Below, piece by piece: positions 1-64,000 of a stretch of DNA of 64,000 nucleotides. Location: positions 186,001-250,000 of the forward strand of contig NC_014962.1 of NCBI RefSeq assembly GCF_000186345.1. Direction: 5' to 3'. A program made the position numbers and the translations under genes. Position 1 is the stretch's first letter, and the number at the start of each line of letters is the position of its first letter. Under the pieces are notes generated by a model that made no database searches, had not been told where the DNA came from, and worked only from the letters and a program-made list of their open reading frames with translations. The DNA is from Isosphaera pallida ATCC 43644. Lineage in GTDB: Bacteria > Planctomycetota > Planctomycetia > Isosphaerales > Isosphaeraceae.

Positions 1-3000
1 GCCCGAGGACCGCCGTTGAGCCGAACGCCGCCGCCGACCGCTTCGAACAGGTCGGCGTTGATGGTTCCTTCCAAGGTCAGGCGGTCGCCTCCGCCGTCGC
101 CCAGGAAGTCGAGCGTGGCGACATCCTCGAATCGGAACACTCCCTCATCGTTGCCGGCGATTGTCACGCGGCCGGAACGCGTGTCGAAGCCGGGGGCCAG
201 GGTGAAGTCGTCGAATCCGGCGTTGCCAACCACCTCGATGCGATTCTCGCCCGCGCCGCCCAGGATCGCTACCTCTACGCTGGCGGGGATGGGACCGGTC
301 AGGTTGACGCGCGCTAGGTCGTTGCCTGCGCTCAGGTCGAGCGCGACCAGACCGAAGCCGTTGAGAATTGGCGCGTCGGCGGGGGAACCGTCGGGGTTGG
401 CGATCCCGCGTCCCTGGTCGAGCACTACGTCGAACCGTCCCACCAAACGAAGGTCGGCGAACTCGGGGCCGGTGTCCGAAGGCGCGCCGCCGAAGCCGTT
501 GGGGCCGCTCGCGTTGACCGACGATCCCCCCACGCGTTGCGGCGAGAATTGGAGGAGGGCCTCGTCGTCGCCCGCGGTGGCTCGGAGGGTCAGGGTGTCG
601 CCCTCGTTAGGATTGGCGTTGAGGTTGAGCGCTTGGACCGAGGCGAACACCAAGGCCGGTCCCGTCTGGGCGGTCGAAAGGATCGAACCGGCCGCCGCAG
701 CGTCGGGGGCGGCCTCGACCAGGATCGACTCAGCGACCCCGACGACGCCGTTGAAGGCCAACCGATTGAAGCCGTCTCCGCCGTCGGTCTGAACGGCCAC
801 CTCCCAGCCGAGGAACGGCGTGACGCTGACGCGGTCGTCGCCGCGGCCTCCTTCCAGGCTCAACTGGCGGGTGGCCGAGGGACTGTTGCCCAAGAAGTTC
901 AAGTCGAACGAGAGCGGCGCGGTGGTCCCGCCCAGGTCATTGATCCGCAGATCGAAGCGGCGGGGGCCGGTGCCTTCGACCACGAAGGTGTCGAACTCGG
1001 TGATGCCGCTCGCCGCGCCCCGGTCGCCCAGGACGCGAACTGCGTCGGTTTGGACCTGGACCGCCTCCATGTTGAGCACGGTCACCCGACCGCTCGGCGC
1101 GCCGGGACCGCTCGCCCGAAGCGCCACGGCGGGACGGCCCAGGACCGGATCGGTGAAGACCTCGAAGGCAGGGCCGCTGAGCTCGACCCGATCCCCTGGC
1201 ACGGTCCCCAGCGCCGGGGCACCGCCGTCAAGCAGGATCGGCACGCCGTTGAGCGAGAAGGCCGGGGCCACAAAGAGGTCGCCGGTGGCGTTGGACTCGT
1301 CGCCGCCGCGGACGACCAAGGCGGCCAGGCGGGTCGGGTCGAGGTTGACCCGCAACAATGCGCCGACCGTGGCGTTGTCGATGGCGACCTGGTGATCGCT
1401 CACGCGAATTTCGTCGGAGCCGAAGTTGGTCTCGAAGAATCGATCGCTGCCCAGACCAAACTCGGCCAGGCCGTGAACCACCACCACGTCGGCCGCGCCG
1501 CCGGAGGCGGCGGCGTTGGTGAGGATCGTTAAACCGGTTTCGGTGTCGAAGCCGGAGAGTTCCAGGGCCGCGCCGTAGCGTCCGTTACCGCGGTCAACCA
1601 CGATCCGGGCGGCGTTGGCGTTGGGCCGCAGCGCGGCCACGATGCCGCGATCGGGATCGAGCAGCGTACCGGCCACCGCCGAGGCAGGCCGATCGTCCTC
1701 GAGTCGGAACCGATTAAGGCCCGGTCCGCCCTCGAACGTGACGACGGTGGCGGCGGGGAAGAAGGGGCCAAGGTTGTTGACAATCATCACGTCGTCGCCC
1801 GCGCCGGCGTTGATGGCGAGGGACAGGTCCGGGGCGCGGAACTCGACCGGCAGGGCGGTGGGGGCTTCGATCACGACTACGCCGGGGTTGGGGCCAGCTC
1901 CCAGGCGGATTTGGTCGTCGGCAGCCTCGAATTGATAGAGGCGGTCGTTGGCGGTCGAGTTGTCGCGGACTCCAGCCACGTTCAGGTGGGCGATCCGTTG
2001 GACCGGGCCACTGGTGGGAGTCAGATCCAACTCGCCCGCGCCTACGCCCGACAGGCGGTGTTCCACCCGGTCGAACACCCCGTTGACCAACACGAGGCGG
2101 TTGTTGGAACCGATCTGGCCGTCGAAGGTGAAGAGACCCGCTCCCAGCGGTCCCTCAAGGAAATCGACGGTGGCCGTATCGTTGCCGCCGCCGCCTCGGA
2201 AGGTCAACGGCGCAGTGTCGGGCAGACGGACCACCGGCGCGTCGGTCAGGGTGGCTTGGAGGGTTGCGGGGTTGAACCGTTGAAGCGTCAACTCGTCGTT
2301 GTTGACGCTTCCTTGGAGGAACGCTTCGGACAGATTGTTGAGTTCAAGGAGCTCGAACGTGGCGAAGTCGAGTCGTCCCAGGGTGTCGATTTCGATCACG
2401 CCCGCGCTGGGAGTCACCGAGACCGATTGGCCGCCCGCATTGAGGACGAGGCGATCCTGAGTGCCAGGACCACCCACGAGTTGGTTGTCCGAACCAGTCC
2501 CCAGTCCTAGGGCCGACACCTCAAGAACGTCGTTGCCCGCGCCGGTGTCGATTCGGGTTAGGTTGCCGCCGGGGTTGGCCGCGAGGGTCGCGTTGAGCCG
2601 CACCAGGTCGTTGCCCGCGCCCAGTTGGATCGTCAGGGAGGCAGCGCGGTCTTCGGTCAGAAGGATCGCGGGCGAACCACCGCCGGGAGCTAGCGACAGG
2701 CCGGTGACCCGCAGCTTGTCGGCGACGCGGTCTACCGTCACCTCGCGGCCGACGTTCTCGCCAGCGTTGTCGAGCAGGATCGTGTTGAAGCCCCCGGTGT
2801 TGGTGAGGGTTGCGTCGTCTTGAAGGTCCCGCAGCGATCCATTGGAGCCGACCACGACCTCGTCCACACCGCCGTTGCCGTCGAACGCGAAGGGCTGATC
2901 CTCGGGGACCCCTAGCAGGTTGAGACGATCCGCGGCGGGCGAGCCGATCACTTGAACGCCGGCCACGAACCGATCCAGAATCGTTAAGTTCAGCCCAAGG

Positions 3001-3527
3001 TTGGCGTTGCGCACCCCGTCGAGGTCGGCGGTGACGACCTGGGCCGCAGCCGCGGCGAACGACACCGTCGCGCCGCCTTGGCCCGCCTCGTCCACGAAGA
3101 AACGGGCGTTGAGCAGATCAGCCCGACCCGTGATCGTTCCTAGTTCGAGGTTGGCGTTACCCAAAAACAGACGAACCGAACTGGCCGCGTCGGCCGGCAG
3201 GGACTGAACGCCCGGCTGGGTATTATCAAAGTCGAACTCGTTGACGAATCCCGGATCACCCGCCCGGTTGTGCGTCAGCAGCCCGCCCGAACGCTCGAAC
3301 GCCAAAGTTTGGAACAACGCCGGATTGTTGGTGAGGAAAAAGGCCGTCTGGCCGCTCAACGAAGCGCTAAAGGTCATCAACGTTCGATCTTCCAGCCACT
3401 CCAAAGGTCGTCGAGTCAACCCCACGCGCCTCGCAGCGCGAACCTGGAGTCGCCAAAGCGAACGACGCGGCGAACCAACCGAACGGAACCGAAGGACACG
3501 GCTGGAGGCGGAGAACAAACGGCTCAT
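1..3527 (-). CDS. Giant secreted/surface protein with LEPR-XLL-type N-terminus and RTX-like GAGND repeats (C-terminus outside window)
   Basis: An uninterrupted minus-strand frame starts at the ATG at 3527 and runs off the left edge, giving about 1175 residues without a stop. The start is well fixed, since an in-frame TAA lies five codons upstream. After a basic N-terminus comes LEWLEDRTLM (about residues 46-55), matching the LEPR-XLL-type sequence that planctomycetes place at the start of very large exported proteins. The rest is low in Cys and Lys, rich in Gly, Asp, Asn and Val, and predicted beta. It repeats GAGNDLV, GAGNDVL, GGGGND, GAGDD and SAGNDLA turns that resemble loosely conserved calcium-binding RTX turns. 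I infer an exported beta-solenoid surface or matrix protein. No catalytic domain is visible in the part present. Opposite-strand frames here are shadows. Confidence 0.85.
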   Translation of the reverse strand, partial: MSRLFSASSRVLRFRSVGSPRRSLWRLQVRAARRVGLTRRPLEWLEDRTLMTFSASLSGQTAFFLTNNPALFQTLAFERSGGLLTHNRAGDPGFVNEFDFDNTQPGVQSLPADAASSVRLFLGNANLELGTITGRADLLNARFFVDEAGQGGATVSFAAAAAQVVTADLDGVRNANLGLNLTILDRFVAGVQVIGSPAADRLNLLGVPEDQPFAFDGNGGVDEVVVGSNGSLRDLQDDATLTNTGGFNTILLDNAGENVGREVTVDRVADKLRVTGLSLAPGGGSPAILLTEDRAASLTIQLGAGNDLVRLNATLAANPGGNLTRIDTGAGNDVLEVSALGLGTGSDNQLVGGPGTQDRLVLNAGGQSVSVTPSAGVIEIDTLGRLDFATFELLELNNLSEAFLQGSVNNDELTLQRFNPATLQATLTDAPVVRLPDTAPLTFRGGGGNDTATVDFLEGPLGAGLFTFDGQIGSNNRLVLVNGVFDRVEHRLSGVGAGELDLTPTSGPVQRIAHLNVAGVRDNSTANDRLYQFEAADDQIRLGAGPNPGVVVIEAPTALPVEFRAPDLSLAINAGAGDDVMIVNNLGPFFPAATVVTFEGGPGLNRFRLEDDRPASAVAGTLLDPDRGIVAALRPNANAARIVVDRGNGRYGAALELSGFDTETGLTILTNAAASGGAADVVVVHGLAEFGLGSDRFFETNFGSDEIRVSDHQVAIDNATVGALLRVNLDPTRLAALVVRGGDESNATGDLFVAPAFSLNGVPILLDGGAPALGTVPGDRVELSGPAFEVFTDPVLGRPAVALRASGPGAPSGRVTVLNMEAVQVQTDAVRVLGDRGAASGITEFDTFVVEGTGPRRFDLRINDLGGTTAPLSFDLNFLGNSPSATRQLSLEGGRGDDRVSVTPFLGWEVAVQTDGGDGFNRLAFNGVVGVAESILVEAAPDAAAAGSILSTAQTGPALVFASVQALNLNANPNEGDTLTLRATAGDDEALLQFSPQRVGGSSVNASGPNGFGGAPSDTGPEFADLRLVGRFDVVLDQGRGIANPDGSPADAPILNGFGLVALDLSAGNDLARVNLTGPIPASVEVAILGGAGENRIEVVGNAGFDDFTLAPGFDTRSGRVTIAGNDEGVFRFEDVATLDFLGDGGGDRLTLEGTINADLFEAVGGGVRLNGGPR

Positions 3528-3694
3528 GGACAACTCGAATGGTTAAGGGGCAACAACGCCTTCCTTCGATTCGATCACGGGAATCCCCGAGTCCTTGACG
3601 ATCCCCAACGACGCCGCGGATTGGACTGCCTCGGCGCGGACCGCTTCAACAACACCATCCCACCCTGAGTGTCCACGGTCGCCACCAATTAAAT

Positions 3695-3735
3695 CCGCGA
3701 TTGCATTCATCCATGATGGGACGGAGTAATCGCGG
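3695..3735. repeat. Inverted repeat upstream of the giant surface-protein gene
   Basis: CCGCGATT at 3695-3702 is matched by AATCGCGG at 3728-3735 with a 25-base spacer. It sits in the 500-base interval 3528-4036, which otherwise holds no credible gene. The repeat could be an operator or a weak hairpin, and eight base pairs could also occur by chance. Confidence 0.25.
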
Positions 3736-4036
3736 GGTTGTGACGCTGGCGACGGGAGCTCGCGGCGACGAGGAGGCGGAGGGGTTGGATTCAGGTTGGT
3801 TTTGGTTTGGTCCGGCGACGTGGACGCTCTCGCGGCGAGACGGGAGAGGGTCTAGCGCAAAGGTACGACGGCGGCGGGGGGAATCAAGCTGGAGTGTTGG
3901 GTTCCGGGTGCGGCTCGAACCAGGCGTGCGGTTTGAAGCGGCTTAGTTGTGTGAGAGGTGCTCGTGTGGAGAACGTTTTGGTTTTGTGGTTTTGAGGAGG
4001 TTGGTTCCATCAACGAAACGTGAGGGACAGGATGAG

Positions 4037-5383
4037 TCAGGGGTCGAGCGGGATTGGTTGGGTTTCCGACTCGGTGGCGGGGGGGCGGGCGATGATGGGA
4101 GTGGCGTTGGTGCCCAAACGGTCAAGCAGACCGGAGGGGGCCTGGTTGGGGAAGCGACGCGCCAGTTGGCGGAGTTGTTCGCGGGCGGGTTCGAACTTGG
4201 GATCGACCATCAGGGCCGCCTGGAACGAATCGACCGCCAGGGTGGTTTGGTTGGCTTCGACAGCGAGCAGGCCGAGTTGGTGACGGGGCCGCGGGTCGTC
4301 AGGGTTTTGAGCGATTTGCTGTACCAAGTCGTCCATAGCGCGGCGGCGGTTGGTCACGTCGCGGTGACGTTGAGCGGCGTCGCGGGCGGTCTCGGCGTCG
4401 CCTGCGGCCCGCGCCGCGGCGGCCAGGGCTTGCAGCGCGCCGAGGTTTTCCGAGTCGATTTCCAACAGACGTTGGTAAAGCGCCTTGGCGGTGTGGGGAT
4501 CGTCGTGTTGGATTGCCAGCCGGGCGCGGGTGGAGAGGGCGTCGAGGTTCTTGGGGTCGGCCTGGAGGCACTGGTCGGCCAGAGTCAGGGCTTCGTCGAG
4601 TTTGCCTTCGGCCAGGGCCAGACGCGCGCGTAGACCGAGAATCATGGAGTCGCCCGGCCTCAGCATCTCGGCCTGGGCGAGCGCTTGGGACGCCTCGTCC
4701 AGACGGGTTAGGTCGAGCAGACCGGCGATCAGGTTGACCCGCACCGCCCAGTCGTCGGGGGCAAGCGCCAGGGCTTTTTGGTAGGCGTCTACCGAGGCAG
4801 CGCTTTCGCCCAGTTGGTGACGCACGATCCCCAGGGCGCGCCAGGTTCGCGGCTGGTTGGGGTCGAGTTGAGCCGCACGTTCCAAATAGTCGGCTCCGCG
4901 TTGGGCGTCGGAGGCACCCAGGGCGAGCGCCGCCAGCAATTGAAACACCTGGGGTTGGTTGGGATTGAGGATCACCGACCGCTCCAGAGCGTTACGCGCT
5001 CCGCCGTAATCCTCCAACGCGATGAGGGCCTGACCAGCGATCCGCATCGCCTCAGCGGCTCCCGGTCCGTCGTCGCGGATGTCGGCGACCTGGTTCAGCG
5101 CTTGGTCGGGCCGCCCAGCTTCGAGCAAACGTCGCGCTTGTTCAATTTGACGCAGGCGTGTCGCACCGATGTCGCCGCCCGATTCGCCGAGAACCCACCA
5201 TACCCCCCCACCGCCCAACGCCAGTGCCACGACGGCCAACATTAAATTGATCCCTAGCGAGCCTTTCGTGGAAGGGATGGGATCGGACTTGGAAGCCTCT
5301 TGGGCCGCAAGGTCGTGGCGAGGCGACTCGGAGCGCTCGGATGACGGAGCAGGGGGTTCGGGTTGGTGGGAGGCTGCAGTCAT
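4037..5383 (-). CDS. Membrane-anchored TPR-repeat protein
   Basis: 448 residues from the ATG at 5383. A longer frame from 5494 adds 37 residues of no recognisable character, so the internal Met is preferred. The N-terminal 50 residues are polar and Pro/Ser-rich. One hydrophobic segment (about 52-75, with a run of glycines followed by VWWVLG) anchors the protein. The rest is helical tetratricopeptide repeats with typical A-x-x-x-G-x-x-E-x-A spacing, such as LEAGRPDQALNQ, LNPNQPQVFQLLAALAL and LDPNQPRTWRALG, roughly residues 85-415. TPR domains scaffold protein complexes; the partner is unknown. It lies 285 bases downstream of the DUF1559 gene on the same strand. Confidence 0.85.
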   Translation of the reverse strand: MTAASHQPEPPAPSSERSESPRHDLAAQEASKSDPIPSTKGSLGINLMLAVVALALGGGGVWWVLGESGGDIGATRLRQIEQARRLLEAGRPDQALNQVADIRDDGPGAAEAMRIAGQALIALEDYGGARNALERSVILNPNQPQVFQLLAALALGASDAQRGADYLERAAQLDPNQPRTWRALGIVRHQLGESAASVDAYQKALALAPDDWAVRVNLIAGLLDLTRLDEASQALAQAEMLRPGDSMILGLRARLALAEGKLDEALTLADQCLQADPKNLDALSTRARLAIQHDDPHTAKALYQRLLEIDSENLGALQALAAAARAAGDAETARDAAQRHRDVTNRRRAMDDLVQQIAQNPDDPRPRHQLGLLAVEANQTTLAVDSFQAALMVDPKFEPAREQLRQLARRFPNQAPSGLLDRLGTNATPIIARPPATESETQPIPLDP

Positions 5384-5668
5384 GGTACATCGCCCTAGGG
5401 TCGGTCGAGTCAATCGTGGATGAGATGGGTGAGCTTGGGAAGCGATGCACGAAACAAGTCGGACCAGACTCAACCGGGTGGCGAAACAACGCAACCGTTC
5501 CGAGAGGGAAATCGCCCGAGCGACACCCTCTCGAAACGGCCAGGTTGAGGAGGACGTGGCCTTGACGATCGCGGCGATCCGGCCTGCGCCGGACCGTCGC
5601 CAATCAGACCGAAATGGGAGATGGACCGCTCAAGGGCAAACGGAAAGAGGGAGGATCAGCAGGTTGGG

Positions 5669-6781
5669 TTAGAAGGTGTCCGCCGAGATGATTTCGCCGC
5701 CGGCGCGGGAACCTAGACCCCAGAGGACCGGCCAGGCGGTGGTGGTTTTAAGGAACCGCACCGAGCCGTCGGCCATCAGGATGTTGCCGCCGCCGGGGTG
5801 GAAGCTCGACATCGTGTACATGCCTTCGCAATCCCAGTCGCCGTCCCAGCTGCAGGTGCGGCAGTTGGGGTAGGGGGAGTTGGGCGGCAGCAGCGCGTTG
5901 CCTAGGCTCCAGCCGAACATGCCCTGGTGCCACGAGGAGCCCAGGTAGCTCATGTTGATCCGCCAATCGCCAAGGGTAGAGGGGTTCTGGCCCAGACCGG
6001 CGCACTGCTCGATCCAGGTCCGGAAGCCCACGGCCCCGGCGGGCATGTTCAAATTGGGCGAGGCCCAACCAGCGTTGGGCGGCGGCTGACGCAGGTTGAT
6101 CACGTCCTGCAACGAGTAGCGCGACTCATTGAAATCGCCGGTGCGCCATTCGCCGAAGGCGATCGTGTTGGAGGTGCCGTCGGTGATCGAGGCGATGGTG
6201 ATGGTGTCGCCGCCGTTGTTGCCGAAGACCGAGAACAGCCCGTTAGGACGGCCCGCGCCCATGTCCGGGCGGCTGCGGAACGACAGGCTCGCTCCCACCG
6301 AGGCGAAGTAGTTGTTGCCCGGACGCAGACGACCGCCATCGGTCCCCACCGGCGGAACCGACGAGGGGCACAGGAAGGTCTGAATGCGGATCGAGATGCC
6401 AGTCTGGTTCTGAATCTGACCCGCAGCGTTGTCCCGGTTGCAAATCTGGAAGTTCAACGAATTGGCAATCGCGCCTCCTTCAATGTAACCCAGCATGAGC
6501 GCCTGCGGGCTGAAAGTGCCCCAGGTTTCCCGCACTTCGGCGGGGTTGCTGATGTTGCGGCAAGGGTAGGAGGCGGGGAATGAGCCGTTGGCCGACTCGT
6601 AGTTGTAAAGCGCCAGGCCGATCTGCTTGAGATTGTTGACGCACTGGGCGCGGCGGGCCGCCTCGCGGGCCGACTGCACAGCGGGCAACAACAGGGCGAT
6701 CAAGACCGCGATGATGGCAATGACCACCAGAAGCTCGATCAGGGTGAACCCCGAACGAGTCGAACGACGCAATCGAATCAT
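5669..6781 (-). CDS. DUF1559 prepilin-like protein with H-x9-DG C-terminus
   Basis: 370 residues from the ATG at 6781, which follows a GGGGG tract; a longer frame from 6862 is less likely. The basic N-terminus [19 protein letters not shown] is a class III-like prepilin signal: G/F cleavage site, Glu at +5, and a hydrophobic helix (about 9-32). A helical segment with [19 protein letters not shown] follows, then the DUF1559 (SBP_bac_10) globular domain. Near the C-terminus, [13 protein letters not shown] fits the H-x9-DG motif. Planctomycetes carry many paralogues, thought to be exported pseudopilin-like surface proteins of unknown role. The gene lies downstream of the small lipoprotein gene, separated from it by two hairpins. 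Confidence 0.95.
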
Positions 6782-7167
6782 TGGAAAAAACCCCCTGAAA
6801 CGACGGTGTGATCGACGCCGAATGACCACGGAAACGTGTGGCCTCGCAAACCACAAGTTCACCCCTTCGGCGTTGTCAATTCATCGTCGGGAAACGCCTC
6901 GATAACCCGAGGAGAAAGGAATGAAGGGACGGAAGAAGACAGGTAGGATTTCTCGATCCAGGACCGCTCCCACGACCAGATCGGATGATGAATCATGTGG
7001 GAGTTTGGCCAAACTGAGGTTCGCCGAGAAGAGGAAGATGAGACGAAGGGATCGGGTGAACTAGGTAGGACCTTGCAATCGAATCTGATCGTGGAATCCA
7101 ACGCCTTCATCTCAACAACGGGGTGAGCCAACACCCATATTGAGAGAGTTTGGCTGAGGGCGACTCA
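6782..7167. other. Intergenic region upstream of the DUF1559 gene
   Basis: No credible gene is seen. The interval separates the hairpins at 7168-7223 from the DUF1559 start, so a promoter for DUF1559 probably lies here, but I cannot point to convincing -35/-10 elements. Confidence 0.4.
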
Positions 7168-7191
7168 GTCGGGAGAGTCGATTCTCCCGAC
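7168..7191 (-). terminator. Second of two tandem hairpins downstream of the lipoprotein gene
   Basis: GTCGGGAGA at 7168-7176 pairs perfectly with TCTCCCGAC at 7183-7191 around a six-base loop. On the minus strand it comes six bases after the first hairpin. There is no U-tract, so it may be a factor-dependent terminator, an RNA-stabilising structure or an attenuator before the DUF1559 gene. Confidence 0.45.
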
Positions 7192-7197
7192 CACCGA

Positions 7198-7223
7198 CCG
7201 ACAATTGAGTATTCAATTGTCGG
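7198..7223 (-). terminator. Hairpin overlapping the lipoprotein stop codon
   Basis: CCGACAATTGA at 7198-7208 pairs perfectly with TCAATTGTCGG at 7213-7223 around a GTAT loop (11-bp stem). The right arm contains the lipoprotein TGA stop. A perfect stem this close to a stop codon, followed by a second one, looks like a 3' end signal, although no T-run follows. Confidence 0.5.
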
Positions 7224-7413
7224 CGCCGGGGTTGAAGTTCATGCCACTCGAGCTGCCGGTAGGTGGACCGCCTTTGCGGACATCCTTCGGGGTATTATCA
7301 GGCTGGATGGGATCCACTTTGACACCAGGGGCGGGGGGCGTGTCGGCGCTTTGGTTGCAACCCGTTAGACTCAGCCCCATCACCAAGACGAACAGACTCA
7401 AAAACCAGCGCAA
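7213..7413 (-). CDS. Small lipoprotein
   Basis: A TTG start at 7413 preceded by GGAGGAG gives 66 residues. The frame stays open further upstream to 7518, but that extension would bury the signal peptide. The hydrophobic segment LRWFLSLFVLVMGLSLTGC carries a clear lipobox (L-T-G-C, Cys about residue 19). After the Cys comes a short, disordered, Pro/Gly/Asp-rich tail. Such tiny lipoproteins often neighbour DUF1559 genes in planctomycetes, and DUF1559 is the next gene downstream here. The function is unknown. It probably sits in a membrane as a lipid-anchored peptide. Confidence 0.75.
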   Translation of the reverse strand: MRWFLSLFVLVMGLSLTGCNQSADTPPAPGVKVDPIQPDNTPKDVRKGGPPTGSSSGMNFNPGADN

Positions 7414-7863
7414 CGGGGGACTCCTCCGGTCTTGCCGGATACATGAACAATGAAAAGGTGTCCTGCGAAACGCTCTGGGTCCGAACGAACCGATGGGTTG
7501 TATCTCAGGCCACGCCAATGCGATAGTCAGTATCTATCAGTAACAGCGCATAGGTGCGGTCAGACCCGACTTTCGCATTTTGTACGACCACCCGCCTCAA
7601 TTCTAGCAGAACGTCACTACAAAGAGAAGAGCAATTCCTTACGAACTTTGCGATTTCTTCAACCCATCTTGATGGGCGGGTTCGCTTTCGAGGGGATCTC
7701 GGTTGAATCAGGGATAGGCGGAGGTCTATGATGACCGTCGTTCGAGCGGTCTGTCCTCGGGTGGAAAGGGGGGTTCTACGCCTGCCTTCCCTTCGCGTGC
7801 GTTATCCGTTCTCGACTCTCTAGGTGAATGTGTCGGTCCGTGGCTTCAACCGAGAAAGAATGG
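7414..7863. other. Intergenic region between divergent lipoprotein and membrane-protein genes
   Basis: No credible gene is seen. It separates two divergent genes and should hold both promoters. I see no confident promoter boxes. Confidence 0.4.
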
Positions 7864-7895
7864 GGGCCGTCGAAAGAGGGGTTGCGAGACGGCCC
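7864..7895 (+). promoter_or_regulatory. Leader hairpin before the membrane-protein gene
   Basis: GGGCCGTC at 7864-7871 pairs with GACGGCCC at 7888-7895 across a 16-base loop, ending 20 bases before the start codon at 7916. It could be a 5' UTR structure or a chance GC-rich repeat. Confidence 0.3.
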
Positions 7896-7915
7896 GCCTC
7901 CGGAGTGATTCGATC

Positions 7916-8710
7916 ATGGTCGATTTGGTTGCCAGCGCGCCGGCGCGATCAGGGGCTGCGCCACGGACTCCGCTCATGTGGTTAGGATTGGTTGCGGCCG
8001 CGCTGCTCTCGACGGCGTTATCCTGGTTCACGGCCGATCGCCTGGCCCAGGTGGTTCGAGTCGAGGCCGATGAGAAGGCGAGTTCCGACCCCTATGCGTT
8101 TGAGCAACTCAACGCTGAGTTGATCCGAGTCAATTCGCGCGACGCCGGGGCGCGTTACGCCGCGCTAGGCGGCGTCACCGGATTGGTGTTTGCCGTTTTG
8201 GGCTTGGCGCTGGGACGCAAGCCGGTGGCGGGCATGATTGGTGTGGTGACCGGGGTGGTCATTGGCGCGGCGGTGGGATGGGCAACGGTCCAGAAGCTTT
8301 ATCCCTCGCTCTACGAGATGGAACGCGACCCGGCCGCGGTGCAAATCCACCTGATTATTCTGGGCCACTGGGCGATGTGGGGAGGGGCGGGGTTGGCTGC
8401 CGGTCTGGGCTACGCTTGGGGAGCAGGGCGTTTCAAGGCGCTCCCCTGGACCATCCTGGGTGGGGTTTTCGGCGTAGGGAGTGTCGGTTTGCTTTATGAG
8501 TTGATTATCCCCATGATCTTCCCGACCCTCCCTGACGTTTCCCACGCCCTTCCCGAAGAGTTCATCGCTCGTTTGATCATCTGGATTGCGGTTCCCCTTG
8601 GCGCGGCCATTGGCATAGGCGCAGCCCTTTCGCTGGGAAACGGTTCGCCTCCCAAGCCTCCTTCGCTCGCCATGGGATCGGACCCCGTCTCGCCGAACCC
8701 CTCCGCCTGA
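7916..8710 (+). CDS. Multi-pass inner-membrane protein of unknown function
   Basis: 264 residues from the ATG at 7916. Hydrophobic segments are visible at about 20-40, 85-100, 105-125, 145-165, 175-200 and 220-240, so roughly six membrane spans. A polar loop between the first and second spans contains ARYAALGGVTG. Many spans are Gly/Ala-rich, as in small membrane proteins with packed helices. No motif of a known transporter or enzyme is visible and the family is not recognised. It is followed in the same direction by a membrane-anchored redoxin-like protein, but 239 bases separate them and co-transcription is unproven. Confidence 0.75.
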   Translation: MVDLVASAPARSGAAPRTPLMWLGLVAAALLSTALSWFTADRLAQVVRVEADEKASSDPYAFEQLNAELIRVNSRDAGARYAALGGVTGLVFAVLGLALGRKPVAGMIGVVTGVVIGAAVGWATVQKLYPSLYEMERDPAAVQIHLIILGHWAMWGGAGLAAGLGYAWGAGRFKALPWTILGGVFGVGSVGLLYELIIPMIFPTLPDVSHALPEEFIARLIIWIAVPLGAAIGIGAALSLGNGSPPKPPSLAMGSDPVSPNPSA

Positions 8711-8949
8711 ACCGAATCCCGGACGCTCCGCCCGCTCAGTTCACGGGGAGAGTTCGATCGAATGTGGTTCCAGGGTAAGGGGGGAGTGGTCAAATCGCCC
8801 CGCCGCCTCTAGAATGGAACGAGTGCGTCACAATGGCGATGACCTGATGGGTTCCGTGCGTTGTCGAGGCCGGTTCCCTTCGACCAGTTCTCATCGCGCA
8901 ACCGATCGATGCGACAGTGCGAATCCTCAATCAAGCGGCTTCACCCACA

Positions 8950-9633
8950 ATGAAACAACATATTCTGATCGGCTTGGTGTTCTTGGTTGGCATTGGTGGG
9001 AGCGTTTATATTTATGCTACCCGTGACGCGGCTCGCAAAAACGCGGCGCTGCTTCAAGCTCGTGCCCATGTGGCCAAGCAGATCGAGGTGGGCAGTCACC
9101 GAGTCACCCAAGAGATGGAGCGCAAGGCCCGCGAGGTGGCCCGCACCGCTGCGGCGGAACTCTCGGCCGTGGCCGACGACGGCGTGGTGATGACCCTCGC
9201 CGACGTGACCGAACAGGGCACCAAACCGGCCGTGTTGATCTTTATCAAGGATAAGTGCCCCTGTTCCGCCGCGGCTGAACCATATTACGCCCAGCTTCAT
9301 CGCGCCTACGGCCACGCTTTGAACTTCGTCGGCGTCATCGACGGCGACCTCGACGTGGCTCGGCAATGGCGTTCATTCCACGACACCCCTTATCCCATTC
9401 TGTGCGACCCCGATCTCGCCATTGTGAGGAACTATCACGTTACCAACTCTGCTTATGTGGCGTTGATTACCCCCCAAGGGATAATCGAAACCCTCTGGCC
9501 TGGCTTCAGCGACGACCTATTGCAAGAGATGGGCCGGACCTTCGCCGCCAAAGCCGGAATCGATCCGGTGCCCTTGGTTTTCCAGGACGCCCCTGCCCAG
9601 CCCTACGCCGGATGTCCCTTCTTCCTAGACTGA
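8950..9633 (+). CDS. Membrane-anchored thioredoxin/redoxin-fold protein with CPC motif
   Basis: 227 residues from the ATG at 8950; an upstream in-frame start at 8917 is less likely. An N-terminal hydrophobic segment (MKQHILIGLVFLVGIGGSVY) anchors or exports it. A charged helical linker follows to about residue 75. The C-terminal half reads as a redoxin fold: a beta strand KPAVLIFIKDKCPCS (about 96-110), then PYYAQLHRAYG, a cis-Pro-like TPYPILCDPD and a late ALITPQGIIETLWPGF strand. The active site appears as Cys-Pro-Cys rather than Cys-x-x-Cys. CPC-type sites occur in some planctomycete redoxin-like proteins. The role is inferred to be periplasmic thiol chemistry; the substrate is unknown. 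Confidence 0.7.
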   Translation: MKQHILIGLVFLVGIGGSVYIYATRDAARKNAALLQARAHVAKQIEVGSHRVTQEMERKAREVARTAAAELSAVADDGVVMTLADVTEQGTKPAVLIFIKDKCPCSAAAEPYYAQLHRAYGHALNFVGVIDGDLDVARQWRSFHDTPYPILCDPDLAIVRNYHVTNSAYVALITPQGIIETLWPGFSDDLLQEMGRTFAAKAGIDPVPLVFQDAPAQPYAGCPFFLD

Positions 9634-9691
9634 ATGGCTACGCTCGAACCAACCTCATGACCTCACACATGCCGGCAAGGAGTCTGTTGTC

Positions 9692-11029
9692 TTGTCCGAG
9701 ACGTCGTCCCAAGTCGCCACGCGGTTGCTGCCCCGTTGGACTCAGCCTCCCCGCGACCTGGAGGCGCGGGTTCCCGGTTCGAAGAGTTTGACCAACCGAG
9801 CTTTGATCCTGGCGGCCGTTGCGCGGGGGCGTTCGGTGTTGACCGGCGCGTTGGATAGCGACGACACCCGAGTGATGCGTCGGGCGTTGGACCGTCTGGG
9901 AGTCTCGGTGCGAGCGGCCGACGGCGGGTCCACCTTAACAGTCGATGGCTGCAGTGGGCGGTTTCCGAGAGAGACGGCCGAGTTGGAGTGCGGCAACTCG
10001 GGCACGAGCTTACGGTTTCTGGCGGCGATGCTGGCTGCGGCAGGCCGGGGGCCTTATCGCCTTGACGGCAACCCCCGGATGCGTCAGCGTCCCGCCGCCG
10101 ATCTCATCCAGGCCCTTAATGGTCTTGGGGCGTTTGCCTCTTCTGAGTTGGGCACCGGCTACCCTCCTCTGCTGATCCGCGTCGAGGAGCCAGGGCTGGA
10201 TGGTGGCTTCGCCTTTGTGAAAGGGGATGTGTCCAGTCAATTCCTCAGCGCCTTGCTGATGGCGTTGCCGTTGGCCAAGGGACCATCCTCCATCGAGGTA
10301 GAGGGCGACCTCGTTTCCAAGCCTTACGTGACCATGACGATGAAGATGATGGAGCATTTCGGCGTCATCATCAGCAACCGCGACTTCAAGCGATTCAACA
10401 TTCGTCCCTCGGCCTACACTGCCGCTCATTGCGCGATCGAACCGGACGCCTCGGCTGCCAGCTACTTTTGGGCATTGGCGGCGATCTCAGGCGGTTCGGT
10501 GCGGGTGGTCGGACTCGACGACGCGAGCGTTCAGGGCGATGTCGCCTTCGTGCAGGTGCTGGAACACATGGGATGTCGGGTCGACCGGAACGCTCGCGGA
10601 ATTCAAGTCGCGGGCGGACCTCTCCGCGGGGTCGATGTCGATATGAACGCGATCAGCGATACCGTCATGACCTTGGCAGTGGTCGCCCTATTCGCCGAGG
10701 GACCGACCCGAATCCGCCGGGTTGGCCACATCCGTCACAAAGAGACTGACCGTATCGCTGCCCTCGCAACCGAGTTGCGCAAGTTCGGAGCCGAGGCGAT
10801 CGCACATCCCGACGGCCTGACCATTCTGCCACCTTCCGACCCCGCCCAACTTGTTCCCGCTAGGGTCTCCACGTACGACGATCATCGCATGGCGATGGCC
10901 TTCGCCCTAACCTCAGCGCGTTTGGAAGGCGTCATAATTGAGGACCCTGGCTGCGTCGCTAAAACCTATCCCGGCTTCTGGGAGGATTTCGAGGCGCTTC
11001 GCCTTCAAGCCCAGGCAAGCAGGGAGTGA
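9692..11029 (+). CDS. aroA: 3-phosphoshikimate 1-carboxyvinyltransferase (EPSP synthase)
   Basis: 445 residues. The start is a TTG at 9692, nine bases after AAGGAG; no in-frame ATG suits the family's N-terminus. The enzyme joins shikimate 3-phosphate and phosphoenolpyruvate in the cytoplasmic aromatic amino acid pathway. Family signatures are PGSKSLTNRALILAA (about 28-42, shikimate-3-phosphate binding), GNSGTSLRFLAAML in the PEP-binding region (the usual first Ala is Ser here), KETDRIAAL (about 350) and YDDHRMAMAF (about 395). The length is normal. Start sites and spacing do not show an operon with other shikimate genes here. Confidence 0.95.
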   Translation: MSETSSQVATRLLPRWTQPPRDLEARVPGSKSLTNRALILAAVARGRSVLTGALDSDDTRVMRRALDRLGVSVRAADGGSTLTVDGCSGRFPRETAELECGNSGTSLRFLAAMLAAAGRGPYRLDGNPRMRQRPAADLIQALNGLGAFASSELGTGYPPLLIRVEEPGLDGGFAFVKGDVSSQFLSALLMALPLAKGPSSIEVEGDLVSKPYVTMTMKMMEHFGVIISNRDFKRFNIRPSAYTAAHCAIEPDASAASYFWALAAISGGSVRVVGLDDASVQGDVAFVQVLEHMGCRVDRNARGIQVAGGPLRGVDVDMNAISDTVMTLAVVALFAEGPTRIRRVGHIRHKETDRIAALATELRKFGAEAIAHPDGLTILPPSDPAQLVPARVSTYDDHRMAMAFALTSARLEGVIIEDPGCVAKTYPGFWEDFEALRLQAQASRE

Positions 11030-11132
11030 GCGGTGAGGCAAGCGACAAGCATCGTGGGGAGCTGCCAACGCCCGGGACCGAGTCGCTCGTTGCCGCCACC
11101 CCACCGCTTTGCCAGAGAACCGGAGAGTCGGA

Positions 11133-11732
11133 ATGGATGGCAAGGCGGGAGCATCAGCGCGTTCGAGGGCCTCTCTCATGAAAATGAACGAGAGGAACCG
11201 ACGTGACCCCGCGCAAGGTGATCGGGCGGGGGAGGCAAGGCGACCGCCCGCGGTGGTCGAGACTGGTCCACCGCCAACACGGCCGACGCCAAAACGCTGG
11301 ATGCCGGAGTCGTGGTGGTGGCGTTGGCACTGTTGGTGTTGTCGGCGAGAGCGGCGGTTGCCCCTGGGAACGCGGGGCGAACGGGCGGCAGCTCGCTGGT
11401 TGCAGCGGCGGGGTTTGCGAATTCTAGCCCGCAATTTCCGCGTGGGCCGCGATGAGATTGATCTCATCGCCAGAGAAGGCGATGTGCTGGTATTCATCGA
11501 AGTGAAGACCCGCGCGCGAGGCAACCCGGCCGAGGCAGTCGATCTCAACAAACAACGCAAGTTGGCACGTGCCGGAGCTAAGTTCGCGCATCGGTTCGAG
11601 GTGGACCAGGTTCCGCAACGTTTCGACGTGGTCGCCGTGGTGTGGTCCCGCCGCCGCGAGGAGAACGGCGACCCACCCGAGATGGTTCACCATCGTCACG
11701 CCTTTGTGCCCAATGAATCAATGAATGTGTGA
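11133..11732 (+). CDS. YraN/UPF0102 family protein (restriction-endonuclease-like fold)
   Basis: About 199 residues from the ATG at 11133, preceded by GGAGAG. The frame is open from a TTG at 11109, and ATGs at 11178 and 11301 are also possible; the last would give a family-typical length. The conserved domain begins LGTRGERAAARWLQRRG and continues ILARNFRVGRDEIDLIAREGDVLVFIEVKTR, with the E-I-D-L and E-V-K-T-R residues of the nuclease-like core. The first 80 residues are Arg/Pro/Trp-rich, unlike the family, and may not be translated. The biochemical role of YraN proteins is not settled. The gene follows aroA by about 100 bases. Confidence 0.8.
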   Translation: MDGKAGASARSRASLMKMNERNRRDPAQGDRAGEARRPPAVVETGPPPTRPTPKRWMPESWWWRWHCWCCRRERRLPLGTRGERAAARWLQRRGLRILARNFRVGRDEIDLIAREGDVLVFIEVKTRARGNPAEAVDLNKQRKLARAGAKFAHRFEVDQVPQRFDVVAVVWSRRREENGDPPEMVHHRHAFVPNESMNV

Positions 11733-12134
11733 AAAGCGCGATCAACGCTCCAATGAACGACCAACTGCAACATGCAGGTCGATGAGTGTGCGTAGATGAT
11801 CAAATAAATATACTAGGTATATCTTAAGAAGCTCTTTTCATTTTGAATCGATTCCGCTGGGATAGGATGCCTTTGCCCCTGGTTGGGGACGGGGCTTGAG
11901 ATTAGCGTTGACGGTTCGGCGTGGTTGGGCTATCGTGCCGCGCCTTTGTCCCTGCCGACCGGAGGCGGGGATGAGCGAGGAGCCGAACTAGGAGGGTTCG
12001 GCGTGGTGGGCTGATTCAAGCTGGGAGTCATCGGTGTGGTGGCATGACCGGCGTGAAGGGGGCGTGATCGGGCTTGGGTGGCGAAGAGCCCTGGAGTTCG
12101 AGGCGTCGGCGATCGAAGGCAGGGAGGCGAGGCG
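11733..12134. other. Intergenic region with AT-rich segment before kdsD
   Basis: No gene is seen. An unusually AT-rich stretch at 11798-11850 interrupts otherwise GC-rich DNA and is the likeliest place for the kdsD promoter. It contains the inverted repeat listed separately. Confidence 0.4.
11808..11822. promoter_or_regulatory. AT-rich palindrome upstream of kdsD
   Basis: ATATAC and GTATAT form a perfect 6-bp inverted repeat around TAG inside the only AT-rich patch between yraN and kdsD. It could be an operator or overlap a promoter. The short arms make this tentative. Confidence 0.3.
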
Positions 12135-13280
12135 ATGGCCCCAGTTCGAGCCGCGGGGATCGTCGAGGAGGCGGTGAATGGTGTGGGCGGGAGTCCGCTG
12201 GCGGATCGGGGAAAGGATCGCCCTTTCACCGACGCTGAAGCGCTCGAGTTCGCCCGGCGGGTGGTACGGATCGAGGCGGCCACCTTAGAGCGGGTGGCCG
12301 ACCGCCTGGACGAGGGATTGGTCCGGGTGGCCGATCGGCTGGGTTCGGGACGCGCTTTGGTCTTCGTCCTTGGAGTGGGCAAGTCGGGTCTAGTGGGCGA
12401 GAAGCTGGCCGCGACCTTGGCCTCCACCGGCACCCGGGCCTTTCCGCTTCATCCCGCCGAAGCACTTCACGGCGATCTTGGACGGGTCCGCGAGGGGGAC
12501 GTGGCCCTGCTGCTTTCGGCCAGTGGCGAGACCGAGGAACTGCTCAAGATCGTTCCTCCGCTCAAGGCGTTGGGCGCGGTGCTGGTGGCGATCACCTGTC
12601 ACGAGCGCAGCGCCCTGGCCCGCAAAGCCGACGAACGGATCATCCTGGGACCAATCGAGGAGGCGTGTCCGCTGGGGTTGGCCCCTTCGGCGACCACGAC
12701 CGCGATGATGGCGGTGGGCGACGCGCTGGCGTTACTCGTCAGCCGTTGTCGGGGTTTCGACGCGCGGGGCTTCGTCAAGTTCCACCCTGGCGGCGCGTTG
12801 GGTCGCAAGCTTACTCGGGTCGAGGAGGTGATGCGGTCTGGCCCTCATGTGCGGATTGCCCGGGAGTCTGAGATCACCCGCGAGGTGTTGGTCCGTCTAG
12901 GCGGGGCGTCGCGGCGGGCTGGAGCCATTTTGATCGTCGATGACCGCGGCGTGTTGACCGGGATTTTCACCGACAGCGACCTTGCGCGTCTCTTCGAGCG
13001 TCAACGCGACTATCTGCTGGAGCGTCCCATTGTCGAGGCGATGACCCGCGCTCCCAGCTTAATCCGCGCCGGTCGCAGCCTGGCCGAGGCGCTGGACGCT
13101 CTGCAAGCCCGCAAGCTCAGCGAGTTGCCGGTGATCGACGAGGCCGGGCGGCCTATCGGCTTGATCGATGTGACCGACCTCCTGGGGATGGTGCCGCCTC
13201 ATCTGCTGCAAGCCGAAACGGACGAGCCAGCCAAGACGGTCGCCGCGGCGAGTTCGGAATCGGGGGAGGAGGTGCCATGA
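12135..13280 (+). CDS. kdsD: Arabinose-5-phosphate isomerase (KpsF/GutQ/KdsD family)
   Basis: 381 residues from the ATG at 12135, which has a good site (AGGGAGGCGAGG) just upstream; a GTG at 12078 extends the frame but is less likely. The enzyme interconverts ribulose 5-phosphate and arabinose 5-phosphate, the first committed step to Kdo of LPS. A SIS domain (about 40-190) shows GVGKSGLVGEKLAATLAST, SASGETEELL and the His-rich HPAEALHGDLG. Two CBS domains follow (about 225-355: GAILIVDDRGVLTGIFTDSDL and LSELPVIDEAGRPIGLIDVTDL). Its stop overlaps the kdsC start in ATGA, so the two are translationally coupled in the same pathway. Confidence 0.93.
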   Translation: MAPVRAAGIVEEAVNGVGGSPLADRGKDRPFTDAEALEFARRVVRIEAATLERVADRLDEGLVRVADRLGSGRALVFVLGVGKSGLVGEKLAATLASTGTRAFPLHPAEALHGDLGRVREGDVALLLSASGETEELLKIVPPLKALGAVLVAITCHERSALARKADERIILGPIEEACPLGLAPSATTTAMMAVGDALALLVSRCRGFDARGFVKFHPGGALGRKLTRVEEVMRSGPHVRIARESEITREVLVRLGGASRRAGAILIVDDRGVLTGIFTDSDLARLFERQRDYLLERPIVEAMTRAPSLIRAGRSLAEALDALQARKLSELPVIDEAGRPIGLIDVTDLLGMVPPHLLQAETDEPAKTVAAASSESGEEVP

Positions 13281-13852
13281 GCTTCGAGTTCGACGACCTC
13301 TCCGACGCCTCGTCCGACACCGTGGCCGCCGGCAATCGGAGTCTGGGCCTCCGCGAACGTTGCCAGCGCATGGAATTGCTGGTCCTGGACGTGGATGGCG
13401 TTCTCACCGACGGCGTGATCGCCTTAGACGATCGGGGGATCGAACTCAAGCGGTTCTCGGTGCGGGACGGGGCGGGAATCTCCTATTGGCGCAAGGCCGG
13501 CGGTAAGGTGGCGATCCTGTCAGGCCGTCGCAGCCGGGCGGTCGATTTGCGCGCTGCCGAACTGGGCATCACCCCGGTGATTCAGGGAGCCAAGGCCAAG
13601 CTTGAGCCGTTTCTGGGGCTTTTGGAGGACCTGGGGATTCCCGCCGAGCGCACCGTGTACATGGGAGACGATCTGGCCGACCTGCCGCCAATGGGTCTGG
13701 CGGGGTTGGCGGCCTGTCCCTCCGACGCCGCCGCCGAGGTCATTCGGGCTGCCGACCATGTTACCCGCGCCCCTGGGGGCCGGGGCGCAGTGCGGGAACT
13801 CGTTGAGTTTCTGCTCGACGCTCGTGGAGGTTGGCCGCCCCGCGACGCTTGA
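13277..13852 (+). CDS. kdsC: 3-deoxy-D-manno-octulosonate 8-phosphate phosphatase
   Basis: 191 residues; the ATG at 13277 overlaps the kdsD stop by four bases. It is a HAD-superfamily phosphatase that removes phosphate from Kdo-8-P. Motif I is LDVDGVLTDG (about 36-45, nucleophile and acid/base Asp). Motif II is AILSGRRSRAV, the family's substrate-specificity stretch is GAKAKLEPF, and motifs III/IV are YMGDDLADLP. The length and the lack of a cap domain match the KdsC tetramer type. The N-terminal 30 residues are an acidic extension. Together with kdsD it indicates that this organism makes Kdo and hence an LPS-bearing outer membrane. Confidence 0.92.
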   Translation: MSFEFDDLSDASSDTVAAGNRSLGLRERCQRMELLVLDVDGVLTDGVIALDDRGIELKRFSVRDGAGISYWRKAGGKVAILSGRRSRAVDLRAAELGITPVIQGAKAKLEPFLGLLEDLGIPAERTVYMGDDLADLPPMGLAGLAACPSDAAAEVIRAADHVTRAPGGRGAVRELVEFLLDARGGWPPRDA

Positions 13853-14233
13853 CTCGTTCGGTTGGTGGAGCAAGGCAAACAAACCGTCAAGTCAAGTCAA
13901 TCTCAATCGGCATCTGGTCTGGTCTTGGCCTTGAGCGGGGCGGGGTGCGTCGCCAACAGGGACCTTGGGGAACTCCGAACCAGTGGCCGCGTGATCGATT
14001 CGTTCGGCGTCTCCCCCCGACTTGAGTGAACCCCTGGGGGGCCCGGTGCCGATTCCTTGCTTGGGAGGAGAGTGGTTCCGTTTCTGAAACGCCAACCCTA
14101 GAGCAATGGGCTCCGGATCATCTCTCGGAGGGCGGCGTCGGCGAGTTCATCACGGAAGGAAGGTCCCCTTGTCGTCGCCGAACGGCCGGGGGGGGGATTT
14201 GATCGTGGGTCTCGAACTAGACAGGGCGCGAAC
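13853..14233. other. Intergenic region between kdsC and the giant envelope gene
   Basis: No credible gene. A run of nine G at 14188-14196 lies about 38 bases before the GTG start at 14234 and could be prone to slippage. No clear terminator is seen, so read-through from kdsDC is possible. Confidence 0.4.
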
Positions 14234-17200
14234 GTGGCGCGAAGCCTGTTGAGAACGGTGGTGGTGGGAATCCTCCTGGTCGCCTTGCACCAGGGCTATC
14301 TCCGCGCCTATGTTTGGCTGGAACAGGCGTTGAGGCCCAATCGCTCAGGTCTGACGATTGAGACCTTGCGTCCCTCGGCCTCCAAGCAGGAGGCCATGCG
14401 TCTGGCTCGGTTGGCTTTCGGCGAGGATCATTGGACCACCCCCGCTGACCTTCCCTGGCGGTACTACAACTCGGCCCGTGGTTATTGGCTCTACGCCCGC
14501 GAGCAAGCCCTCAGCGCCGATCGCAAAACGGTCACCTTTTCGCCCTTCGCGCTCATCTGGCGTTCGGAGGGCGGGAGTACCGAGGGCGACCCCCTCGACG
14601 ACCCCAACTTTAACCTGATCACTGTGTTGGCGGAACGGGCCGAGGTGGTGCTAGATCAGCCGCTCAATGCCAAGAATACCGGACGCGCGGGAGGACTCGG
14701 CAACCGGATCGTCACCGCCCGCATCGACGGTGACGTGCTGGCCCGCGACCATCGCAAGACAATCGGCGACCCGCGCGACGACCTCATCGTGAAGATGCCC
14801 TACCTCGAATATGTCGAGCGCGACTTCCTGATCCGCAGCGACGCGCCAGTGATCCTCTGGGATCAGGATTTCCAAATCTCCGGCGTCAACCTCACGATCG
14901 AATTGATTCCCTCGGTGTCCGAGGAAACCGGAGTCCCCTCGGGCACCGCCGGTTTTGCCGGAGTAAATCTGATTCGGCTGGACCGCGATGTTCATATCTA
15001 CGCCCGCGAGACTGGAGGTGATTCCTTCCTGCCGGGACGTCCGCGACCGCGCGTCCGCGCGGTGGTCGCTGAGCGTCGGCCGGTCCAAGGGCAGGAGCAG
15101 GAGCGGGGGGGGGAAGGACAATCCACGTCCGGCGGGTTGGCGTTGGAGGTGGCATTGGCGGCGGAGTCCGAGCGCGACGTGTTGCCTGAGTTGCCTCTGG
15201 CGGTGGATTCAGCCGCCGCCAAAGGGCGTCCAGGGGAACCCATTCCGGTGGAGTTGCGTTGTGACGGCGCGATGAGGATCGTGCCACCGTTCGTGGTGCA
15301 GCCCAACCGCGACCCCAACCGCGATGGTCCGGCTCCGACGATGGCCTACTTCACCCGTAACGTCAAAGTATCACGGGGGTTCGAGAACGCGGTCGATCAA
15401 CTCAATTGCGACGATTTGACCATCACCTTGGTGCCCGAACCTCGTCTGGCGATCGACCCGACCGCCAGCGCCGCGACCCACGCGGTTCTGCAGGGGGCGG
15501 CTTTGGGGATCGGTCAGTTTGGCGTGGGGGTGAGCTTAGCCTGGTCTGCCCACGCCGGGATCCTCGCCACCTGCTCCACGGCGGCAACAACCGGTTTGGC
15601 CAAGGCGTCGCCCGCTCGTTCCGACTCCGCGCCCGCTACGCGGAGCAAAGCCAACTCGCCGCTGGATTCCCGGATGACCGCCTCGTTCGAGCGTTTGACT
15701 CCTCGGCGGGTTCTAGCCGAAGGGCACGCCGTTTGGCTCCAATCCCAGGGGCTGGGACTCAAAGCGCGTGGGACCAAGCTGACCTACGATCGTCCCGGTT
15801 CGGGACGGCCCGACCGGGCGGTGCTGGACGCCGGGCCGACCTCGCGGGTCTTCGTCGAGCAGGTCGATCTCGACCCCCGCGACCCCGCCAAAATTCGGTC
15901 CGTCGCCACGGTGCGGTCGCGCCAGGTGACGATTCTGGACGACGGTTCGCCCGGTGGACCCATCAACCTCCGTGCTCAGGGGCCAGGCACGTTGGAGGAA
16001 CGCGAGGAGGCCGGCCAGCCCGCGCGTCGGACTGTCTCGTGGGACGAGTTGCTCGAACTGCGTTCGCCGGCTCAGGATCAACGAATCCTCATCTTGACGG
16101 GTCGCCCGGCGTTGTACGATGCCCGCAGCGGCACCTTGCAGGCCCGTGATCGGATCGTGGCTTGGCTCCAAGCTCAGCCCAGGCCCGTCAACGCCGAGGC
16201 TCCCGTGGCGGCGGCGACCCGCCACCCACGCGACAGCGGCTCGTTCCGCATCGAACGATTGCAGGCGTTCAACCAGGTGAAGCTCGACGCCCCCGGTCAG
16301 TCGCTCATGGCGCGGGATCGGCTCGACGCTTTCTTCGAGACACCCGAAGCCGTCCACCAAGTTCAGACGACGACGGCTCGTCTCACGGGGCCGCCGGTCG
16401 ATACCGCGGTCGGACCGGTCGCGGCGCGTTGGGTTGTTCAGGAGGCCAACGCGCTGGCGAATCCGGCAGCGGGGGCCGGTACCCAGGGAGCCGGACGTGG
16501 CGAAGCGGCTCCCGCGGCCGCTCCTTCGACCTGGAAGGTGGAGGCTCAAATGGTTTGGGCGCGGCTGACCGCGCGTTCTAACCCAACCCGCTCCGCCGCG
16601 CGGGGCGACAACGCGGGCGAGGCCGCTGCATTTACTCCGTTGACGCCAACAGCCAACGGGGTCGTCGGCGGCGACGGGGCTTGGGATTTGGAGCAGGCGT
16701 TTTTGCGGGGCGGGGTCGCGGTTCGCCAGGAGTTTCCCGCCGATTCTCCCCAGGCCGGGACCGGTTTGCGAGTCGAAGGCGCGGCGGTCGATGTCGAGCG
16801 TAAGGCCGAAGATCGCCACCTGCTCAAGATCGTGGGCGACGAGGCCCGACCAGTCGCGCGGGTTTGGAATTCCCAGTTCGACCTTCGTGGTCCCAAAATG
16901 GTGGTCAATCAGCTCAAGGAGTTCGCCTACGTCGAGGGGGCGGGCGAACTCACCACCTGGGGCGAGGGTCCGCTGGGCGGCTCCGTCAAGGCGGCCGGAC
17001 CAGTTGCCACAGCGCGTCGCGCCGCCCTCCAGGACGACGAGGAAACGCCCGCCGCGGCGGCTTCCTCGTCGCAGGCGCGACCCAAGACGATTCGTTGGAC
17101 CCGGTTGATGACCTTCGAGGGCCGGGTGGTCGAGTCCGACGGCGTCGAGCGGCCCGCCCGCGCCCGCTTCGACGGCGGCGTGCGGGGCGATCTGGGCGAC

Positions 17201-18325
17201 GCTGACATTGCTTGCGAACGTCTCACCGCGTATCTCGATCAGGCTGTCAGCTTCGCCGGAGTTGCCTCGTTGTTGGAACCGCCAGGAGCAAACCGCGAGC
17301 CGCGACTCCAGCCCCGCGCGGTTGGCGAGGCCGGCGCGCGGCCCGAGGCGAATGCGACTCCACCGCCGTTGCAGGTGGCTTGGGTGCGGGCCGAGGGTGG
17401 CGTGGCCTTGACGCACCGTCCGATGAACGCGCGGATTGGCCGCGTTGATCAAATCGTTCGGGCTTCGGGACCGGTCATCGTGTTTGATCGCGGTTCGGGA
17501 GCTTATCAGATCGAGGGCGCGGGCATGGTGCGGCATCACCAATGGAAGATCGAGCGCCGCGAGCCCACCACCCGCGTTGAGCCTCAGCCCGACGGCTCGG
17601 CGCGAACCGTGACGGTCGCCGCAGCGGAACGCTCCTTCTGGCAGGCCACTCGGGTGACCTTCCAGAAAGGCATGATGGGCAGGGTGGGGCTGGACTCCAG
17701 CGGCGTGGGATTCAACATCCGCGGCGACCAACCCCAACGCGCGGAGTTTCTGGGCGATGTCGATCTGATCCAAGCGCGGGTCGAAACCGCCGACGAAGAT
17801 CTCAATCCCGACGCTCCCCCGCCTGACTTCGTGCGGCTCAGCGCTGCTCGGATGATTGTGGACACGTTGCCGCCGCCTCCCGACGCACCCGCAGACGTCA
17901 AGCAATGGCTGCTGATGGAGGCGATCGGTTCGGCCAACGCCCGGACCCGCGACACCTCGATCCAAGGCGCGACCATCAAATACGACTCGCTCCGCTCGAC
18001 CTGCCTGGTCCAAGGGGCGCGGGGGCGCGACGTGCTGGTGGTGCGTCAGGATCAACCCGGCGCGGGAGTCTCCTACGGCCAATCCGGCTCGGTTCTGGTC
18101 AACCTCAAGACCCGCGACGTCGCACTCGTTGATCCCAAGTCCGGCGACCTGTTGACACGCCCCGGCGCGCCCTTGGTGGCCCCGCCGCCGGTGACCCCGC
18201 GTCCCGACCGCTTGCGCGACCGCTTCCCACGACCCAGTCAACGCAACGATCGGGAACGCTCCGACGTGGGAGCCGGTCAGCGCGTCTTAAACGGCGCGGG
18301 CGGCAATAACGGCTTCCTCCCCTGA
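14234..18325 (+). CDS. Giant OstA/LptA-like envelope protein, candidate LPS-transport component
   Basis: 1363 residues from a GTG at 14234. An N-terminal hydrophobic segment (about 4-22) anchors or exports it. The body is beta-rich with several units resembling OstA/LptA/LptC beta-jellyroll repeats. These include ARIDGDVLARDH to VILWDQDFQISG (about 155-220), YFTRNVKVSRG to QLNCDDLTITLVP (about 373-405), VLAEGHAVWLQ to GTKLTYD (about 495-520), RFDGGVRGDLGDADIACERL (about 977-996) and ASGPVIVFDRGSG. Long Pro/Ala/Arg-rich stretches, likely disordered, separate them. It follows kdsD-kdsC, where lptC-lptA follow in enterobacteria. I infer a periplasmic LPS bridge or scaffold; similarity is weak and needs profile searches. 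A long opposite-strand frame here is a shadow. Confidence 0.7.
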   Translation: MARSLLRTVVVGILLVALHQGYLRAYVWLEQALRPNRSGLTIETLRPSASKQEAMRLARLAFGEDHWTTPADLPWRYYNSARGYWLYAREQALSADRKTVTFSPFALIWRSEGGSTEGDPLDDPNFNLITVLAERAEVVLDQPLNAKNTGRAGGLGNRIVTARIDGDVLARDHRKTIGDPRDDLIVKMPYLEYVERDFLIRSDAPVILWDQDFQISGVNLTIELIPSVSEETGVPSGTAGFAGVNLIRLDRDVHIYARETGGDSFLPGRPRPRVRAVVAERRPVQGQEQERGGEGQSTSGGLALEVALAAESERDVLPELPLAVDSAAAKGRPGEPIPVELRCDGAMRIVPPFVVQPNRDPNRDGPAPTMAYFTRNVKVSRGFENAVDQLNCDDLTITLVPEPRLAIDPTASAATHAVLQGAALGIGQFGVGVSLAWSAHAGILATCSTAATTGLAKASPARSDSAPATRSKANSPLDSRMTASFERLTPRRVLAEGHAVWLQSQGLGLKARGTKLTYDRPGSGRPDRAVLDAGPTSRVFVEQVDLDPRDPAKIRSVATVRSRQVTILDDGSPGGPINLRAQGPGTLEEREEAGQPARRTVSWDELLELRSPAQDQRILILTGRPALYDARSGTLQARDRIVAWLQAQPRPVNAEAPVAAATRHPRDSGSFRIERLQAFNQVKLDAPGQSLMARDRLDAFFETPEAVHQVQTTTARLTGPPVDTAVGPVAARWVVQEANALANPAAGAGTQGAGRGEAAPAAAPSTWKVEAQMVWARLTARSNPTRSAARGDNAGEAAAFTPLTPTANGVVGGDGAWDLEQAFLRGGVAVRQEFPADSPQAGTGLRVEGAAVDVERKAEDRHLLKIVGDEARPVARVWNSQFDLRGPKMVVNQLKEFAYVEGAGELTTWGEGPLGGSVKAAGPVATARRAALQDDEETPAAAASSSQARPKTIRWTRLMTFEGRVVESDGVERPARARFDGGVRGDLGDADIACERLTAYLDQAVSFAGVASLLEPPGANREPRLQPRAVGEAGARPEANATPPPLQVAWVRAEGGVALTHRPMNARIGRVDQIVRASGPVIVFDRGSGAYQIEGAGMVRHHQWKIERREPTTRVEPQPDGSARTVTVAAAERSFWQATRVTFQKGMMGRVGLDSSGVGFNIRGDQPQRAEFLGDVDLIQARVETADEDLNPDAPPPDFVRLSAARMIVDTLPPPPDAPADVKQWLLMEAIGSANARTRDTSIQGATIKYDSLRSTCLVQGARGRDVLVVRQDQPGAGVSYGQSGSVLVNLKTRDVALVDPKSGDLLTRPGAPLVAPPPVTPRPDRLRDRFPRPSQRNDRERSDVGAGQRVLNGAGGNNGFLP

Positions 18326-18340
18326 GAATCCCTCATTCCA

Positions 18341-18391
18341 CCCAGCTTTCGATCCCTCCTTCCCATGAATAGCGAGATTTGGGAAGCTGGG
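18341..18391 (+). terminator. Inverted repeat after the giant envelope gene
   Basis: CCCAGCTTTC at 18341-18350 pairs with GGGAAGCTGGG at 18381-18391 (10 bp including one G-T pair) across a 31-base loop, 16 bases after the stop. There is no T-run, so termination is only a possibility. The rest of 18326-18711 holds no gene; A-tracts near 18460-18475 may belong to the flp promoter. Confidence 0.35.
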
Positions 18392-18711
18392 GTAAATGGA
18401 GAGACTGGAAGTAGCTTGTCGTAAGATCGTTCGTGGTCATGGGATCGGCGCGTGAAGAAAAAAATCCAAAAAAATTGCGGCTGGGATTTGCCAAGGGTCG
18501 GAAACGTGGCCTAGGGTAAGAGTGTTCGAGCCAGACGCGGGGTCGAACAGGTCAACACTCAAGCGTGTCGTATCAACTTGGGTATGTTGATTCACACTGG
18601 TCGCGTCACACCGTGACGGGTTGCGGAACTGAGTGTTCCTCGATGACGAGAGTTGCTTGGTTCCAAAACGGTCACGCTTCCCATGACATCTCACCCAGAA
18701 AGGGTTTTCCC

Positions 18712-18900
18712 ATGTCCATCCGCAAGCACATCGTTGACTTCCTGAAGGCTGAAGACGGCCCGACCGCGGTTGAATACGCCGTCATGGTCGCCCTGATCAT
18801 CGTGGTCTGCATCGCCGCTATCACCACCCTGGGCCAAAGCGCCAACGAAACCTTCACGATCGCCGGCGACGCGGTCCAAGCGGGCAACAACGCCAGCTAA
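18712..18900 (+). CDS. flp: Flp/Fap-type major pilin prepilin
   Basis: 62 residues from the ATG at 18712, preceded by AGAAAGG; the open frame upstream to 18565 is not expected to be translated. A short basic leader (MSIRKHIVDFLKAEDG) ends at the Gly before PTAVEYAVMVALIIVVCIA, the classic Flp prepilin site with Glu at +5 and Tyr at +6 of the mature pilin. The hydrophobic helix makes up most of the mature protein, with a short C-terminal tail. It is the structural subunit of the Tad adhesion pilus. A strong terminator follows, so it is probably expressed separately from the assembly genes. Confidence 0.95.
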   Translation: MSIRKHIVDFLKAEDGPTAVEYAVMVALIIVVCIAAITTLGQSANETFTIAGDAVQAGNNAS

Positions 18901-19009
18901 TTCAACCGCCCTTGGGGGCGATGTGCTGAGAGGTTTCGGCGTGTCGCGCGTGATCCGCTCCGCCGATCGGATGGCGAGCGACGCGATGGAAATCTCGATG
19001 AGTCAGCAA

Positions 19010-19054
19010 CTTGCGGAGGGTCTGGGCCAACGCCCTGCCCTCCGTAAGTGTTTT
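19010..19054 (+). terminator. Rho-independent terminator after flp
   Basis: CTTGCGGAGGG at 19010-19020 pairs along its whole length with CCCTCCGTAAG at 19038-19048 (one G-T wobble). The loop has a small GGG/CCC inner stem, and TGTTTT follows at once. It lies 110 bases after the flp stop. The rest of 18901-19397 holds no credible gene and probably contains the promoter of the assembly genes. Confidence 0.75.
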
Positions 19055-19397
19055 AAGCGTCAATGTCGTGGCGATATGAGTAAATCCACGCACGCAAGCT
19101 ATTCTTCTGATTCAGAAATCGACCCTGTTGTGAGCGAAATCGGGAAGTGGATGGGATGATTCGGCAGAAGAGTGGGTTTTTTGGGAAAGGGTATCGAGAA
19201 CCGCGATTTCGTTCAGTGGGGGAGGCATTCGATTTGACGATCGCGGGGATTCGTCACATGGTTCTCTTATGAACTGGATGCAGCTCGCGGCGTCACCATG
19301 AAACCGTGAACCGCGCCGATTTGACCTTCGGATCGACTGCGGCGGAGGACGTTGCGTTCTCCTCGCCCCAATCATTCCCCCTTGAGGTGTCCTGACA

Positions 19398-20207
19398 ATG
19401 TGGTTTTCCACCGCCGTGGTTCCCGACCCGACCGCGTTGCCGTTGGCCGTGTTGGTAGTAATCTGCGCCGTGATGATCGAGGCCGCGATCATTGATGGTT
19501 GGAAGCTGAAGGTGCCCAACTGGCTGACCTACAACTTCCTGGGCGCGGGGATTTTGTATTGGACCGTGACTTCCGGCTGGGCCGGGTTCCAGTTCGCCAT
19601 GCTGGGGTTCCTGGCCGGGTTCGTGCTATATCCGCTGTGTCTGGTCGGTGGCATGGGAGCGGGCGACGTCAAGCTGCTCTTCGGCATCGGGGCGTGGACC
19701 GGCTGGTACGCCACTCTAGTCATCTTCGCTCTTTGCGCGGTGGTGGGTGGGATCATGGCGGTTATCATGATGGCCCGCGAAGGGCAGTTAGCTCACCGGC
19801 TGCTCAACTTGCAGATCATCCTCAGCGAGTGGTGGAGTCTGAAGAATCCCGAGAATCTGGAAAAAGTTCAAGCCTCGGCACTAGAGCGCAAGCAGGCTGA
19901 CCTCAAAAAGAAGATGCTGCTGCCCTACGGGATTCCGATGGTGATCGCGGCTGTAAGCTATTTGAGCTACATTTGGGTGGACGCGAACGGTTTGAGTTCG
20001 GCGCGGGCGGCGGTTCCAACCGTGACCGCTTCAACGGGAGGCCAACCAATCACCCCTAGCACGATGGGACCGGCATTGCGTTCAACCTCCACACCCTCTG
20101 TCGCGCGGGATGTTCCGTCGGAATCGTCGTCTTCCGCCGAATCGGCGGTCGGTTCCGAACCCGCCGCGTCCTCTCCCTCAACTGAGGCGGCCGATGCGCG
20201 ATCTTAA
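19398..20207 (+). CDS. cpaA: Prepilin peptidase, A24 family (CpaA/TadV)
   Basis: 269 residues from the ATG at 19398, preceded by TTGAGG. This membrane aspartic protease cleaves the Flp leader. Hydrophobic spans are visible at about 12-30, 43-58, 65-85, 95-120 and 172-190. The two catalytic Asp are in AAIIDGWKLKVPNWL (about residue 33) and GMGAGDVKLLFG (the GxGD motif, about residue 92). The zinc-binding methylase domain of PilD-type enzymes is absent, as expected for Tad peptidases. It is longer than usual: a charged cytoplasmic insert (about 125-170, with ALERKQADLKKK) and a Ser/Thr-rich C-terminal tail are added. It opens the assembly part of the Tad locus. Confidence 0.93.
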   Translation: MWFSTAVVPDPTALPLAVLVVICAVMIEAAIIDGWKLKVPNWLTYNFLGAGILYWTVTSGWAGFQFAMLGFLAGFVLYPLCLVGGMGAGDVKLLFGIGAWTGWYATLVIFALCAVVGGIMAVIMMAREGQLAHRLLNLQIILSEWWSLKNPENLEKVQASALERKQADLKKKMLLPYGIPMVIAAVSYLSYIWVDANGLSSARAAVPTVTASTGGQPITPSTMGPALRSTSTPSVARDVPSESSSSAESAVGSEPAASSPSTEAADARS

Positions 20208-20447
20208 CTGGGATTAATCATGGTGATGGGATGTCATTCGGTCGATTCCCGCTCGCCCAGGTCGTCTTCCACTTGATTCAACCGGCGAAACCGTAAGCCC
20301 AACCCTGGCGCGCCGGCATACAACGTCATCCGTCGCGGGCGATCTCCGGTTGAAGAATGGAATGGTCTCGCCCGCCAATCCCGGATTCGCTCCCTGTTTC
20401 CCCTCCCTCAACCCGACATCCATTCTTGATTTCTGGGGATTCCGTTT

Positions 20448-21758
20448 ATGAGCCGTGGCGTCCTCACGCTTGTTCTTGCGTTGGTTGTTGGTGGCGCGGC
20501 GATGTTCCTCGCCCGAAGCTATTTGAAGACGGGTCCACAGCCCCCCAAGAAGTATTTCGTGGTGGTGGCGCGGCAGACCATCACCCCTGGCACCAGTCTC
20601 AACGAGATCGACGAGGCCTTGAGCCAAACTCCTAACCCCTTCCGTTACCTCGACCTGCGGGAAATCACCCCTGAAGAACTGTTCGCCGAACTCAAACAGC
20701 CCTTCCCGGACTTGAGCGCGGTGGGCGGCGGTTCCCAGTCGGCTTCCTCCGCCGGGGAGACTCAGAATCAACCCTCAGCCGAAGGGAAGCAGCAAGCGGC
20801 TCCTCCGGCGGAGGGCGGAAACACGCCCCAGAGCTTGGCGAGTACCGGCGGAAAAGACACCTTGACGCCCGAGCAACGCGCAGAACTCGAGCGGCGCATG
20901 AGGGAGTTGCCGGTGTTTTTCGATCGCGCTGGATTGCAGCGTTTGGCCGACGCCAAGTCGCCCTACTGGGCCAGTCAGACGATTGGCAAGGGCGAGATCA
21001 TCACGCGGGACATGCTGGGGGACCCCGCGACGATTCCAGGGGTGTACACCAACGTTCGCCCGGGGTATCGGGGGATTTCGATCAAGGTGACTCCGGAAAC
21101 GGGGGGTGGCGGTCACGTGTTGCCCGGCAACTACGTGGATGTGGGCGCGGTTTACACCAACCAGCGCACGGCCAAGATTTTGCTCCAGAACGTCAAGGTG
21201 CTAGCGGTTGGCGAGGCGATCAAGCCTGATCCTAAGAAGGCGGCGATGAACGCCCAGACCGTGGTGTTGGAACTCAAGCCGGAAGAGGCCAACCTTCTTC
21301 AGGTGGCCGTGGGTCAGCGGGGCACGCTCCGGTTGTTGATTCGCGGCAACAAGGACGACCAGCTGCTGTCCGAGGACAAACTGGAAGTGGTTTACGGTGA
21401 GTCGGAAGCCGAGCGGCTGGACCTGAGGCAGAAGCTGGAGGACCTGGACCTCAAGCACAACATGTTCCTGGCGGAAAAGGTGGACGAACTCAAGGGCGGC
21501 AAGCCGACGACCCCAACTGCCACCGTCAAGGCCAAGGCGGAGCCGTCCGCCAGGCGAAACGGGGTGTTGGTGGTGACGACGCCAGGCAAAGCCCAAACGG
21601 TCAACGCCGGTGGCGGCGGCGAGACCAATCCGGGGACGGTTTTCAGTTCAGTACCGGGTCAAGCCGGCACGCTCAACGCGGCTACACCCAATCCCGGCCA
21701 GTTCATCAATCCGGGACCGCCGCCGGTGAACTATGGTCAGCCAAGTGGTCAACCCTGA
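20448..21758 (+). CDS. cpaB: Flp pilus assembly protein CpaB/RcpC
   Basis: 436 residues from the ATG at 20448. An N-terminal signal/anchor (about 4-22) is followed by KKYFVVVARQTITPGTSLN, the start of the CpaB region. A Ser/Gln/Glu-rich linker, probably disordered, covers about 85-145. The SAF-like domain continues with GKGEIITRDML, RPGYRGISIKVTPETG, HVLPGNYVDVGAVYTN and TAKILLQNVKVLAVGEA (about 180-265), with the conserved LPGNYVDV turn. The C-terminus is Gly/Pro/Asn-rich. CpaB is a periplasmic component that works with the secretin, yet no secretin gene lies beside it here, which is unusual. Confidence 0.92.
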   Translation: MSRGVLTLVLALVVGGAAMFLARSYLKTGPQPPKKYFVVVARQTITPGTSLNEIDEALSQTPNPFRYLDLREITPEELFAELKQPFPDLSAVGGGSQSASSAGETQNQPSAEGKQQAAPPAEGGNTPQSLASTGGKDTLTPEQRAELERRMRELPVFFDRAGLQRLADAKSPYWASQTIGKGEIITRDMLGDPATIPGVYTNVRPGYRGISIKVTPETGGGGHVLPGNYVDVGAVYTNQRTAKILLQNVKVLAVGEAIKPDPKKAAMNAQTVVLELKPEEANLLQVAVGQRGTLRLLIRGNKDDQLLSEDKLEVVYGESEAERLDLRQKLEDLDLKHNMFLAEKVDELKGGKPTTPTATVKAKAEPSARRNGVLVVTTPGKAQTVNAGGGGETNPGTVFSSVPGQAGTLNAATPNPGQFINPGPPPVNYGQPSGQP

Positions 21759-22303
21759 GGACCCCAGCCCCAAGCGGGTTGATCGGACCAGCTGGGACGT
21801 TGTTCCCGCGCCTCCTTCCCCCGCGCCGCGCCGGTTTCACCAACCGTCGCGGCGCGACGGCGTTGAGGCGAAGGAAGTCGCCGATGCGCGGCCGAGTCCA
21901 CGTTCGGATCGCGGGAGGGCGATCCCTCGACGCGACGGTAGACGATGAACTAGGATACGAAAGGAAAACCGGTCCCACGACCTCCACCGATGGTCGTGTG
22001 GTCCATCCTGGGAACCAGCCATGAGCGGCATAGGTTTTCACGTGACGGGATGACCTTTGGCGAAACGTCGCGCGGGGTTGTGAGACACACGGGCGTAGGC
22101 CAAAGCGCGATCGGTTCAGCGGGTGGAATTGCCACGGGATTCCATTCGCGTCCTCTCATGGAGTGGAGGACGACGGGGCGGGATTCGGATCGGGTCTTGG
22201 GACGCGACGAATCGGCCGAGATGGCGTGGATGGACGACGGTTGACCGCGGAGCGATCTCAACGGCGATCGCGGCGTGGGTTCCTTTTCGCAGGGTGAAGC
22301 GAC
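21759..22303. other. Intergenic region between cpaB and cpaE
   Basis: A 545-base stretch without a credible gene, in the place where cpaC (secretin) would usually lie. Frames on both strands are short and show no family features, so no remnant of a secretin is visible. Confidence 0.45.
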
Positions 22304-23527
22304 ATGAACAAAGGCGTGATTCGCGTCGTCCTGATCGATCCCAACGAGGAGTCGCGGAAGACCCTCCAACGGATGCTCGGGAGTTTGAACAACCTCTGGC
22401 TGGCGGATGTTTGCACCGCGTACTCCAACGCGGCCGCAACAGTGGCCGAGTCTCCCCCCGACCTAACCGTAATCGTGATGGACAACAACCCCGAGGAAGC
22501 CCTCGGGGTGATTGCGGGGATTTACAAGGTCGTCCCCGACGCGTTGGTGTTGCCGGCCTGCACTGCCGCCCTGATTCAGCCCGACATGCTGATGAGGCTG
22601 ATGCGGTTTAAGACTGCGCCGGTGCTGCCACTGCCGACGGAAATGGACCAACTTATCAAAGCGATCGAGGATCAAGTCCGGCCCGGCGCTCAAGACCAGA
22701 GCGACTCGTCGGTTCCCAAGCTGGTGGCCGTGACTGGGGCCAGCGGCGGGGTGGGTTGCACTTCGCTGGCGGTCAACGTCGGGGCGATGCTGGCCCGGTC
22801 GCACCCCAATCAGTCAGTGGCGCTGCTCGACTTCGACATGCTCTTCGGCACGGTCGATTCCTGCCTGGACCTGATCCCCGAACGAACCGTGATGGACATG
22901 TTACGCGACCTGGATCGGCTCGACCAAACCTCGATGCGGCAGATTCTCCTGTCCGACGAGTCGGGTCTCCATGTGCTGCCCCACCCGGTTTCAATGGAGG
23001 AGTCGGCCCAGATCAACCCCGAGGCGCTGCGGCGGATGGTCGGGATGCTCAAGGTGTCGTTTGACACGGTGCTGATCGACTGCAGCAAATCGCTGCAAGC
23101 CCCCGACTTCATCGCGTTCGAATTGGCTGACATCATCTTGCTGGTGGTGCAACTCGACCTCAACAACCTGCGCAACAGCGCGCGGCTGCTAAGCCTGTTC
23201 CGCCAACCGGAATTCGAATGGGGAGACAAAATCCGGGTGGTGGTCAACCGCTATGGATCGCACACCCAAGAAATCACCCCGCGTCGCGCCCAGGAAGTGC
23301 TGGAGACGCCCATCTCCTGGCAAATCCCTAACGACACAGCCACCTACAGCGCCGCGATGAGCCGCGGACGACCAATCGACGTGGTCAACCCGAAATGCCC
23401 GGCCCGCAAAGTGATCCAGGACATCGTCGAGACCCTGGCGAAACCAGTGGAATCCGGGAGCGGGCCCAGCAACGGGGCGACAGGTCCCAAGATACCGTTT
23501 CGCAGCAAAACGCGCTCCCGATTCTAA
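22304..23527 (+). CDS. cpaE: Tad pilus localisation protein CpaE/TadZ (receiver-like plus MinD-like ATPase)
   Basis: 407 residues from the ATG at 22304, after a GGGTGAAG site. The N-terminal domain (about 1-120) looks like a response-regulator receiver (VVLIDPNEESRKTL, DLTVIVMDNN). The C-terminal domain (about 138-385) is MinD/ParA-like: P-loop GASGGVGCTSLAVN, switch I region LLDFDMLFGTVD and VLIDCSKSLQAPD. The usual P-loop lysine is Cys, and the MinD signature lysine is also missing; deviant P-loops are known in TadZ. The protein places the Tad machine at its site in the cell. A Ser/Arg-rich tail ends it. Confidence 0.92.
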   Translation: MNKGVIRVVLIDPNEESRKTLQRMLGSLNNLWLADVCTAYSNAAATVAESPPDLTVIVMDNNPEEALGVIAGIYKVVPDALVLPACTAALIQPDMLMRLMRFKTAPVLPLPTEMDQLIKAIEDQVRPGAQDQSDSSVPKLVAVTGASGGVGCTSLAVNVGAMLARSHPNQSVALLDFDMLFGTVDSCLDLIPERTVMDMLRDLDRLDQTSMRQILLSDESGLHVLPHPVSMEESAQINPEALRRMVGMLKVSFDTVLIDCSKSLQAPDFIAFELADIILLVVQLDLNNLRNSARLLSLFRQPEFEWGDKIRVVVNRYGSHTQEITPRRAQEVLETPISWQIPNDTATYSAAMSRGRPIDVVNPKCPARKVIQDIVETLAKPVESGSGPSNGATGPKIPFRSKTRSRF

Positions 23528-23771
23528 GCGGTTACTCAGATTCAGGATTCTCGGATCGAGCGTTCCAACAACCTGACGCCGCCGAGCGCGAGGAGGTCTT
23601 AGGGGTTCGACCCCATCGGCGACGACGCGGTGGACGAACGCGACCTATGATTGACTCGATGGGGTCCGCGTCGTGTCGTTCATCGACCCGGATCCAACGA
23701 TCTCCTTGAACTCGAAGCGGATCGAGGCGAGGCGACGAAGTTTGGTCTGGACGGCATTGAGGGCGGGTCAT

Positions 23772-25355
23772 ATGGGCTTGGGCAACACGGGCAGACCCTT
23801 CGGCAACACCGGATTCGGCGGTCGGTTCGGCAATCGCGGCGGGTTATCCAGTCCGGCGACCGGAGCGCCAGGGGTGACGGGAGCCACCGGAGCGCCGGGG
23901 GTCACCGGAGTCACCGGGGTGACCGGAGCGCCGGGGGTCACCGGGGTGACCGGAGTCACCGGCGGCGTGACGGGGATTCCTGGTCGTACCGGGATCACGG
24001 GCGGAGTCACCGCCGGCGGCACCCCGATTGGGGGAGCAGGCCTGAAACCCGGCGGTGACCGCGAAGTGGACGCTCCAGGCGACAAGTTCGACTCGCTCAA
24101 GCGGCAAATTCACCTCCAGCTGGTCGATAAACTCGACTTCTCCAAGCTGGGGGAAATGGATCAGGGGACGCTCAAAACCGAAGTCAAAGCGTTGATCGAA
24201 ACCCTGATCGATGAACAAAACCCGATCATCAACCGTCAAAAGCGGTCGGAGATCGTCAAGGAGATTATGGACGAGGTGTTCGGCTTCGGCCCCCTCGAAC
24301 TACTCCTGAAGGACGACAAGATCGGCGACATCATGATCAACGGTCCCAAGACGATCTTCATCGAAAAAGGAGGCAAGATTCAGAAGACCGACGTGGTCTT
24401 CAAGGATAACCAACACCTGCTGCAGATCATCGACCGGATCGTGGCGCGGGTGGGCCGGCGGGTGGACGAGACCTCGCCGATGGTGGACGCACGGTTGCCC
24501 AACGGCTCGCGGTTCAACGCGATCATTCCCCCCCTAGCGCTGGACGGCCCGGCGGTGACGATCCGGGTGTTTGGCTCCAAGCCGCTGGGTAAGGAGGATC
24601 TGCTCAAGTTCAAGGCGTTCACGCCGGAAATGATCCTGATGCTTGAAGGGGCCATGAAAGCCCGGCTCAACGTGGTCATCTCGGGCGGTACCGGCTCGGG
24701 CAAAACAACGCTGCTCAACACCCTCTCCAGCTTCATCCCGCACGACGAGCGGGTGATCACGATCGAAGACGCTGCCGAGTTGCAGCTGCAACAGCCCCAC
24801 GTGGTACGGTTGGAAACCCGCCCAGCTAACATCGAAGGCAAGGGCGCGGTGACCGCCACCGACCTGGTCAAAAACGCGCTGCGGATGCGTCCCGACCGTA
24901 TCATCATCGGCGAGTGTCGAGGGGCCGAGACCCTGGACATGATTCAGGCGATGAACACCGGTCACGAAGGCTCGATGACCACGGTGCACGCCAATACGCC
25001 GCGGGACGCGATTGCCCGTTTGGAAACGATGATCTCGATGGCCGGTCTGGAATTGCCGATCCGGGCGCTGCGTCAGCAGTTCGCCTCCGCGATCGACCTC
25101 ATCATCCAAGCCAACCGTCTCCAGGGTGGCCCCCGGAAGGTGACCAGCATCACTGAAGTGGTCAACATGGAAGGCGACACCATCATCATGCAGGAGATTT
25201 TTGGCTTCAAGCAAACCCATGTGGATGAGACGGGTCGCGCCCACGGCCAATTCTGGTGCCACGGCATCCGTCCGACCTTCATGGATCGGCTGGAGGCCAA
25301 AGGGTTCCATGTGCCGCCCGATTTCTTCCGTCAGCGAATGTTGCTGGAGGACTAA
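23772..25355 (+). CDS. cpaF: Tad pilus motor ATPase CpaF/TadA with collagen-like N-terminus
   Basis: 527 residues from the ATG at 23772, eight bases after GAGG; a GTG at 23673 would add 33 residues. Residues 31-76 are Gly-x-y triplets ([15 protein letters not shown]), like collagen and foreign to this family. Residues from about 90 onward are a standard VirB11-like secretion ATPase: N-terminal domain with [20 protein letters not shown], Walker [15 protein letters not shown] (about 305), Asp box [11 protein letters not shown], Walker B region [14 protein letters not shown] and His box [19 protein letters not shown]. It powers pilus assembly on the cytoplasmic side with TadB and TadC. Confidence 0.95.
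23862..23999 (+). repeat. Tandem repeat coding for collagen-like Gly-x-y triplets
   Basis: Degenerate tandem repeats built from GGAGCGCCGGGGGTCACC and GGAGTCACCGGGGTGACC-like units code for eleven uninterrupted Gly-x-y triplets, then one extra Gly and four more triplets. Near-identical units suggest the number can change by slippage. Confidence 0.85.
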
Positions 25356-25649
25356 ATCTAGTCGGCCGCACCCATCACCACCCTCCCTTTCCTTCTCTCC
25401 GGCCTCACTTCCTCCAACAAATGCGGGACCGCCAAGTTCGTCGCCACACTCCATTCCATTGCCGTCTTCGACACCTCGACGGCTCACGCCGACTCGGGGT
25501 GTTCAGAGATTAATGACGCTGAAGTTGTCTCGTTAGCCTCAGCGCGTTTCACTTCGTTTCGTGTCGGTTGTCTGGCCGTTGTCCCGCCTTTGTCATTGAT
25601 CCGTCCGCCGGTTGTCGTGATTCCGGCGCGGTTTCGGGAGTCTTGAGTC

Positions 25650-26645
25650 ATGCCGATCAGTCCGGAAATGTTGATCCTTGGTCTGATAGGGTTGGCAGCG
25701 ATCATTTTGGTCTTTGGGGTCAGTCAGTTGCTGGCCACGCCGCGCAACAATGCCGAAGACCGGCTCAAAAAGGTCATCAGCGCGCAGAAGGCTCCTCAAG
25801 GCCCCAAGGCCAGCGCCATTAGCGTCGTCAAACAAGAGGTGATGCCTAGCGACAACCCGCTGCTCAAAATGCTGCCCAAACTGGACAGCATCGCTGACCT
25901 CTACGAGCAGGCTCACCTGGGTATCCCCTTCACAAACTTTCTTGTGATCGTGGCGGCTCTGATGGCGTTGCCAATGGTCGTCTATCTAGCGACGACCACG
26001 CTAGGATACGCTGGGATTCTGCCGTTTTACGTCTTCCCCATCGCCTCGGTGCTGTTTGGGGTGATGTCGATCGCGTTCCTCAACTACATGAAGAAGAAAC
26101 GAATCAACGACTTCACCGCCGCCATGCCTGAGGCGCTGGAATTGACCGGACGCGCCTTGCGAGCCGGTCACGGTCTGGGCTCGGGACTCAAAATGGTCGC
26201 CGATGAAATGACCGGGCCGATCGCCGAGGAATTTGGCCGGGTCTTCGAGGAACAAAACCTGGGGATCCCGATGGAGGAGGCGCTGCGGGCAATGGCCAAT
26301 CGAATCCCGACCATGGACGTGCGCTTCTTCGTGACCGCCGTAGTGATCCAACGTCAAACCGGCGGCGACCTGGGCGAAGTGCTGGACAAGATCAGCCACT
26401 TGATTCGTCAGCGGTTCGAGATCAAAGGCCAAGTAGCGGCTCTCACCGGCGAAGGTCGGCTCTCTGGAGCGGTGCTGCTGGCGATGCCTCCCCTGCTGCT
26501 GCTCTATCTGTTCATGACCAACCGCCCCTACGTCATGCCGCTGTTCACCGACCCCGAATTGGGTCAACCCATGCTCATCGGCGCGGCGGTCCTCCAAATC
26601 CTGGGCGCGCTGGCTATCCGCAAGATCGTCGATATCAAAGTCTGA
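25650..26645 (+). CDS. tadB: Tad pilus inner-membrane platform protein TadB
   Basis: 331 residues from the ATG at 25650. N-terminal hydrophobic span (about 5-27), then a cytoplasmic stretch, two spans at about 92-110 and 118-145, and a C-terminal span pair at about 270-290 and 305-322. The T2SSF/GspF-like domain lies between them, with MPEALELTGRALRAGHGLGSGLKMVADEMTGPIA broken here for length and GGDLGEVLDKISHLIRQR near residue 235. TadB pairs with TadC as the platform on which the CpaF motor acts. It lies 294 bases after cpaF, a gap with no gene, and about 100 bases before tadC, consistent with one operon. Confidence 0.92.
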   Translation: MPISPEMLILGLIGLAAIILVFGVSQLLATPRNNAEDRLKKVISAQKAPQGPKASAISVVKQEVMPSDNPLLKMLPKLDSIADLYEQAHLGIPFTNFLVIVAALMALPMVVYLATTTLGYAGILPFYVFPIASVLFGVMSIAFLNYMKKKRINDFTAAMPEALELTGRALRAGHGLGSGLKMVADEMTGPIAEEFGRVFEEQNLGIPMEEALRAMANRIPTMDVRFFVTAVVIQRQTGGDLGEVLDKISHLIRQRFEIKGQVAALTGEGRLSGAVLLAMPPLLLLYLFMTNRPYVMPLFTDPELGQPMLIGAAVLQILGALAIRKIVDIKV

Positions 26646-26748
26646 TCAAGTCCACAGGATCTGCCCGGCCTCGACGATTGCTCGTTCTACCCAAACAACC
26701 GAGGGATCCGCGGCCCATTGACTCTTCTTTCGTCCTCGGAGTTCCACG

Positions 26749-27705
26749 ATGGCTGGTTTGAGTCCCGAGATGATGACGACGGTGGTTCAGCTCGTCGTCG
26801 CCCTTTGCGGCGCGTTGGCGGTCGTGGGGTTGATGACGATGCTGGCTCCCAAGGAAAAGGACCGGTTGGGCGAACTTCTCAAACGCGATAAGGCTGGTCC
26901 ATCCCGTCTGGCCGAGGAGCGGGCCAAGAAGAAGAACGAGGAGGTGAAGAAGAAGATCGCCAAGGTGGTCGAGGAGATCGGCAAGAACAGCGCCGCCAGC
27001 GAAAAAGACATGAGCCAGATCAAGCTGGACTTGATCAATGCTGGCTTCCGCAGTCCTAACGCCGTGTCGATCTTCATGGGGGTGAAGCTGATCTTTTTCC
27101 TAACGAGCGTGGCGGTGGTCGTGCCATTGGTTTACACCAACTACGGCTTCACCACCACCGGGATTCTTTACATGGCAATTGGTGCGGCGATTGGCATGAT
27201 CGCCCCTAGCTTCTTTCTGGGCTACCTCAAGAGCCGTCGCCAGGAACAGATCTTCCTCACCCTACCCGACGCGCTGGACCTGATGGTGGTGTGCGTCGAG
27301 GCGGGGCTGGGATTGGACGCGGCGTTCAACCGAATCGCCAGCGAGTTGCAGACCGCCGCGCCGGTTTTGTGCGAGGAGTTTGCTATTGCAAACTTCCAGA
27401 TTCGGATGGGGCGTCCCCGCCGCGAAGTGCTGCGTGATTTGGGGGTGCGCACCGGCGTGGCCGACCTTCGCGCGTTAGCGGCGGTGTTGATCCAGGCTGA
27501 ACGGTTTGGTTCCAGCATCGCGTCGGCCCTTCGGGTGCAATCCGACTCGATGCGGATCAAGCGGCGTCAAATCGCTGAGGAAAAAGCGGCCAAGACCGCC
27601 GTGAAGCTCCTGTTCCCTCTGGTGTTGTTCATCTTCCCCGGCATCTTCGTGGTGCTGGTCGGTCCGGCGGCCATTTCGATCAAGCAAAACTTGGTCCAGA
27701 AGTGA
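26749..27705 (+). CDS. tadC: Tad pilus inner-membrane platform protein TadC
   Basis: 318 residues from the ATG at 26749. Span at about 10-28, then a highly charged Lys/Glu segment (about 38-85, AEERAKKKNEEVKKK) likely to be coiled coil. Two spans follow at about 103-125 and 130-152, and one at the C-terminus (about 285-305). The T2SSF domain carries LPDALDLMVVCVEAGLGLDAAF (shown in part), FQIRMGRPRREVLRDLG and ERFGSSIASALR. It forms the platform with TadB. The charged N-terminal insert is longer than in proteobacterial TadC. It lies 44 bases before the next small membrane protein gene. Confidence 0.92.
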   Translation: MAGLSPEMMTTVVQLVVALCGALAVVGLMTMLAPKEKDRLGELLKRDKAGPSRLAEERAKKKNEEVKKKIAKVVEEIGKNSAASEKDMSQIKLDLINAGFRSPNAVSIFMGVKLIFFLTSVAVVVPLVYTNYGFTTTGILYMAIGAAIGMIAPSFFLGYLKSRRQEQIFLTLPDALDLMVVCVEAGLGLDAAFNRIASELQTAAPVLCEEFAIANFQIRMGRPRREVLRDLGVRTGVADLRALAAVLIQAERFGSSIASALRVQSDSMRIKRRQIAEEKAAKTAVKLLFPLVLFIFPGIFVVLVGPAAISIKQNLVQK

Positions 27706-27749
27706 GATGAAATGATCGCGTCCCTCTCACTCCTCAGCGAGGATTTGCC

Positions 27750-28103
27750 ATGTCGCGCAGTTTTCAAGAGATCAAGCCACCGCCCGAAATCAAAGGGAAT
27801 CGTGGCCTGATCCGGACGATTCTGGCCCTTCTGTTGATCTTCTCGCCCGTGCTGCTGGATTGCGCCTGGGTGGTGGCCTCGTGGTGGCAACCGTTTTTGG
27901 GGGTTGGTCCTGTCAAAGGGGATTTCAATACCCCGTTCCTAGACGCTCTGGGAGCGATCACCGGTTTTTCCTCAGAACAGGCCGCGTTCGTCTGGGGGGA
28001 CTTCAGGGATCAAGTCTTCATGACGCCGACGGTGGGCATCACCGTGTTTCTAGCGATCTCTGGCGTCATGATGTTGTTCATGTCCGCCGCCCGCAACCGC
28101 TGA
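27750..28103 (+). CDS. Small two-span membrane protein at the end of the Tad locus
   Basis: 117 residues from the ATG at 27750, preceded by GCGAGGA. A polar N-terminus rich in Pro (about 1-20) is followed by a hydrophobic span (about 21-45). A loop with conserved-looking aromatic residues comes next (WWQPFLGVGP, FVWGDFRDQVF), then a second span (about 93-112) and a basic end. I do not recognise the family. Its 44-base distance from tadC and the hairpin after it mark it as the last gene of the tad operon, so a role in pilus assembly is plausible but unproven. Confidence 0.75.
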   Translation: MSRSFQEIKPPPEIKGNRGLIRTILALLLIFSPVLLDCAWVVASWWQPFLGVGPVKGDFNTPFLDALGAITGFSSEQAAFVWGDFRDQVFMTPTVGITVFLAISGVMMLFMSAARNR

Positions 28104-28150
28104 CCGACCCCTCCGCGTCTCATCAACAATGCAGCGACTCATCAACAACG

Positions 28151-28213
28151 CAACCCGAGTGGAACCGAGACCCTTACCGATGATCGGGGCAAGGAGTGGC
28201 TCGACTCGGGTTG
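28151..28213 (+). terminator. Inverted repeat after the Tad locus
   Basis: CAACCCGAGT at 28151-28160 pairs perfectly with ACTCGGGTTG at 28204-28213 across a 43-base loop, about 50 bases after the last gene. Low-complexity TTGAG repeats follow. It may end the tad operon transcript. Confidence 0.4.
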
Positions 28214-28214
28214 G

Positions 28215-28265
28215 TTGAGATTGAGTTGAGTTGAGTTGAATGGAAATAGAATAGATAGAATAGAG
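28215..28265. repeat. Short simple-sequence repeats TTGAG and AATAG
   Basis: TTGAG occurs at 28215-28219, then as contiguous copies from 28221 to 28240 (the last imperfect). AATAG-like units follow to about 28265. It lies between the end of the Tad locus and the convergent PEP-CTERM gene. Confidence 0.7.
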
Positions 28266-28309
28266 TGGATGGGCCGCCATTGTGGAGACCAAGGGCGGAT
28301 TGACTTGAG

Positions 28310-29002
28310 TTAAGCGCTGACGCCGATTCGACGTTGACGAGCGCGCAGCCGGGTGGCGGCCACCGCGGTCATCCCCAGCCAAAATAGCACCGAGGTAGGT
28401 TCGGGAATCGGATCGGGGATCACCGGATTGGTATCCGCCGGCTGGTTGGAAGGGGGGACGAGCGGTTGGTTCCAGCGTCCCGTCACTAGGGCGTCGGTCA
28501 GGTTCAGTTGGTCGCCTTCAAGGCTGGGAGGAGTCGAGAGCGCGAAATTCAACACCCCTTCGGGCGCAAATCCCTGATCGCCGAACTCTAGGCCAATGGC
28601 TTGAACCGCCTGATTATCCTTGAGCCCCTCGCCTAGCAAAACCTTGAGTTCATCCTCGTTGAATCCGGTCGATCCTTCCAAAATGGTCAAGGGGCTCACC
28701 GTGGCCGATGGATTCTGAGGGTCGTTGGTCGGCGCGATCGCTCCGGGGGGAACAACCAGCCACGCCACGGTGCTGATAGTCGCGCCGTCGGGTTCGATCT
28801 GATTCGAGACATTGCGCAAACGGAAGTGGCCCACCTTTTCACCCAACGGCTCTAGCGAGATTGCCTTGGGATCGAGCTTCACGAGGTTGGGATCGGGTTG
28901 CTGATCCTGAGCCCCGGCTGACGCGATGCCCAGACCGTGCCCCAACATGCCAAGGGCCAACAAGAGGCCGAGCCGGCCCCATCCAAAACGACAACGAATC
29001 AC
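28310..29002 (-). CDS. PEP-CTERM sorted secreted protein
   Basis: About 230 residues from a GTG at 29002, nine bases after AGGAGG; a GTG at 29008 and a longer frame from 29104 are alternatives. A signal peptide with hydrophobic core GLLLALGMLGHGLGIASAGA leads. The mature part is a beta-rich domain of unknown family with repeated Pro/Asn segments. The C-terminus is a PEP-CTERM signal: IPEPTSVLFWLGMTAVAA followed by an Arg-rich end. Such tails are processed by exosortase, which is not encoded in this window. I infer an exported protein linked to the cell surface or exopolysaccharide. Confidence 0.85.
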   Translation of the reverse strand: MIRCRFGWGRLGLLLALGMLGHGLGIASAGAQDQQPDPNLVKLDPKAISLEPLGEKVGHFRLRNVSNQIEPDGATISTVAWLVVPPGAIAPTNDPQNPSATVSPLTILEGSTGFNEDELKVLLGEGLKDNQAVQAIGLEFGDQGFAPEGVLNFALSTPPSLEGDQLNLTDALVTGRWNQPLVPPSNQPADTNPVIPDPIPEPTSVLFWLGMTAVAATRLRARQRRIGVSA

Positions 29003-29830
29003 GGTCACGTCCCTCCTTGACGGACTAAACCCTCCGGCCATCACAACGAGGCCGAATAGGCCGAATTCCGTTCGACCCGGCTTCCGGCTTGCGGATGGAA
29101 TCACGTCTCACCGGTCAGGCTTCGTCTCCGTCCCGAAATCGTCAGCCGTGGCCAACCATGCCGAAACGAAGAACGACCCGATTCGCCCCCCGTGGCTCTT
29201 ACTCGATCCCAGTGGGGAATCGCGTCACTCGGAGCGCGACGCCTTGCGGCGATCGCAACGCCAACCAAACCAACCTTGATTCCGACTCCGTTGCCGGGAA
29301 ACCACCTTCTCGCGGTTGGCTCGATCGAATCGGTCTATCCTGTCCACGAGCCACGTGAACCAGGGACCAGACCATCGTTCGGATTAGCACCACGGTCCCA
29401 GACCGGTACCAAACGACGCGACCAACGACAGGAGGAGATCAAAGCCGGAAGAATCGACATGGGCCGCGTCGGCTGAAACCGCGGTCACGGGTTCTTGACC
29501 GAACGTCTCCGACGACGGTGGCCCCCCGTAGGAGGAGGAAAGCCACGGTTCGACGTGCGTTGTGTCTCACGACCCTTTCAACCCGTCAAGGCCAACTCTC
29601 CGCCAAAAACTGCGTAATCGCGTCAGCAGCGCTGATGCTGCCAAGAGTTCGAATCGACCTTGTCGCCGTCCATCCTTGACTGAGGTAAATCCTCGAACGT
29701 TGGATTGGCGGGAAATTCGCACATCAAACCGAATCGAATTCCAAGCGACCACGTCCAATTCGAGAGAGGTGGCGCGGAAACGACCCCGCCGGAAATGGTG
29801 GTTTCAACCCCAACGCCGCGAGGATCACCG
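29003..29830. other. Intergenic region between divergent PEP-CTERM and ECF sigma genes
   Basis: About 830 bases. Short frames occur on both strands, but none has family features, consistent codon use or a plausible start, so I call no gene. ECF factors often activate their own promoter, and such a site would be expected in the right half; I could not identify it. Confidence 0.4.
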
Positions 29831-30499
29831 ATGACGGCGACGTTCGCGCAGGCGAAGACCGCGACCGACGAAACGTTGGTCGAACTGGCTCGCCGCAATT
29901 GCGCTCCGGCCCGCGAGGAGCTGTTTCGTCGCCACTGGGTCGTCTCCCGTCGGATTGCCATTCGGCTGCTCGGTCAGGAATCCGACGCCGAAGATGTGGT
30001 TCAAGCCGCCATGATCAAAGCGCTCGCCCACCTGGACGACTTCGACGGCCGTAGTCAGTTTCGCACCTGGCTGTTGCGGATCGTTACCAACACGGCCCTG
30101 GACGCAGGACGCCGACGCGGCCGAGGATTGGCCCGCCGGATTCATCGCGGCGAACTCGACCGCGGGGAACCCATCCAAGACCTCGACCCCTCCCGGACCT
30201 TGCAACTCGAAGACCTTCGCCGCGCCCTGGACGACGCGCTCAACCAACTCAGTCCCACATTACGAACCACCTTCGTCCTCTTCGCCGATGCCGAACTCAG
30301 CTACAAGGAGATCGCCGAAACCCTCGGCATCCCGATTGGCACCGTTATGAGTCGCATCCATCAAGCCCGCCGCAAACTTCAGGAGCATCTTCGAGACACG
30401 CTCCAGGCGGATTGGGATCTCACCACTCCTGCCTCCCGGCCTGAGCGATCCCCGGCCGAGCCCCAACCCAACACCTCTGCCTCGATCCCGCTTGATTGA
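29831..30499 (+). CDS. ECF-type RNA polymerase sigma-70 factor
   Basis: 222 residues from the ATG at 29831, with GAGG just upstream; in-frame starts at 29705 and 29795 would add unconserved sequence. Region 2 is RRHWVVSRRIAIRLLG to SDAEDVVQAAMIKALAHLDDF and FRTWLLRIVTNTALDAGRRR (about 28-100), which binds core polymerase and the -10 element. Region 4 is LRTTFVLFADAELSYKEIAE to GTVMSRIHQARRKLQEHL (about 145-190), a helix-turn-helix for the -35 element. Regions 1 and 3 are absent, as in ECF factors. A Pro-rich tail follows. The next gene encodes a one-span membrane protein that is probably its anti-sigma factor. Confidence 0.93.
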   Translation: MTATFAQAKTATDETLVELARRNCAPAREELFRRHWVVSRRIAIRLLGQESDAEDVVQAAMIKALAHLDDFDGRSQFRTWLLRIVTNTALDAGRRRGRGLARRIHRGELDRGEPIQDLDPSRTLQLEDLRRALDDALNQLSPTLRTTFVLFADAELSYKEIAETLGIPIGTVMSRIHQARRKLQEHLRDTLQADWDLTTPASRPERSPAEPQPNTSASIPLD

Positions 30500-30611
30500 A
30501 GAAGGATCGGGGCCGGCATTGCCCGATGAGCTGACGGCCTCGATGGATGTTCAAGCCCACTCAAGAAGCCAGCTTGTTCGCTCCGAACCCAATCCCAAGG
30601 ATTTCCCGCCC

Positions 30612-31310
30612 ATGCACGAACCTTTTCCTCCTCCACGTCGTGGTCAGCCCGAATGGCCCAACGGCACCCTCGCCGCGCTCCATAAACCCAAAACGCTCCC
30701 AAATCCTTCCTCAGATTCAGACTGGGCCCGGGAACTCGGCAACGATCCGGACGCCAACCGACTCGCCGACCTTTGGCGTGTGACTCGCCCCAATGACCCC
30801 GACGACGACGCCTGGGCTCACACCTGGAGCGTCATTGAAGCCAGAGCCGCCGCACATGCCAAGGCAAGACGGCTCAAGCCGTTGTGGTTGTTGCCTACAG
30901 CCTTACGCCCGCACGGCCGCCAAAGCTGGGCGGTCGCGTCGGTGTTGCTCGCCGCCTCGCTCCTGACCGCCTTGGGGCTGGGGTGGCTTCGTCCCATAGG
31001 GTCGGGGCCCGGGTCCAACTCGACCCAATCCCAACCCCACGCGCCCGCCATGCTGACCATTTCCCTCGAAGTCGGTCAGTTGGGCCTGCTCGACCTGAGC
31101 GGCGCGACTCCAACGGTTCACACTCTGGACACCGACCGCCTCCTCTTGGCCGCCTGGGGCCAACTCGACCCCGACGCCGATCCCGTCGATCTGATCAACG
31201 AATTCAAAAATAACCCCGCCGAACGCGACCTGGCAATGGGGTTGGTCGTCGCCGAGTTCCAAATCTTCAACCACATGGAATCGATCGCCGATTCGGAGGG
31301 ATCATGGTGA
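30612..31310 (+). CDS. Putative membrane anti-sigma factor partner
   Basis: 232 residues from the ATG at 30612, preceded by AAGGA; a TTG at 30492 that overlaps the sigma stop and an ATG at 30543 are alternatives. The cytoplasmic N-terminal half (about 1-105) is polar with a helical stretch DPDDDAWAHTWSVIEARAAAHAKARR. One membrane span (about 112-132) and a periplasmic domain of about 90 residues follow. No zinc-binding His/Cys motif is visible, so it is not a classic ZAS protein. The call rests on position after an ECF gene and on topology. It overlaps or abuts the next gene, suggesting co-transcription. Confidence 0.6.
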   Translation: MHEPFPPPRRGQPEWPNGTLAALHKPKTLPNPSSDSDWARELGNDPDANRLADLWRVTRPNDPDDDAWAHTWSVIEARAAAHAKARRLKPLWLLPTALRPHGRQSWAVASVLLAASLLTALGLGWLRPIGSGPGSNSTQSQPHAPAMLTISLEVGQLGLLDLSGATPTVHTLDTDRLLLAAWGQLDPDADPVDLINEFKNNPAERDLAMGLVVAEFQIFNHMESIADSEGSW

Positions 31311-31399
31311 CCCCCTCGCCTCCCGGCGACGCCATCCTGGAATCACCGAATCATCCCGACACGTTTCTCCGCACTCCTCGTTGCATGAGGAGAATCGTC

Positions 31400-32200
31400 A
31401 TGTCGATTTCACGCGGGTTGGCACTTGCGACGATGATGATCGTCACGTTCGCTTGGAACGCTCCATCTCCCGTCTGGGCGTGGACCCTCGACGACCCACC
31501 CGCCAAGGAGCAAGTCGAGTCGCCTCGCAATCCCGATCATCCCGCCCCGGCTTCCCCTCAGGAAGATGAACACAAGGTGGACACACCGGACGCTCAAGCG
31601 GATGAAACGACCGACACTTCCTCCAAGACCGCGCGCCAAGCCGGAACGCGGCCCAATCCTCCGAAACGTCGCGCAGCCGGAGGAATCGAAACGCAGCTTG
31701 GGGCGGCTCTGAATGACTTGGGGCTGGGACGGGTGGCTCAAGGAGCCGTGGTCAACAGTCGCCAAGTCACGTTGTTCGCCATCGTAGCTGATCCCCATGA
31801 CCGCTCGATCGACCCCAAGCTACGCGAAATCGAGCCACTCTTGAGTCGATCGCTGCCCCATCATGGCTTTCGCTTGATCGATGCCCGCACCTTGCGTTTG
31901 AAGCCCGGCGAGGCGATTCACTGCGGCCTAACCGCTGAAGCGCGAACTATGCTCTCCCAACCAATGCTGCCCGAAGGATGGCCGCCGATGCCCGCGACAG
32001 CCACGCCGGTCGTGGCCCGCGCGGAACTCGTGTCGGCCTGGACCAATCGCGGCAAGGTCGAGTTTCGGCTTGCCCTGCTTGGTGCCGACGGCGCGCCGCA
32101 GGTCGCCTCCCTAGTTTCCACCCCGCCCAACCAACTCTTCTTCGTCAACAACCCGTTGCCTAACGGAGGACGGTTGCTGATAGGGCTGGGCGCGCGTTGA
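31400..32200 (+). CDS. Secreted protein of unknown function in the ECF operon
   Basis: About 267 residues from the ATG at 31400, six bases after GAGGAGA; the frame is open from 31304, where it overlaps the anti-sigma gene, but the signal peptide fits the later start. The signal peptide is MSISRGLALATMMIVTFAW with probable cleavage near VWA-W. A disordered acidic linker (about 35-85) leads to a globular domain of alternating strands (VTLFAIVADPHD, HHGFRLIDARTLRLKPGEAI, VEFRLALLGADGAP, NQLFFVNNPLPNGGRLLIGL). I do not recognise the family. As third gene after sigma and anti-sigma it may be the stress sensor or the exported output. Confidence 0.7.
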   Translation: MSISRGLALATMMIVTFAWNAPSPVWAWTLDDPPAKEQVESPRNPDHPAPASPQEDEHKVDTPDAQADETTDTSSKTARQAGTRPNPPKRRAAGGIETQLGAALNDLGLGRVAQGAVVNSRQVTLFAIVADPHDRSIDPKLREIEPLLSRSLPHHGFRLIDARTLRLKPGEAIHCGLTAEARTMLSQPMLPEGWPPMPATATPVVARAELVSAWTNRGKVEFRLALLGADGAPQVASLVSTPPNQLFFVNNPLPNGGRLLIGLGAR

Positions 32201-32314
32201 GACAGCCTCGATCAAATCAAGGGCTAAGGTGCAGTCGAGGTGGTGGGTGATCAAACTTTGTCGATAGGTTGATCAAATAGACGAGAATTCAAAGATAAGA
32301 TAGTTTCCGTCGTC

Positions 32315-33643
32315 TCACGACGCACCCAGAACTACCAGAAGATTGACCAATTCGCCGTCGCGGAGAACCGTGACCGTGACCCGCTCACCCGGCTCATGTT
32401 CCTCAACAGCGGTGAGCAAATCATCCACCGTGGTAACTTTCTTGCCGTCGATCGCCACGATGATGTCGGCAAAGGCGGTGTCCAGACGGCGGCGGATGGT
32501 GTAGGGAGAAATCCTTTCGGTGACGATCCGCACCGGACGAATCCCCGCGAGGTCGGCGGGACCACCCTCGACGATTCGATAGACCCGCAACCCGACCTCG
32601 GTGACCGCCACCTGGACGATGCCCAGATCAGCTCGGATCACCTTGCCTTGGGTGATGAGCGGGGACAAAATCCGCTTGATCGAATTGATCGGCACTGCGA
32701 AGCCGATTCCCGAGGATTGGCCCACGCGGCTGTAAATCGCCGTACTCATGCCAATCACTTGACCTCGTGAATTCAGAACCGGTCCGCCCGAGTTGCCAGG
32801 GTTGATCGCCGCGTCGGTTTGGATCAACCCCTTGAGCGGCCGAGCATCGCTCCGACCCTTGAGGCTGCGGTCCAAACTCGAGATGATCCCAGTGGTCAAG
32901 GTCCGATCCAGGCCAAACGGGTTGCCCAGCACCAACACCTTCATACCCACTTGAAGAGTTGAGGAATCCCCCAGCGCAACGGGCACCAGCTTGTCCGGCG
33001 TGGTCTTAACCCGCAATACTGCCACATCGGTCGGCGGATCCTGGCCGATCACCTCGGCCGGCAACGTGGTGCCGTCGTAGAGGGTCACCTGAATCGCTTC
33101 GGCTCGTTCAATAACATGATGATTCGTCAAAATGTAACCGGCTCGGTCAATCACGAAGCCCGATCCCGAGCCTTCGGTCACGTCGTCGCCGAACAGGCCG
33201 GGGACCACCGCGGCGGTCGTAATGTTTACCACCGACTTGTTGACGGCGGCGTAAATCTCGACATTGTTGCGCTCGTCGGCCGCCACGATCGCTGCGGGTT
33301 CTGGACTCAACGCCGGAGGCGCAATCGGCGGCAAGGTGTAGGCGGTGTTATCGCGTTGCCCCAAAGCTGGGCCGGGTGGCTGAACCGACCTGGTGCCGGG
33401 TTGCGATCCCGTTGCAGCCGCCGTCGCCTCGGAGGTAGGTTGGGAGACGGGAGTCAGCGTTGTCAACGCGCCAATGCCCAGAGCCATCAGGAAGATCGCC
33501 GACACGATCAACGCTGCTCGCGGCGCGAACCACACGACATCCGCTTCACGACGACCCAACCGTTCCGGCTCAAGGCGACCGCCTTCAGGAAAGGCACCGG
33601 TTCGTCGGGCGTCGCGAGAGGAAACGCTCCACTCGTCACGCAT
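32315..33643 (-). CDS. HtrA/DegP-like trypsin-type serine protease with PDZ domain
   Basis: 442 residues from the ATG at 33643; a frame open to 33745 adds unconserved sequence. One membrane span (about 40-60) is followed by a Pro-rich linker, so the protease domain is periplasmic. The catalytic triad is visible: His in LTNHHVIERA (about 168), Asp in DPPTDVAVLRV (about 200) and Ser in AINPGNSGGPVLNSRG (about 277). LGNPFGLDRTLTTGIIS supports the trypsin_2 fold. A PDZ domain (about 345-440) has GLRVYRIVEGGPADLAGIRP and DIIVAIDGKKV. It degrades or refolds damaged envelope proteins. It is convergent with the ECF operon. Confidence 0.93.
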   Translation of the reverse strand: MRDEWSVSSRDARRTGAFPEGGRLEPERLGRREADVVWFAPRAALIVSAIFLMALGIGALTTLTPVSQPTSEATAAATGSQPGTRSVQPPGPALGQRDNTAYTLPPIAPPALSPEPAAIVAADERNNVEIYAAVNKSVVNITTAAVVPGLFGDDVTEGSGSGFVIDRAGYILTNHHVIERAEAIQVTLYDGTTLPAEVIGQDPPTDVAVLRVKTTPDKLVPVALGDSSTLQVGMKVLVLGNPFGLDRTLTTGIISSLDRSLKGRSDARPLKGLIQTDAAINPGNSGGPVLNSRGQVIGMSTAIYSRVGQSSGIGFAVPINSIKRILSPLITQGKVIRADLGIVQVAVTEVGLRVYRIVEGGPADLAGIRPVRIVTERISPYTIRRRLDTAFADIIVAIDGKKVTTVDDLLTAVEEHEPGERVTVTVLRDGELVNLLVVLGAS

Positions 33644-33772
33644 GGATGGAACTCCGTATACGGTGAGGATCGGATGCGTGGATCGGTCGGGAACCGCCGG
33701 CCTTGGAGAAACCCAAAACACGGGCATTTTAGAACCGCGGCCCATCAGCGATCAAGCCCGTCTCCTAGATAC

Positions 33773-33823
33773 GGGTGATCGGCAACGACCGCCAACCCCC
33801 AGGGTAGGGTCAAGCGGGACGCG
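33773..33823. repeat. Degenerate copy of the cytochrome gene's 3' end
   Basis: About 45 of 50 positions match 34314-34357, which codes for the last residues of the neighbouring cytochrome (ASRSTLGVAVVADRP); here the minus strand reads about ASRLTLPWGLAVVADHP. It lies in the gene-free interval 33644-34285 and looks like a decayed duplication. Confidence 0.5.
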
Positions 33824-34197
33824 GTTTTCCTAGATTGTTCAGGATGGGCAGCGAGACGATGACGCTCCTGGCGACGACCTTCCCCATGAAGGATCGCCGG
33901 GTTTCCCTCACGTGTTCAGGCATTGGATTGTTTGAACGACCCGACCGAGATGAGGTAAAGTTTCTTCCGTCTCGCTCGCGTCGTGACCAAAGAAACCATG
34001 ATGGTTGATGGGGGCGCTACCCTGGAGATTGAGAGTGGCCATTGTGGAGGGAGTGGCACGCTCACCCTCAACATAGTGATTTGTCCAGAAATCCTCAGAT
34101 TTTATAAAAATAATGGTATTTCAACGTACACGCAAGTCAGATCATAAGCAAAGGCAAGTCAATATTCATGCGGCGATTCAAAAGTCCGACCTGTCGG

Positions 34198-34232
34198 CGA
34201 TCACGCCCATGTTACAGGGGCGGGCGTGATCG
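34198..34232 (-). terminator. Hairpin downstream of the cytochrome gene
   Basis: CGATCACGCCC at 34198-34208 pairs perfectly with GGGCGTGATCG at 34222-34232 around a 13-base loop, 54 bases after the stop on the minus strand. Only a short T-run (CTTTTG) follows further on, so it is a fair terminator candidate. The DNA from 34080 to 34170 is markedly AT-rich and gene-free. Confidence 0.5.
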
Positions 34233-34285
34233 TGCGACCGGTCGCAGTGGTCTAATTGGAACTGCGGGCGGATACCCGTTTGGTT

Positions 34286-37200
34286 TTAGGGACGGCGGAG
34301 TGTGGTTCGCACCGGGCGATCGGCGACGACCGCCACCCCCAGGGTCGAGCGGGACGCGTCGTCGTTAGCCTGGGGCGAACGCTTGAGGATGAGGGTCAGG
34401 TCGGCCACTCGTCCGGCGGGCAGTTCCAAGGTGGTTTCGGAGTGAGGGTCAAGCGTCAGGGGCTGGCCATCGAGCGCGACGGCGACCCTCCAACCCGGCC
34501 CATGATCCAACACGAGGCGGGCTGTTTGGACCCCCGGACTGGTCAGGCCCACCCGCAACGTCACGCTTCGCGCAGCGTCGGGTTGATTGCTATTGGGGTT
34601 GGTGGCCCAGAGGCTCGACAGGTCAAAAAGACCTTCGACATTGGCGGTCAGACGGTTGACCGACGATGCATCGTTAGGTTCGACCACCTCCAGTTCGCCG
34701 ACCACGGCGACGGTTGCGGTCAGGCTAGAAAGGTATTCAAGCAAATCGACAATCGCCTGGTCGTCCCATTGGTCGAGCAGACCCTCGGGCATGAGTGAAA
34801 CGTCGCTTTGGGAGCGTTCCTCGATCTCGGCGACGGGGATGGTGATGCGTCGGCCGTCGGCGGTTTTGAGAATGAGCCGTTCGGCGCTGTCTTCGACCGG
34901 CAGGCCAGAGAGGATCTGACCATCGTTGAGGGCGACGACCACGGTGCGGTAGTTGTAGCCAATCGCCTCGTTGGGGGCGAGGATGTGCCGAAGCAGGTCG
35001 GCCTTGGCATATTTGACGCCGATGGTCGAGAGGTCGGGACCGATCCACTCGCCCTTGCCTTGGACCCGGTGGCAGCCAGCGCACGCCTGCGAACCAGCGA
35101 GGAACTGGGCGCGGCCGCGTTGGGCGTCGCCGTTACGGGCGGCCAGCTCGATCAGGTCGGAGAAGTCGCGTCCCTTCGAGGCGGATGCGGGCAGGTCGGC
35201 GGCAGCCCGTTGACGCATTCGAGGATCGGGATGCGACGCCAGGATCAGCCGCGCTTCGCCGATCAACTCGCTGGGCAAAGCTTGGGTTCGTCCCAGGTCC
35301 AGAATCGTGTCGATCCCTTGCTGGAATCCGGCGAGGCTCTTGAGCGCTTCGCGGCGTAGACCCAAAGGCAGATTCTCATCGGTCAAGAGGTCGCGGAGAC
35401 GATCGCGGGCCTTTTCGGGCGAATCGGCCAGCCGGATCAACGCCCGCGCCGAGGCGTCGGCCAGGGGATTGGAGGCCGATTGTCCCCGGGCTCGCTCCAG
35501 AGCCTCTTCGACTAGGGGCCGAGCGGTCTCGGGACTGAGACGGGCCAGGGTCTCTAGCGCGTCGGCGCGAAGCTCGGGATCTTGACCGCCGATAAGGTCG
35601 ATTAGAGTGTTGACATAACGAGGTGATTTGGTGGCGGCGATGAGCTTGAGGGCGTCGCCCCGCAGCGAGGGGGTGGCCAGCGCGCGAGTGATCAGGTCGG
35701 ACACCGCCTGATGGTCGCGGGCGGCTCGCCAGTCACCTCCGAGTTTGGAGGCGAGGGTGGCGATGGCCGAGCGGGCGCGGTTCGGGTCGGTTGTCAGATC
35801 GTTGGTGGCCAAACGTGCCAAACGAACCCCGATCGCGGGGTCGGACGCGCGACCGAGAATCTCCTCGGCGACGCGACGAAGCGCGGGATGGTCCAGACTG
35901 GGCAGCACCTCGGCGACCCAGGCGGCCGTTTCGGCGCGGTTGAGCCGCCAGGCCAGGCCGAGGCTTCGGCTCAGAGGGGTGACGGGGCCGAACTGGTCTT
36001 CGGGGGTCAGATAAGCGTCGTTGCGATCGGCGGGGAAGTAGGGGGGCAGGGCCACGTCGCCCTGGCGGGCGGTTTGCTCCAGGTCGAGCGGGCCGAAGAC
36101 GCCGCCGGCTCCCGAGCGGGGATCGCCCAGCAGGTCGGTGATGAAGGCCGGTTCGCGGTGTTGAAGCGCTAGTCCGAGGGCTTCGAGATACCAGCGGTCC
36201 TGACCATCCCAGGAGGCGGTCAAACGTCGCAACGCCTGGCCGACTTTGCCGCCGTCGTGGTTGGTGGGCAGGTCGCGCAAAGCGAGAATCACCTCTTTAC
36301 GCACGCCGGCGTCGGGGTCGTCCACCAGGGTCAACAGGTCGTCCAGCCGTTCCAAAGCGCGAAGGGGCCGTTGGGCTTCGGGGCGGGTGAAGGTCACATC
36401 ACCCATTCGACTGACATCACGGCCCAAAATTCGGGCCGCTTGTTCACGCACGCGGGGGTCGGGGTCGTTGGCGAGGGTCACGGCGGGGTCGAGTCCGTCG
36501 ATGCGGGTCCAGACCCAGAGTGCCCGAGCGCGTTCGATCGGCGAGCCATTGAGCGCGAGTTGGGCGACAGTGGCGCAGGCAGCCGGCCCCTGGGCGACCA
36601 GCGCGCGGGCGGCCGCGTCCTGGGTGGCGGTCACCGGCGACTTGAGGGCCGCGAGCAGGCCGTCGGGCGTGCCGAAGTCGTGCGAGGGCCGGGAGGGTTG
36701 CCAGCCCTTGGGAGCGACCCGATAGATGCGTCCCGTGGTCTGATCCTGGAAGGCGTGGCCACCCACGCCGCCGTCGTACCAGTCGGCCACCAGCGCCGAG
36801 CCGTCGTGGTCAAGCGTCACATCGACCGGACGGAACCACGGGTCGTCGCCGCGCAACAGGGTCTCGCCGGAGGTGGTGCGATACGTCGCGCCCATACGAG
36901 TGAGTGGAAAGACGTTGATCTGTCGGGTGCCGGCCTCGGCCTCCAGCAGCGCGCCCAAGAACCGGTCCCCCAGCGCGTTGGTTTCGCAGACCCGCAGACC
37001 GCAGGGGGAGCCGTTGCCGGTGCCGACTAGCTTGGGCAGGTTGCCGGGCACTTCCTCGCCCCAGTGACGAGGGGAGCCCGGGGTACGATAACCGTAAGAG
37101 CCGCCGTCGAAGACATGAATGATTCGGCATCCCTGGCGGCCGTCGTCGTCGTTGTCCGACACGAACATGCCACCGAACGAATCGAGCGCGATCTCGTAAT

Positions 37201-37969
37201 TGTTGCGTTGACGGTCGGCGATAATCTCGAATTCGGTGCCGTCGCGGTTGACCCGAAGCGTGTTGGCCAGTTGATCGCTGCGGACGTGCCGCCCCGAGTG
37301 GTCCACCACGTCGAAGTTTTGGGTCTTCTGCGACTTGTCGGGCTGGACCGAGCAACAGCCGTCGCCGTGGGTGAAATAGAGCTTGCCATCGAGTGCCAGG
37401 ACCATGCCATGCACACCGTGGTCGGAGTCGATCCCGCCAAAGCCGGTCAGCAACGGCTCGATCCGGTCGGCCTTGTCGTCCCCATTCGTGTCTTCGAAGA
37501 CCATCAGGTTGGGGCTGTTGCCAACGTACACCCGACATCCGAGATAACGGCCGTGGTCGTCGTAGCGTTCTTCGACCGCCAGACCCATCGGGACCGGGGT
37601 GATTCCTTCGGCGAAGACCGTCACCTTGTCGGCCCGGCCGTCAAGGTCGGTGTCTTCGAGGATTTTGATGCGATCCGCCCCGTGCTGACGGACAATCTCG
37701 CCCTTTTCGTTGCGGTAGAGGCGGTAATTGAGTCCCTCGGTGACCCAGACCCGGCCTCGGGAATCGACGTCGATGTTGGTGGGGTTGACCACCATCGGCT
37801 CGGCGGCGAACAGGATGACTTCTAGACCCTCGGCAGGCTTGAGGGTCGTCACAGTTTGTTCGGGAGGCATCTGGGCGCGGCAGACCGCCGGCCCTCCGTT
37901 CCAGGACCCACTGAACGAGCCAACGATCAGACCCAGAACCAGCAGCGCGATCAGGGCACGCGGCGACAT
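34286..37969 (-). CDS. PVC-type CxxCH cytochrome with beta-propeller and HEAT-like repeats
   Basis: 1227 residues from the ATG at 37969, nine bases after GGAG; the frame extends to 38116. A signal peptide (ALIALLVLGLIVGSFSGS) is followed by a propeller-like domain (about 35-400: NPTNIDVDSRGRVWVTEG, EDTDLDGRADKVTVFAEG, DDDGRQGCRIIHVFDGG). Helical HEAT-like repeats with DPDPRVREQAARILG and DPDAGVRKEVILAL fill about 400-930. A cytochrome c-type haem site ACAGCH lies near 960 with KGEWIGPDLSTIG after it. A beta domain ends the protein. This architecture is abundant in planctomycetes and probably serves periplasmic oxidation of sugars or related compounds; the substrate is unknown. Confidence 0.92.
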   Translation of the reverse strand: MSPRALIALLVLGLIVGSFSGSWNGGPAVCRAQMPPEQTVTTLKPAEGLEVILFAAEPMVVNPTNIDVDSRGRVWVTEGLNYRLYRNEKGEIVRQHGADRIKILEDTDLDGRADKVTVFAEGITPVPMGLAVEERYDDHGRYLGCRVYVGNSPNLMVFEDTNGDDKADRIEPLLTGFGGIDSDHGVHGMVLALDGKLYFTHGDGCCSVQPDKSQKTQNFDVVDHSGRHVRSDQLANTLRVNRDGTEFEIIADRQRNNYEIALDSFGGMFVSDNDDDGRQGCRIIHVFDGGSYGYRTPGSPRHWGEEVPGNLPKLVGTGNGSPCGLRVCETNALGDRFLGALLEAEAGTRQINVFPLTRMGATYRTTSGETLLRGDDPWFRPVDVTLDHDGSALVADWYDGGVGGHAFQDQTTGRIYRVAPKGWQPSRPSHDFGTPDGLLAALKSPVTATQDAAARALVAQGPAACATVAQLALNGSPIERARALWVWTRIDGLDPAVTLANDPDPRVREQAARILGRDVSRMGDVTFTRPEAQRPLRALERLDDLLTLVDDPDAGVRKEVILALRDLPTNHDGGKVGQALRRLTASWDGQDRWYLEALGLALQHREPAFITDLLGDPRSGAGGVFGPLDLEQTARQGDVALPPYFPADRNDAYLTPEDQFGPVTPLSRSLGLAWRLNRAETAAWVAEVLPSLDHPALRRVAEEILGRASDPAIGVRLARLATNDLTTDPNRARSAIATLASKLGGDWRAARDHQAVSDLITRALATPSLRGDALKLIAATKSPRYVNTLIDLIGGQDPELRADALETLARLSPETARPLVEEALERARGQSASNPLADASARALIRLADSPEKARDRLRDLLTDENLPLGLRREALKSLAGFQQGIDTILDLGRTQALPSELIGEARLILASHPDPRMRQRAAADLPASASKGRDFSDLIELAARNGDAQRGRAQFLAGSQACAGCHRVQGKGEWIGPDLSTIGVKYAKADLLRHILAPNEAIGYNYRTVVVALNDGQILSGLPVEDSAERLILKTADGRRITIPVAEIEERSQSDVSLMPEGLLDQWDDQAIVDLLEYLSSLTATVAVVGELEVVEPNDASSVNRLTANVEGLFDLSSLWATNPNSNQPDAARSVTLRVGLTSPGVQTARLVLDHGPGWRVAVALDGQPLTLDPHSETTLELPAGRVADLTLILKRSPQANDDASRSTLGVAVVADRPVRTTLRRP

Positions 37970-38386
37970 GAGGGAGGTCTCCGTGAGGAGAGAGGGGCGG
38001 GAAAGGTCAAGAGGGTCGAACCCGCTCCGCCCAATCTGGGGTGGGACGAATGAAAAACGCCAAACAAGCAGAGGGCGGGCGACACGACCAAGCGGGCGGA
38101 AGGTGGGTGAAATCACCCAAATTGTCGCCGATCGGCCCGGCGGTGTCCAGCGGGGTCAGTCGGTGCCCAGCGGGATGACTTGGATCTTGGTGGGGCACCG
38201 GAACCGAGATCGTGCCAGTATGATTCAATGATTGATTGTTTTTCATATATATTAATGAAATGATATGCTCTGAGTGCACATCACCAAAAGACAGAAAAGT
38301 AGAGTCAACTTCAATTTCTAGGAGTATTATTCATGACTACCAACTCGTGGTTGATATTGAAGGTTCACCGTCGAGTGGGGACTGAT
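37970..38386. other. Intergenic region upstream of the cytochrome gene
   Basis: No credible gene. An AT-rich stretch at 38220-38330 separates the cytochrome gene from truA. It is the likely promoter area for the cytochrome gene and includes the inverted repeat at 38241-38260. Confidence 0.4.
38241..38260. promoter_or_regulatory. AT-rich inverted repeat upstream of the cytochrome gene
   Basis: TTTCAT at 38241-38246 mirrors ATGAAA at 38255-38260 around ATATATTA. It could be an operator or part of a promoter. AT-rich sequence makes chance repeats common. Confidence 0.25.
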
Positions 38387-39214
38387 TCATGTTGGGTTTG
38401 GAAACGGGGGTGATGGTATGAATCGGCCTGGGGGTTGGCCGTTGCGGCCCAGCGAGCGAGCGACGCGATCCCGCAGGCCGTAGCGGACCTGAAGCAGGAA
38501 GAGGCCCTGGGGTGGTGCGGTGGGGCCGGCGAGGCGGCGGTCCTGGGCGTGGAGAACCTCGGCCACGAAGGTTTCGGGGCGGTCTCCTAGGCCGACTAGG
38601 ACCGCTGTGCCTGCGATTGAGCGCACCATGTTATAGAGGAAGCCGTCGGCCTCGACCTCCAACTCGACGCGGTGATCGATCCGGCGGACTTGCACATCCA
38701 GAATCGTCCGCACGCTGCTCATCCGGTTGGGCCAGTTGGTCTCGAAGCTGCGGAAGTCATGACGGCCGCGAAGCGCTTGCACTGCGCGATTCATCCTCGG
38801 CGCGTCGAGAGGGCGGAAAAGGTGCCAGGCGGTGCGGCGGAGGAAGGGATCGGCGAAGGGTCCGTTGTCGATCACGTAACGATAGCGTTTGGATTGGGCG
38901 TCGAGCGTGGCGTGGAACGACTGGGGTGCTTCTTCGGCCCAGACCACTCGCACGTCGGGCGGCAGGGTGGCGTTGAGGGCTTTGAGGAAGACCTCGGGGG
39001 GGTGCCGCGCGATGGTGTGAAAGTGGGCGACTTGGCCCAGCGCGTGAACGCCTGCGTCGGTGCGTCCGCTGGCGGTGACCGCCACGGGTTCGCCGGTGAG
39101 GGGGCGGAGCGCGGATTCAACAACCTCTTGAACCGTGCGGTGGCCTGGTTGCCGTTGCCAGCCCGAAAACTCGGTGCCGTCGTAGGCGAGGATCAGCTTG
39201 AGGGTGCGGAGCAT
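38387..39214 (-). CDS. truA: tRNA pseudouridine(38-40) synthase
   Basis: 275 residues from the ATG at 39214; the frame runs upstream to 39556 over asd and is not coding there. The enzyme makes pseudouridine at positions 38-40 of the tRNA anticodon arm. It starts LKLILAYDGTEFSGWQRQP, has the catalytic Asp in SGRTDAGVHALGQVAHF (about residue 54), RYRYVIDNG, HDFRSFE and the C-terminal GFLYNMVRSIAGTAVLVG (about 200-217). The length is close to the family's. It lies 116 bases after asd on the same strand. Confidence 0.95.
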   Translation of the reverse strand: MLRTLKLILAYDGTEFSGWQRQPGHRTVQEVVESALRPLTGEPVAVTASGRTDAGVHALGQVAHFHTIARHPPEVFLKALNATLPPDVRVVWAEEAPQSFHATLDAQSKRYRYVIDNGPFADPFLRRTAWHLFRPLDAPRMNRAVQALRGRHDFRSFETNWPNRMSSVRTILDVQVRRIDHRVELEVEADGFLYNMVRSIAGTAVLVGLGDRPETFVAEVLHAQDRRLAGPTAPPQGLFLLQVRYGLRDRVARSLGRNGQPPGRFIPSPPFPNPT

Positions 39215-39330
39215 CGAGACCAAACCGGATGAAAAGGCGGGATCGCGTCGTGACCACGGACAGGGGGAAGGATGCAGAGTGAAGGTAAACGAGTAAGAGC
39301 GTAAGGGTTGATCAATGAATCTCCTTGGGA

Positions 39331-40344
39331 TTACGATCCGTGTCGTTGCAGATGTTCGGCGATTTGGACGGCGTTGAGTGCTGCGCCTTTGCGGAGGTTG
39401 TCGGCCACGCACCAGAAGAGCAGAGCGTGGGGGTCGTCGGGGTCGCGGCGGACCCGTCCGACGTAGACCGGGTCGCGGCCGGCGGCTTGGTCGGCTAGGG
39501 GGTAGCGTTTGGCGGCAGGATCGTCGAGCAGTTCCACGCCGGGGGCTTGTTTCCAAAGCGCGCGAGCCTGATCGGGTTCGATCGGCCGCTCGGTTTCGAC
39601 ACGGATCGACTCAGAATGACACATCGGCACAGGAACCCGCACGCAGGTGGGCGCGACTTGAATCGTGTCGTCCCCCAGGATTTTGCGGGTCTCACGGATC
39701 ATCTTCCACTCCTCCTTGGTGTAGCCATCGGCGTCAAATTCGTCGATCTGAGGCAAACAGGCATTGACGATGGGGTGGGGGAACTTGGCGGGCGGCGGAA
39801 GGGGTTGACCGGCGGCCAGGGCGCGGCGTTGCGACTCCAGTTCGTTGAGGCCGGTCTGGCCCGCGCCGGAAACCGATTGATAGGTGCTGACGACGATTTG
39901 ACGGATCCGTGCAAAGTCGTGCAGAGGTTTGAGTGCGACGACCATTTGAATTGTGGAGCAATTGGGGTTGGCGATGATGCCGCGGTGTTGTGCGATCGCC
40001 TCGGGGTTGACTTCGGGGACGACTAGGGGCACCTCGGGATCCATCCGCCAGGCCGAGGAGTTGTCCACCACGACCGCGCCGGCCTGAACGGCCAGAGGCG
40101 AATAGGTTTTCGAGACGCTTGCCGGCGTGCTGGAGAGGACCAGGTCGATTCCCTCGAACGCCTCGGGACGCAGTTCCTCAACCGGGTGATCGATCCCGCG
40201 GAAGCGGATGGCGCGGCCGGCCGAGCGGCCCGAGGCCAGCAGGCGGAGGGAATCCAGGGGAAACGCCCGCTCCTCAAGCAACTTCAAGAACACCGCACCC
40301 ACCGCGCCGGTGGCTCCCACGATGGCGACACGCCTCAACCTCAC
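39331..40344 (-). CDS. asd: Aspartate-semialdehyde dehydrogenase
   Basis: 337 residues; the GTG at 40344 follows GGGAGG by seven bases. It reduces aspartyl phosphate to aspartate semialdehyde with NADPH, feeding lysine/diaminopimelate, threonine and methionine synthesis. The NADP loop is VAIVGATGAVGAVFLKLLEE (about 6-25). The catalytic Cys is in IIANPNCSTIQMV (about residue 129), and substrate-binding residues are in SVSGAGQTG, TKEEWKMI and RVPVPMCHSESI with the catalytic His. The length fits the Gram-negative/Gram-positive type shared by most bacteria. It lies upstream of truA in the same direction. Confidence 0.95.
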   Translation of the reverse strand: MRLRRVAIVGATGAVGAVFLKLLEERAFPLDSLRLLASGRSAGRAIRFRGIDHPVEELRPEAFEGIDLVLSSTPASVSKTYSPLAVQAGAVVVDNSSAWRMDPEVPLVVPEVNPEAIAQHRGIIANPNCSTIQMVVALKPLHDFARIRQIVVSTYQSVSGAGQTGLNELESQRRALAAGQPLPPPAKFPHPIVNACLPQIDEFDADGYTKEEWKMIRETRKILGDDTIQVAPTCVRVPVPMCHSESIRVETERPIEPDQARALWKQAPGVELLDDPAAKRYPLADQAAGRDPVYVGRVRRDPDDPHALLFWCVADNLRKGAALNAVQIAEHLQRHGS

Positions 40345-40601
40345 CAGCGTTCCTCCCGCTTGCCGACGTTTGCCAATCAGGCCCCCAAGTGGCGGCTTAT
40401 TCTAGGTGGGCCCGCCTGAATTCTTCAATCCCGTCGCTGTCCCAACCCGATGATTCCCAGATCGCTACAATGGATTGTGAGGAAGGCGCTCGTGGTTGCC
40501 GACCCCGACTCCGTGCCCACCAACCCTGCGGGGCGGCAAGGTGGAGTCAGTCGGATCGATCCGAGCGAAGGAGTACATGAACGGGGTTGGGGAAACGGGT
40601 C

Positions 40602-42257
40602 ATGCTGAGGGAAACCGTCGGTCATCTGCGCGACTTGCCGCGCTACACCCAAATCCTCAGTTCCCTGGCCCGCTACGGCTATCATGACTTGCTCAACGCC
40701 CTCAACCTGGAAATTCTGGCCAAACCGTTGGAGTGGGTGACGCTGGGCGAGGAGGCTCCACCACCAGAGCGATCGAAGCGGTTGAGGTTGTTGCTGGAAT
40801 CGCTGGGCCCGACGTTTGTCAAGCTCGGTCAGCTTCTCAGCACCCGTCCTGACCTGCTGCCTGAACCCTACCTTTCCGAACTGGCATTGTTGCGCGACCA
40901 AGTGGCTCCATTCCCCTACGAGGAGGTGGAGGCAACCCTGGTTCGGGAATTCGGCGCTCCAGTGGAGCAACTTTTCGCCGAGTTCGACCCGGTGCCGGTG
41001 GCCTCGGCCTCAATTTCGCAGGTCCACCGGGCGCGGTTGGCCGACGGTCGGGTTGTCGCCGTCAAGGTCCGACGCCCCGACATCGAAGAACTCGTGCAAG
41101 CCGATCTGGACATCCTCAAGCATCTCGCCGAGTCCGCCGAACGACATGTCTCGTTCCTACGCCCCTACGGCCCGCGTTCGCTGGCCCGCGAATTCGAGCG
41201 CGGTTTGCTCCGCGAACTCGACCTGGGGCTGGAGCGTCGCACCATGGAACGGGTCCGCGAACAGTTCCGCGACGATCCCGACGTCTGGATCCCTCAGCCG
41301 ATTCGAGAACGCTCCTGCTCCTGCGTCCTAACCATGGAGTTCGCCCAAGGACTTCGCATCGACGATGTGAACGGACTCCGCGAGGCCGGGATTGACCCCT
41401 GCCTCGTCGCGGCCCGCGGCGCACGCATTATGATTAAACAGATTTTTGAACACGGGTTTTTTCATGCTGATGCCCATCCCGGCAATATGCGGGTTCGTCG
41501 GGACGGAGTGATCATCCCGTTGGATCATGGGATGTACGGTTATCTTGACCGGGCGACCCGCGAGCGGATCGCCGATCTGCTCGATGGTTTGATGCGTCAG
41601 GAGGCCGACGTGGTCCTCCGCGCTTTGGACGATCTGAACGTTCGTGGGGTGCGGCTCGATCCGGTCAGCCTGCGTCGGGACGTGTCCGAGCTGGTGGCCT
41701 CTTATTCGGACTTATCGTTGGATAACTTGGAACTCCGCTTTTTGCTGGGCGACTTGTTCGCCGTCATCCGGTCGCACAAGCTGCGGTTGCCCCCGGATCT
41801 TGTGTTGTTGATCCGCGCGTTGGTGACCATCGAATCGACCGGTCGGATGCTCAATCCCAACTTCGACATTGCCACCGAGTTGCGGCCTGCTCTGAGACGC
41901 TTGACCGTGGGGCGTTACTCGCCTCGCAGGCTTTTTGTGGAGTCGGCCCGCGCCACCCGGGACTTGCGCCAGGTGGCGATGATGCTGCCCGACGTGCTGA
42001 GCCACTCTTTGGAGTCGATTCGTCGAGGCGAGTTGACCCTGAAGTTCGACCTGCAACACTTCGACAGCATGGTGCGGCGGATCGTGCTGGCGGCCAACAT
42101 CCTATCGATGGGGATCGTGTTGGCGGGGCTTCTGGTCGCCTCCTCGTTGTTGATGACGGTCGAATCTCAACGGTTCACGATGTTGGGCACCGTTGGTTTG
42201 ATCCTGGCGGGCGCTCTGGCGGTGGTCTTGTTCTTCACGATGGCGCGGCGGGTGTAG
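40602..42257 (+). CDS. UbiB/AarF/ABC1 family atypical kinase
   Basis: 551 residues from the ATG at 40602; a TTG at 40587 is possible. ABC1 signatures: the KxGQ segment GPTFVKLGQLLSTRPDLLP (about 68-86), the Ala-rich nucleotide loop VASASISQVHRARL with Lys in VVAVKVRRPD, the catalytic HGFFHADAHPGN (about 287-298) and the metal-binding Asp in IIPLDHGMYG. Two C-terminal membrane spans (about 497-518 and 525-545) are present, as in UbiB. In other bacteria these proteins support quinone synthesis or lipid transport. No ubiquinone or menaquinone genes are nearby, so the target is open. Confidence 0.92.
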   Translation: MLRETVGHLRDLPRYTQILSSLARYGYHDLLNALNLEILAKPLEWVTLGEEAPPPERSKRLRLLLESLGPTFVKLGQLLSTRPDLLPEPYLSELALLRDQVAPFPYEEVEATLVREFGAPVEQLFAEFDPVPVASASISQVHRARLADGRVVAVKVRRPDIEELVQADLDILKHLAESAERHVSFLRPYGPRSLAREFERGLLRELDLGLERRTMERVREQFRDDPDVWIPQPIRERSCSCVLTMEFAQGLRIDDVNGLREAGIDPCLVAARGARIMIKQIFEHGFFHADAHPGNMRVRRDGVIIPLDHGMYGYLDRATRERIADLLDGLMRQEADVVLRALDDLNVRGVRLDPVSLRRDVSELVASYSDLSLDNLELRFLLGDLFAVIRSHKLRLPPDLVLLIRALVTIESTGRMLNPNFDIATELRPALRRLTVGRYSPRRLFVESARATRDLRQVAMMLPDVLSHSLESIRRGELTLKFDLQHFDSMVRRIVLAANILSMGIVLAGLLVASSLLMTVESQRFTMLGTVGLILAGALAVVLFFTMARRV

Positions 42258-42290
42258 CGCGGGGACGAAACGACGGCATCAAGGCGGCTG

Positions 42291-43253
42291 TCAGGCCAAC
42301 GTGAAGCGACCAGGATCATCCCCGAGAAGGCCCAGCCGCAGGGCGGCGAACAGGGTGGCGGCCACGAGATCGGCCGTCGCGCCGGGGTTGCGGGCGTGAC
42401 CGTCGGCCCTCAGCCAGGCGTCAAACCCGCTTAGCGATAAGCGTGCTTCCGAGCGGTCAGGCCAACCGGACTCCAGAACTTCGCGCGCGCGTCGGGACGC
42501 CTCCAGCGCCACGCTGAGGCCCCGTTTGCGTTGAATGAGGGTGTCGGGGAAGGCGGCTTGCCAAGCCAAAGCGTTGAGCGTGATTGCCTGGGGCAGGGGA
42601 CGACCCCGTTGGACGTCGCGCGCAAGACGCGGCAAGCCGAACGCGAAGAGGTCGGCGAACCGTTCGGAATATTGCCGAGCGATGGCATCTCGATGCGAGG
42701 CGGCCCGCATAGCCTGATCCAACGACGCGGTGGGACCCGATGGCGTAGCGCAGGTTACGTCGAAACCTTCGGGTAGGCCGTAATCCTCCCCACGGCCCAG
42801 GCCGCCGGGTTGGGCACGGCGGATCGCCTCGAAGATCGCCGCGGCGTCCTGCTCGTTGGCGTGATCCAGCACCCGACCCACTCCCTCGGCGAGGTTTTCC
42901 CCCGTGGGGACTAGGGCCAGCGGCGCGATCAGCAGCAGGATGCCGAGGTTGGTGTTGGTGGCGACCACCCCGCGGGTGGCGACCACCGCGTCAAGAACCA
43001 ACCGCCCCAACCCCAATCCTAATCCCAACCCACCGCGTGGGTTCTCGGGAAGTGTCGGGTGGTCGAGCCGGGCGAAGATGGGCTCGATCGCCGCAGCGCT
43101 TCGGAGGAAGTCGTCATACGTCAGGTCGTCGAACCGCGCGTGGGGATGGACGTTGCCTGGTTTGAAGGCGGTCGCTTCCCACTCGCAGGCCAAGCGAGCG
43201 GCCCGGGCGATCGTCAAGGGATCGCGGACGGTCCAGTTGGAAGAGATTTTCAT
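42291..43253 (-). CDS. CitG/MdcB-like triphosphoribosyl-dephospho-CoA synthase family protein
   Basis: 320 residues from the ATG at 43253; a TTG at 43271 would add six. Family features are ACEWEATAFKPGNVHPHARFDD near the N-terminus (shown in part, KPGNVH), TNTNLGILLLIAPLAL (about 108-123), a central EDYGLPEGFDV and the C-terminal NPGATADLVAATLFAAL. CitG makes the citrate lyase prosthetic group precursor, but no citrate or malonate lyase genes are here. Members of this family also occur in the tetrahydromethanopterin-linked C1 gene sets of methylotrophs and planctomycetes, and the ATP-grasp gene 40 bases upstream fits that setting. The exact substrate is unknown. Confidence 0.85.
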   Translation of the reverse strand: MKISSNWTVRDPLTIARAARLACEWEATAFKPGNVHPHARFDDLTYDDFLRSAAAIEPIFARLDHPTLPENPRGGLGLGLGLGRLVLDAVVATRGVVATNTNLGILLLIAPLALVPTGENLAEGVGRVLDHANEQDAAAIFEAIRRAQPGGLGRGEDYGLPEGFDVTCATPSGPTASLDQAMRAASHRDAIARQYSERFADLFAFGLPRLARDVQRGRPLPQAITLNALAWQAAFPDTLIQRKRGLSVALEASRRAREVLESGWPDRSEARLSLSGFDAWLRADGHARNPGATADLVAATLFAALRLGLLGDDPGRFTLA

Positions 43254-43293
43254 AGGGTGCGAATCAATCAACCCATCAAACGAATGGCGATAG

Positions 43294-44241
43294 TTAAGGC
43301 GTGGGAGCCTGTTGGGGCGCGAGGCGCGGGGTTTCCCGCAACGCTTCCAGAATGAAGGCGGCGACGTCGAGCCGCAAGCACGCGCCTAGCGCGCGCCAAC
43401 CGGGGGCGGCGTTGACTTCGGGAATGACCCAGCCGTGGGGGATTCCGCCCAACGGCAGGAGATCGACCCCCGCCAGACGTGCTCCGACCGCCTCAGTCGC
43501 GCGGATCGCTAGACGTTCGGTTTCGGCGTCCACATGGAATGGCTCAGCTGTGCCGCCGGTTGAGACGTTAGCGCGCCAGTCGTGGGACGCGGGAAAGCGG
43601 CGAATCGCACCGACGACGCGAGCGTCTAGAACGAACACGCGAACGTCCCAGCCTGGCCCCGCGACGAAGCGTTGCAGATAGAGAAGCCCCTGGGTCGCTT
43701 CGATCGCGGCGAAAGTGCGACGCGCCAGTTCACGCTGGCCCACACGGATCAACCCTCGTCCCTCCGAGCCGAACAGCGGTTTGACCACCACCTCGCCGCC
43801 CAGACGGTCGAAGGCGTCGAGCGCCTCGCGGGAGGTTTCGCCCACCCAGGTCTCTGGCGTGGGCAATCCGGCCGCTTCGAGTCGAACCAGGGTAAGGTAT
43901 TTATCCACCGCGGTTTCAATGGCGCGGGGCGGGTTGAGGATCGGGGTTCCGGCGGCTTCGACCCGTCGCAGCGCGTCCATGCGGAAGACGATCCGCTCCA
44001 AAGACGAGGAGGGCATGGCGCGGACTAGAACTCCGGCGACCTCCGGGCCGGTGAGTTCCCAGCCGTCGGCCTCGACCCGACCGGGCCGTCCCAGTGGCGC
44101 GATGGTGGCGCGAAGGCGTTGGAACTCGACCGGCTCGAATCGAAGGTTCAAACGGGCGGCGGCGCGGGCGAGGTCGCGCACATGCCAACCCCATCTGCCC
44201 GTCCTGGTACGCCCGGCCAGAGCCAGGAGAGGGGGAGTCAT
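43294..44241 (-). CDS. RimK-like ATP-grasp ligase
   Basis: 315 residues from the ATG at 44241, overlapping the kinase stop in ATGA. ATP-grasp features: KYLTLVRLEAAGLPTPETWVG (residue about 113 on, shown in part), VVKPLFGSEGRGLIRVG (ATP-binding Lys and Gly-rich loop), LLYLQRFVAGPGWDVRVFVLD (about 190), AIRRFPASHDWRANVSTGG and the metal-binding VIPEVNAAPGW. It is RimK/LysX/MptN-like, so it probably ligates an amino acid such as glutamate to a carboxylate. With the CitG-like gene downstream, a role in coenzyme (H4MPT- or F420-type) tail synthesis is an attractive inference, not shown. Confidence 0.88.
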   Translation of the reverse strand: MTPPLLALAGRTRTGRWGWHVRDLARAAARLNLRFEPVEFQRLRATIAPLGRPGRVEADGWELTGPEVAGVLVRAMPSSSLERIVFRMDALRRVEAAGTPILNPPRAIETAVDKYLTLVRLEAAGLPTPETWVGETSREALDAFDRLGGEVVVKPLFGSEGRGLIRVGQRELARRTFAAIEATQGLLYLQRFVAGPGWDVRVFVLDARVVGAIRRFPASHDWRANVSTGGTAEPFHVDAETERLAIRATEAVGARLAGVDLLPLGGIPHGWVIPEVNAAPGWRALGACLRLDVAAFILEALRETPRLAPQQAPTP

Positions 44242-47177
44242 CGCCGCGAGCGACCTAACACCACGCCCGCAACCGCCAAGCCCAGGGCCAGGCCGATCGA
44301 GATCGCCTCAGGCTTCAACCCCAAGCGAGGACCGGCCAGCGCCACCAGCGCCGCGGGCACTACGAACAGGGCGATGCGCACGCCCGAGAAGAATGAGGAA
44401 ACGATCAGGATCAGACCGGCGACGCCGGTGCCCAGACCGTTGAACCAACGGGTGAGCGCCTCGGGCACGCCGGGCAGCTTGAGCGGTTGAACGGTGCCGT
44501 CCTCCAAGCGTTTGCGAACGAGGGCGGCGACCCGTTCGGCCTCATCCCGCGCCAGTTGGGCTGCTTCGCGGGCCGTTTCGGTGGTCACGGTTTGGACGGG
44601 ATCGTCGGTTTGAACGATCGCCTCGACTCGTTCGCTCACCGCGGCCGCGTCGGGCAGCAGGTTGTTTTGGCTCATCCAGAGGAAGAAACCAATGAGGATG
44701 AGGGTACCGACCAGGAACCGGGTCGAGGGACCGACCAGGAGCCGGGCCAATTGGTCGAGCCGACTGGGACGATCGGCGTCGGGGTCGAACCGTCCCATGC
44801 CGAACGAGGTCTTGGATTGAGCCGCGAGGCGGTCCAAGGCGGTTTTGAAGTCGCTGGGTCCGGCGAGCGTCGCGGCGGATCGGGTTGCGCCGGCGCGCTC
44901 GGCCTCGGCGCGGGCTTGTTCGGCCTGGCGGCGGTATTCCTCGGCCAGGGCGACCATCGCGCGGGCGGTGCGCTCGGCCTGGCGGACGGCCTCGTAGAGG
45001 TCTTTGCCTTCGTCAAGCAGGCGGGCTTTCTCGACATCCACCAACAGCGCCTGGTCGCGTCGTTGACGACGCTTCAGCTCGCGGCGATCCAGCCAGGTCA
45101 TCAACCGATCACGCCAAGGGGCGAAGCGGGGCCGCGGCCGTCCGCCGGTGGCGGGCAACGCGCCGGGGCGGGCCTCCAGTTTGGCCGTGTAGCCGAAGAG
45201 TTCCTCGAAAACCTCCTCCCAGGCGTCGCCGGCGTGGTCGCGGACGAATTGGCGAATCCGGTCCTCGTCGAGTCCACGCAGACGCATCCCTTTGAGCGTG
45301 TTTTCCAGGAGGGTCAACGATTCGTGGCGTTGGTTGCGCAACGGTATGTCGATGAGGAAGACGTAAGCCAGCGCGGCGGCGATCGCGTACAAGCCAAAGC
45401 CGATGACGATCCCGGTCAGTTTCAGAACGGAGACGGCCACTGCCAAAGTCAGCAGAGCCAGAGCCAGGTTGATCGCTTCGCGCCAGGAGAGGTTCCACAG
45501 GTCAGCGCGTAAACGTCGTCCCAGATCGGAACGTTTTCGGATGGTTTGAATGACGAGGAAGGCCAACCAGGTGGCGGGAATGGCCATGAGGAAGCCCAAA
45601 GCGCCTCGGTAGCCGCCGGCCATCAACGTGAGGGCGGCCATGCCGAGGTTGAAGGCGAGGAACCCTAGGACCGCCGGGGCGCGATAGGCGCGGGCCGGAG
45701 CGGCCTGGAAGTCGGCAACGGCCGCTTCCAGGTCGGCGACCTCCTGGGCCGTGGGACCGGTGGGGCGTCCCAGTTGGGTTTGCAGGAACCGCTCCAAATC
45801 GGCAATGAGGGCGGTGGTGTTGGGATAACGATCCTCGGGACGCTTGGCGACCATCCGGTTGAGGATCGCGTCGAGTTCGGGCGGGGTTTGAGGCAGGGCT
45901 TTGCGCAGGGGGGGGAACGGCGCGTGGGCGTGTTGCGAGACGAGTTGGGCGAAGGTGGTTCCAGTGAAGGGCGGCCGCCCGGTCAGAAGAACGTAGAGCG
46001 TGCATCCCAATGAATAAATATCAGCGCGGGCGTCCACCTTCGAGGCATCTTCAGCCTGTTCGGGGGCCATGAAGCTGGCGGTCCCCATCGCTCCGTGCGC
46101 AAGAGTCAGCGGTTCGGTTCCTTTGACCAGGGCGTCGAGCGGAGAGGTGGGGGCTTGAGAACCACTCGGCGTGGTTGGCGAACTCGTCGAGTCGTGGGAG
46201 GTCTCGGTTGCGGTGGGGGCCGGTTCGTAGTCGTCGGAGGGGCGACCGGTTTTGACCAGGCCGAGGTCGGCCACCTTGAGGATGCCGTAGTCAGTCAGAA
46301 GTAGGTTGGCCGGTTTGATGTCGCGGTGGACCATGCCCTGACGGTGGGCGAATTCCAGTCCCCGCGCCGCCTGAAGGATCAGACCAACCGCTTCGTTGAC
46401 TGGCAGAGGACCCCGGCGGCGGATCAACTGATCAAGACTTTCGCCATTGACGTACTCCATGCTGAAGAACCGGATCGAGCGGTCTTCGCCGAAGTCGTGG
46501 ATTTGAACGACGTTGTGATGGCTCAGTTGGGCCGCGGCATAGGCTTCACGCACGAAGCGGGCCAGAAACCGAGGGTTGCGGGCCAGGTCAGGGCGCATCA
46601 CCTTAAGCGCGACGGGGCGATCCAGCGTGATCTGACGCGCCAGGTAGACTTGGCCCATGCCGCCGCGTCCCAAGAGTTTGAGAACGCGGTACCCGCCTAG
46701 GGTGGCCAGACCCTCGGGAGTGTCGCCATGCGAGGAAGGGGTGGCGTCGGTGAGGGCGCTTCCCGTCGCTTCGCCGACCGAGTCGGAGTCGCCCAACGGA
46801 TCGACTCCGCCGGTCAGACCGGGGATCGACGAAGCGGCCCGCAACGGCGACGAATCCGCAACCGGGTTCGATGCGGCCGCAGGGTTGGAGTTCACCGCGT
46901 ACCCCAGGGAGTCCCCCGCGCCGACTTGCGGGGAGGCCGCTGCGGAGACCGTTGCAGTGGCCGCGGGGCGGTTGGCCGCGGTAGCGCTCGCTGGAGCGAC
47001 ACTCGGTTCAGTCTCCAACGGCTCGACCTTCACGTTCCAGGAGGGTTCGGTCCCCGACACGGTTAGCCTGAAGGTCCGCCCGCACTTGGGACAGGTTGGC
47101 TTGAATTGTCCCGCGCGCAGGCGTGAGGGGCGAATCACCGCGCTGCAGTAGGGACACGTTAGGGTGATCGCGTCCAT
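44238..47177 (-). CDS. Membrane Ser/Thr protein kinase with N-terminal zinc ribbon
   Basis: 979 residues from the ATG at 47177; the longer frame to 47354 lacks family features. A zinc ribbon opens the protein (TCPYCSAVI to CPKCGRTF, about 6-37), then an Ala/Ser-rich linker. The kinase domain (about 160-475) has GRGGMGQVYLARQ, VALKVM (Lys), the catalytic loop HRDIKPANLLL, DLG in place of DFG, and FMAPEQAED. Two hydrophobic regions near 510-560 and 585-625, a helical charged segment, and C-terminal spans (about 835-855 and 930-975) follow. It is a planctomycete PknB-type sensor kinase; its target is unknown, but coupling to the ATP-grasp gene is striking. Confidence 0.93.
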   Translation of the reverse strand: MDAITLTCPYCSAVIRPSRLRAGQFKPTCPKCGRTFRLTVSGTEPSWNVKVEPLETEPSVAPASATAANRPAATATVSAAASPQVGAGDSLGYAVNSNPAAASNPVADSSPLRAASSIPGLTGGVDPLGDSDSVGEATGSALTDATPSSHGDTPEGLATLGGYRVLKLLGRGGMGQVYLARQITLDRPVALKVMRPDLARNPRFLARFVREAYAAAQLSHHNVVQIHDFGEDRSIRFFSMEYVNGESLDQLIRRRGPLPVNEAVGLILQAARGLEFAHRQGMVHRDIKPANLLLTDYGILKVADLGLVKTGRPSDDYEPAPTATETSHDSTSSPTTPSGSQAPTSPLDALVKGTEPLTLAHGAMGTASFMAPEQAEDASKVDARADIYSLGCTLYVLLTGRPPFTGTTFAQLVSQHAHAPFPPLRKALPQTPPELDAILNRMVAKRPEDRYPNTTALIADLERFLQTQLGRPTGPTAQEVADLEAAVADFQAAPARAYRAPAVLGFLAFNLGMAALTLMAGGYRGALGFLMAIPATWLAFLVIQTIRKRSDLGRRLRADLWNLSWREAINLALALLTLAVAVSVLKLTGIVIGFGLYAIAAALAYVFLIDIPLRNQRHESLTLLENTLKGMRLRGLDEDRIRQFVRDHAGDAWEEVFEELFGYTAKLEARPGALPATGGRPRPRFAPWRDRLMTWLDRRELKRRQRRDQALLVDVEKARLLDEGKDLYEAVRQAERTARAMVALAEEYRRQAEQARAEAERAGATRSAATLAGPSDFKTALDRLAAQSKTSFGMGRFDPDADRPSRLDQLARLLVGPSTRFLVGTLILIGFFLWMSQNNLLPDAAAVSERVEAIVQTDDPVQTVTTETAREAAQLARDEAERVAALVRKRLEDGTVQPLKLPGVPEALTRWFNGLGTGVAGLILIVSSFFSGVRIALFVVPAALVALAGPRLGLKPEAISIGLALGLAVAGVVLGRSRR

Positions 47178-47233
47178 CTTGGCGAAGAGACCCCGTTGAA
47201 TAAGAATCTTGATGAAAGAGATGATGGGCAAAA

Positions 47234-47262
47234 ACGTCATCCCATGTGTCACGGGATGACGT
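47234..47262. promoter_or_regulatory. Perfect inverted repeat between divergent kinase and EVE genes
   Basis: ACGTCATCCC at 47234-47243 and GGGATGACGT at 47253-47262 form a perfect 10-bp inverted repeat with a 9-base spacer. It sits 57 bases upstream of the kinase start and about 200 upstream of the EVE gene. It suits an operator for a dimeric regulator, or a leader hairpin of the kinase transcript. Confidence 0.45.
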
Positions 47263-47459
47263 CGATTCTGTTCAGCCCGCTGCAGTTTGGTCAAGCGTGC
47301 GTCAACGTGGTTGGAGATTGGAGTCGCGTCGAGCCGATTTCGATGCCGCGCCAATCAGCGCGGCGAGCACCGTCCGAGGGCGTGGTAGATCAGCCTCGGA
47401 TCATCAGTTAGGGGGGACGTTCCTTTGGGGCAACGCGAAAGACAAGAAGCGAGGTGAGT

Positions 47460-47951
47460 GTGGCCTACTGGTTGTTCAAGTCGGAGCCTTCGGTCTTTTC
47501 GTTCGCCGATCTCATGGCCGCCCCCGACCGAAGAACCGGCTGGGACGGCGTACGTAACCACCAGGCGCGGAATTTTCTGCGGGACCAAATCCAAGTCGGC
47601 GACGGGATTTTATTCTATCATTCGAATGCCGACCCGCCGGCGATCGTCGGGGTGGCCAGGGTAACCCGCGCCGGTCATCCTGATCCCACGGCGTTCAATC
47701 CAGACGATCCTCACTTCGACCCCAAAAGCGACCCCGCTCGACCCACCTGGTATCAGGTGGAGATCGAGGGGATCGTTGCGATCGCGCCTCCGCTGGAGTT
47801 GCCGCGTCTCCGCAAGGAAACCCGGCTGGAAGGGATGGAATTATTACGCAAAGGGAGTCGTCTCTCGGTTCAGCCAGTGTCCCCCGAGCATTTCGAGGTG
47901 ATTATGAACCTGGCAGGGCTGGATCGCCATCGCCTGGGACTGACGGGATAA
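47460..47951 (+). CDS. EVE domain protein (PUA-like fold)
   Basis: 163 residues from a GTG at 47460, preceded by GAGGTGA; a GTG at 47454 is equally possible. It starts AYWLFKSEPSVFSFADL, the EVE hallmark, then WDGVRNHQARNFLRDQIQVGD (in part), FYHSNADPPAIVGVARVTR and WYQVEIEGI. EVE domains bind modified bases in DNA or RNA; human THYN1 and many bacterial homologues share this architecture at about 150 residues. The stand-alone form here is complete. No restriction or modification genes are adjacent, so a housekeeping modified-nucleotide reader is more likely than a defence role. Confidence 0.92.
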   Translation: MAYWLFKSEPSVFSFADLMAAPDRRTGWDGVRNHQARNFLRDQIQVGDGILFYHSNADPPAIVGVARVTRAGHPDPTAFNPDDPHFDPKSDPARPTWYQVEIEGIVAIAPPLELPRLRKETRLEGMELLRKGSRLSVQPVSPEHFEVIMNLAGLDRHRLGLTG

Positions 47952-48088
47952 GCCCAAGAAGCCGACGGAGTGAAGTGACTTGGTTCGGTTCGAAGGGCGA
48001 TCAACGGTGACGAGGTGGTCGAATGCGGTGAAGTGAATCCATTTTGGAGGAACCGATGGGCCGCTTGGTCGAGACGCGGCCGGTCAAC

Positions 48089-48559
48089 TCATGCGCGGGG
48101 TTGAGAACCCGGCGTCGAACCGCCGGGACTGGACTTCATGAGGTCGAAGTCATTGAGATCACCGCTTTTCTCGTAGCCCAGGCTGCGAAGAACCTCTAGC
48201 ACTTCGCTCCAGGTCGGGAACATCCGGCCCGACTTTTTCTTATATTCTTGCATTGCCTGCATGAATTCGAGCTCGTCGGAGGAGTAGTCCCGTTCGCAGG
48301 TGGTGGGGTCGATGAAGCGTCGCCGTCCGCTGTTGCGGCGGGCGTTGGCGGCGCGGATGGCTTGCTCGCTGGCTTTGCGGTTGGTCCACTCCCGCTCGGA
48401 GGCGGACCGATCCGAACCAGATCCGGTGAGGGAGCCGCCGGTTGTGGGCGACTCTTTCTCCTTATCCTTGTCTTCTTTCTCTTTGAGTTTGGCTTTATCC
48501 TTGTCCCTGGGTTTGGACGTCGGAGGAAGCGAGGGGGTGGGGTCCGGCACCTGAGTCAT
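48089..48559 (-). CDS. Conserved planctomycete protein with charged KEDK linker
   Basis: 156 residues from the ATG at 48559; the frame to 48673 adds Arg-rich sequence of doubtful reality. The N-terminus is Pro-rich, then a strongly charged [18 protein letters not shown] stretch (about 20-38), likely disordered. A basic segment ([29 protein letters not shown]) leads to the conserved C-terminal part: [39 protein letters not shown] and SLGYEK. I recall similar DYS-x-E-EFM / [11 protein letters not shown] sequences in planctomycetes, but no function. It appears cytoplasmic. Confidence 0.75.
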
Positions 48560-48864
48560 TCGGGCTGTTCTCCTCATTGAGGACCGGGCCGCCGTCATCA
48601 CGACCACCCGGCTTGTGACGGCGCGACCGCGCCGTGATCCGACCACACTCCTTTGGTCCATTCCGATCCACAATCACATTCCTTTGGTCTAATAATCTAT
48701 TCCGCTCGAACCAAACCGCTCGACGAGTCCCGCTTCAATCATGCCACGGAAAGGCTGGAACGAATCATGCCGCAATGCTTCAGCGTCGCTACCGATTCCA
48801 CCAACCCCTCACGCCGCACCCGCCCGTAGGTGACCACGTTGAGTCGTGTCCACGGCCTTCCTCC

Positions 48865-48892
48865 ATGAAAAGTGCGAAATGAAAAGTGCGAA
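48865..48892. repeat. 14-bp tandem duplication
   Basis: ATGAAAAGTGCGAA occurs twice in direct succession at 48865-48878 and 48879-48892. Both copies carry an ATG, but neither opens a convincing gene. Confidence 0.85.
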
Positions 48893-49191
48893 ATCCGGGA
48901 AAATCGCCCTAGAGAAGCAAAACCTACATCAAGGTTGCGTTTCTAGACATCAAACTCTCCGTGAACATGGAACCTCAGAGGAACCATGTCGCCCCGAGGC
49001 GTCTCTTCCCATTCGCGGAACTCAGGCGGCCTCGCCGTGGTGTCTGCCGTCCAACCCACCACCCCGAGCACACCCCTAATTGGGCGACCGCGATGCCCTC
49101 GCCCAAAATGAAGCAGACCACTCGCAACAGGGTGAGATGAACCGACGAACCCGAATCACCGGGGGTATCCTACGGCGTCACCGAGTCAAAG

Positions 49192-49209
49192 GCTAGGGAT
49201 TACCCTAGC
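49192..49209. terminator. Perfect short hairpin in gene-poor region
   Basis: GCTAGGG, loop ATTA, CCCTAGC: a perfect 7-bp stem with a four-base loop. No T-run flanks it on either side, so it may be an RNA structure rather than a terminator. Confidence 0.35.
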
Positions 49210-49571
49210 TCGTTCTGGGGTTACCCGATGCTCCGAAGACGACAACTTCAACCATTGTCCACCTTGGATTGTCGATTGCCAAGCAGGGTTTTCCCAACCT
49301 CGTCGTCAATCCTGCAGATGAATCGAAAATCGAACGATTCGTGCCGGATAAGGTTGAGGCTTTTCTAATTTTAGGCCATTGTTGTTGATTTCGGAATCGG
49401 GTAGGAGGGTTTTTTAGGGTTCAACCACCGTTTTTGGGAGATTTCCGAGTGGCAGAGTGGAACGGTTGAGCGGAGTTTGCTCGTTTTCGAATCACGGAAA
49501 ACCGTTGAGTGTTCCGATTGGGAAACTTCGTGAAGGATGAGTGATCGAACAAAATGGGAGACGGGATGGAT

Positions 49572-50246
49572 TCAGGGAGAGTGGGATGGAAGGGAAGGCG
49601 TTTTGCGGAAAACCAACCAGCGGGAAGTGCTGAAGCTGATGGAGGTAGAGACGACGATTCCAACCACGGCGGCGAGTTGGAGGCGATCCTGAAAGAAGGG
49701 AATGCGAGCGGGCAGGGCGACGCTGCAACCGAAGCTAACGGCGATGGCCAGGGCGTTGCCTAGGGCGTAAGCGGCGAACTGGCGGATCAATCCGGTTTTG
49801 GGGGCATCATTGAAGGTGACGCGACGATTAAGGGTGAAGTTCCAGATCAGCGCCACCAGGATCGCCGAGGCGCGGGCCACCACGACCGAGGTGGGCAGCC
49901 CCAGCCCCAGCAGGTTGGAGGGACGATTGCCCAGCCAAGTGGTTTCCAGAGCCGCGCGGAACACGGCGTAACAGGTCAGGTCGATGATCATCCCCGAGAA
50001 GCCGACCGCGCAGAACTGAGCCAAGCGCGAGGCATTGCCGAAGCGTTCGTCGGAGCGCTGTTTGATGGTTCGCGCCCAGCCCACCGTCCCGTTGGCCGAT
50101 CGCTTGGAGCTAGACGCGACGGTGTCGGTTCTGGGGTGGGGGAAGGAAACGATTTGATCCGCCGACGAATCCGAAGAGTGAGCAGCGGTGTTGTGGGGGT
50201 GAGGAAGGGGCACGACACGCGGATCCTTGGAAGACCATCGACCCAA
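49572..50246 (-). CDS. GtrA-like membrane protein
   Basis: 224 residues from a TTG at 50246; the first 70 residues are polar and unconserved, and no internal ATG precedes the domain, so the start is uncertain. The GtrA domain begins LAQFCAVGFSGMIIDLTCYA (about 75) and has four hydrophobic spans (about 77-97, 120-140, 158-178 and 190-208). The hallmark IWNFTLNRRVTF lies near 140 and SFSTSRWLVFR at the end. GtrA-type proteins flip polyprenyl-linked sugars or assist glycosyltransferases of cell-surface glycan synthesis. No glycosyltransferase is adjacent. It follows mnmA on the same strand. Confidence 0.88.
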   Translation of the reverse strand: MGRWSSKDPRVVPLPHPHNTAAHSSDSSADQIVSFPHPRTDTVASSSKRSANGTVGWARTIKQRSDERFGNASRLAQFCAVGFSGMIIDLTCYAVFRAALETTWLGNRPSNLLGLGLPTSVVVARASAILVALIWNFTLNRRVTFNDAPKTGLIRQFAAYALGNALAIAVSFGCSVALPARIPFFQDRLQLAAVVGIVVSTSISFSTSRWLVFRKTPSLPSHSP

Positions 50247-50356
50247 ACGGGGAAGTCCCGAAGTGAAGTAAGTTCAGTGAGGGCATCGGCAACCTGAACG
50301 GATCGAGCCGGATGGACACGCTCGAATCCGGCGAGCGGATGATTCCCGGGGTGAGC

Positions 50357-51562
50357 CTAACGTCCGTTGCGCACCGAGGCGACGGTTTGCTCGGCGTCGA
50401 GAGCGTCCTGGAGTGTGGTGGAGATGACTTTGGCGGGCGCAGTCGATGCATCAGCTTCGAGCGGGCGTTCAATCCAGCCACCGCCCACGACGCGCTCGTA
50501 ACAATCGTAGAGCGTGACCACCTGGCCGGGCGTGATGGCCGATTGAGGCTCGGCGAACCGCACGACGACCCGCTCCCCACCCTCGGAGCGAGCCGACGGT
50601 TCCAAACGCTCCAAAAGCGCTGGGACGCCGGCATGCTGGGAGCGAATCTGGGCAACCACCTCCCAGACTTGGCCGGGCTCGGGCGGGTCGAGGTGCCAGT
50701 TGAACCGATCCGCGATCAAACCTGGTTTCACCAGCGCGGTTCGGTCGCCCACCACCACTTGGCGGCGGCGCGGATCGATTTGAATCACATAGCGGGGCTC
50801 GCCGAAGGCGATCTTGAGACCCTTGCGCTGACCAACAGTGAACCCCTCGTAACCGTCGTGGGTGCCGACCACCCGGCCCGACTCGTCTACGACCTCGCCG
50901 GCGGTTTCTAGGTTGGGCCGACGTTCGCGGATGAACTTGACGTAATCATGGTCGGGGATGAAGCAAATTTCCTGCGAGTCGGCCTTGGAGTGGACTGGCA
51001 GGTTCCAGTCACGGGCCTTGGCGCGAATTTCCTCCTTCGTGAAGCCGCCCACCGGCAGCAGCATCCGTTGCAGAATCTCCCGCCTCACTCCTGAAAGTAC
51101 GTAAGACTGATCCTTGGCGCGATCGACTCCGCGAGCGATGCGGGGACGGCCCGACTCGTCCTGCACCACACGGGCGTAGTGGCCGGTCGCCACGAAGTCG
51201 GCCCCCACCTTCTTGCCGTAGGCCCACAGCTTGCCGAACTTCAACCAGATGTTGCACATGACGCACGGGTTGGGCGTGCGGCCTCGGAGGTATTCCTCAG
51301 TGAAGTCCTCCATGATCCGTCCGAAGTCGGCCTCGAAGTCCAGCGCATGGAATGGGATGTCCAGACGGTCGGCCACTGCCTGGGCGTCCAAGGCGTCAAA
51401 CTGACTGCAACAGGTCTTGGCGCGACGGGTGGGGTCATCGAAGTGGACTCCCGTTCGCATGAACAGGCCCACCACGTCGTAGCCTTGGTTCTTGAGCAGG
51501 CCGGCGGCCACCGAGCTATCCACGCCGCCGCTCATCGCCAGCACCACGCGCGGTCGGTTCAT
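50357..51562 (-). CDS. mnmA: tRNA-specific 2-thiouridylase MnmA
   Basis: 401 residues from the ATG at 51562, nine bases after AGGAA; the frame upstream to 51835 is not conserved. It thiolates U34 of Lys, Glu and Gln tRNAs using persulfide sulfur. The PP-loop is VVLAMSGGVDSSVAAGLL (about 6-23). The two catalytic Cys are visible in TPNPCVMCNIWLKFG (about residue 106) and SQEICFIPDHDYVKF (about residue 205). GLFMRTG, ATGHYARV and the C-terminal beta-barrel GYEGFTVGQRKGL also fit. The C-terminal tail of about 30 residues is longer than usual. Confidence 0.95.
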   Translation of the reverse strand: MNRPRVVLAMSGGVDSSVAAGLLKNQGYDVVGLFMRTGVHFDDPTRRAKTCCSQFDALDAQAVADRLDIPFHALDFEADFGRIMEDFTEEYLRGRTPNPCVMCNIWLKFGKLWAYGKKVGADFVATGHYARVVQDESGRPRIARGVDRAKDQSYVLSGVRREILQRMLLPVGGFTKEEIRAKARDWNLPVHSKADSQEICFIPDHDYVKFIRERRPNLETAGEVVDESGRVVGTHDGYEGFTVGQRKGLKIAFGEPRYVIQIDPRRRQVVVGDRTALVKPGLIADRFNWHLDPPEPGQVWEVVAQIRSQHAGVPALLERLEPSARSEGGERVVVRFAEPQSAITPGQVVTLYDCYERVVGGGWIERPLEADASTAPAKVISTTLQDALDAEQTVASVRNGR

Positions 51563-51915
51563 CGTGGGGTTCCTTCCTTCTTCCTTCGAGGTCGAGTGGG
51601 TTTCCAGCGTTGAGGGTCGTTCTTCGGATATCCCGGCGCAACGCAGGGGGGCAGGCCGAGGCGGGTTGAGGGGGTCACCGCCGTCATCGTTAATTCGTTC
51701 ATCAGGATTCTTATTCTGTGTTCGGACTGGTCTGGACCGACTTTGCAATCCTCGGTTCATTGTGGCCGAGTCGTCCGCCATTTCCAGTGTGAAGCGGCGG
51801 GGATCGGGCCGTCTGGCCCAAGCGTCCCACGGCACGGCCCGCCGCGCGGCTCATGAGGTCCAGGCTTGTTCGCTCTTATGTCCAACGTGTCACGTTCACC
51901 TTGGGATTTGTCCGC
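51563..51915. other. Intergenic region between divergent mnmA and CDP-alcohol phosphotransferase genes
   Basis: No credible gene. It should hold promoters for both directions; an AT-rich patch at 51690-51720 is the likeliest place. No confident boxes are seen. Confidence 0.4.
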
Positions 51916-52899
51916 ATGGATCGGCCAACCTCGCCCGTTCCCGTTCAGGTCGCCCAACCGTTCGTAAGCGAGCGGCCCACGCTGGAGCAGTTGCGGGCGC
52001 GGGTCCACAAGCCCAGGCATCGGCAGCGGGGCAACCGCCTGGCGATCCACTGGGGGCGTCCGGCGGCGGTCTACGGCACTTGGTTGGCGATCCGCTGGGG
52101 ACTCTCGGCGCACGCGGTCACCTTGGGGGCCGTGCTAACGACCCTGCTGGCCGCCCTCGCTCTGGCCCGGGGCGGTCTTTGGGGCTGGATTGGCGGGGCG
52201 TTGCTGCTCCATGTCGCCTTCTGGCTTGATCATGTCGATGGTCAGGTGGCGCGTTGGCGGGGGACCTCCGGACTCGACGGCGTGTATTTCGATTATCTCT
52301 ACCATCATCTTTGGTCGCTGGTCGTCGGCTTCAGCCTAGGTTGGGGCGTGGCGAGGGTTTGGGAGCAACCGCTGGGGATCGTCGCGGGGTTCCTCGTGGC
52401 GCTGGGGTGGGTCTTGCTGGGTCTGCACAACGATTGTCGCTATAAAGCGTTTTTCGAGCGGCTCAAACGGGTCGGAGCCGAGCCGGAGGAGCGGATCGCC
52501 CTGGCCGACCCGTTGCCAACCGGGTGGACCTTCCAAGCGCGGTTGGATCATCCTGACCGTCCAGAGACAATCGCGGCGTCCGATCCGATCGACCAACCGC
52601 CGCTGCAACCGGCCCCAATTCGATCCCTGATGACCCAGGCCGCCTTGGTGGCTTGCGAACCTCATCAAGTGGTGATCGCGTTGACCCTGCTGGCGTTGGT
52701 CGGCGCGATGGTCGGAACCGAAGCCGGGGCAGTCCTGATGGCGGCTTATCTGGGCAGCATGGCGTTGCTGGCTCCCACATTGGCGGTGGCGCGGATCACC
52801 CGCGCCATCGTCGGCGGACGAATCGAACAGGGGTTCGCCGCGTGGTTCATGGCCGTTCCCAGCCCAACTCACCGCCGGAACGAGGCTGAGGCGCATTGA
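51916..52899 (+). CDS. CDP-alcohol phosphatidyltransferase family membrane protein with altered motif
   Basis: 327 residues from the ATG at 51916; an ATG at 51853 would add 21. Several membrane spans are visible (about 75-95, 97-115, 150-165, 170-185 and 250-300). The family motif D-x2-DG-x2-AR-x8-G-x3-D-x3-D reads LDHVDGQVARWRG then GVYFDYLYH (about 113-140): the first three Asp are present, but the fourth, the usual catalytic base, is His. A soluble insert (about 190-245) is not typical. The family transfers phospho-alcohols from CDP-activated donors in phospholipid synthesis. The substitution makes the activity doubtful. Its 3' end overlaps the convergent dehydrogenase gene by 53 bases. 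Confidence 0.82.
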   Translation: MDRPTSPVPVQVAQPFVSERPTLEQLRARVHKPRHRQRGNRLAIHWGRPAAVYGTWLAIRWGLSAHAVTLGAVLTTLLAALALARGGLWGWIGGALLLHVAFWLDHVDGQVARWRGTSGLDGVYFDYLYHHLWSLVVGFSLGWGVARVWEQPLGIVAGFLVALGWVLLGLHNDCRYKAFFERLKRVGAEPEERIALADPLPTGWTFQARLDHPDRPETIAASDPIDQPPLQPAPIRSLMTQAALVACEPHQVVIALTLLALVGAMVGTEAGAVLMAAYLGSMALLAPTLAVARITRAIVGGRIEQGFAAWFMAVPSPTHRRNEAEAH

Positions 52900-53902
52900 C
52901 CACGTTCCAAAGCGGTTGACCCAAAAGGGCGCGACGGACCTCGTGGGCCGCCTTGTGACGCAGTTCGCAATACCCTTCGACGCTGTAGAACGCCACATGA
53001 GGCGTAACGATCACCCGTGGATGATTCAAAAGCGCGGTCAAACGCTCGGCGGCGGGCGGCTCGGACTCCAGAACGTCCAACCCCGCCCCGGCCAATGGGC
53101 CTCGTTCCAACGCCTCCAGAAGCGCAGTCTCGTCCACCACCGGACCCCTCGCCGTGTTGATCAAAATCGCGCCGGGTTTCATCACGCTAAAAATCGCATG
53201 GTTGATCAAATGATAGGTTGAAGAGTCGAGCGGACAATGCAGGCTGAGGAAATCGGCCTGGGCGGCGAGTTCGGCGAGGGTTTCGACCCGCTCGACGCCT
53301 AGGGCCTTGTCGAGGCCGCGAACGGCCTTGGGGTCGTGGACCATCACCCGCAGACCTAACGGCTTGGCGCGGAGGACCATCGCGGTGCCGATTCGTCCGC
53401 AACCGACCAGGCCGAGGGTCTTGCCGCGCAAACGGGGCGCGCCGTGGACGAACGAGGCGTTCCACCGGCCTTGGCGAAGAGGGCGGTCGCAGTCGATCAA
53501 GCGGCGCGCGACAGCCAGCAACAGCATAAGGGCGTGGTCGGCGACCTCCTCCGTGCCGTAGTCCGGGACGTTGCAAACTGGGATGCCTGCTTGGTTGGCG
53601 GCGTCAAGATCGACATTGTCGAAGCCGACCCCAGCGCGGACCACCACCTTGCAGCGGGGCATCCGTTTAAAGCTAGCGGCGCTCAATCGTTTGAGGTCGT
53701 GAAAAAGCAGCACGGCGTCCGGTCCCTGGGCGTCGGATCCGGCCCCTTGCGGCTCCAGATACGGCGACAACGCGGTTTCGTCGAAGGCTTGGGCCAGGGT
53801 TAGGTCGGCCAGATCACCGAGGATTTCGGTTTCGATCGCAGCTTCGTCGAGGAAGTCGGCCACCAACACCCAAAAGCGCGGGCGGGGGGAGGTCAAGGAC
53901 AT
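52847..53902 (-). CDS. D-isomer-specific 2-hydroxyacid dehydrogenase (CtBP-like)
   Basis: 351 residues from the ATG at 53902. It is an NAD(P)-dependent dehydrogenase of 2-hydroxyacids, closest by eye to the C-terminal-binding-protein subgroup (VVVRAGVGFDNVDLDAAN, VCNVPDYGTEEVADHAL). The NAD-binding loop is LGLVGCGRIGTAMVLRAKPLG (in part, about 160). The catalytic Arg is in NTARGPVVDE (about 254), Glu in LDVLESEPP (about 283) and His in IVTPHVAFYS (about 303). The substrate cannot be told; phosphoglycerate dehydrogenase is less likely because no regulatory domain follows. The last 53 bases overlap the opposing gene. Confidence 0.92.
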   Translation of the reverse strand: MSLTSPRPRFWVLVADFLDEAAIETEILGDLADLTLAQAFDETALSPYLEPQGAGSDAQGPDAVLLFHDLKRLSAASFKRMPRCKVVVRAGVGFDNVDLDAANQAGIPVCNVPDYGTEEVADHALMLLLAVARRLIDCDRPLRQGRWNASFVHGAPRLRGKTLGLVGCGRIGTAMVLRAKPLGLRVMVHDPKAVRGLDKALGVERVETLAELAAQADFLSLHCPLDSSTYHLINHAIFSVMKPGAILINTARGPVVDETALLEALERGPLAGAGLDVLESEPPAAERLTALLNHPRVIVTPHVAFYSVEGYCELRHKAAHEVRRALLGQPLWNVVNAPQPRSGGELGWERP

Positions 53903-53984
53903 GACACGGATCCAAAAACCGGCAGAAAACGGAAAAAATCGTCGAGGTTAGGATAACGGTCAATTTGGTGGTTCGTGGCGAGAG

Positions 53985-54803
53985 TTAGAGAATGCGGAGG
54001 TTCTGGTCGGCGGGCGCGTGGGGTCTGGGGCGTTCGCGGGAGCGGTTGGCGGCCAGTTCGTCGATAGTTTCCAGGACCCGCTTGTCGTCCACGAAGAAGC
54101 CGCGGCGCAACGGGCGGTCGGGGAACCAGGAGACGATAGTTTGCGGGGCGAGGGTGGCCAGAGTAGGGCCCTCTCCCTGTTTGAGGACCAGGGTGACGGT
54201 CGGGGGCAACCCTTCCACCAGACCGCCTAGGAAGCGGGGCGGTTGGCCTATCTCCAAGGCAACCACCTCAGACAAGTCGATCGCGTGGGGCTCTTGATCC
54301 CAACGTTGAGGTAAAATCCAAAGCCGTCGATTGGTCAATGCTAGCGTGCCGATCGACCAGCCGCGGCGTCCGGTGTGGTCCAACCAGCGCCAACGGATCG
54401 GCAATTCCTGACGGATCGTCTCGCCGGCTCCTAGGCGGAACTCCAGCATTCCTTCGTTTTGGGGACGAGACGGGTGATACCATAACGTCACCACCGGACG
54501 CAGGACCATCCGTACCATCACGGCCAGCAAACCGCAGAGCGCCAGCGAGATCAGGAACGAGCCGAACAAGCCTTGGGGCAGGAAGAGCAACGAGCCCACC
54601 AGCGACTTGAGCAGCGAGAAACCAAACTGGCGCTGCAGGACCACGATGACGAGCAGTTCATAGAGTAGGGTCAACACCACGGTGGAATACATCACGGCCC
54701 GTCCGAAGGCAAGGCGAACCTCGTTGCTTCGGCGGGTTTCCTCGTCGAAGATGGTCGAGTCGTTGGAAGTCACGCGCGTCGTCTCCCTGAAGAACGGGAG
54801 CAT
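53985..54803 (-). CDS. Membrane protein with PH-like (GRAM-type) domain
   Basis: 272 residues from the ATG at 54803; a GTG at 54773 after GGGAG may be the real start. Two or three hydrophobic spans are visible at about 35-55, 62-78 and 80-105. The following domain has the run of a bacterial PH/GRAM fold: GTLALTNRRLWILPQRW (about 155-171), then AIDLSEVVALEIGQPP and TVTLVLKQGEGPTLATL. The C-terminus is basic and Pro-rich. Such proteins often bind membranes or lipids, but the function is not known. It is 82 bases upstream of the dehydrogenase gene on the same strand. Confidence 0.75.
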   Translation of the reverse strand: MLPFFRETTRVTSNDSTIFDEETRRSNEVRLAFGRAVMYSTVVLTLLYELLVIVVLQRQFGFSLLKSLVGSLLFLPQGLFGSFLISLALCGLLAVMVRMVLRPVVTLWYHPSRPQNEGMLEFRLGAGETIRQELPIRWRWLDHTGRRGWSIGTLALTNRRLWILPQRWDQEPHAIDLSEVVALEIGQPPRFLGGLVEGLPPTVTLVLKQGEGPTLATLAPQTIVSWFPDRPLRRGFFVDDKRVLETIDELAANRSRERPRPHAPADQNLRIL

Positions 54804-55091
54804 CTCAGGGGCAATCCCGTCGCGGCGGAGCCGGCCGGACCAAGGGGAGGAGAAGGGGGAACGGATTCGGAGACAACCGACAGAGCATGCCCACCACGTT
54901 GGCGTGAAACTAGGATGTGGCCCAACGCAGTGATCGGAAGTCGGCGGCTTTCCTTTGGCTTCGCCACGGTCTGGACCAACCTGGTCCGCTCGACCCGCAT
55001 CTGGCGTGGGCCGGTCGGACGCTTGCGGCCCGTCGTCGGGAGGAATAGGATACCTTTGACGCCAGGTCGATGCGAACCCCCAACCGTCTTC

Positions 55092-55129
55092 GGCGGTCTA
55101 AATCATGTCACTTGGCGGAAAAGACCGCC
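55092..55129 (-). terminator. Hairpin downstream of the DUF5522 gene
   Basis: GGCGGTCT at 55092-55099 pairs perfectly with AGACCGCC at 55122-55129 across a 22-base loop, 37 bases after the stop on the minus strand. No T-run follows. The rest of 54804-55165 holds no credible gene. Confidence 0.35.
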
Positions 55130-55165
55130 AGCCGGGAGTGATGTGATGGAGGGCTCGGTATTCTC

Positions 55166-55462
55166 TCAGGCCACCTTGTCCAAGAGTGGCGAGGACGAGG
55201 AGGTCAGGCCGTGCGAACGTTCCTGCTCGGCGAATGCGTTCCGATGAGGGTGGGTTGCTGACATAGCGACCCAGTTGGGATCGATCGTCTCATCCCGCGT
55301 GTCGTTGGAATTCGCCGAAGGGGTATCGGTTCGTGGCGGATAGGGGCAGTGGCGGCATCCGCTGCCGCAGCAATGCCCCCGCGCCGCGAGGAACTCGGCG
55401 GTGAGGACCATGCGTCCATCTGAATCGTAATAGAAATCCCGACCTTCCCGAAGACGAGTCAT
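55166..55462 (-). CDS. DUF5522 small Cys-rich protein
   Basis: 98 residues from the ATG at 55462; the frame is open to 55741, but sequence before this Met is unconserved and would collide with the divergent gene. The core is REGRDFYYDSDGRMVLTAEF followed by RGHCCGSGCRHCPYP, the DUF5522 signature with CCGxGCRHCPY. Five Cys and two His within twelve residues suggest metal binding, by inference. A 45-residue Ser/Asp/His-rich tail is extra. In other bacteria the protein is about 60 residues and of unknown function. It diverges from the amidotransferase gene. Confidence 0.82.
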   Translation of the reverse strand: MTRLREGRDFYYDSDGRMVLTAEFLAARGHCCGSGCRHCPYPPRTDTPSANSNDTRDETIDPNWVAMSATHPHRNAFAEQERSHGLTSSSSPLLDKVA

Positions 55463-55709
55463 AGTGCGTGTGTCCACAAAACAGGGGTTGGATCGACCGT
55501 GGGGAACAACCGGATCGGCGATCATCGAGCGGACTTGACCGCGACCCGAGGGCTGACCGATCGTCGCAAAGGTGGATCCTCCGTCCGGTCTTTCCTTTTG
55601 GTCCGCCGGGTCAGGCGGCGTGAACGAGGGCAAGGGATCCTTGTGAGGCGAAGACGAGGAAGAGTGTAGCCGGTTTTGAAGACCCCTCAATGCGAACCGG
55701 AGGCGAAAC

Positions 55710-56504
55710 GTGGAGCGTCGGCCTAGGATTGGACTGGTCACCTCGAATCAGGACCCGATGGGACATGGTTGCCCGCCGACCTGGGGAGTGGGCCACAACT
55801 ACAGCCGGGCGATCACTCAGGCGGGCGGGCTGCCTTGGCTGATTCCGGCGTGTCCGTCCGACCCGGCCGCTCTGCGGGCGATCTTCGAGGACCTAGATGG
55901 GTTGTGTTTGGCTGGCGGCCACGATATCCACCCCGAGTCGTATGGCCAGGAGCGCTCGCCGCTTTGCCGCCGTCACGACCGCGACCGCGATCGAGTCGAG
56001 TTGACCCTGACACGCTGGGCGGTAGCCGAGGGGGTGCCGGTCCTGGGTATCTGCCGGGGGATGCAGCTGCTCAACGTTGCTTTGGGCGGCACCCTTTATC
56101 AGGACGTCGCCCAGGAATACTCTCCTTGGTTAGACCATGACTGCTTTCCCGGACCCGACAATGCCCACCAGCGGTCGTCGCTGATTCACCATGTCGAGAT
56201 GGTTCGTGGTTCCCGGATTCACGACGCCCTGGAGCGTCCTGTCGCTCCGGTACCAGTCAATAGCATGCACCACCAGGGCATTCGCGGTTTGGCTCCGGGT
56301 CTGACCGCCACCGCCCACGCCCCCGACGGCCTGATCGAAGCGGTCGAACACACCGACCACGCCTTTGTCGTCGGCGTGCAGTGGCATCCCGAGGAACTGG
56401 TGATGGAACACGCTTCAATGCGGGCGCTTTACCGCAGCTTCATTGCTCAAGCCCGCTATCGCGCCCTGGCCCGCTACGGCAATGCCGCCCTCCGCGCCTC
56501 TTGA
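55710..56504 (+). CDS. Class I glutamine amidotransferase-like hydrolase (peptidase C26, PuuD-like)
   Basis: 264 residues from a GTG at 55710. It starts RPRIGLVTSNQDP, and has GLCLAGGHDIHPESYGQE (about 63-80), the nucleophile elbow LGICRGMQLLNVALGG (Cys near residue 114), SMHHQGIRGLAPGL and the catalytic His-Glu in VGVQWHPEELV (about 227). This is the gamma-glutamyl-GABA hydrolase/PuuD group, which removes gamma-linked glutamate from amines or other compounds in the cytoplasm. No putrescine or GABA genes are adjacent, so the physiological substrate is open. Confidence 0.9.
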   Translation: MERRPRIGLVTSNQDPMGHGCPPTWGVGHNYSRAITQAGGLPWLIPACPSDPAALRAIFEDLDGLCLAGGHDIHPESYGQERSPLCRRHDRDRDRVELTLTRWAVAEGVPVLGICRGMQLLNVALGGTLYQDVAQEYSPWLDHDCFPGPDNAHQRSSLIHHVEMVRGSRIHDALERPVAPVPVNSMHHQGIRGLAPGLTATAHAPDGLIEAVEHTDHAFVVGVQWHPEELVMEHASMRALYRSFIAQARYRALARYGNAALRAS

Positions 56505-56506
56505 AC

Positions 56507-56537
56507 CCACGACCTATTGCCCCGTCCCGCGTCGTGG
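56507..56537 (+). terminator. Short inverted repeat after the amidotransferase gene
   Basis: CCACGAC at 56507-56513 pairs with GTCGTGG at 56531-56537 across a 17-base loop, starting three bases after the stop. No T-run follows. It lies between convergent genes and may serve as a transcription end. Confidence 0.3.
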
Positions 56538-56644
56538 CGAGTCGCGGTGTGAACGTGCTGGGTTTGGCCCTGGTCGATCGATTGCCGCCCAACCCTACCC
56601 CGCCGTTGCTTCCTGCCCTGCGTGGTCATCGCACCTTGTCGAAT

Positions 56645-57835
56645 TCAGGGATGGGCGAGGGTGGCGGAGATTGGCAGGTCCAATGAGGGGGCCGCGGGCA
56701 AATCGGTACGCACCACCAGTACGCGGTGCCAATCGCCTGGAGGGGAAGGAAATGGGTGGCGGTCCGACGGAGGAACGGGAGGGGTGAAACGCAACGTGAG
56801 GACCTGAACAGGACGGGCCGCGGCGGAACCCTCCCAAGGTGGATCGACGCATTCCACGCCGTCGCCCAAACCGTCGATGCCGGTCACGCGAAACGGGGCT
56901 GGTCCTCTGATCAGAACCCGGGTTTCGACCACGCGGCCTGGTTCCAAACGTCCCAAGGCGAGATGGCGTGGCGATGCCACCAGAACCTCGGGAACTTCGC
57001 CCACCACGGGGATGGTGATGCTGGGGGCGTCGGGGTCGTTGGTCAGGATGCGGATCTCCTCGCGGAACGGACCCGCTGGCCCGCCTGGTTTGAGACGCGC
57101 GGTGAGGAGGTAGCGGGTCAGTCCGGGTCGTCGTTGCAGTTCGGCGAGTTCGGCGTCCAGGAACCGGCAGGCCGAGATCATCCGCGTGGGGGCGAAGTCG
57201 TCCGGCCCCTGAACGCGGGCCAGGGTAAGGGTCCGTTCGATGACACGCTCGGGATCGACCCGTCCGAAATCGAGTTGACCGGGGCTGAGAGTCAAATCGG
57301 GGCGGATCACGGCCGAGAGTTTGAGCGAAAGCTCCTTGAGACGCCCCTGGGGATCGCTCAACGTGACCGTCAAGCGAACCTGCTTGGGACCGACGAACTT
57401 GGCGGTGTCGAAGCTGGCGATGATTCGGCTTGACTCTCCGGGCGGGATCGTGGTCTGCTCAGGGCGAGCCAAGGTGCAGCCGCACGACGCCTCCAGTCGC
57501 TCGATGGTCAATGGGACGCTCAAGGGGTTGGCCACGTTGAAGGCGTGGGTCATCCGCGCTCCTCGTGGCACGACGCCGAAATCGTGGTGAGGTTGCTCGA
57601 CTAGGTCACGTGCCGAAGACCGTCCAAACAAGCCGCCGCCCAGCATGGTCTGGGCTTGAGCGCAGAACGTCAACGGCACCAGCCACCCGCCAACCGTTGC
57701 GGCCAACACCGCGGTCAGCAGCCACCGGCACGGCTTGCTCCACGTTCGCCCACCCCCTCCTGAAAGGGTCGATGTCGATGGTGGTCGTCGCGCCCAGGTC
57801 GAGCCCGACGCCGTGGTGACGATAGTCCAACCCAT
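56645..57835 (-). CDS. Secreted DUF1573 protein
   Basis: 396 residues from the ATG at 57835, eight bases after AAGGAGAG; the longer frame to 58117 is not needed. A late N-terminal hydrophobic segment (WLLTAVLAATVGGWLVPLTF, about 37-56) acts as signal peptide or anchor. The DUF1573 domain follows: HHDFGVVPRGARMTHAFNV (about 80-98), LTIERLEASCGCTLARPEQT with the conserved CGC, and IPPGESSRIIASFDT. Further Ig-like beta repeats (FGRVDPERVIERTLTL, LGRLEPGRVVETRVLI) fill the rest. DUF1573 proteins are exported and abundant in planctomycetes and Bacteroidetes; the function is unknown. Confidence 0.88.
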   Translation of the reverse strand: MGWTIVTTASGSTWARRPPSTSTLSGGGGRTWSKPCRWLLTAVLAATVGGWLVPLTFCAQAQTMLGGGLFGRSSARDLVEQPHHDFGVVPRGARMTHAFNVANPLSVPLTIERLEASCGCTLARPEQTTIPPGESSRIIASFDTAKFVGPKQVRLTVTLSDPQGRLKELSLKLSAVIRPDLTLSPGQLDFGRVDPERVIERTLTLARVQGPDDFAPTRMISACRFLDAELAELQRRPGLTRYLLTARLKPGGPAGPFREEIRILTNDPDAPSITIPVVGEVPEVLVASPRHLALGRLEPGRVVETRVLIRGPAPFRVTGIDGLGDGVECVDPPWEGSAAARPVQVLTLRFTPPVPPSDRHPFPSPPGDWHRVLVVRTDLPAAPSLDLPISATLAHP

Positions 57836-58167
57836 CCTGATCTCTCCTTGCCGCACTCCGCGCGGCGTCGAGTCAAACTGCATACCGGGCCGGTTGGCCC
57901 ACTGTGGTCCTCGCACCCGCCCTTGCGGTTCTCGGAACGGGGAGCAACAGGAAGGAAATCGACCACCGCTTGGATCGCTCTCAAGCGGTTTCCGCCTGAG
58001 CGTCTGGGGTGTCGATCCTCGGCGGCGGTCTTCCCGAAACGGGAGTGGGGTTGAATAATGGCGGTAAGAACCGAGTCCAAACGGTCCTCCACGTCCGGGA
58101 CGCGCCTCCCAATCCATTTAATCAATCAAGCGGAACCTCGATTCCACGCCAACAAGGAACAAGGAAC
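57836..58167. other. Intergenic region between divergent DUF1573 and hslV genes
   Basis: No credible gene. It should contain promoters for both directions. I see no clear heat-shock element such as a CIRCE repeat upstream of hslV. Confidence 0.4.
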
Positions 58168-58755
58168 GTGAGCCAACCCAGGGAGTCGAGTCGATCAGGA
58201 CAGGACGCTTCATTTGCTCGCGCGATTTGGCGTCGGACCACCATTTTGACTGCTCGTCGGGGCAACCGGGTGGCCCTAGGAGGTGATGGTCAGGTGACCT
58301 TGGGCGCGACCATTATGAAGGCCGACGCCTCCAAGATCCGCCGTTTGCTCGACGGCAAAGTGCTGGTGGGCTTCGCGGGAGGCGCGGCCGATGGCTTGGC
58401 GTTGGTCGAGAAGTTCGAGGCCAAGCTCAAGGACCACCCCGACAATTTGCCCCGCGCGGCGGTGGAACTCGCCAAACTCTGGCGTACCGATCGACTGCTC
58501 CGGCGTCTGGAGGCGATGTTGATCGCCGCCGACGCGCGGCACAGCCTGCTGATTTCCGGCTCGGGCGACGTAATCCAACCCAACGACGGCCTCGTGGCCG
58601 CCGGCTCGGGCGGCATGTTCGCCCTGGCCGCCGCCCGCGCGCTGGTGAAGCACACCGACCTCGACCCCGCTGCCCTGGTCCGCGAGGCGCTGACGATCGC
58701 CGCGGGGATCGACATCTATACCAACGATCAACTCATCGTGGAGGAACTGGCGTGA
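58168..58755 (+). CDS. hslV: ATP-dependent protease peptidase subunit HslV with N-terminal pro-segment
   Basis: 195 residues from a GTG at 58168, after AAGGAAC; the frame extends to 58009 without better starts. HslV is the proteasome-like threonine protease of the HslUV complex. The expected mature N-terminus [23 protein letters not shown] (in part) starts at residue 25, so 24 residues (ending FARAIWRR) would have to be removed to expose the catalytic Thr. In most HslV proteins only Met precedes it, though short leaders exist. The [28 protein letters not shown] and [17 protein letters not shown] segments are standard. The hslU start overlaps its stop by four bases. Confidence 0.92.
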
Positions 58756-60377
58756 CCCCGACCGAACCTCCCCGTCAGGACGCTTTCGACACGACCGACC
58801 TAGGCGATCCGGACTCGACCTCACCCGCTAGCTCGTCGGCGTCTGGACCACGTCCCATCCGAGGGCGGGAAGACGAGGAGGAGCCGATCGGGGCCGATCT
58901 GACTCCCCGGCGGATCGTGGAGGAACTCGATCGGGACATCGTGGGGCAGGATCGGGCCAAGCGCGCCGTCGCGTTGGCGTTGCGCGACCGTTGGCGGCGT
59001 CGTCGCCTGCCCGAGGAGACCCGTCGCTGGATCACTCCCAAGAATATCCTCATGATTGGACCCACCGGCGTTGGCAAAACCGAGATCGCCCGTCGGTTGG
59101 CCCAACTGGTGGGTGCGCCGTTCGTCAAGGTCGAGGCGACCAAATACACCGAGGTCGGCTACATCGGCCGCGACGTGGAGAGCATGGTCCGCGACCTGGT
59201 CGAGGCCGCGATCAGCTTGGTGAAGGAACGCGAACGCAAGCGGGTCGCTTCCCAGGCCCAAGCCCGTGCCGAGGAGCGCCTGATCGACCTGCTGTTGCCC
59301 GGTTCCGCCTCGTCGTCGGCAACGGGATGGGGGGGCGGATCTCCGCGACGTCCGCCCGCCGCGCCGCCCTTTGTCAGCCCGTTCGGGTTCCCGTTTGGCA
59401 CCTCCGCCCCTGCCGCTTCCGACTCCGACGCCGCAACCGACTCGGAGGACGCGGCCGCACGGGAACGTCGTCAACGCAGCCGGGACAAGCTCCGCGCTCA
59501 ACTGCGTGAGGGCAAAGCCGATCATCTGGAGGTCGAACTCGTGTTGCCCGGACGCGCCGCGCCACCGGTCTCGATCATCGGCGCGGCCGGGGCTGAGCAG
59601 ATGGAGATGGAACTCCAGTCGATGTTCGAGCGGATGATGCCCCGTCCGGCGCGTCCGCAACGCATGACGGTCGCCGAGGCCCGGCCGATCCTGATCGAGC
59701 GCGAGGTCGAGGCGTTGTTGGACCCGGAGACGATCCAGCGTTCGGCGATCCGCTTGGCCGAGGAGTCGGGGATCATCTTCATCGACGAAATCGACAAGGT
59801 GGCCGGCGAGGAGGGAGCCGGTGGCGGAGGCCGTGGACCAGACGTGTCGCGCGGCGGGGTCCAACGCGACCTGCTGCCCATTGTCGAGGGAACCACCGTG
59901 ACCACCAAGTACGGCCCGGTCAAAACCGATTACGTCTTGTTCATCGCCGCCGGCGCATTCCACAAAGCGCGCCCGTCCGACCTGATGCCTGAACTTCAGG
60001 GACGATTTCCGATCCGGGTGGAACTCGACGACCTGACCCGCGACGACTTCGCCCGCATCCTTCGGGAACCCCGAGTTTCACTGCTCAACCAGTATCAGGC
60101 GCTGCTGGCGGTTGAAGGGGTACAACTCCAGTTTACCCCGGACGCGATTGACGCGATGGCCGAAATCGCCTATCAGGTCAACCGCTCGACCCAGAACATC
60201 GGCGCGCGTCGGTTGCACACCATCCTGGAACGGGTGGTGGAGGAGATCAGCTTCAACGCTCCCGACCAGGTCGCTCAAACCGAAGACCCCCTGGTGGTGA
60301 CCATCGACGCCGCCGAAGTGCGCCGGAAACTGGATCCTTTGGTTCGAGACGATGATCTGAGCCGTTTCATCCTCTAA
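58752..60377 (+). CDS. hslU: ATP-dependent protease ATPase subunit HslU
   Basis: 541 residues from the GTG at 58752, overlapping the hslV stop. This AAA+ unfoldase feeds HslV. Domains: N-terminal [21 protein letters not shown] (in part, about 48-65), Walker [16 protein letters not shown] (about 100), [20 protein letters not shown], an I-domain (about 135-300) with an unusual Pro/Phe/Ala-rich insert, Walker [14 protein letters not shown] (about 340), and sensor/arginine finger [11 protein letters not shown] and [12 protein letters not shown]. It ends in DDDLSRFIL, the tail that docks into HslV. It is about 100 residues longer than the usual 443, mostly from the acidic N-terminus and the I-domain insert. 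Confidence 0.95.
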
Positions 60378-60623
60378 CCCTCTCGCCTAAGACTTGAAGC
60401 GTGGCGCGGTTGTTCCTGCTCCAGGTCGGGGTGGTTTTGGAAGAAGCGGTTTGGTTTGATTCGAGTTGGTCGTTCGGCGGGAGAGGTCGAGGTTGGGGTC
60501 GAAGGAGGAGGGAAGGCGACCTGTAGGTCGCGCTGCTCTCCGCGGCTCGAACCCGATTGTTCCCGTCCCACTCCGCAAGGTAAGCAAAGGAGCGGCCCGG
60601 ATGTCCACGGGCCGGAACCCGTT

Positions 60624-61184
60624 ATGGCCGATCTACCCCGCACCGACGAGTCGTTGCTCAATATCTACGAGGTCGAACTCGACGGCCAAATCCGCCACCT
60701 GATCGGCTTCCTCGCCCCCGAGGTGGCGCATCGTCTGGGGATTGCCTCGCGCAAGATCGTCGGCGAGTTCCGACCGACTCCCGATGGGGAGTTCGATCCG
60801 GCCACCTTCGAGGTCAATCCCGAGTTCATCGCCGCCTACACCGAGTTTATGAACGAGGACGTGGTGCGCAACCCCGAACTGATGATGTTGGCGATGAACC
60901 AGCCGGATCGCTACCTGACTTTGATCGACCCCAGACACCCCTACGACGCTCCCGATCTGGAGGTACCGATCGTCAACAAAGTGGGCCGATTCCGCTCCAC
61001 GCCCGACGGGTTCATCCAGGAAAACTCGTTCCAGTACAACCAGAAGCACCGCTGGTTCGACCCCGAGTACGGCGTTTCCGGGGTGTTCCTCAACCGTGAG
61101 TTCTATGATTGGCTCAACCAGGACGCCCTGTTGGAATCCGAATCCGACGGCTTTTCGGTCAGCCACGAGTCATCCAAGTCCTGA
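60624..61184 (+). CDS. Unknown acidic protein with internal repeat
   Basis: 186 residues from the ATG at 60624; a frame open from 60456 is in a region with no protein features. It appears cytoplasmic, with no signal peptide or span. Two similar segments, KIVGEFRPTPDGEFDPATFEVN (in part, about 43) and KVGRFRSTPDGFIQENSFQYN (in part, about 124), share VG-FR-TPDG-F-N and suggest an internal duplication of a beta unit. Between them is a helical MNEDVVRNPELMMLAMNQPDR. I do not recognise the family. It follows hslU by about 245 bases in the same direction; a 6-bp hairpin (GCGACC-TGTA-GGTCGC, 60516-60531) lies in the gap. Confidence 0.75.
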   Translation: MADLPRTDESLLNIYEVELDGQIRHLIGFLAPEVAHRLGIASRKIVGEFRPTPDGEFDPATFEVNPEFIAAYTEFMNEDVVRNPELMMLAMNQPDRYLTLIDPRHPYDAPDLEVPIVNKVGRFRSTPDGFIQENSFQYNQKHRWFDPEYGVSGVFLNREFYDWLNQDALLESESDGFSVSHESSKS

Positions 61185-61444
61185 CATTCCACGTTCCGAG
61201 GCGTCCGGCGACCCGGGTTGGTTTGGGTTCGATCGGAGGCGATCGTAAGAAGACCCCCCTCCCCGACGATCTCAGTCGATGGTATGATGAAACGATTGTT
61301 TCAGGGGTCGTCACGCCTCTCCCGACATCACGGTCAGCCATACGCGATGTCCTTCGTCCCCGTTTGGGCTGAATCGAACGGGGGATCGCCAGCATGGCTC
61401 CGTGACGTCCGACCCCGTTTCCCCTCAACGAAGGATGGGTCGCC

Positions 61445-61678
61445 ATGAGTCCCGACTTGACCAAGGTGACGGTTCAAAAGCCGCCCGGATCACCCGCCAG
61501 CGTGGCCCAGCATCGCGACTTTCCCCAGATTCGCGGCGAAGGGGCCGACCCGCGTGAAGCGGTCGTGGTGTTGGAAAGCCAACTGGTCCGCACGCTGGAC
61601 ACCGCTTTGACCACGTATCGTCGCGCGGAAATTGAGCAGGCTCTGGCCGATGTCCGCGCCTTCATGGCCAAGAACTGA
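61445..61678 (+). CDS. Small unknown protein
   Basis: 77 residues from the ATG at 61445, which follows AAGGA by about ten bases. The first half is Pro/Gly/Ser-rich and probably flexible. The second half is one long helix (about 33-76: REAVVVLESQLVRTLDTALT and RRAEIEQALADVRAFMAK), amphipathic enough for oligomerisation or binding. I do not recognise it. Good codon use and a plausible ribosome site support a real gene. It is 165 bases upstream of pheT, a gap with an 11-bp direct repeat (GGCGAATCGAC twice) and no gene. Confidence 0.65.
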   Translation: MSPDLTKVTVQKPPGSPASVAQHRDFPQIRGEGADPREAVVVLESQLVRTLDTALTTYRRAEIEQALADVRAFMAKN

Positions 61679-61843
61679 CCAACTGGCGAATCGACGCCTT
61701 CAGGCGAATCGACCCCGCGCGTGCGGCTCAACCCCACCCACCCAGGGAGGATGTCTCCCCGGTTCGTCGGGGTCGCTTCGCCGCTGGCGCGATTGCTCCT
61801 CGGCTAACCACCACCTTCCCTCCTTTCGGATGCTGCCGCCGTT

Positions 61844-63919
61844 ATGATCGTCAGTTGGAACTGGCTGTCGCAATATCTTCGGCTCGACATGTCGGTGGAA
61901 GACCTAACCAACCGTCTCTCCTTGACCGGCCTGAACCACGAAGCGACCGAAGAGATTGACGGCGACCTTGCCATTGATTTGGAGGTCACCAGCAACCGTT
62001 CCGACTGTCTGGGCCATTTGGGAATCGCCCGCGAGATCGCCGCGGTCTTCGGCAAGCCTCCTGTGGTCATGCCCGACCCCAACCCTCCGGTCGGCGGTCC
62101 TGACGTGGCGAGTCTCGCGGCGGTCGAGAACCACGAGCCGGACCTGTGCCCCCGCTTCACCGCCCGGCTCCTCACCGGTGTCCGCGTCGGTCCTAGCCCT
62201 TGGTGGCTCGTTCGCCGCCTCAAAACCCTGGGCCAGGATTCGGTCAACAATGTGGTCGATCTGACCAACTATGTCCTCTACGAACGCGGTCAACCCCTGC
62301 ACGCCTATGACTTCGACCGTCTCGAAGGCCGCCGTCTGATCGTCCGCCGCGCCTCGGCCGGCGAGAAGCTCCACGCCTTGGACAAGACCGAATACTCCCT
62401 CACCCCCGACATGCTAGTGATCGCCGACGCCCAACGCCCCGTCGCCCTCGCCGGTGTGATGGGTGGCTTGGCCACCGGCATCCAGCACGACACCGTCAAC
62501 GTCCTACTCGAATCGGCCGCGTTTCACCCCCTGACCGTCCGCAAAACCGCGCGTGCCCTGGGACTCTCCTCCGCATCCAGTTTCCGGTTCGAGCGCCCCA
62601 TCGACCCCGAGGCCGTCGATTGGGCCTCCCGACGCTGCGCTGAGTTGATCCTAGAGGTTGCCGGTGGCCAACTTCATCCCGGCGTCCTGGATACCCGACC
62701 CCAACCCATTCCGCCTCGTCCCCCAGTTACCCTCCGCCTTGCTCAAATCGAGCGCGTGCTAGGCATCACCCTTGACCGCGATCGGGTCATCGGCATCCTC
62801 GAAGCCCTAGGAATCCCGCTTTGTTCCCAACCCGAGGCCGAGCCTTTGGTCTTCCAGCCCCCCTCGTGGCGGTTGGATGTGGACCGCGAGATCGACCTCA
62901 TCGAAGAAGTAGCGCGGATTCACGGCTACGAACAGATCCCCGAAGACCGCGTGGTGCCGATGGCCTGCTCGCGTCGTTCGCCCCGTGAACGGGTGGAATC
63001 GACGGTGCGAGAGACCCTCACGGCGCTAGGGTTCGACGAGGCGTACACCTTCAGTCTGGTGTCGGAGCGTTTGATAGCCCCCCTCCAGCCCGACTCGATC
63101 GCGGTCCAGCCGCCGCTGCGAACCGAGCATTCCAGCCGTTCGCGGGAAAACCTGCTGAGACCCAGCTTGGTTCCTAGTCTGCTCCAGGCTCGCCGTCACA
63201 ACGAAGCGCACGGGGTGACCGACGCCGATCTCTTCGAGATCGCCCATGTCTTCCTGCCCCGCGCCGGCCATGAGGTGCCTCTGGAACTGCCCCGCCTGGC
63301 GTGGGTTACCGGGCGCTCCTTCCTCGAAGCCAAAGGATGCGTGGAAGCCTTGTTGCGTCGCTTGCACATCGACGCCCCGTTGACCGCCACGCCAGTCCGC
63401 CGCGACCTGTTCGCCGAAGGACGCGCGGCGGTCTTGACCCTGGAGGGGGACCACCTCGGTTTCCTGGGCGAGCTGTCGGAGGCGTGGCGCGATCGGCTGG
63501 ACCTACGCAAGGTCTGCCGGGCGGTCGAGTTGGAGTTGGAGTGTCTGATTCGCCGGTCACAAACCACGGCAGTTTATCGACCGATCCCGACGACCCCCTC
63601 GATCGAGCGGGAACTGTCGATCATGGTGCCACGCGATTTGGAGTGGGCACGTGTCCAAGAAGCTGTGCGTGAGGCCGGCGGGCCGTTGCTGACGGCGATC
63701 ACCTTCCTGGACACCTTTGAGAGCGAACAGTTGGAACGTTATCGGGGTGGGTTGGAGGGACCCATCCACAGCTTGCACTTCGGCATGACCTTCCAAGATC
63801 CTGAACGCACCCTGACGGGAGCCGAGGTGGACGAGGTGGTGGCACGCATCTTCCGAACCTGCCATGAGCGCTTCCGGGCCGAAGTGGCGGGTCCACGGCC
63901 GTCGTGGACCTCCACCTGA
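61844..63919 (+). CDS. pheT: Phenylalanine--tRNA ligase beta subunit (short form)
   Basis: 691 residues from the ATG at 61844. The beta subunit forms the alpha2-beta2 enzyme that charges tRNA-Phe. It starts VSWNWLSQYLRLDMSVEDLTNRLSLTGL (in part) and goes straight into DLEVTSNRSDCLGHLGIARE; the EMAP-like tRNA-binding domain that usually lies between (about 100 residues) is missing. The B3/B4 editing region (DSVNNVVDLTNYVLYERGQPLHAYD in part), B5 domain (RLAQIERVLGITLDRDRVIGIL in part; IDLIEEVARIHGYEQIP) and the C-terminal anticodon-binding ferredoxin-like domain (PTTPSIERELSIMVP, HFGMTFQDPERTLT) are all present. No pheS is in the window. Confidence 0.93.
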   Translation: MIVSWNWLSQYLRLDMSVEDLTNRLSLTGLNHEATEEIDGDLAIDLEVTSNRSDCLGHLGIAREIAAVFGKPPVVMPDPNPPVGGPDVASLAAVENHEPDLCPRFTARLLTGVRVGPSPWWLVRRLKTLGQDSVNNVVDLTNYVLYERGQPLHAYDFDRLEGRRLIVRRASAGEKLHALDKTEYSLTPDMLVIADAQRPVALAGVMGGLATGIQHDTVNVLLESAAFHPLTVRKTARALGLSSASSFRFERPIDPEAVDWASRRCAELILEVAGGQLHPGVLDTRPQPIPPRPPVTLRLAQIERVLGITLDRDRVIGILEALGIPLCSQPEAEPLVFQPPSWRLDVDREIDLIEEVARIHGYEQIPEDRVVPMACSRRSPRERVESTVRETLTALGFDEAYTFSLVSERLIAPLQPDSIAVQPPLRTEHSSRSRENLLRPSLVPSLLQARRHNEAHGVTDADLFEIAHVFLPRAGHEVPLELPRLAWVTGRSFLEAKGCVEALLRRLHIDAPLTATPVRRDLFAEGRAAVLTLEGDHLGFLGELSEAWRDRLDLRKVCRAVELELECLIRRSQTTAVYRPIPTTPSIERELSIMVPRDLEWARVQEAVREAGGPLLTAITFLDTFESEQLERYRGGLEGPIHSLHFGMTFQDPERTLTGAEVDEVVARIFRTCHERFRAEVAGPRPSWTST

Positions 63920-63971
63920 GCCGCTCGGCCGGTCAGCTCGGTTAGGACGCGGTGGAGACGGGTTTTCGTCG

Positions 63972-64000
63972 ATGAAGACCTGGCGCGACCGGATCAAACT
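63972..64000 (+). CDS. Possible start of a gene cut by the right edge
   Basis: ATG at 63972 opens MKTWRDRIK and runs off the window. A GGTGGAGACGG stretch upstream could be a ribosome site. Only nine codons are visible, so this is a suggestion only. Confidence 0.25.

What the first reader, a model, noticed from the sequence alone, without database searches (positions are those of the whole stretch)
12135..18325. Giant OstA/LptA-like protein downstream of kdsD-kdsC: candidate divergent LPS-transport bridge
The kdsD-kdsC pair is coupled by an ATGA overlap. The next gene on the strand codes for a 1363-residue exported or anchored protein with several units resembling OstA/LptA beta-jellyroll repeats. 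In enterobacteria kdsD-kdsC-lptC-lptA-lptB are contiguous, so the order is suggestive. LptC and LptA are each under 200 residues; one protein of this size could fuse or replace them with a long multi-repeat bridge suited to the unusual planctomycete periplasm. No lptB follows, which weakens the parallel.
Basis: partly seen in the sequence, partly recalled or inferred. Interest (0 to 1): 0.7.

Follow-up and report, generated by a model that had tools for sequence, protein, structure and literature searches.

The report
Single-chain LptC–LptA lipopolysaccharide bridge
A giant membrane-anchored protein made by nearly all sampled planctomycetes of this class appears to do in one chain the job that two or more small proteins (LptC and LptA) do in other bacteria: carrying lipopolysaccharide across the gap between the two cell membranes.

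Summary
kdsD and kdsC overlap by ATGA, and a 1363-residue gene (14234-18325 +) follows. The gene itself hits no Pfam or NCBIfam model, but its orthologs do. Across 59 genomes of the class, 58 carry it. In 64 of 66 loci inspected kdsD lies just upstream on the same strand. Orthologs hit LptA/OstA (PF03968) above the curated cut-off in three separate parts of the chain, and LptC (PF06835) just below its cut-off near the N-terminus, in the order LptC then LptA. AlphaFold gives an N-terminal membrane helix, an LptC-like jellyroll, and a run of about 60 strands ending in an LptA-like domain (2.1 Å over 130 of 135 residues of E. coli LptA). Internal blocks are detectably homologous to one another. 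The genome has LptB, LptF, LptG, a likely LptD and LpxC, but no separate LptC or LptA was found. The best reading is a natural single-polypeptide Lpt bridge replacing LptC plus several LptA copies. The extra length in Isosphaeraceae is disordered linker, not extra units. LPS transport itself is inferred, not shown. I found no earlier description; the literature I could read calls the planctomycete Lpt system 'largely reduced'.

The parts
12135..13280 (+). kdsD: arabinose-5-phosphate isomerase (SIS + CBS domains); ORF opens at 12078
   Evidence: TIGR00393 241 bits (cut-off 204), PF01380, PF00571
13277..13852 (+). kdsC: KDO-8-phosphate phosphatase; overlaps kdsD by ATGA
   Evidence: TIGR01670 144 bits (cut-off 107)
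14234..18325 (+). Giant LptC-LptA-like single-chain bridge, 1363 aa
14243..14332 (+). N-terminal membrane helix (residues 4-33), inner-membrane anchor as in LptC
   Evidence: AlphaFold helix; most hydrophobic 19-residue windows of the protein
14411..15013 (+). LptC-like jellyroll (residues about 60-260)
   Evidence: Foldseek 4b54/3my2 prob 1.00; VIA 6mjp_C Z 10.4 spanning residues 3-250; ortholog PF06835 hits map to 165-224
15221..15478 (+). Partial jellyroll unit, residues 330-415
   Evidence: hhalign to block 940-1125: prob 94, E 1.4e-7; ortholog PF03968 hits span 344-571
15671..16393 (+). Jellyroll block, residues 480-720
   Evidence: hhalign to block 940-1125 score 58.1, reversed control 27.1; strands in model; ortholog PF03968 hits
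16481..17023 (+). Jellyroll block, residues 750-930
   Evidence: hhalign to neighbouring blocks scores 42-49; LptD jellyroll 4q35 aligned over residues 764-1150, Z 13.8
17051..17608 (+). LptA/OstA jellyroll block, residues 940-1125
   Evidence: Ortholog PF03968 hits map to 961-1100; the G032 protein scores 51.5 bits, cut-off 20.4
17447..18052 (+). C-terminal LptA-like domain (residues 1072-1273), presumed to dock on LptD
   Evidence: VIA: 2r1a_C Z 13.5, rmsd 2.1, 130 of 135 residues; Foldseek 2r19/2r1a prob 1.00; only PDB profile hit is LptA 8onu, E 0.32; ortholog PF03968 hits map to 1195-1294

Best explanation
The gene codes for the periplasmic bridge of the lipopolysaccharide transport (Lpt) machine as one polypeptide. 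An N-terminal helix anchors it in the inner membrane beside LptB2FG (encoded elsewhere). Its first jellyroll acts as LptC, taking LPS from LptFG. It continues without a break into several LptA-like jellyroll units, and the last presents an LptA-like edge to the N-terminal jellyroll of LptD in the outer membrane. LPS would be pushed along the chained grooves by LptB2FG. Bridge length is thus set by one gene rather than by LptA oligomerisation. Shown here: gene, conservation, gene order, profile hits in orthologs, predicted fold, internal repeats, remaining Lpt genes and lack of detectable separate LptC or LptA. Inferred: membrane placement, contacts with LptFG and LptD, LPS as cargo, direction and energy.
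For: Family in 58 of 59 genomes of the class, 34 of 35 genera, all nine families sampled. kdsD adjacent upstream, same strand, in 64 of 66 loci, matching E. coli kdsD-kdsC-lptC-lptA-lptB. Among 22 members, Pfam hits recurring in more than one member are only PF03968 (7) and PF06835 (5), ordered LptC then LptA along the chain. Foldseek matches with probability 1.00 are LptC and LptA/LptH. VIA: LptC Z 10.4 with the helix included; LptA Z 13.5, rmsd 2.1. Internal repeats above reversed and permuted controls. Own genome: LptF/LptG pair, LptB over cut-off, LptD candidate, LpxC. No separate LptC; the only PF03968 signal in the genome, E 0.25, falls inside GAPDH. In 59 class genomes PF06835 never passes its cut-off, and the PF03968 hits lie in ORFs of about 1000 residues or more except one weak hit in a 421-aa ORF.
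Against: The window protein itself hits no Pfam or NCBIfam family at E up to 1. LptC profile hits in orthologs stay just below the curated cut-off (20.3 against 21 bits). The models are of moderate confidence (pLDDT 66 and 68, pTM 0.63 and 0.65) with disordered linkers, and came in two halves, so one continuous groove is not shown. Foldseek E-values are weak (best LptC 3.6e-4; best LptA 0.005 in the first half, 0.017 in the second). Direct comparison with single E. coli LptC is not significant. The LptD candidate is below the PF04453 cut-off (18.1 against 22.4). No biochemical or genetic evidence.
Confidence: 0.87

Rival explanations
1. A jellyroll bridge related to LptC/LptA that carries another amphiphile (for example a different glycolipid or a phospholipid) between the membranes.
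For: The fold alone does not define the cargo; spirochetes keep Lpt systems without LPS (PMC8407342, PMC10353723).
Against: The gene sits directly behind kdsD-kdsC, which make the KDO sugar of LPS, across the class; LpxC is present; lipid A synthesis genes are essential in Planctopirus limnophila (PMC10632474).
Confidence: 0.08
2. An accessory, elongated LptD-type or scaffold protein that works beside ordinary but highly diverged LptC and LptA not recognised by current profiles.
For: The profiles also fail on the window protein itself, so diverged small LptC/LptA could escape; LptD N-terminal jellyrolls also match the model well (4q35, Z 13.8).
Against: It has an LptC-like anchor and first domain and an LptA-like last domain, sits in the lptC-lptA position next to kdsC, and is nearly universal in the class; no small LptA/LptC passes the cut-offs in 59 genomes apart from one weak 421-aa ORF.
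Confidence: 0.05

Closest known systems
LptC (E. coli, Vibrio; PF06835)
   Same: N-terminal membrane helix followed by a jellyroll; gene right after kdsC; structural match to 6mjp_C, Z 10.4
   Different: LptC is about 190 residues with one jellyroll; here it is the first unit of a 1363-residue chain and scores below the Pfam cut-off
LptA / LptH (PF03968)
   Same: C-terminal domain superposes on E. coli LptA at 2.1 Å over 130 residues; orthologs pass the PF03968 cut-off in several blocks
   Different: LptA is a small soluble protein that chains by self-association, of unknown copy number (PMC5575297); here the units are covalently joined and fixed in number
LptD N-terminal jellyroll
   Same: Same fold; good match to the middle of the protein (4q35, Z 13.8)
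   Different: No sign of an outer-membrane barrel; a separate LptD candidate exists at C2:1402334
Bridge-like lipid transfer proteins (LPD-3, 9cap)
   Same: Also a long single-chain beta-groove; weak Foldseek match, prob 0.57, TM 0.17
   Different: Eukaryotic, different fold details; analogy only

Membership tests
LptC | N-terminal membrane anchor followed by an LptC-type jellyroll | tested here: met
   AlphaFold helix 4-33; 6mjp_C aligned from residue 3 to 250, Z 10.4; 4b54_B 125 of 125 residues, Z 9.9
LptC | Passes the curated PF06835 cut-off | tested here: not met
   No hit for the window protein; best ortholog 20.3 bits against 21; none of 59 genomes over cut-off
LptC | Binds LptB2FG and takes LPS from it | not testable with these tools
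   LptB, LptF and LptG are present in the genome; contact not tested
LptA | LptA-type jellyroll | tested here: met
   2r1a_C Z 13.5, rmsd 2.1, 130 of 135 residues; Foldseek prob 1.00
LptA | Passes the curated PF03968 cut-off | tested here: inconclusive
   Window protein: no hit. Orthologs: above cut-off in many, up to 51.5 bits against 20.4
LptA | Separate, small, soluble periplasmic protein | tested here: not met
   1363 residues with a membrane helix, single reading frame
Lpt system | LptB, LptF, LptG and LptD present in the same genome | tested here: met
   LptFG C2:499014-501879, LptB C2:1039629, LptD candidate C2:1402334: below the PF04453 cut-off, so LptD is likely rather than certain
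Lpt system | Transports LPS to the outer membrane | not testable with these tools
   LpxC present; no experiment

The most novel reading that the evidence does not exclude
Planctomycetia export LPS over a covalent bridge of fixed length: one protein replaces LptC and all LptA copies, so the number of units in a working bridge is written in the gene, and the apparent loss of lptA and lptC in this group is an annotation gap.
Probability: 0.72. Interest if true: 0.7.

Novelty: new variant of a known kind. Interest (0 to 1): 0.62.

Why it matters
How many LptA units make a working bridge is open; [quoted passage not shown] A natural bridge in one chain fixes that number (here about 60 strands; with about 16 per LptA, from general knowledge, close to four LptA equivalents) and makes the question testable by deleting or adding units. 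It also fills a gap: planctomycetes were reported to have an Lpt system in largely reduced form (PMC8871954), although they are diderm, have LPS and need lipid A genes (PMC10632474). The protein is not covered by Pfam or NCBIfam, so it is likely filed as hypothetical.

Tried and rejected
Pfam and NCBIfam on the protein alone gave nothing; orthologs and structure were needed. The single weak PF03968 signal elsewhere in the genome (E 0.25) lies inside a GAPDH gene and was rejected. Foldseek hits to teneurins, DDB1, TonB receptors and porins have probability about 0.3 or less and TM below 0.2 and were treated as chance. Direct hhalign of the family with single E. coli LptA (E 3e-4 to 1e-3 for some blocks; shuffled sequences 0.24-0.67 against the full profile) is suggestive only, and with LptC not significant. 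The idea that this species has extra units was rejected: the extra length lies in linkers. One class search failed and was repeated with fewer genomes.

Full report
What is there. The window lies in a 5.5 Mb genome whose nearest relatives include Singulisphaera and other Isosphaeraceae. kdsD (ORF 12078-13280) and kdsC (13277-13852) overlap by ATGA and match the KdsD and KdsC models above their subfamily cut-offs. After a gap of 381 bases comes one reading frame of 1363 residues, 14234-18325. The next assignable genes, from 19398, are Tad-pilus genes, so no lptB follows.

It is a real, conserved gene. A profile of the family finds it in 58 of 59 genomes of the class, covering 34 of 35 genera and all nine families sampled. 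Outside the class only weak matches appear, in ORFs of about 760 to 1195 residues. In 64 of 66 loci that I read, kdsD lies just upstream on the same strand. Of the two exceptions, one is a sigma-factor fusion (L037) and the other sits at a contig end (L136). kdsC lies between them in most families but is not detected there in one family (f2), where kdsD is the direct neighbour. This mirrors kdsD-kdsC-lptC-lptA-lptB of E. coli K-12.

Sequence evidence for LptC and LptA. The window protein alone hits nothing. Among 22 relatives the only families that recur are PF03968 (LptA/LptD N-terminal; 7 members, best 1.4e-13) and PF06835 (LptC; 5 members, best 4.4e-4, just under the cut-off). Mapped onto the window protein, the LptC hits fall at residues 165-224, and the LptA/OstA hits at 344-571, 516-628, 961-1100 and 1195-1294. 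These come from different genomes, yet the order is consistent: LptC first, then LptA-like units. A profile search of all PDB sequences returned one hit below E 10, and it is LptA (E 0.32).

Fold. AlphaFold was run on residues 3-780 and 660-1363 with 11 and 10 sequences. Mean pLDDT is 66 and 68, with well-predicted strands separated by disordered linkers. The first half starts with a helix (residues 4-33) and a jellyroll that matches LptC (Foldseek 4b54 and 3my2, probability 1.00; VIA 6mjp_C, Z 10.4 over residues 3-250). The second half ends in a domain that matches E. coli LptA at Z 13.5 and 2.1 Å over 130 of 135 residues. Its middle matches the LptD jellyroll (4q35, Z 13.8). I count about 60 strands in all from the two DSSP strings.

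Internal repeats. With a 64-sequence alignment, profile-profile comparison shows that blocks 330-415, 480-720, 750-930, 940-1125 and 1125-1345 are related to one another (scores up to 64.7; the best of 45 reversed or permuted controls is 27.1). Not every pair of blocks scores above the controls, but each block does with at least one other. The N-terminal block relates more weakly (38.6 and 33.8 to two blocks).

The rest of the machine. The genome has an LptF/LptG pair, LptB above its cut-off, LpxC and an LptD candidate (PF04453 18.1 bits, below cut-off). It has no PF06835 match at all, and its only PF03968 signal is a chance hit inside GAPDH. Over 59 class genomes, PF06835 never passes its cut-off, and the PF03968 matches lie in frames of about 1000 residues or more, apart from one 421-residue frame.

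Length. Orthologs in families f2 and f5 are about 1020 residues on average; 926 and 966 residues of the window protein align to them. The rest of the window protein is linker, rich in P, A, G, S, T, Q and E. The number of units therefore looks fixed in the class, and the larger size here is not a longer bridge.

Mechanism. By homology with the described Lpt bridge (PMC5575297), LPS would be handed from LptFG to the first jellyroll, pass along the chain, and leave at the LptA-like end to LptD. Everything after fold and gene order is inference.

Novelty. Searches of the open literature found no description of an LptC-LptA fusion in planctomycetes. Leonard et al. 2022 list planctomycetes among phyla with a largely reduced Lpt system (PMC8871954). 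Speth et al. 2012 reported LptD and BamA but did not mention LptA or LptC (PMC3422733). The library holds open-licence papers only, so an earlier description elsewhere is possible.

Noticed in passing
L037:5857-8247 (-), Singulisphaera sp. GP187: A 796-residue frame joins an ECF sigma factor (Sigma70_r2, r4_2) to a hydrophobic stretch and a truncated copy of this LptC-LptA family: a possible envelope-sensing sigma factor. Seen once; the same genome also has the intact gene.
   Followed up: partly
G047:C1:230469-234307: The family gene is split into two frames (434 and 1012 residues), either a frameshift or a natural LptC-like plus LptA-like pair.
   Followed up: no
L049:11005-12063 and L050:4049-5260: In family f4 the gene is followed, with overlap, by a DUF1573 protein.
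   Followed up: no
G075, G106, G164 (family f11, other class): Frames of 1058-1110 residues match the C-terminal part weakly, so a similar bridge may exist outside the class.
   Followed up: no
window 19398-25355: Tad pilus genes downstream: prepilin peptidase, CpaB, CpaE-like ATPase, TadA ATPase.
   Followed up: no
window 15713-18241 (-): An 842-residue open frame lies antisense to the gene; taken as a by-product of high G+C, not tested further.
   Followed up: no

Follow-up and report, generated by a model that had tools for sequence, protein, structure and literature searches.

The RimK-like ligase gene and the CitG-like gene that lie next to each other in the window (the whole stretch of 64,000 nucleotides analysed, positions 186,001 to 250,000 of contig NC_014962.1 of Isosphaera pallida ATCC 43644) are, judging from their sequences, almost certainly the MyfB/Orf7 pair of the tetrahydromethanopterin (H4MPT)/methylofuran pathway. 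H4MPT serves as a coenzyme in methanogenesis and in a large part of methylotrophy, and methylofuran is the formyl carrier of Fhc. The best overall explanation is probably that of a displaced C1 pair, to which the kinase gene in front of it is incidental and in which Orf7 would keep CitG chemistry on another acceptor.

The minus strand carries the three genes in the arrangement described by the first-pass annotation. A Ser/Thr protein kinase gene (44238–47177, start codon at 47177, 979 amino acids; Pfam Pkinase, 1.9e-45) ends in a TGA that overlaps the ATG of the ligase gene (43294–44241, 315 amino acids; Pfam RimK, 2.9e-25) in the tetranucleotide ATGA at 44238–44241. The CitG-like gene (Pfam CitG, 6.7e-64) follows after 40 bases if read from the ATG at 43253 (42291–43253, 320 amino acids), or after 22 bases if read from the TTG at 43271 (326 amino acids). 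The pair is presumably transcribed together with the kinase gene and coupled to it in translation. A near-perfect palindrome, operator- or hairpin-like (47234–47262, fold z-score −6.1), lies upstream of the kinase start. A promoter scan yielded one sigma-70-like site versus 0.3 expected by chance.

Concerning the kinase, its catalytic domain resembles those of PknB-like bacterial Ser/Thr kinases, with HRDIKPAN, APE and GRGGMG motifs, but it adds a zinc-ribbon-like N-terminal part with two CPxC motifs (CPYC and CPKC, 47082–47156) and, in the C-terminal half, a membrane region with several hydrophobic segments. The best NCBIfam match was PknB_PASTA_kin (307 bits, below the cut-off of 450), and none of the NCBIfam equivalog cut-offs was reached. 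The first-pass annotation proposed a possible C1-cofactor module under kinase control. On such a reading the kinase would sense a membrane or redox signal and control the ligase and Orf7 by phosphorylation. The ATGA overlap and the common strand suggest co-expression, the overlap might be taken as a sign of functional coupling to the kinase, and, according to parts of PMC8141765, the expression level of MyfB sets the glutamate chain length in Methylorubrum extorquens, so that expression control could matter. However, the three-gene order was kept in none of 18 related loci of 17.5–20 kb each, none of which has a kinase homolog ahead of the ligase-CitG pair. Homologs of the C-terminal part of the kinase occur in 20 of 45 family genomes, that of I. 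pallida counted, and no C1 genes were found near them in ten loci of up to 20 kb; the kinase-ligase adjacency was found only in I. pallida. On the evidence of these 18 loci, and of the location of the kinase homologs elsewhere, a conserved kinase operon is rejected. Since no related locus has the kinase before the pair and its orthologs sit away from C1 genes, the kinase half of the proposal is unsupported, and control of this kind seems improbable. The kinase probably serves an unrelated function of its own, and its place at the head of the operon most probably reflects a local rearrangement.

The ligase-CitG pair, on the other hand, is conserved. Isosphaeraceae contributed 31 loci, 30 of which (the I. 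pallida locus included) contain a CitG gene of the window type; the ligase adjoins it in every one, so the pairing is beyond chance. The remaining locus (L003), which matches neither window protein, encodes an MdcB-type enzyme. Neighbourhoods of 20 kb were read in 18 of the 45 family genomes, giving the 18 loci of 17.5–20 kb mentioned above. In 17 of them, mch is within 1.5 kb of the ligase and the pair comes directly after mch, usually beside fhc genes; fhc genes are present in 17 and a QueD-like gene next to CitG in all 18, and the family assignments of mch, fhc and QueD-like genes were confirmed. The order mch - ligase - CitG also occurs in Proteobacteria, Acidobacteria, Rokubacteria, Odinarchaeota and Thermofilaceae. 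Among 80 genome loci with CitG, a homologous ligase was found in 13, in nine of which mch is directly upstream of the ligase, including a Thermofilaceae locus (L104) and an Odinarchaeota locus (L151). CitG relatives also appeared in 33 records of proteobacterial plasmids, and the four records opened all showed mtdB - ATP-grasp (MyfA-like) - mch - RimK-like - CitG - fae, the MyfA-like protein being labelled 'hypothetical protein' in one of them. For Methylosinus trichosporium, the order mch-orf5-orf7-fae-fae-orf17 is given in a portion of PMC3615186. The CitG-like gene of the window shares with orf7 of that island its place after orf5, but it sits apart from mch. In the plasmid records opened, the gene in the Orf7 position is of the CitG family, so that M. 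trichosporium Orf7 would, by position only, also be CitG-like. The statement of the first-pass annotation that ATP-grasp and CitG-like genes are members of H4MPT C1 clusters thus holds, with the pair corresponding to Orf5 (MyfB) and Orf7.

The ligase is a member of the RimK-type ATP-grasp family (PF08443, 89 bits; TIGR00768, 184 bits versus a cut-off of 143). Versus PRK10446 (RimK) it scored 79 bits, for a cut-off of 331, while E. coli RimK itself scored 670. In a tree of 38 rows, which took 13 of the 18 sequences from Isosphaeraceae loci, the I. pallida ligase was placed within the Planctomycetota set (support 100/99) and all the mch-linked rows clustered (81/84), apart from LysX and from E. 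coli RimK, the latter on a long branch. An S6-modifying RimK is rejected on the PRK10446 score, the tree and the E. coli control. The first-pass annotation had named, as grounds for refuting its proposal, a grouping with S6 modification enzymes and a lack of any H4MPT pathway genes; the ligase groups instead with the mch-linked, MyfB-type ligases and not with E. coli RimK, and the genome does contain pathway genes.

The closest named equivalog model is MptN, the H4MPT:alpha-L-glutamate ligase (208 bits), and an archaeal mch-linked ligase, that of L104, scores 275 bits with it, which could mean that glutamate is added onto the pterin rather than onto methylofuran. Nevertheless, 208 bits is under the MptN cut-off of 350, a similar score (210 bits) is obtained by an Azospirillum ligase in the MyfB position, with the same NCBIfam profile pattern, and the MyfB of M. 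extorquens has methylofuran as its substrate (PMC8141765); an MptN-type ligase is therefore unlikely. According to the same source, MyfB is the renamed product of orf5, a glutamate ligase. Like the I. pallida protein, it is a RimK-type ATP-grasp enzyme. Its position, after mch and before the CitG-like gene, is that of the ligase in the relatives of I. pallida and in proteobacterial plasmids, whereas the I. pallida ligase is parted from mch and fae and set behind the kinase gene. By analogy with this characterised relative, the ligase would be a MyfB that lengthens the polyglutamate tail of methylofuran, a predicted activity that follows from family and position.

The CitG-like protein matches PF01874 over its cut-off (217 bits, profile positions 1–283 of 284) and has the core motifs KxG, NxxxG and PGxxAD in common with E. 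coli CitG. Both facts would suit a true triphosphoribosyl-dephospho-CoA synthase serving citrate or malonate enzymes, but versus the CitG/MdcB equivalogs TIGR03125, TIGR03132 and NF002315 it scored at most 31.5 bits, for cut-offs of 272–282 that are passed by the positive controls, E. coli CitG and the L003 protein, each with its own model. Such a function is rejected on these scores and deserves hardly any credence, and the name triphosphoribosyl-dephospho-CoA synthase is probably wrong for the proteins that bear it in these organisms. The predicted fold matched 3h9p of A. fulgidus (Z 22.9), itself only a putative member of the CitG/MdcB family. Further down were the ADP-ribosylhydrolases ARH1, ARH3 and DRAG (Z 2.7–4.0), a likeness of models that is suggestive, given the action of these enzymes on ribosyl bonds, but not strong enough to build on.

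As to the rest of the pathway, a search of the I. pallida genome for the genes that the first-pass annotation had listed, and for RFAP synthase, yielded profile matches to fae (249 bits), mch (380 bits), fhcC (195 bits; the fhc search covered this gene) and RFAP synthase (119 bits, cut-off 113.5), and by tblastn an mtdB-like gene beside fae. These genes are scattered. The ligase adjoins the CitG-like gene but not mch, while in 17 of 18 relatives it lies between both. Taking together the Orf5 and Orf7 identities, the gene order kept among relatives and the pathway genes found in the genome, the C1-cofactor half of the first-pass proposal is supported, unlike its kinase half.

RFAP synthase catalyses the first committed step of H4MPT synthesis, and CitG-like genes track it even where mch is absent. 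In 195 Planctomycetota genomes, mch was found in 33 and CitG over cut-off in 34 (the same 33 plus G180), three CitG matches of 20–21 bits being dropped; an RFAP synthase homolog was present in those 33, with three weak matches of 20–26 bits left out and only 19 homologs passing the family cut-off. In 151 Thermoproteota genomes, CitG was present in 72, RFAP synthase in 62 and both in 58, with RFAP presence hand-set at E 1e-15 or better (108 genomes had some match at 1e-3, those excluded being mostly near 20–30 bits). Among the 115 without mch, 42 had both genes, two had only one of them, two only the other, and 69 neither. Conversely, a strong RFAP match was missing in 14 of the 72 genomes with CitG (12 of the 14 have mch), and CitG was missing in eight of the 36 with mch. 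The two genes are at most 10 kb apart in 11 Thermoproteota genomes, a list picked by hand from listed coordinates. Of 32 CitG genomes chosen by us from the 80 loci, four had no strong RFAP match. All these counts treat genomes regardless of relatedness, so that Fisher p-values computed from them should not be read literally, and some CitG counts may include MdcB-type enzymes, which PF01874 also catches (e.g. L003). Haloarchaea carry both genes, yet they are said to use folate (PMC8305020, in part), which requires either a different acceptor in these organisms or another cause for the pairing.

The ligase and CitG-like gene would then be a displaced piece of an ancient H4MPT/methylofuran cluster, ordered elsewhere as fhc - mch - myfB - orf7 - fae, or with a QueD-like gene replacing fae; in the I. 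pallida lineage the pair would have been split from mch and now stand behind the kinase gene. Orf7 may keep CitG-type chemistry, with ATP as donor, adenine as leaving group and a hydroxyl as the acceptor of a (tri)phosphoribosyl group. Methylofuran is not known to contain ribose, so that this chemistry has no evident place in its synthesis. Even so, Orf7 could serve methylofuran alongside MyfB, in view of its tight linkage to the ligase and of the role in methylofuran synthesis found for another cluster gene, orf17 (PMC8141765, in part). As CitG adjoins a methylofuran ligase, neighbourhood alone cannot separate the two coenzymes; but the 42 Thermoproteota genomes with CitG and RFAP synthase in the absence of mch make the methylofuran role unlikely, and Orf7 quite probably works on the pterin side. 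Co-occurrence with RFAP synthase, conserved CitG motifs and fold together suggest ribosylation of an aryl-ribitol pterin, the most likely acceptor being the hydroxyl on the ribitol of the pterin-aminophenyl-ribitol that arises after the RFAP synthase step, to give the ribosyl-ribitol part of H4MPT/dH4MPT. That Orf7 is the ribosyl transferase of this pathway, an enzyme to which no gene has yet been assigned, is put forward tentatively. It is a little more doubtful that Orf7 and its archaeal relatives move triphosphoribosyl from ATP to that hydroxyl; in archaea the triphosphate would be the activated form for phosphodiester joining of 2-hydroxyglutarate, by analogy with the citrate lyase CitX step, and in bacteria it would be removed, giving dephospho-H4MPT. 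No link between CitG and methanopterin appeared in the literature searched, and prior publication is possible, subscription papers being mostly outside reach.

The gene pair is thus an already known module at an uncommon location; its link to the kinase looks local. The main value of the finding is in the broad co-occurrence of CitG and RFAP synthase, in Planctomycetota and in archaea lacking mch, which yields a concrete, testable candidate for one step of H4MPT synthesis.

The three genes lie on the minus strand in the arrangement described in the first-pass annotation. A Ser/Thr kinase gene of 979 residues (44238-47177; Pkinase, 156 bits) ends in a TGA that overlaps the ATG of the RimK-like ligase gene (RimK, 89 bits) as ATGA at 44238-44241, and the CitG-like gene (CitG, 217 bits), 40 bases past the ligase gene, runs from its ATG at 43253 to 42291. 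As judged by profile, the family assignment of all three is certain. Upstream of the kinase ATG, at a distance of about 57 bases, a near-perfect palindrome (47234-47262; 13 pairs with one G-T, 3-base loop, fold z-score -6.1) looks like an operator or leader hairpin; a sigma-70-like site (47294-47265, minus strand) lies just ahead of it.

The proteins of 31 CitG loci from Isosphaeraceae, the window's own included, were matched against those of the window. In all 30 loci that matched the window CitG, the ligase adjoined it. The sole locus matching neither the CitG nor the ligase (L003, genome G012) encodes an MdcB-type enzyme that passes the MdcB cut-offs (NCBIfam), so PF01874 pools two enzyme types. 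Neighbourhoods of 17.5-20 kb were read in 18 loci (L036-L053), one from each of 18 Isosphaeraceae genomes: in 17 of them mch was no further than 1.5 kb from the ligase, fhc genes were likewise found in 17, and a gene resembling QueD or 6-pyruvoyl-tetrahydropterin synthase stood just downstream of CitG in all 18. This QueD-like gene, whose place is occupied by fae in Proteobacteria, may supply the pterin for H4MPT. On proteobacterial plasmids the order was mtdB, ATP-grasp, mch, RimK-like ligase, CitG-like gene and fae in all four records opened, of 33 matched; the ATP-grasp gene was labelled hypothetical in one record and the RimK-like ligase in another. Considering 80 bacterial and archaeal loci found with the CitG profile, a homologous ligase was present in 13, with mch directly upstream of it in nine, including those of Thermofilaceae (L104) and Odinarchaeota (L151). 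The mch-ligase-CitG order of relatives, plasmids and archaeal loci is that of mch-orf5-orf7-fae in Methylosinus trichosporium, as given in an excerpt of PMC3615186. MAG contigs of Acidobacteria, Rokubacteria and Gemmatimonadetes (L111, L130, L134) carry much of the H4MPT/methylofuran cluster, also ordered mch-ligase-CitG.

Orf5 is now named MyfB and is described as a glutamate ligase extending the methylofuran side chain (excerpt of PMC8141765). The phylogeny proposed in the first-pass annotation, run on 38 ligases including LysX and E. coli RimK, placed the window ligase among planctomycete mch-linked ligases (support 100/99), separate from LysX and from RimK, whose branch was long; all mch-linked ligases grouped at modest support (81/84). 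Profile scores of the window ligase were 208 bits for MptN and 79 bits for RimK; the ligase encoded at the corresponding place in Azospirillum gave 210 and 54 bits, respectively. The ligase and CitG-like genes belong to a known module, as ordinary members of it; what is unusual is their location.

The source genome (5,529,304 bases, two contigs) also holds fae (C2:1449446-1449919) with an adjoining mtdB-like gene, mch (C2:467770-468717) with fhcC alongside, as well as a homolog of RFAP synthase (C2:4457887-4458615; 119 bits against a cut-off of 113.5). These are widely separated, whereas relatives hold fhc-mch-ligase-CitG as one cluster. The C1 cluster has most likely been broken up in this lineage, its ligase-CitG piece now lying behind a kinase gene. 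All the pathway genes that the first-pass annotation had suggested looking for were found, fhc as fhcC and mtdB as an mtdB-like gene; together with RFAP synthase and the gene order of relatives, they uphold its C1-cofactor reading for the ligase and the CitG-like gene.

The kinase control suggested in addition fared differently. Coupled translation of kinase and ligase is likely, given the ATGA overlap, and this leaves some room for control of coenzyme synthesis by the kinase, which is nevertheless improbable, its comparative support being nil: a kinase homolog preceded the pair, and the three-gene order was kept, in none of the 18 related Isosphaeraceae loci. Two of them (L040 and L049) had a distant kinase-domain match, which lay some 4 and 6 kb away from the ligase. 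Homologs of the C-terminal half of the kinase occurred in 20 of 45 family genomes, its own counted, and several kinase homologs aligned over the kinase domain plus the C-terminal part at 39-44% identity. In the ten loci (up to 20 kb) read around kinase homologs, the C1 genes searched for were absent from all, and the only other window gene matched was 34286-38116, in one locus. The simplest reading would be a separate planctomycete kinase whose adjacency to the pair is local.

Concerning the CitG-like protein, E. coli CitG is annotated in databases as producing triphosphoribosyl-dephospho-CoA. The window protein has the same core motifs, but scored at most 31.5 bits on equivalog profiles with cut-offs of 272-282, and it was rejected as a triphosphoribosyl-dephospho-CoA synthase. 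Its predicted structure (42291-43271; mean pLDDT 86) matched the A. fulgidus CitG-like structure 3h9p with Z 22.9 and rmsd 2.2 over 220 residues. Below 3h9p, many structural matches were ADP-ribosylhydrolases (ARH1, ARH3, DRAG; Z 2.7-4.0), a weak hint that the modelled fold may be shared with enzymes acting on ribosyl bonds.

An excerpt of PMC6787355 places RFAP synthase at the first committed step towards H4MPT. Across 195 Planctomycetota genomes, mch and RFAP synthase homologs were found in the same 33, and CitG over its cut-off in those 33 plus one. Among 14 control genomes, RFAP synthase was confined to four archaea, and CitG to these and E. coli; Sulfolobus had both, with mch not matched, and the folate analogue of Sulfolobales is said to combine features of tetrahydrofolate and methanopterin (excerpt of PMC3261824). 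A strong RFAP synthase match was obtained in 28 of 32 CitG genomes hand-chosen out of the 80 loci. Among 151 Thermoproteota genomes, CitG was found in 72, RFAP synthase in 62 and both in 58, the two genes lying within 10 kb in 11; the 115 genomes without mch comprised 42 with both, two with CitG only, two with RFAP synthase only and 69 with neither. This co-occurrence, even without mch, argues that CitG-like genes would track the aryl-ribitol pterin, and neither the C1 enzymes in themselves nor the furan coenzyme.

Against an action of Orf7, the CitG-like protein, on that pterin stand the haloarchaea, which carry CitG-like and RFAP synthase genes yet are reported as folate users (excerpt of PMC8305020), the eight of 36 Thermoproteota genomes with mch that lack CitG, and the 14 of 72 Thermoproteota CitG genomes without a strong RFAP synthase match. 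Twelve of these 14 have mch (G271, G284, G292, G316, G322, G344, G370, G376, G391, G397, G400 and G412) and may use another first enzyme for the aryl-ribitol unit. In H4MPT a ribofuranosyl group sits on ribitol; to our knowledge, the enzyme adding it has not been assigned, and the CitG reaction mechanism chemically suits a ribosyl-ribitol bond. Orf7 may be the ribosyl transferase of methanopterin-type pterins.
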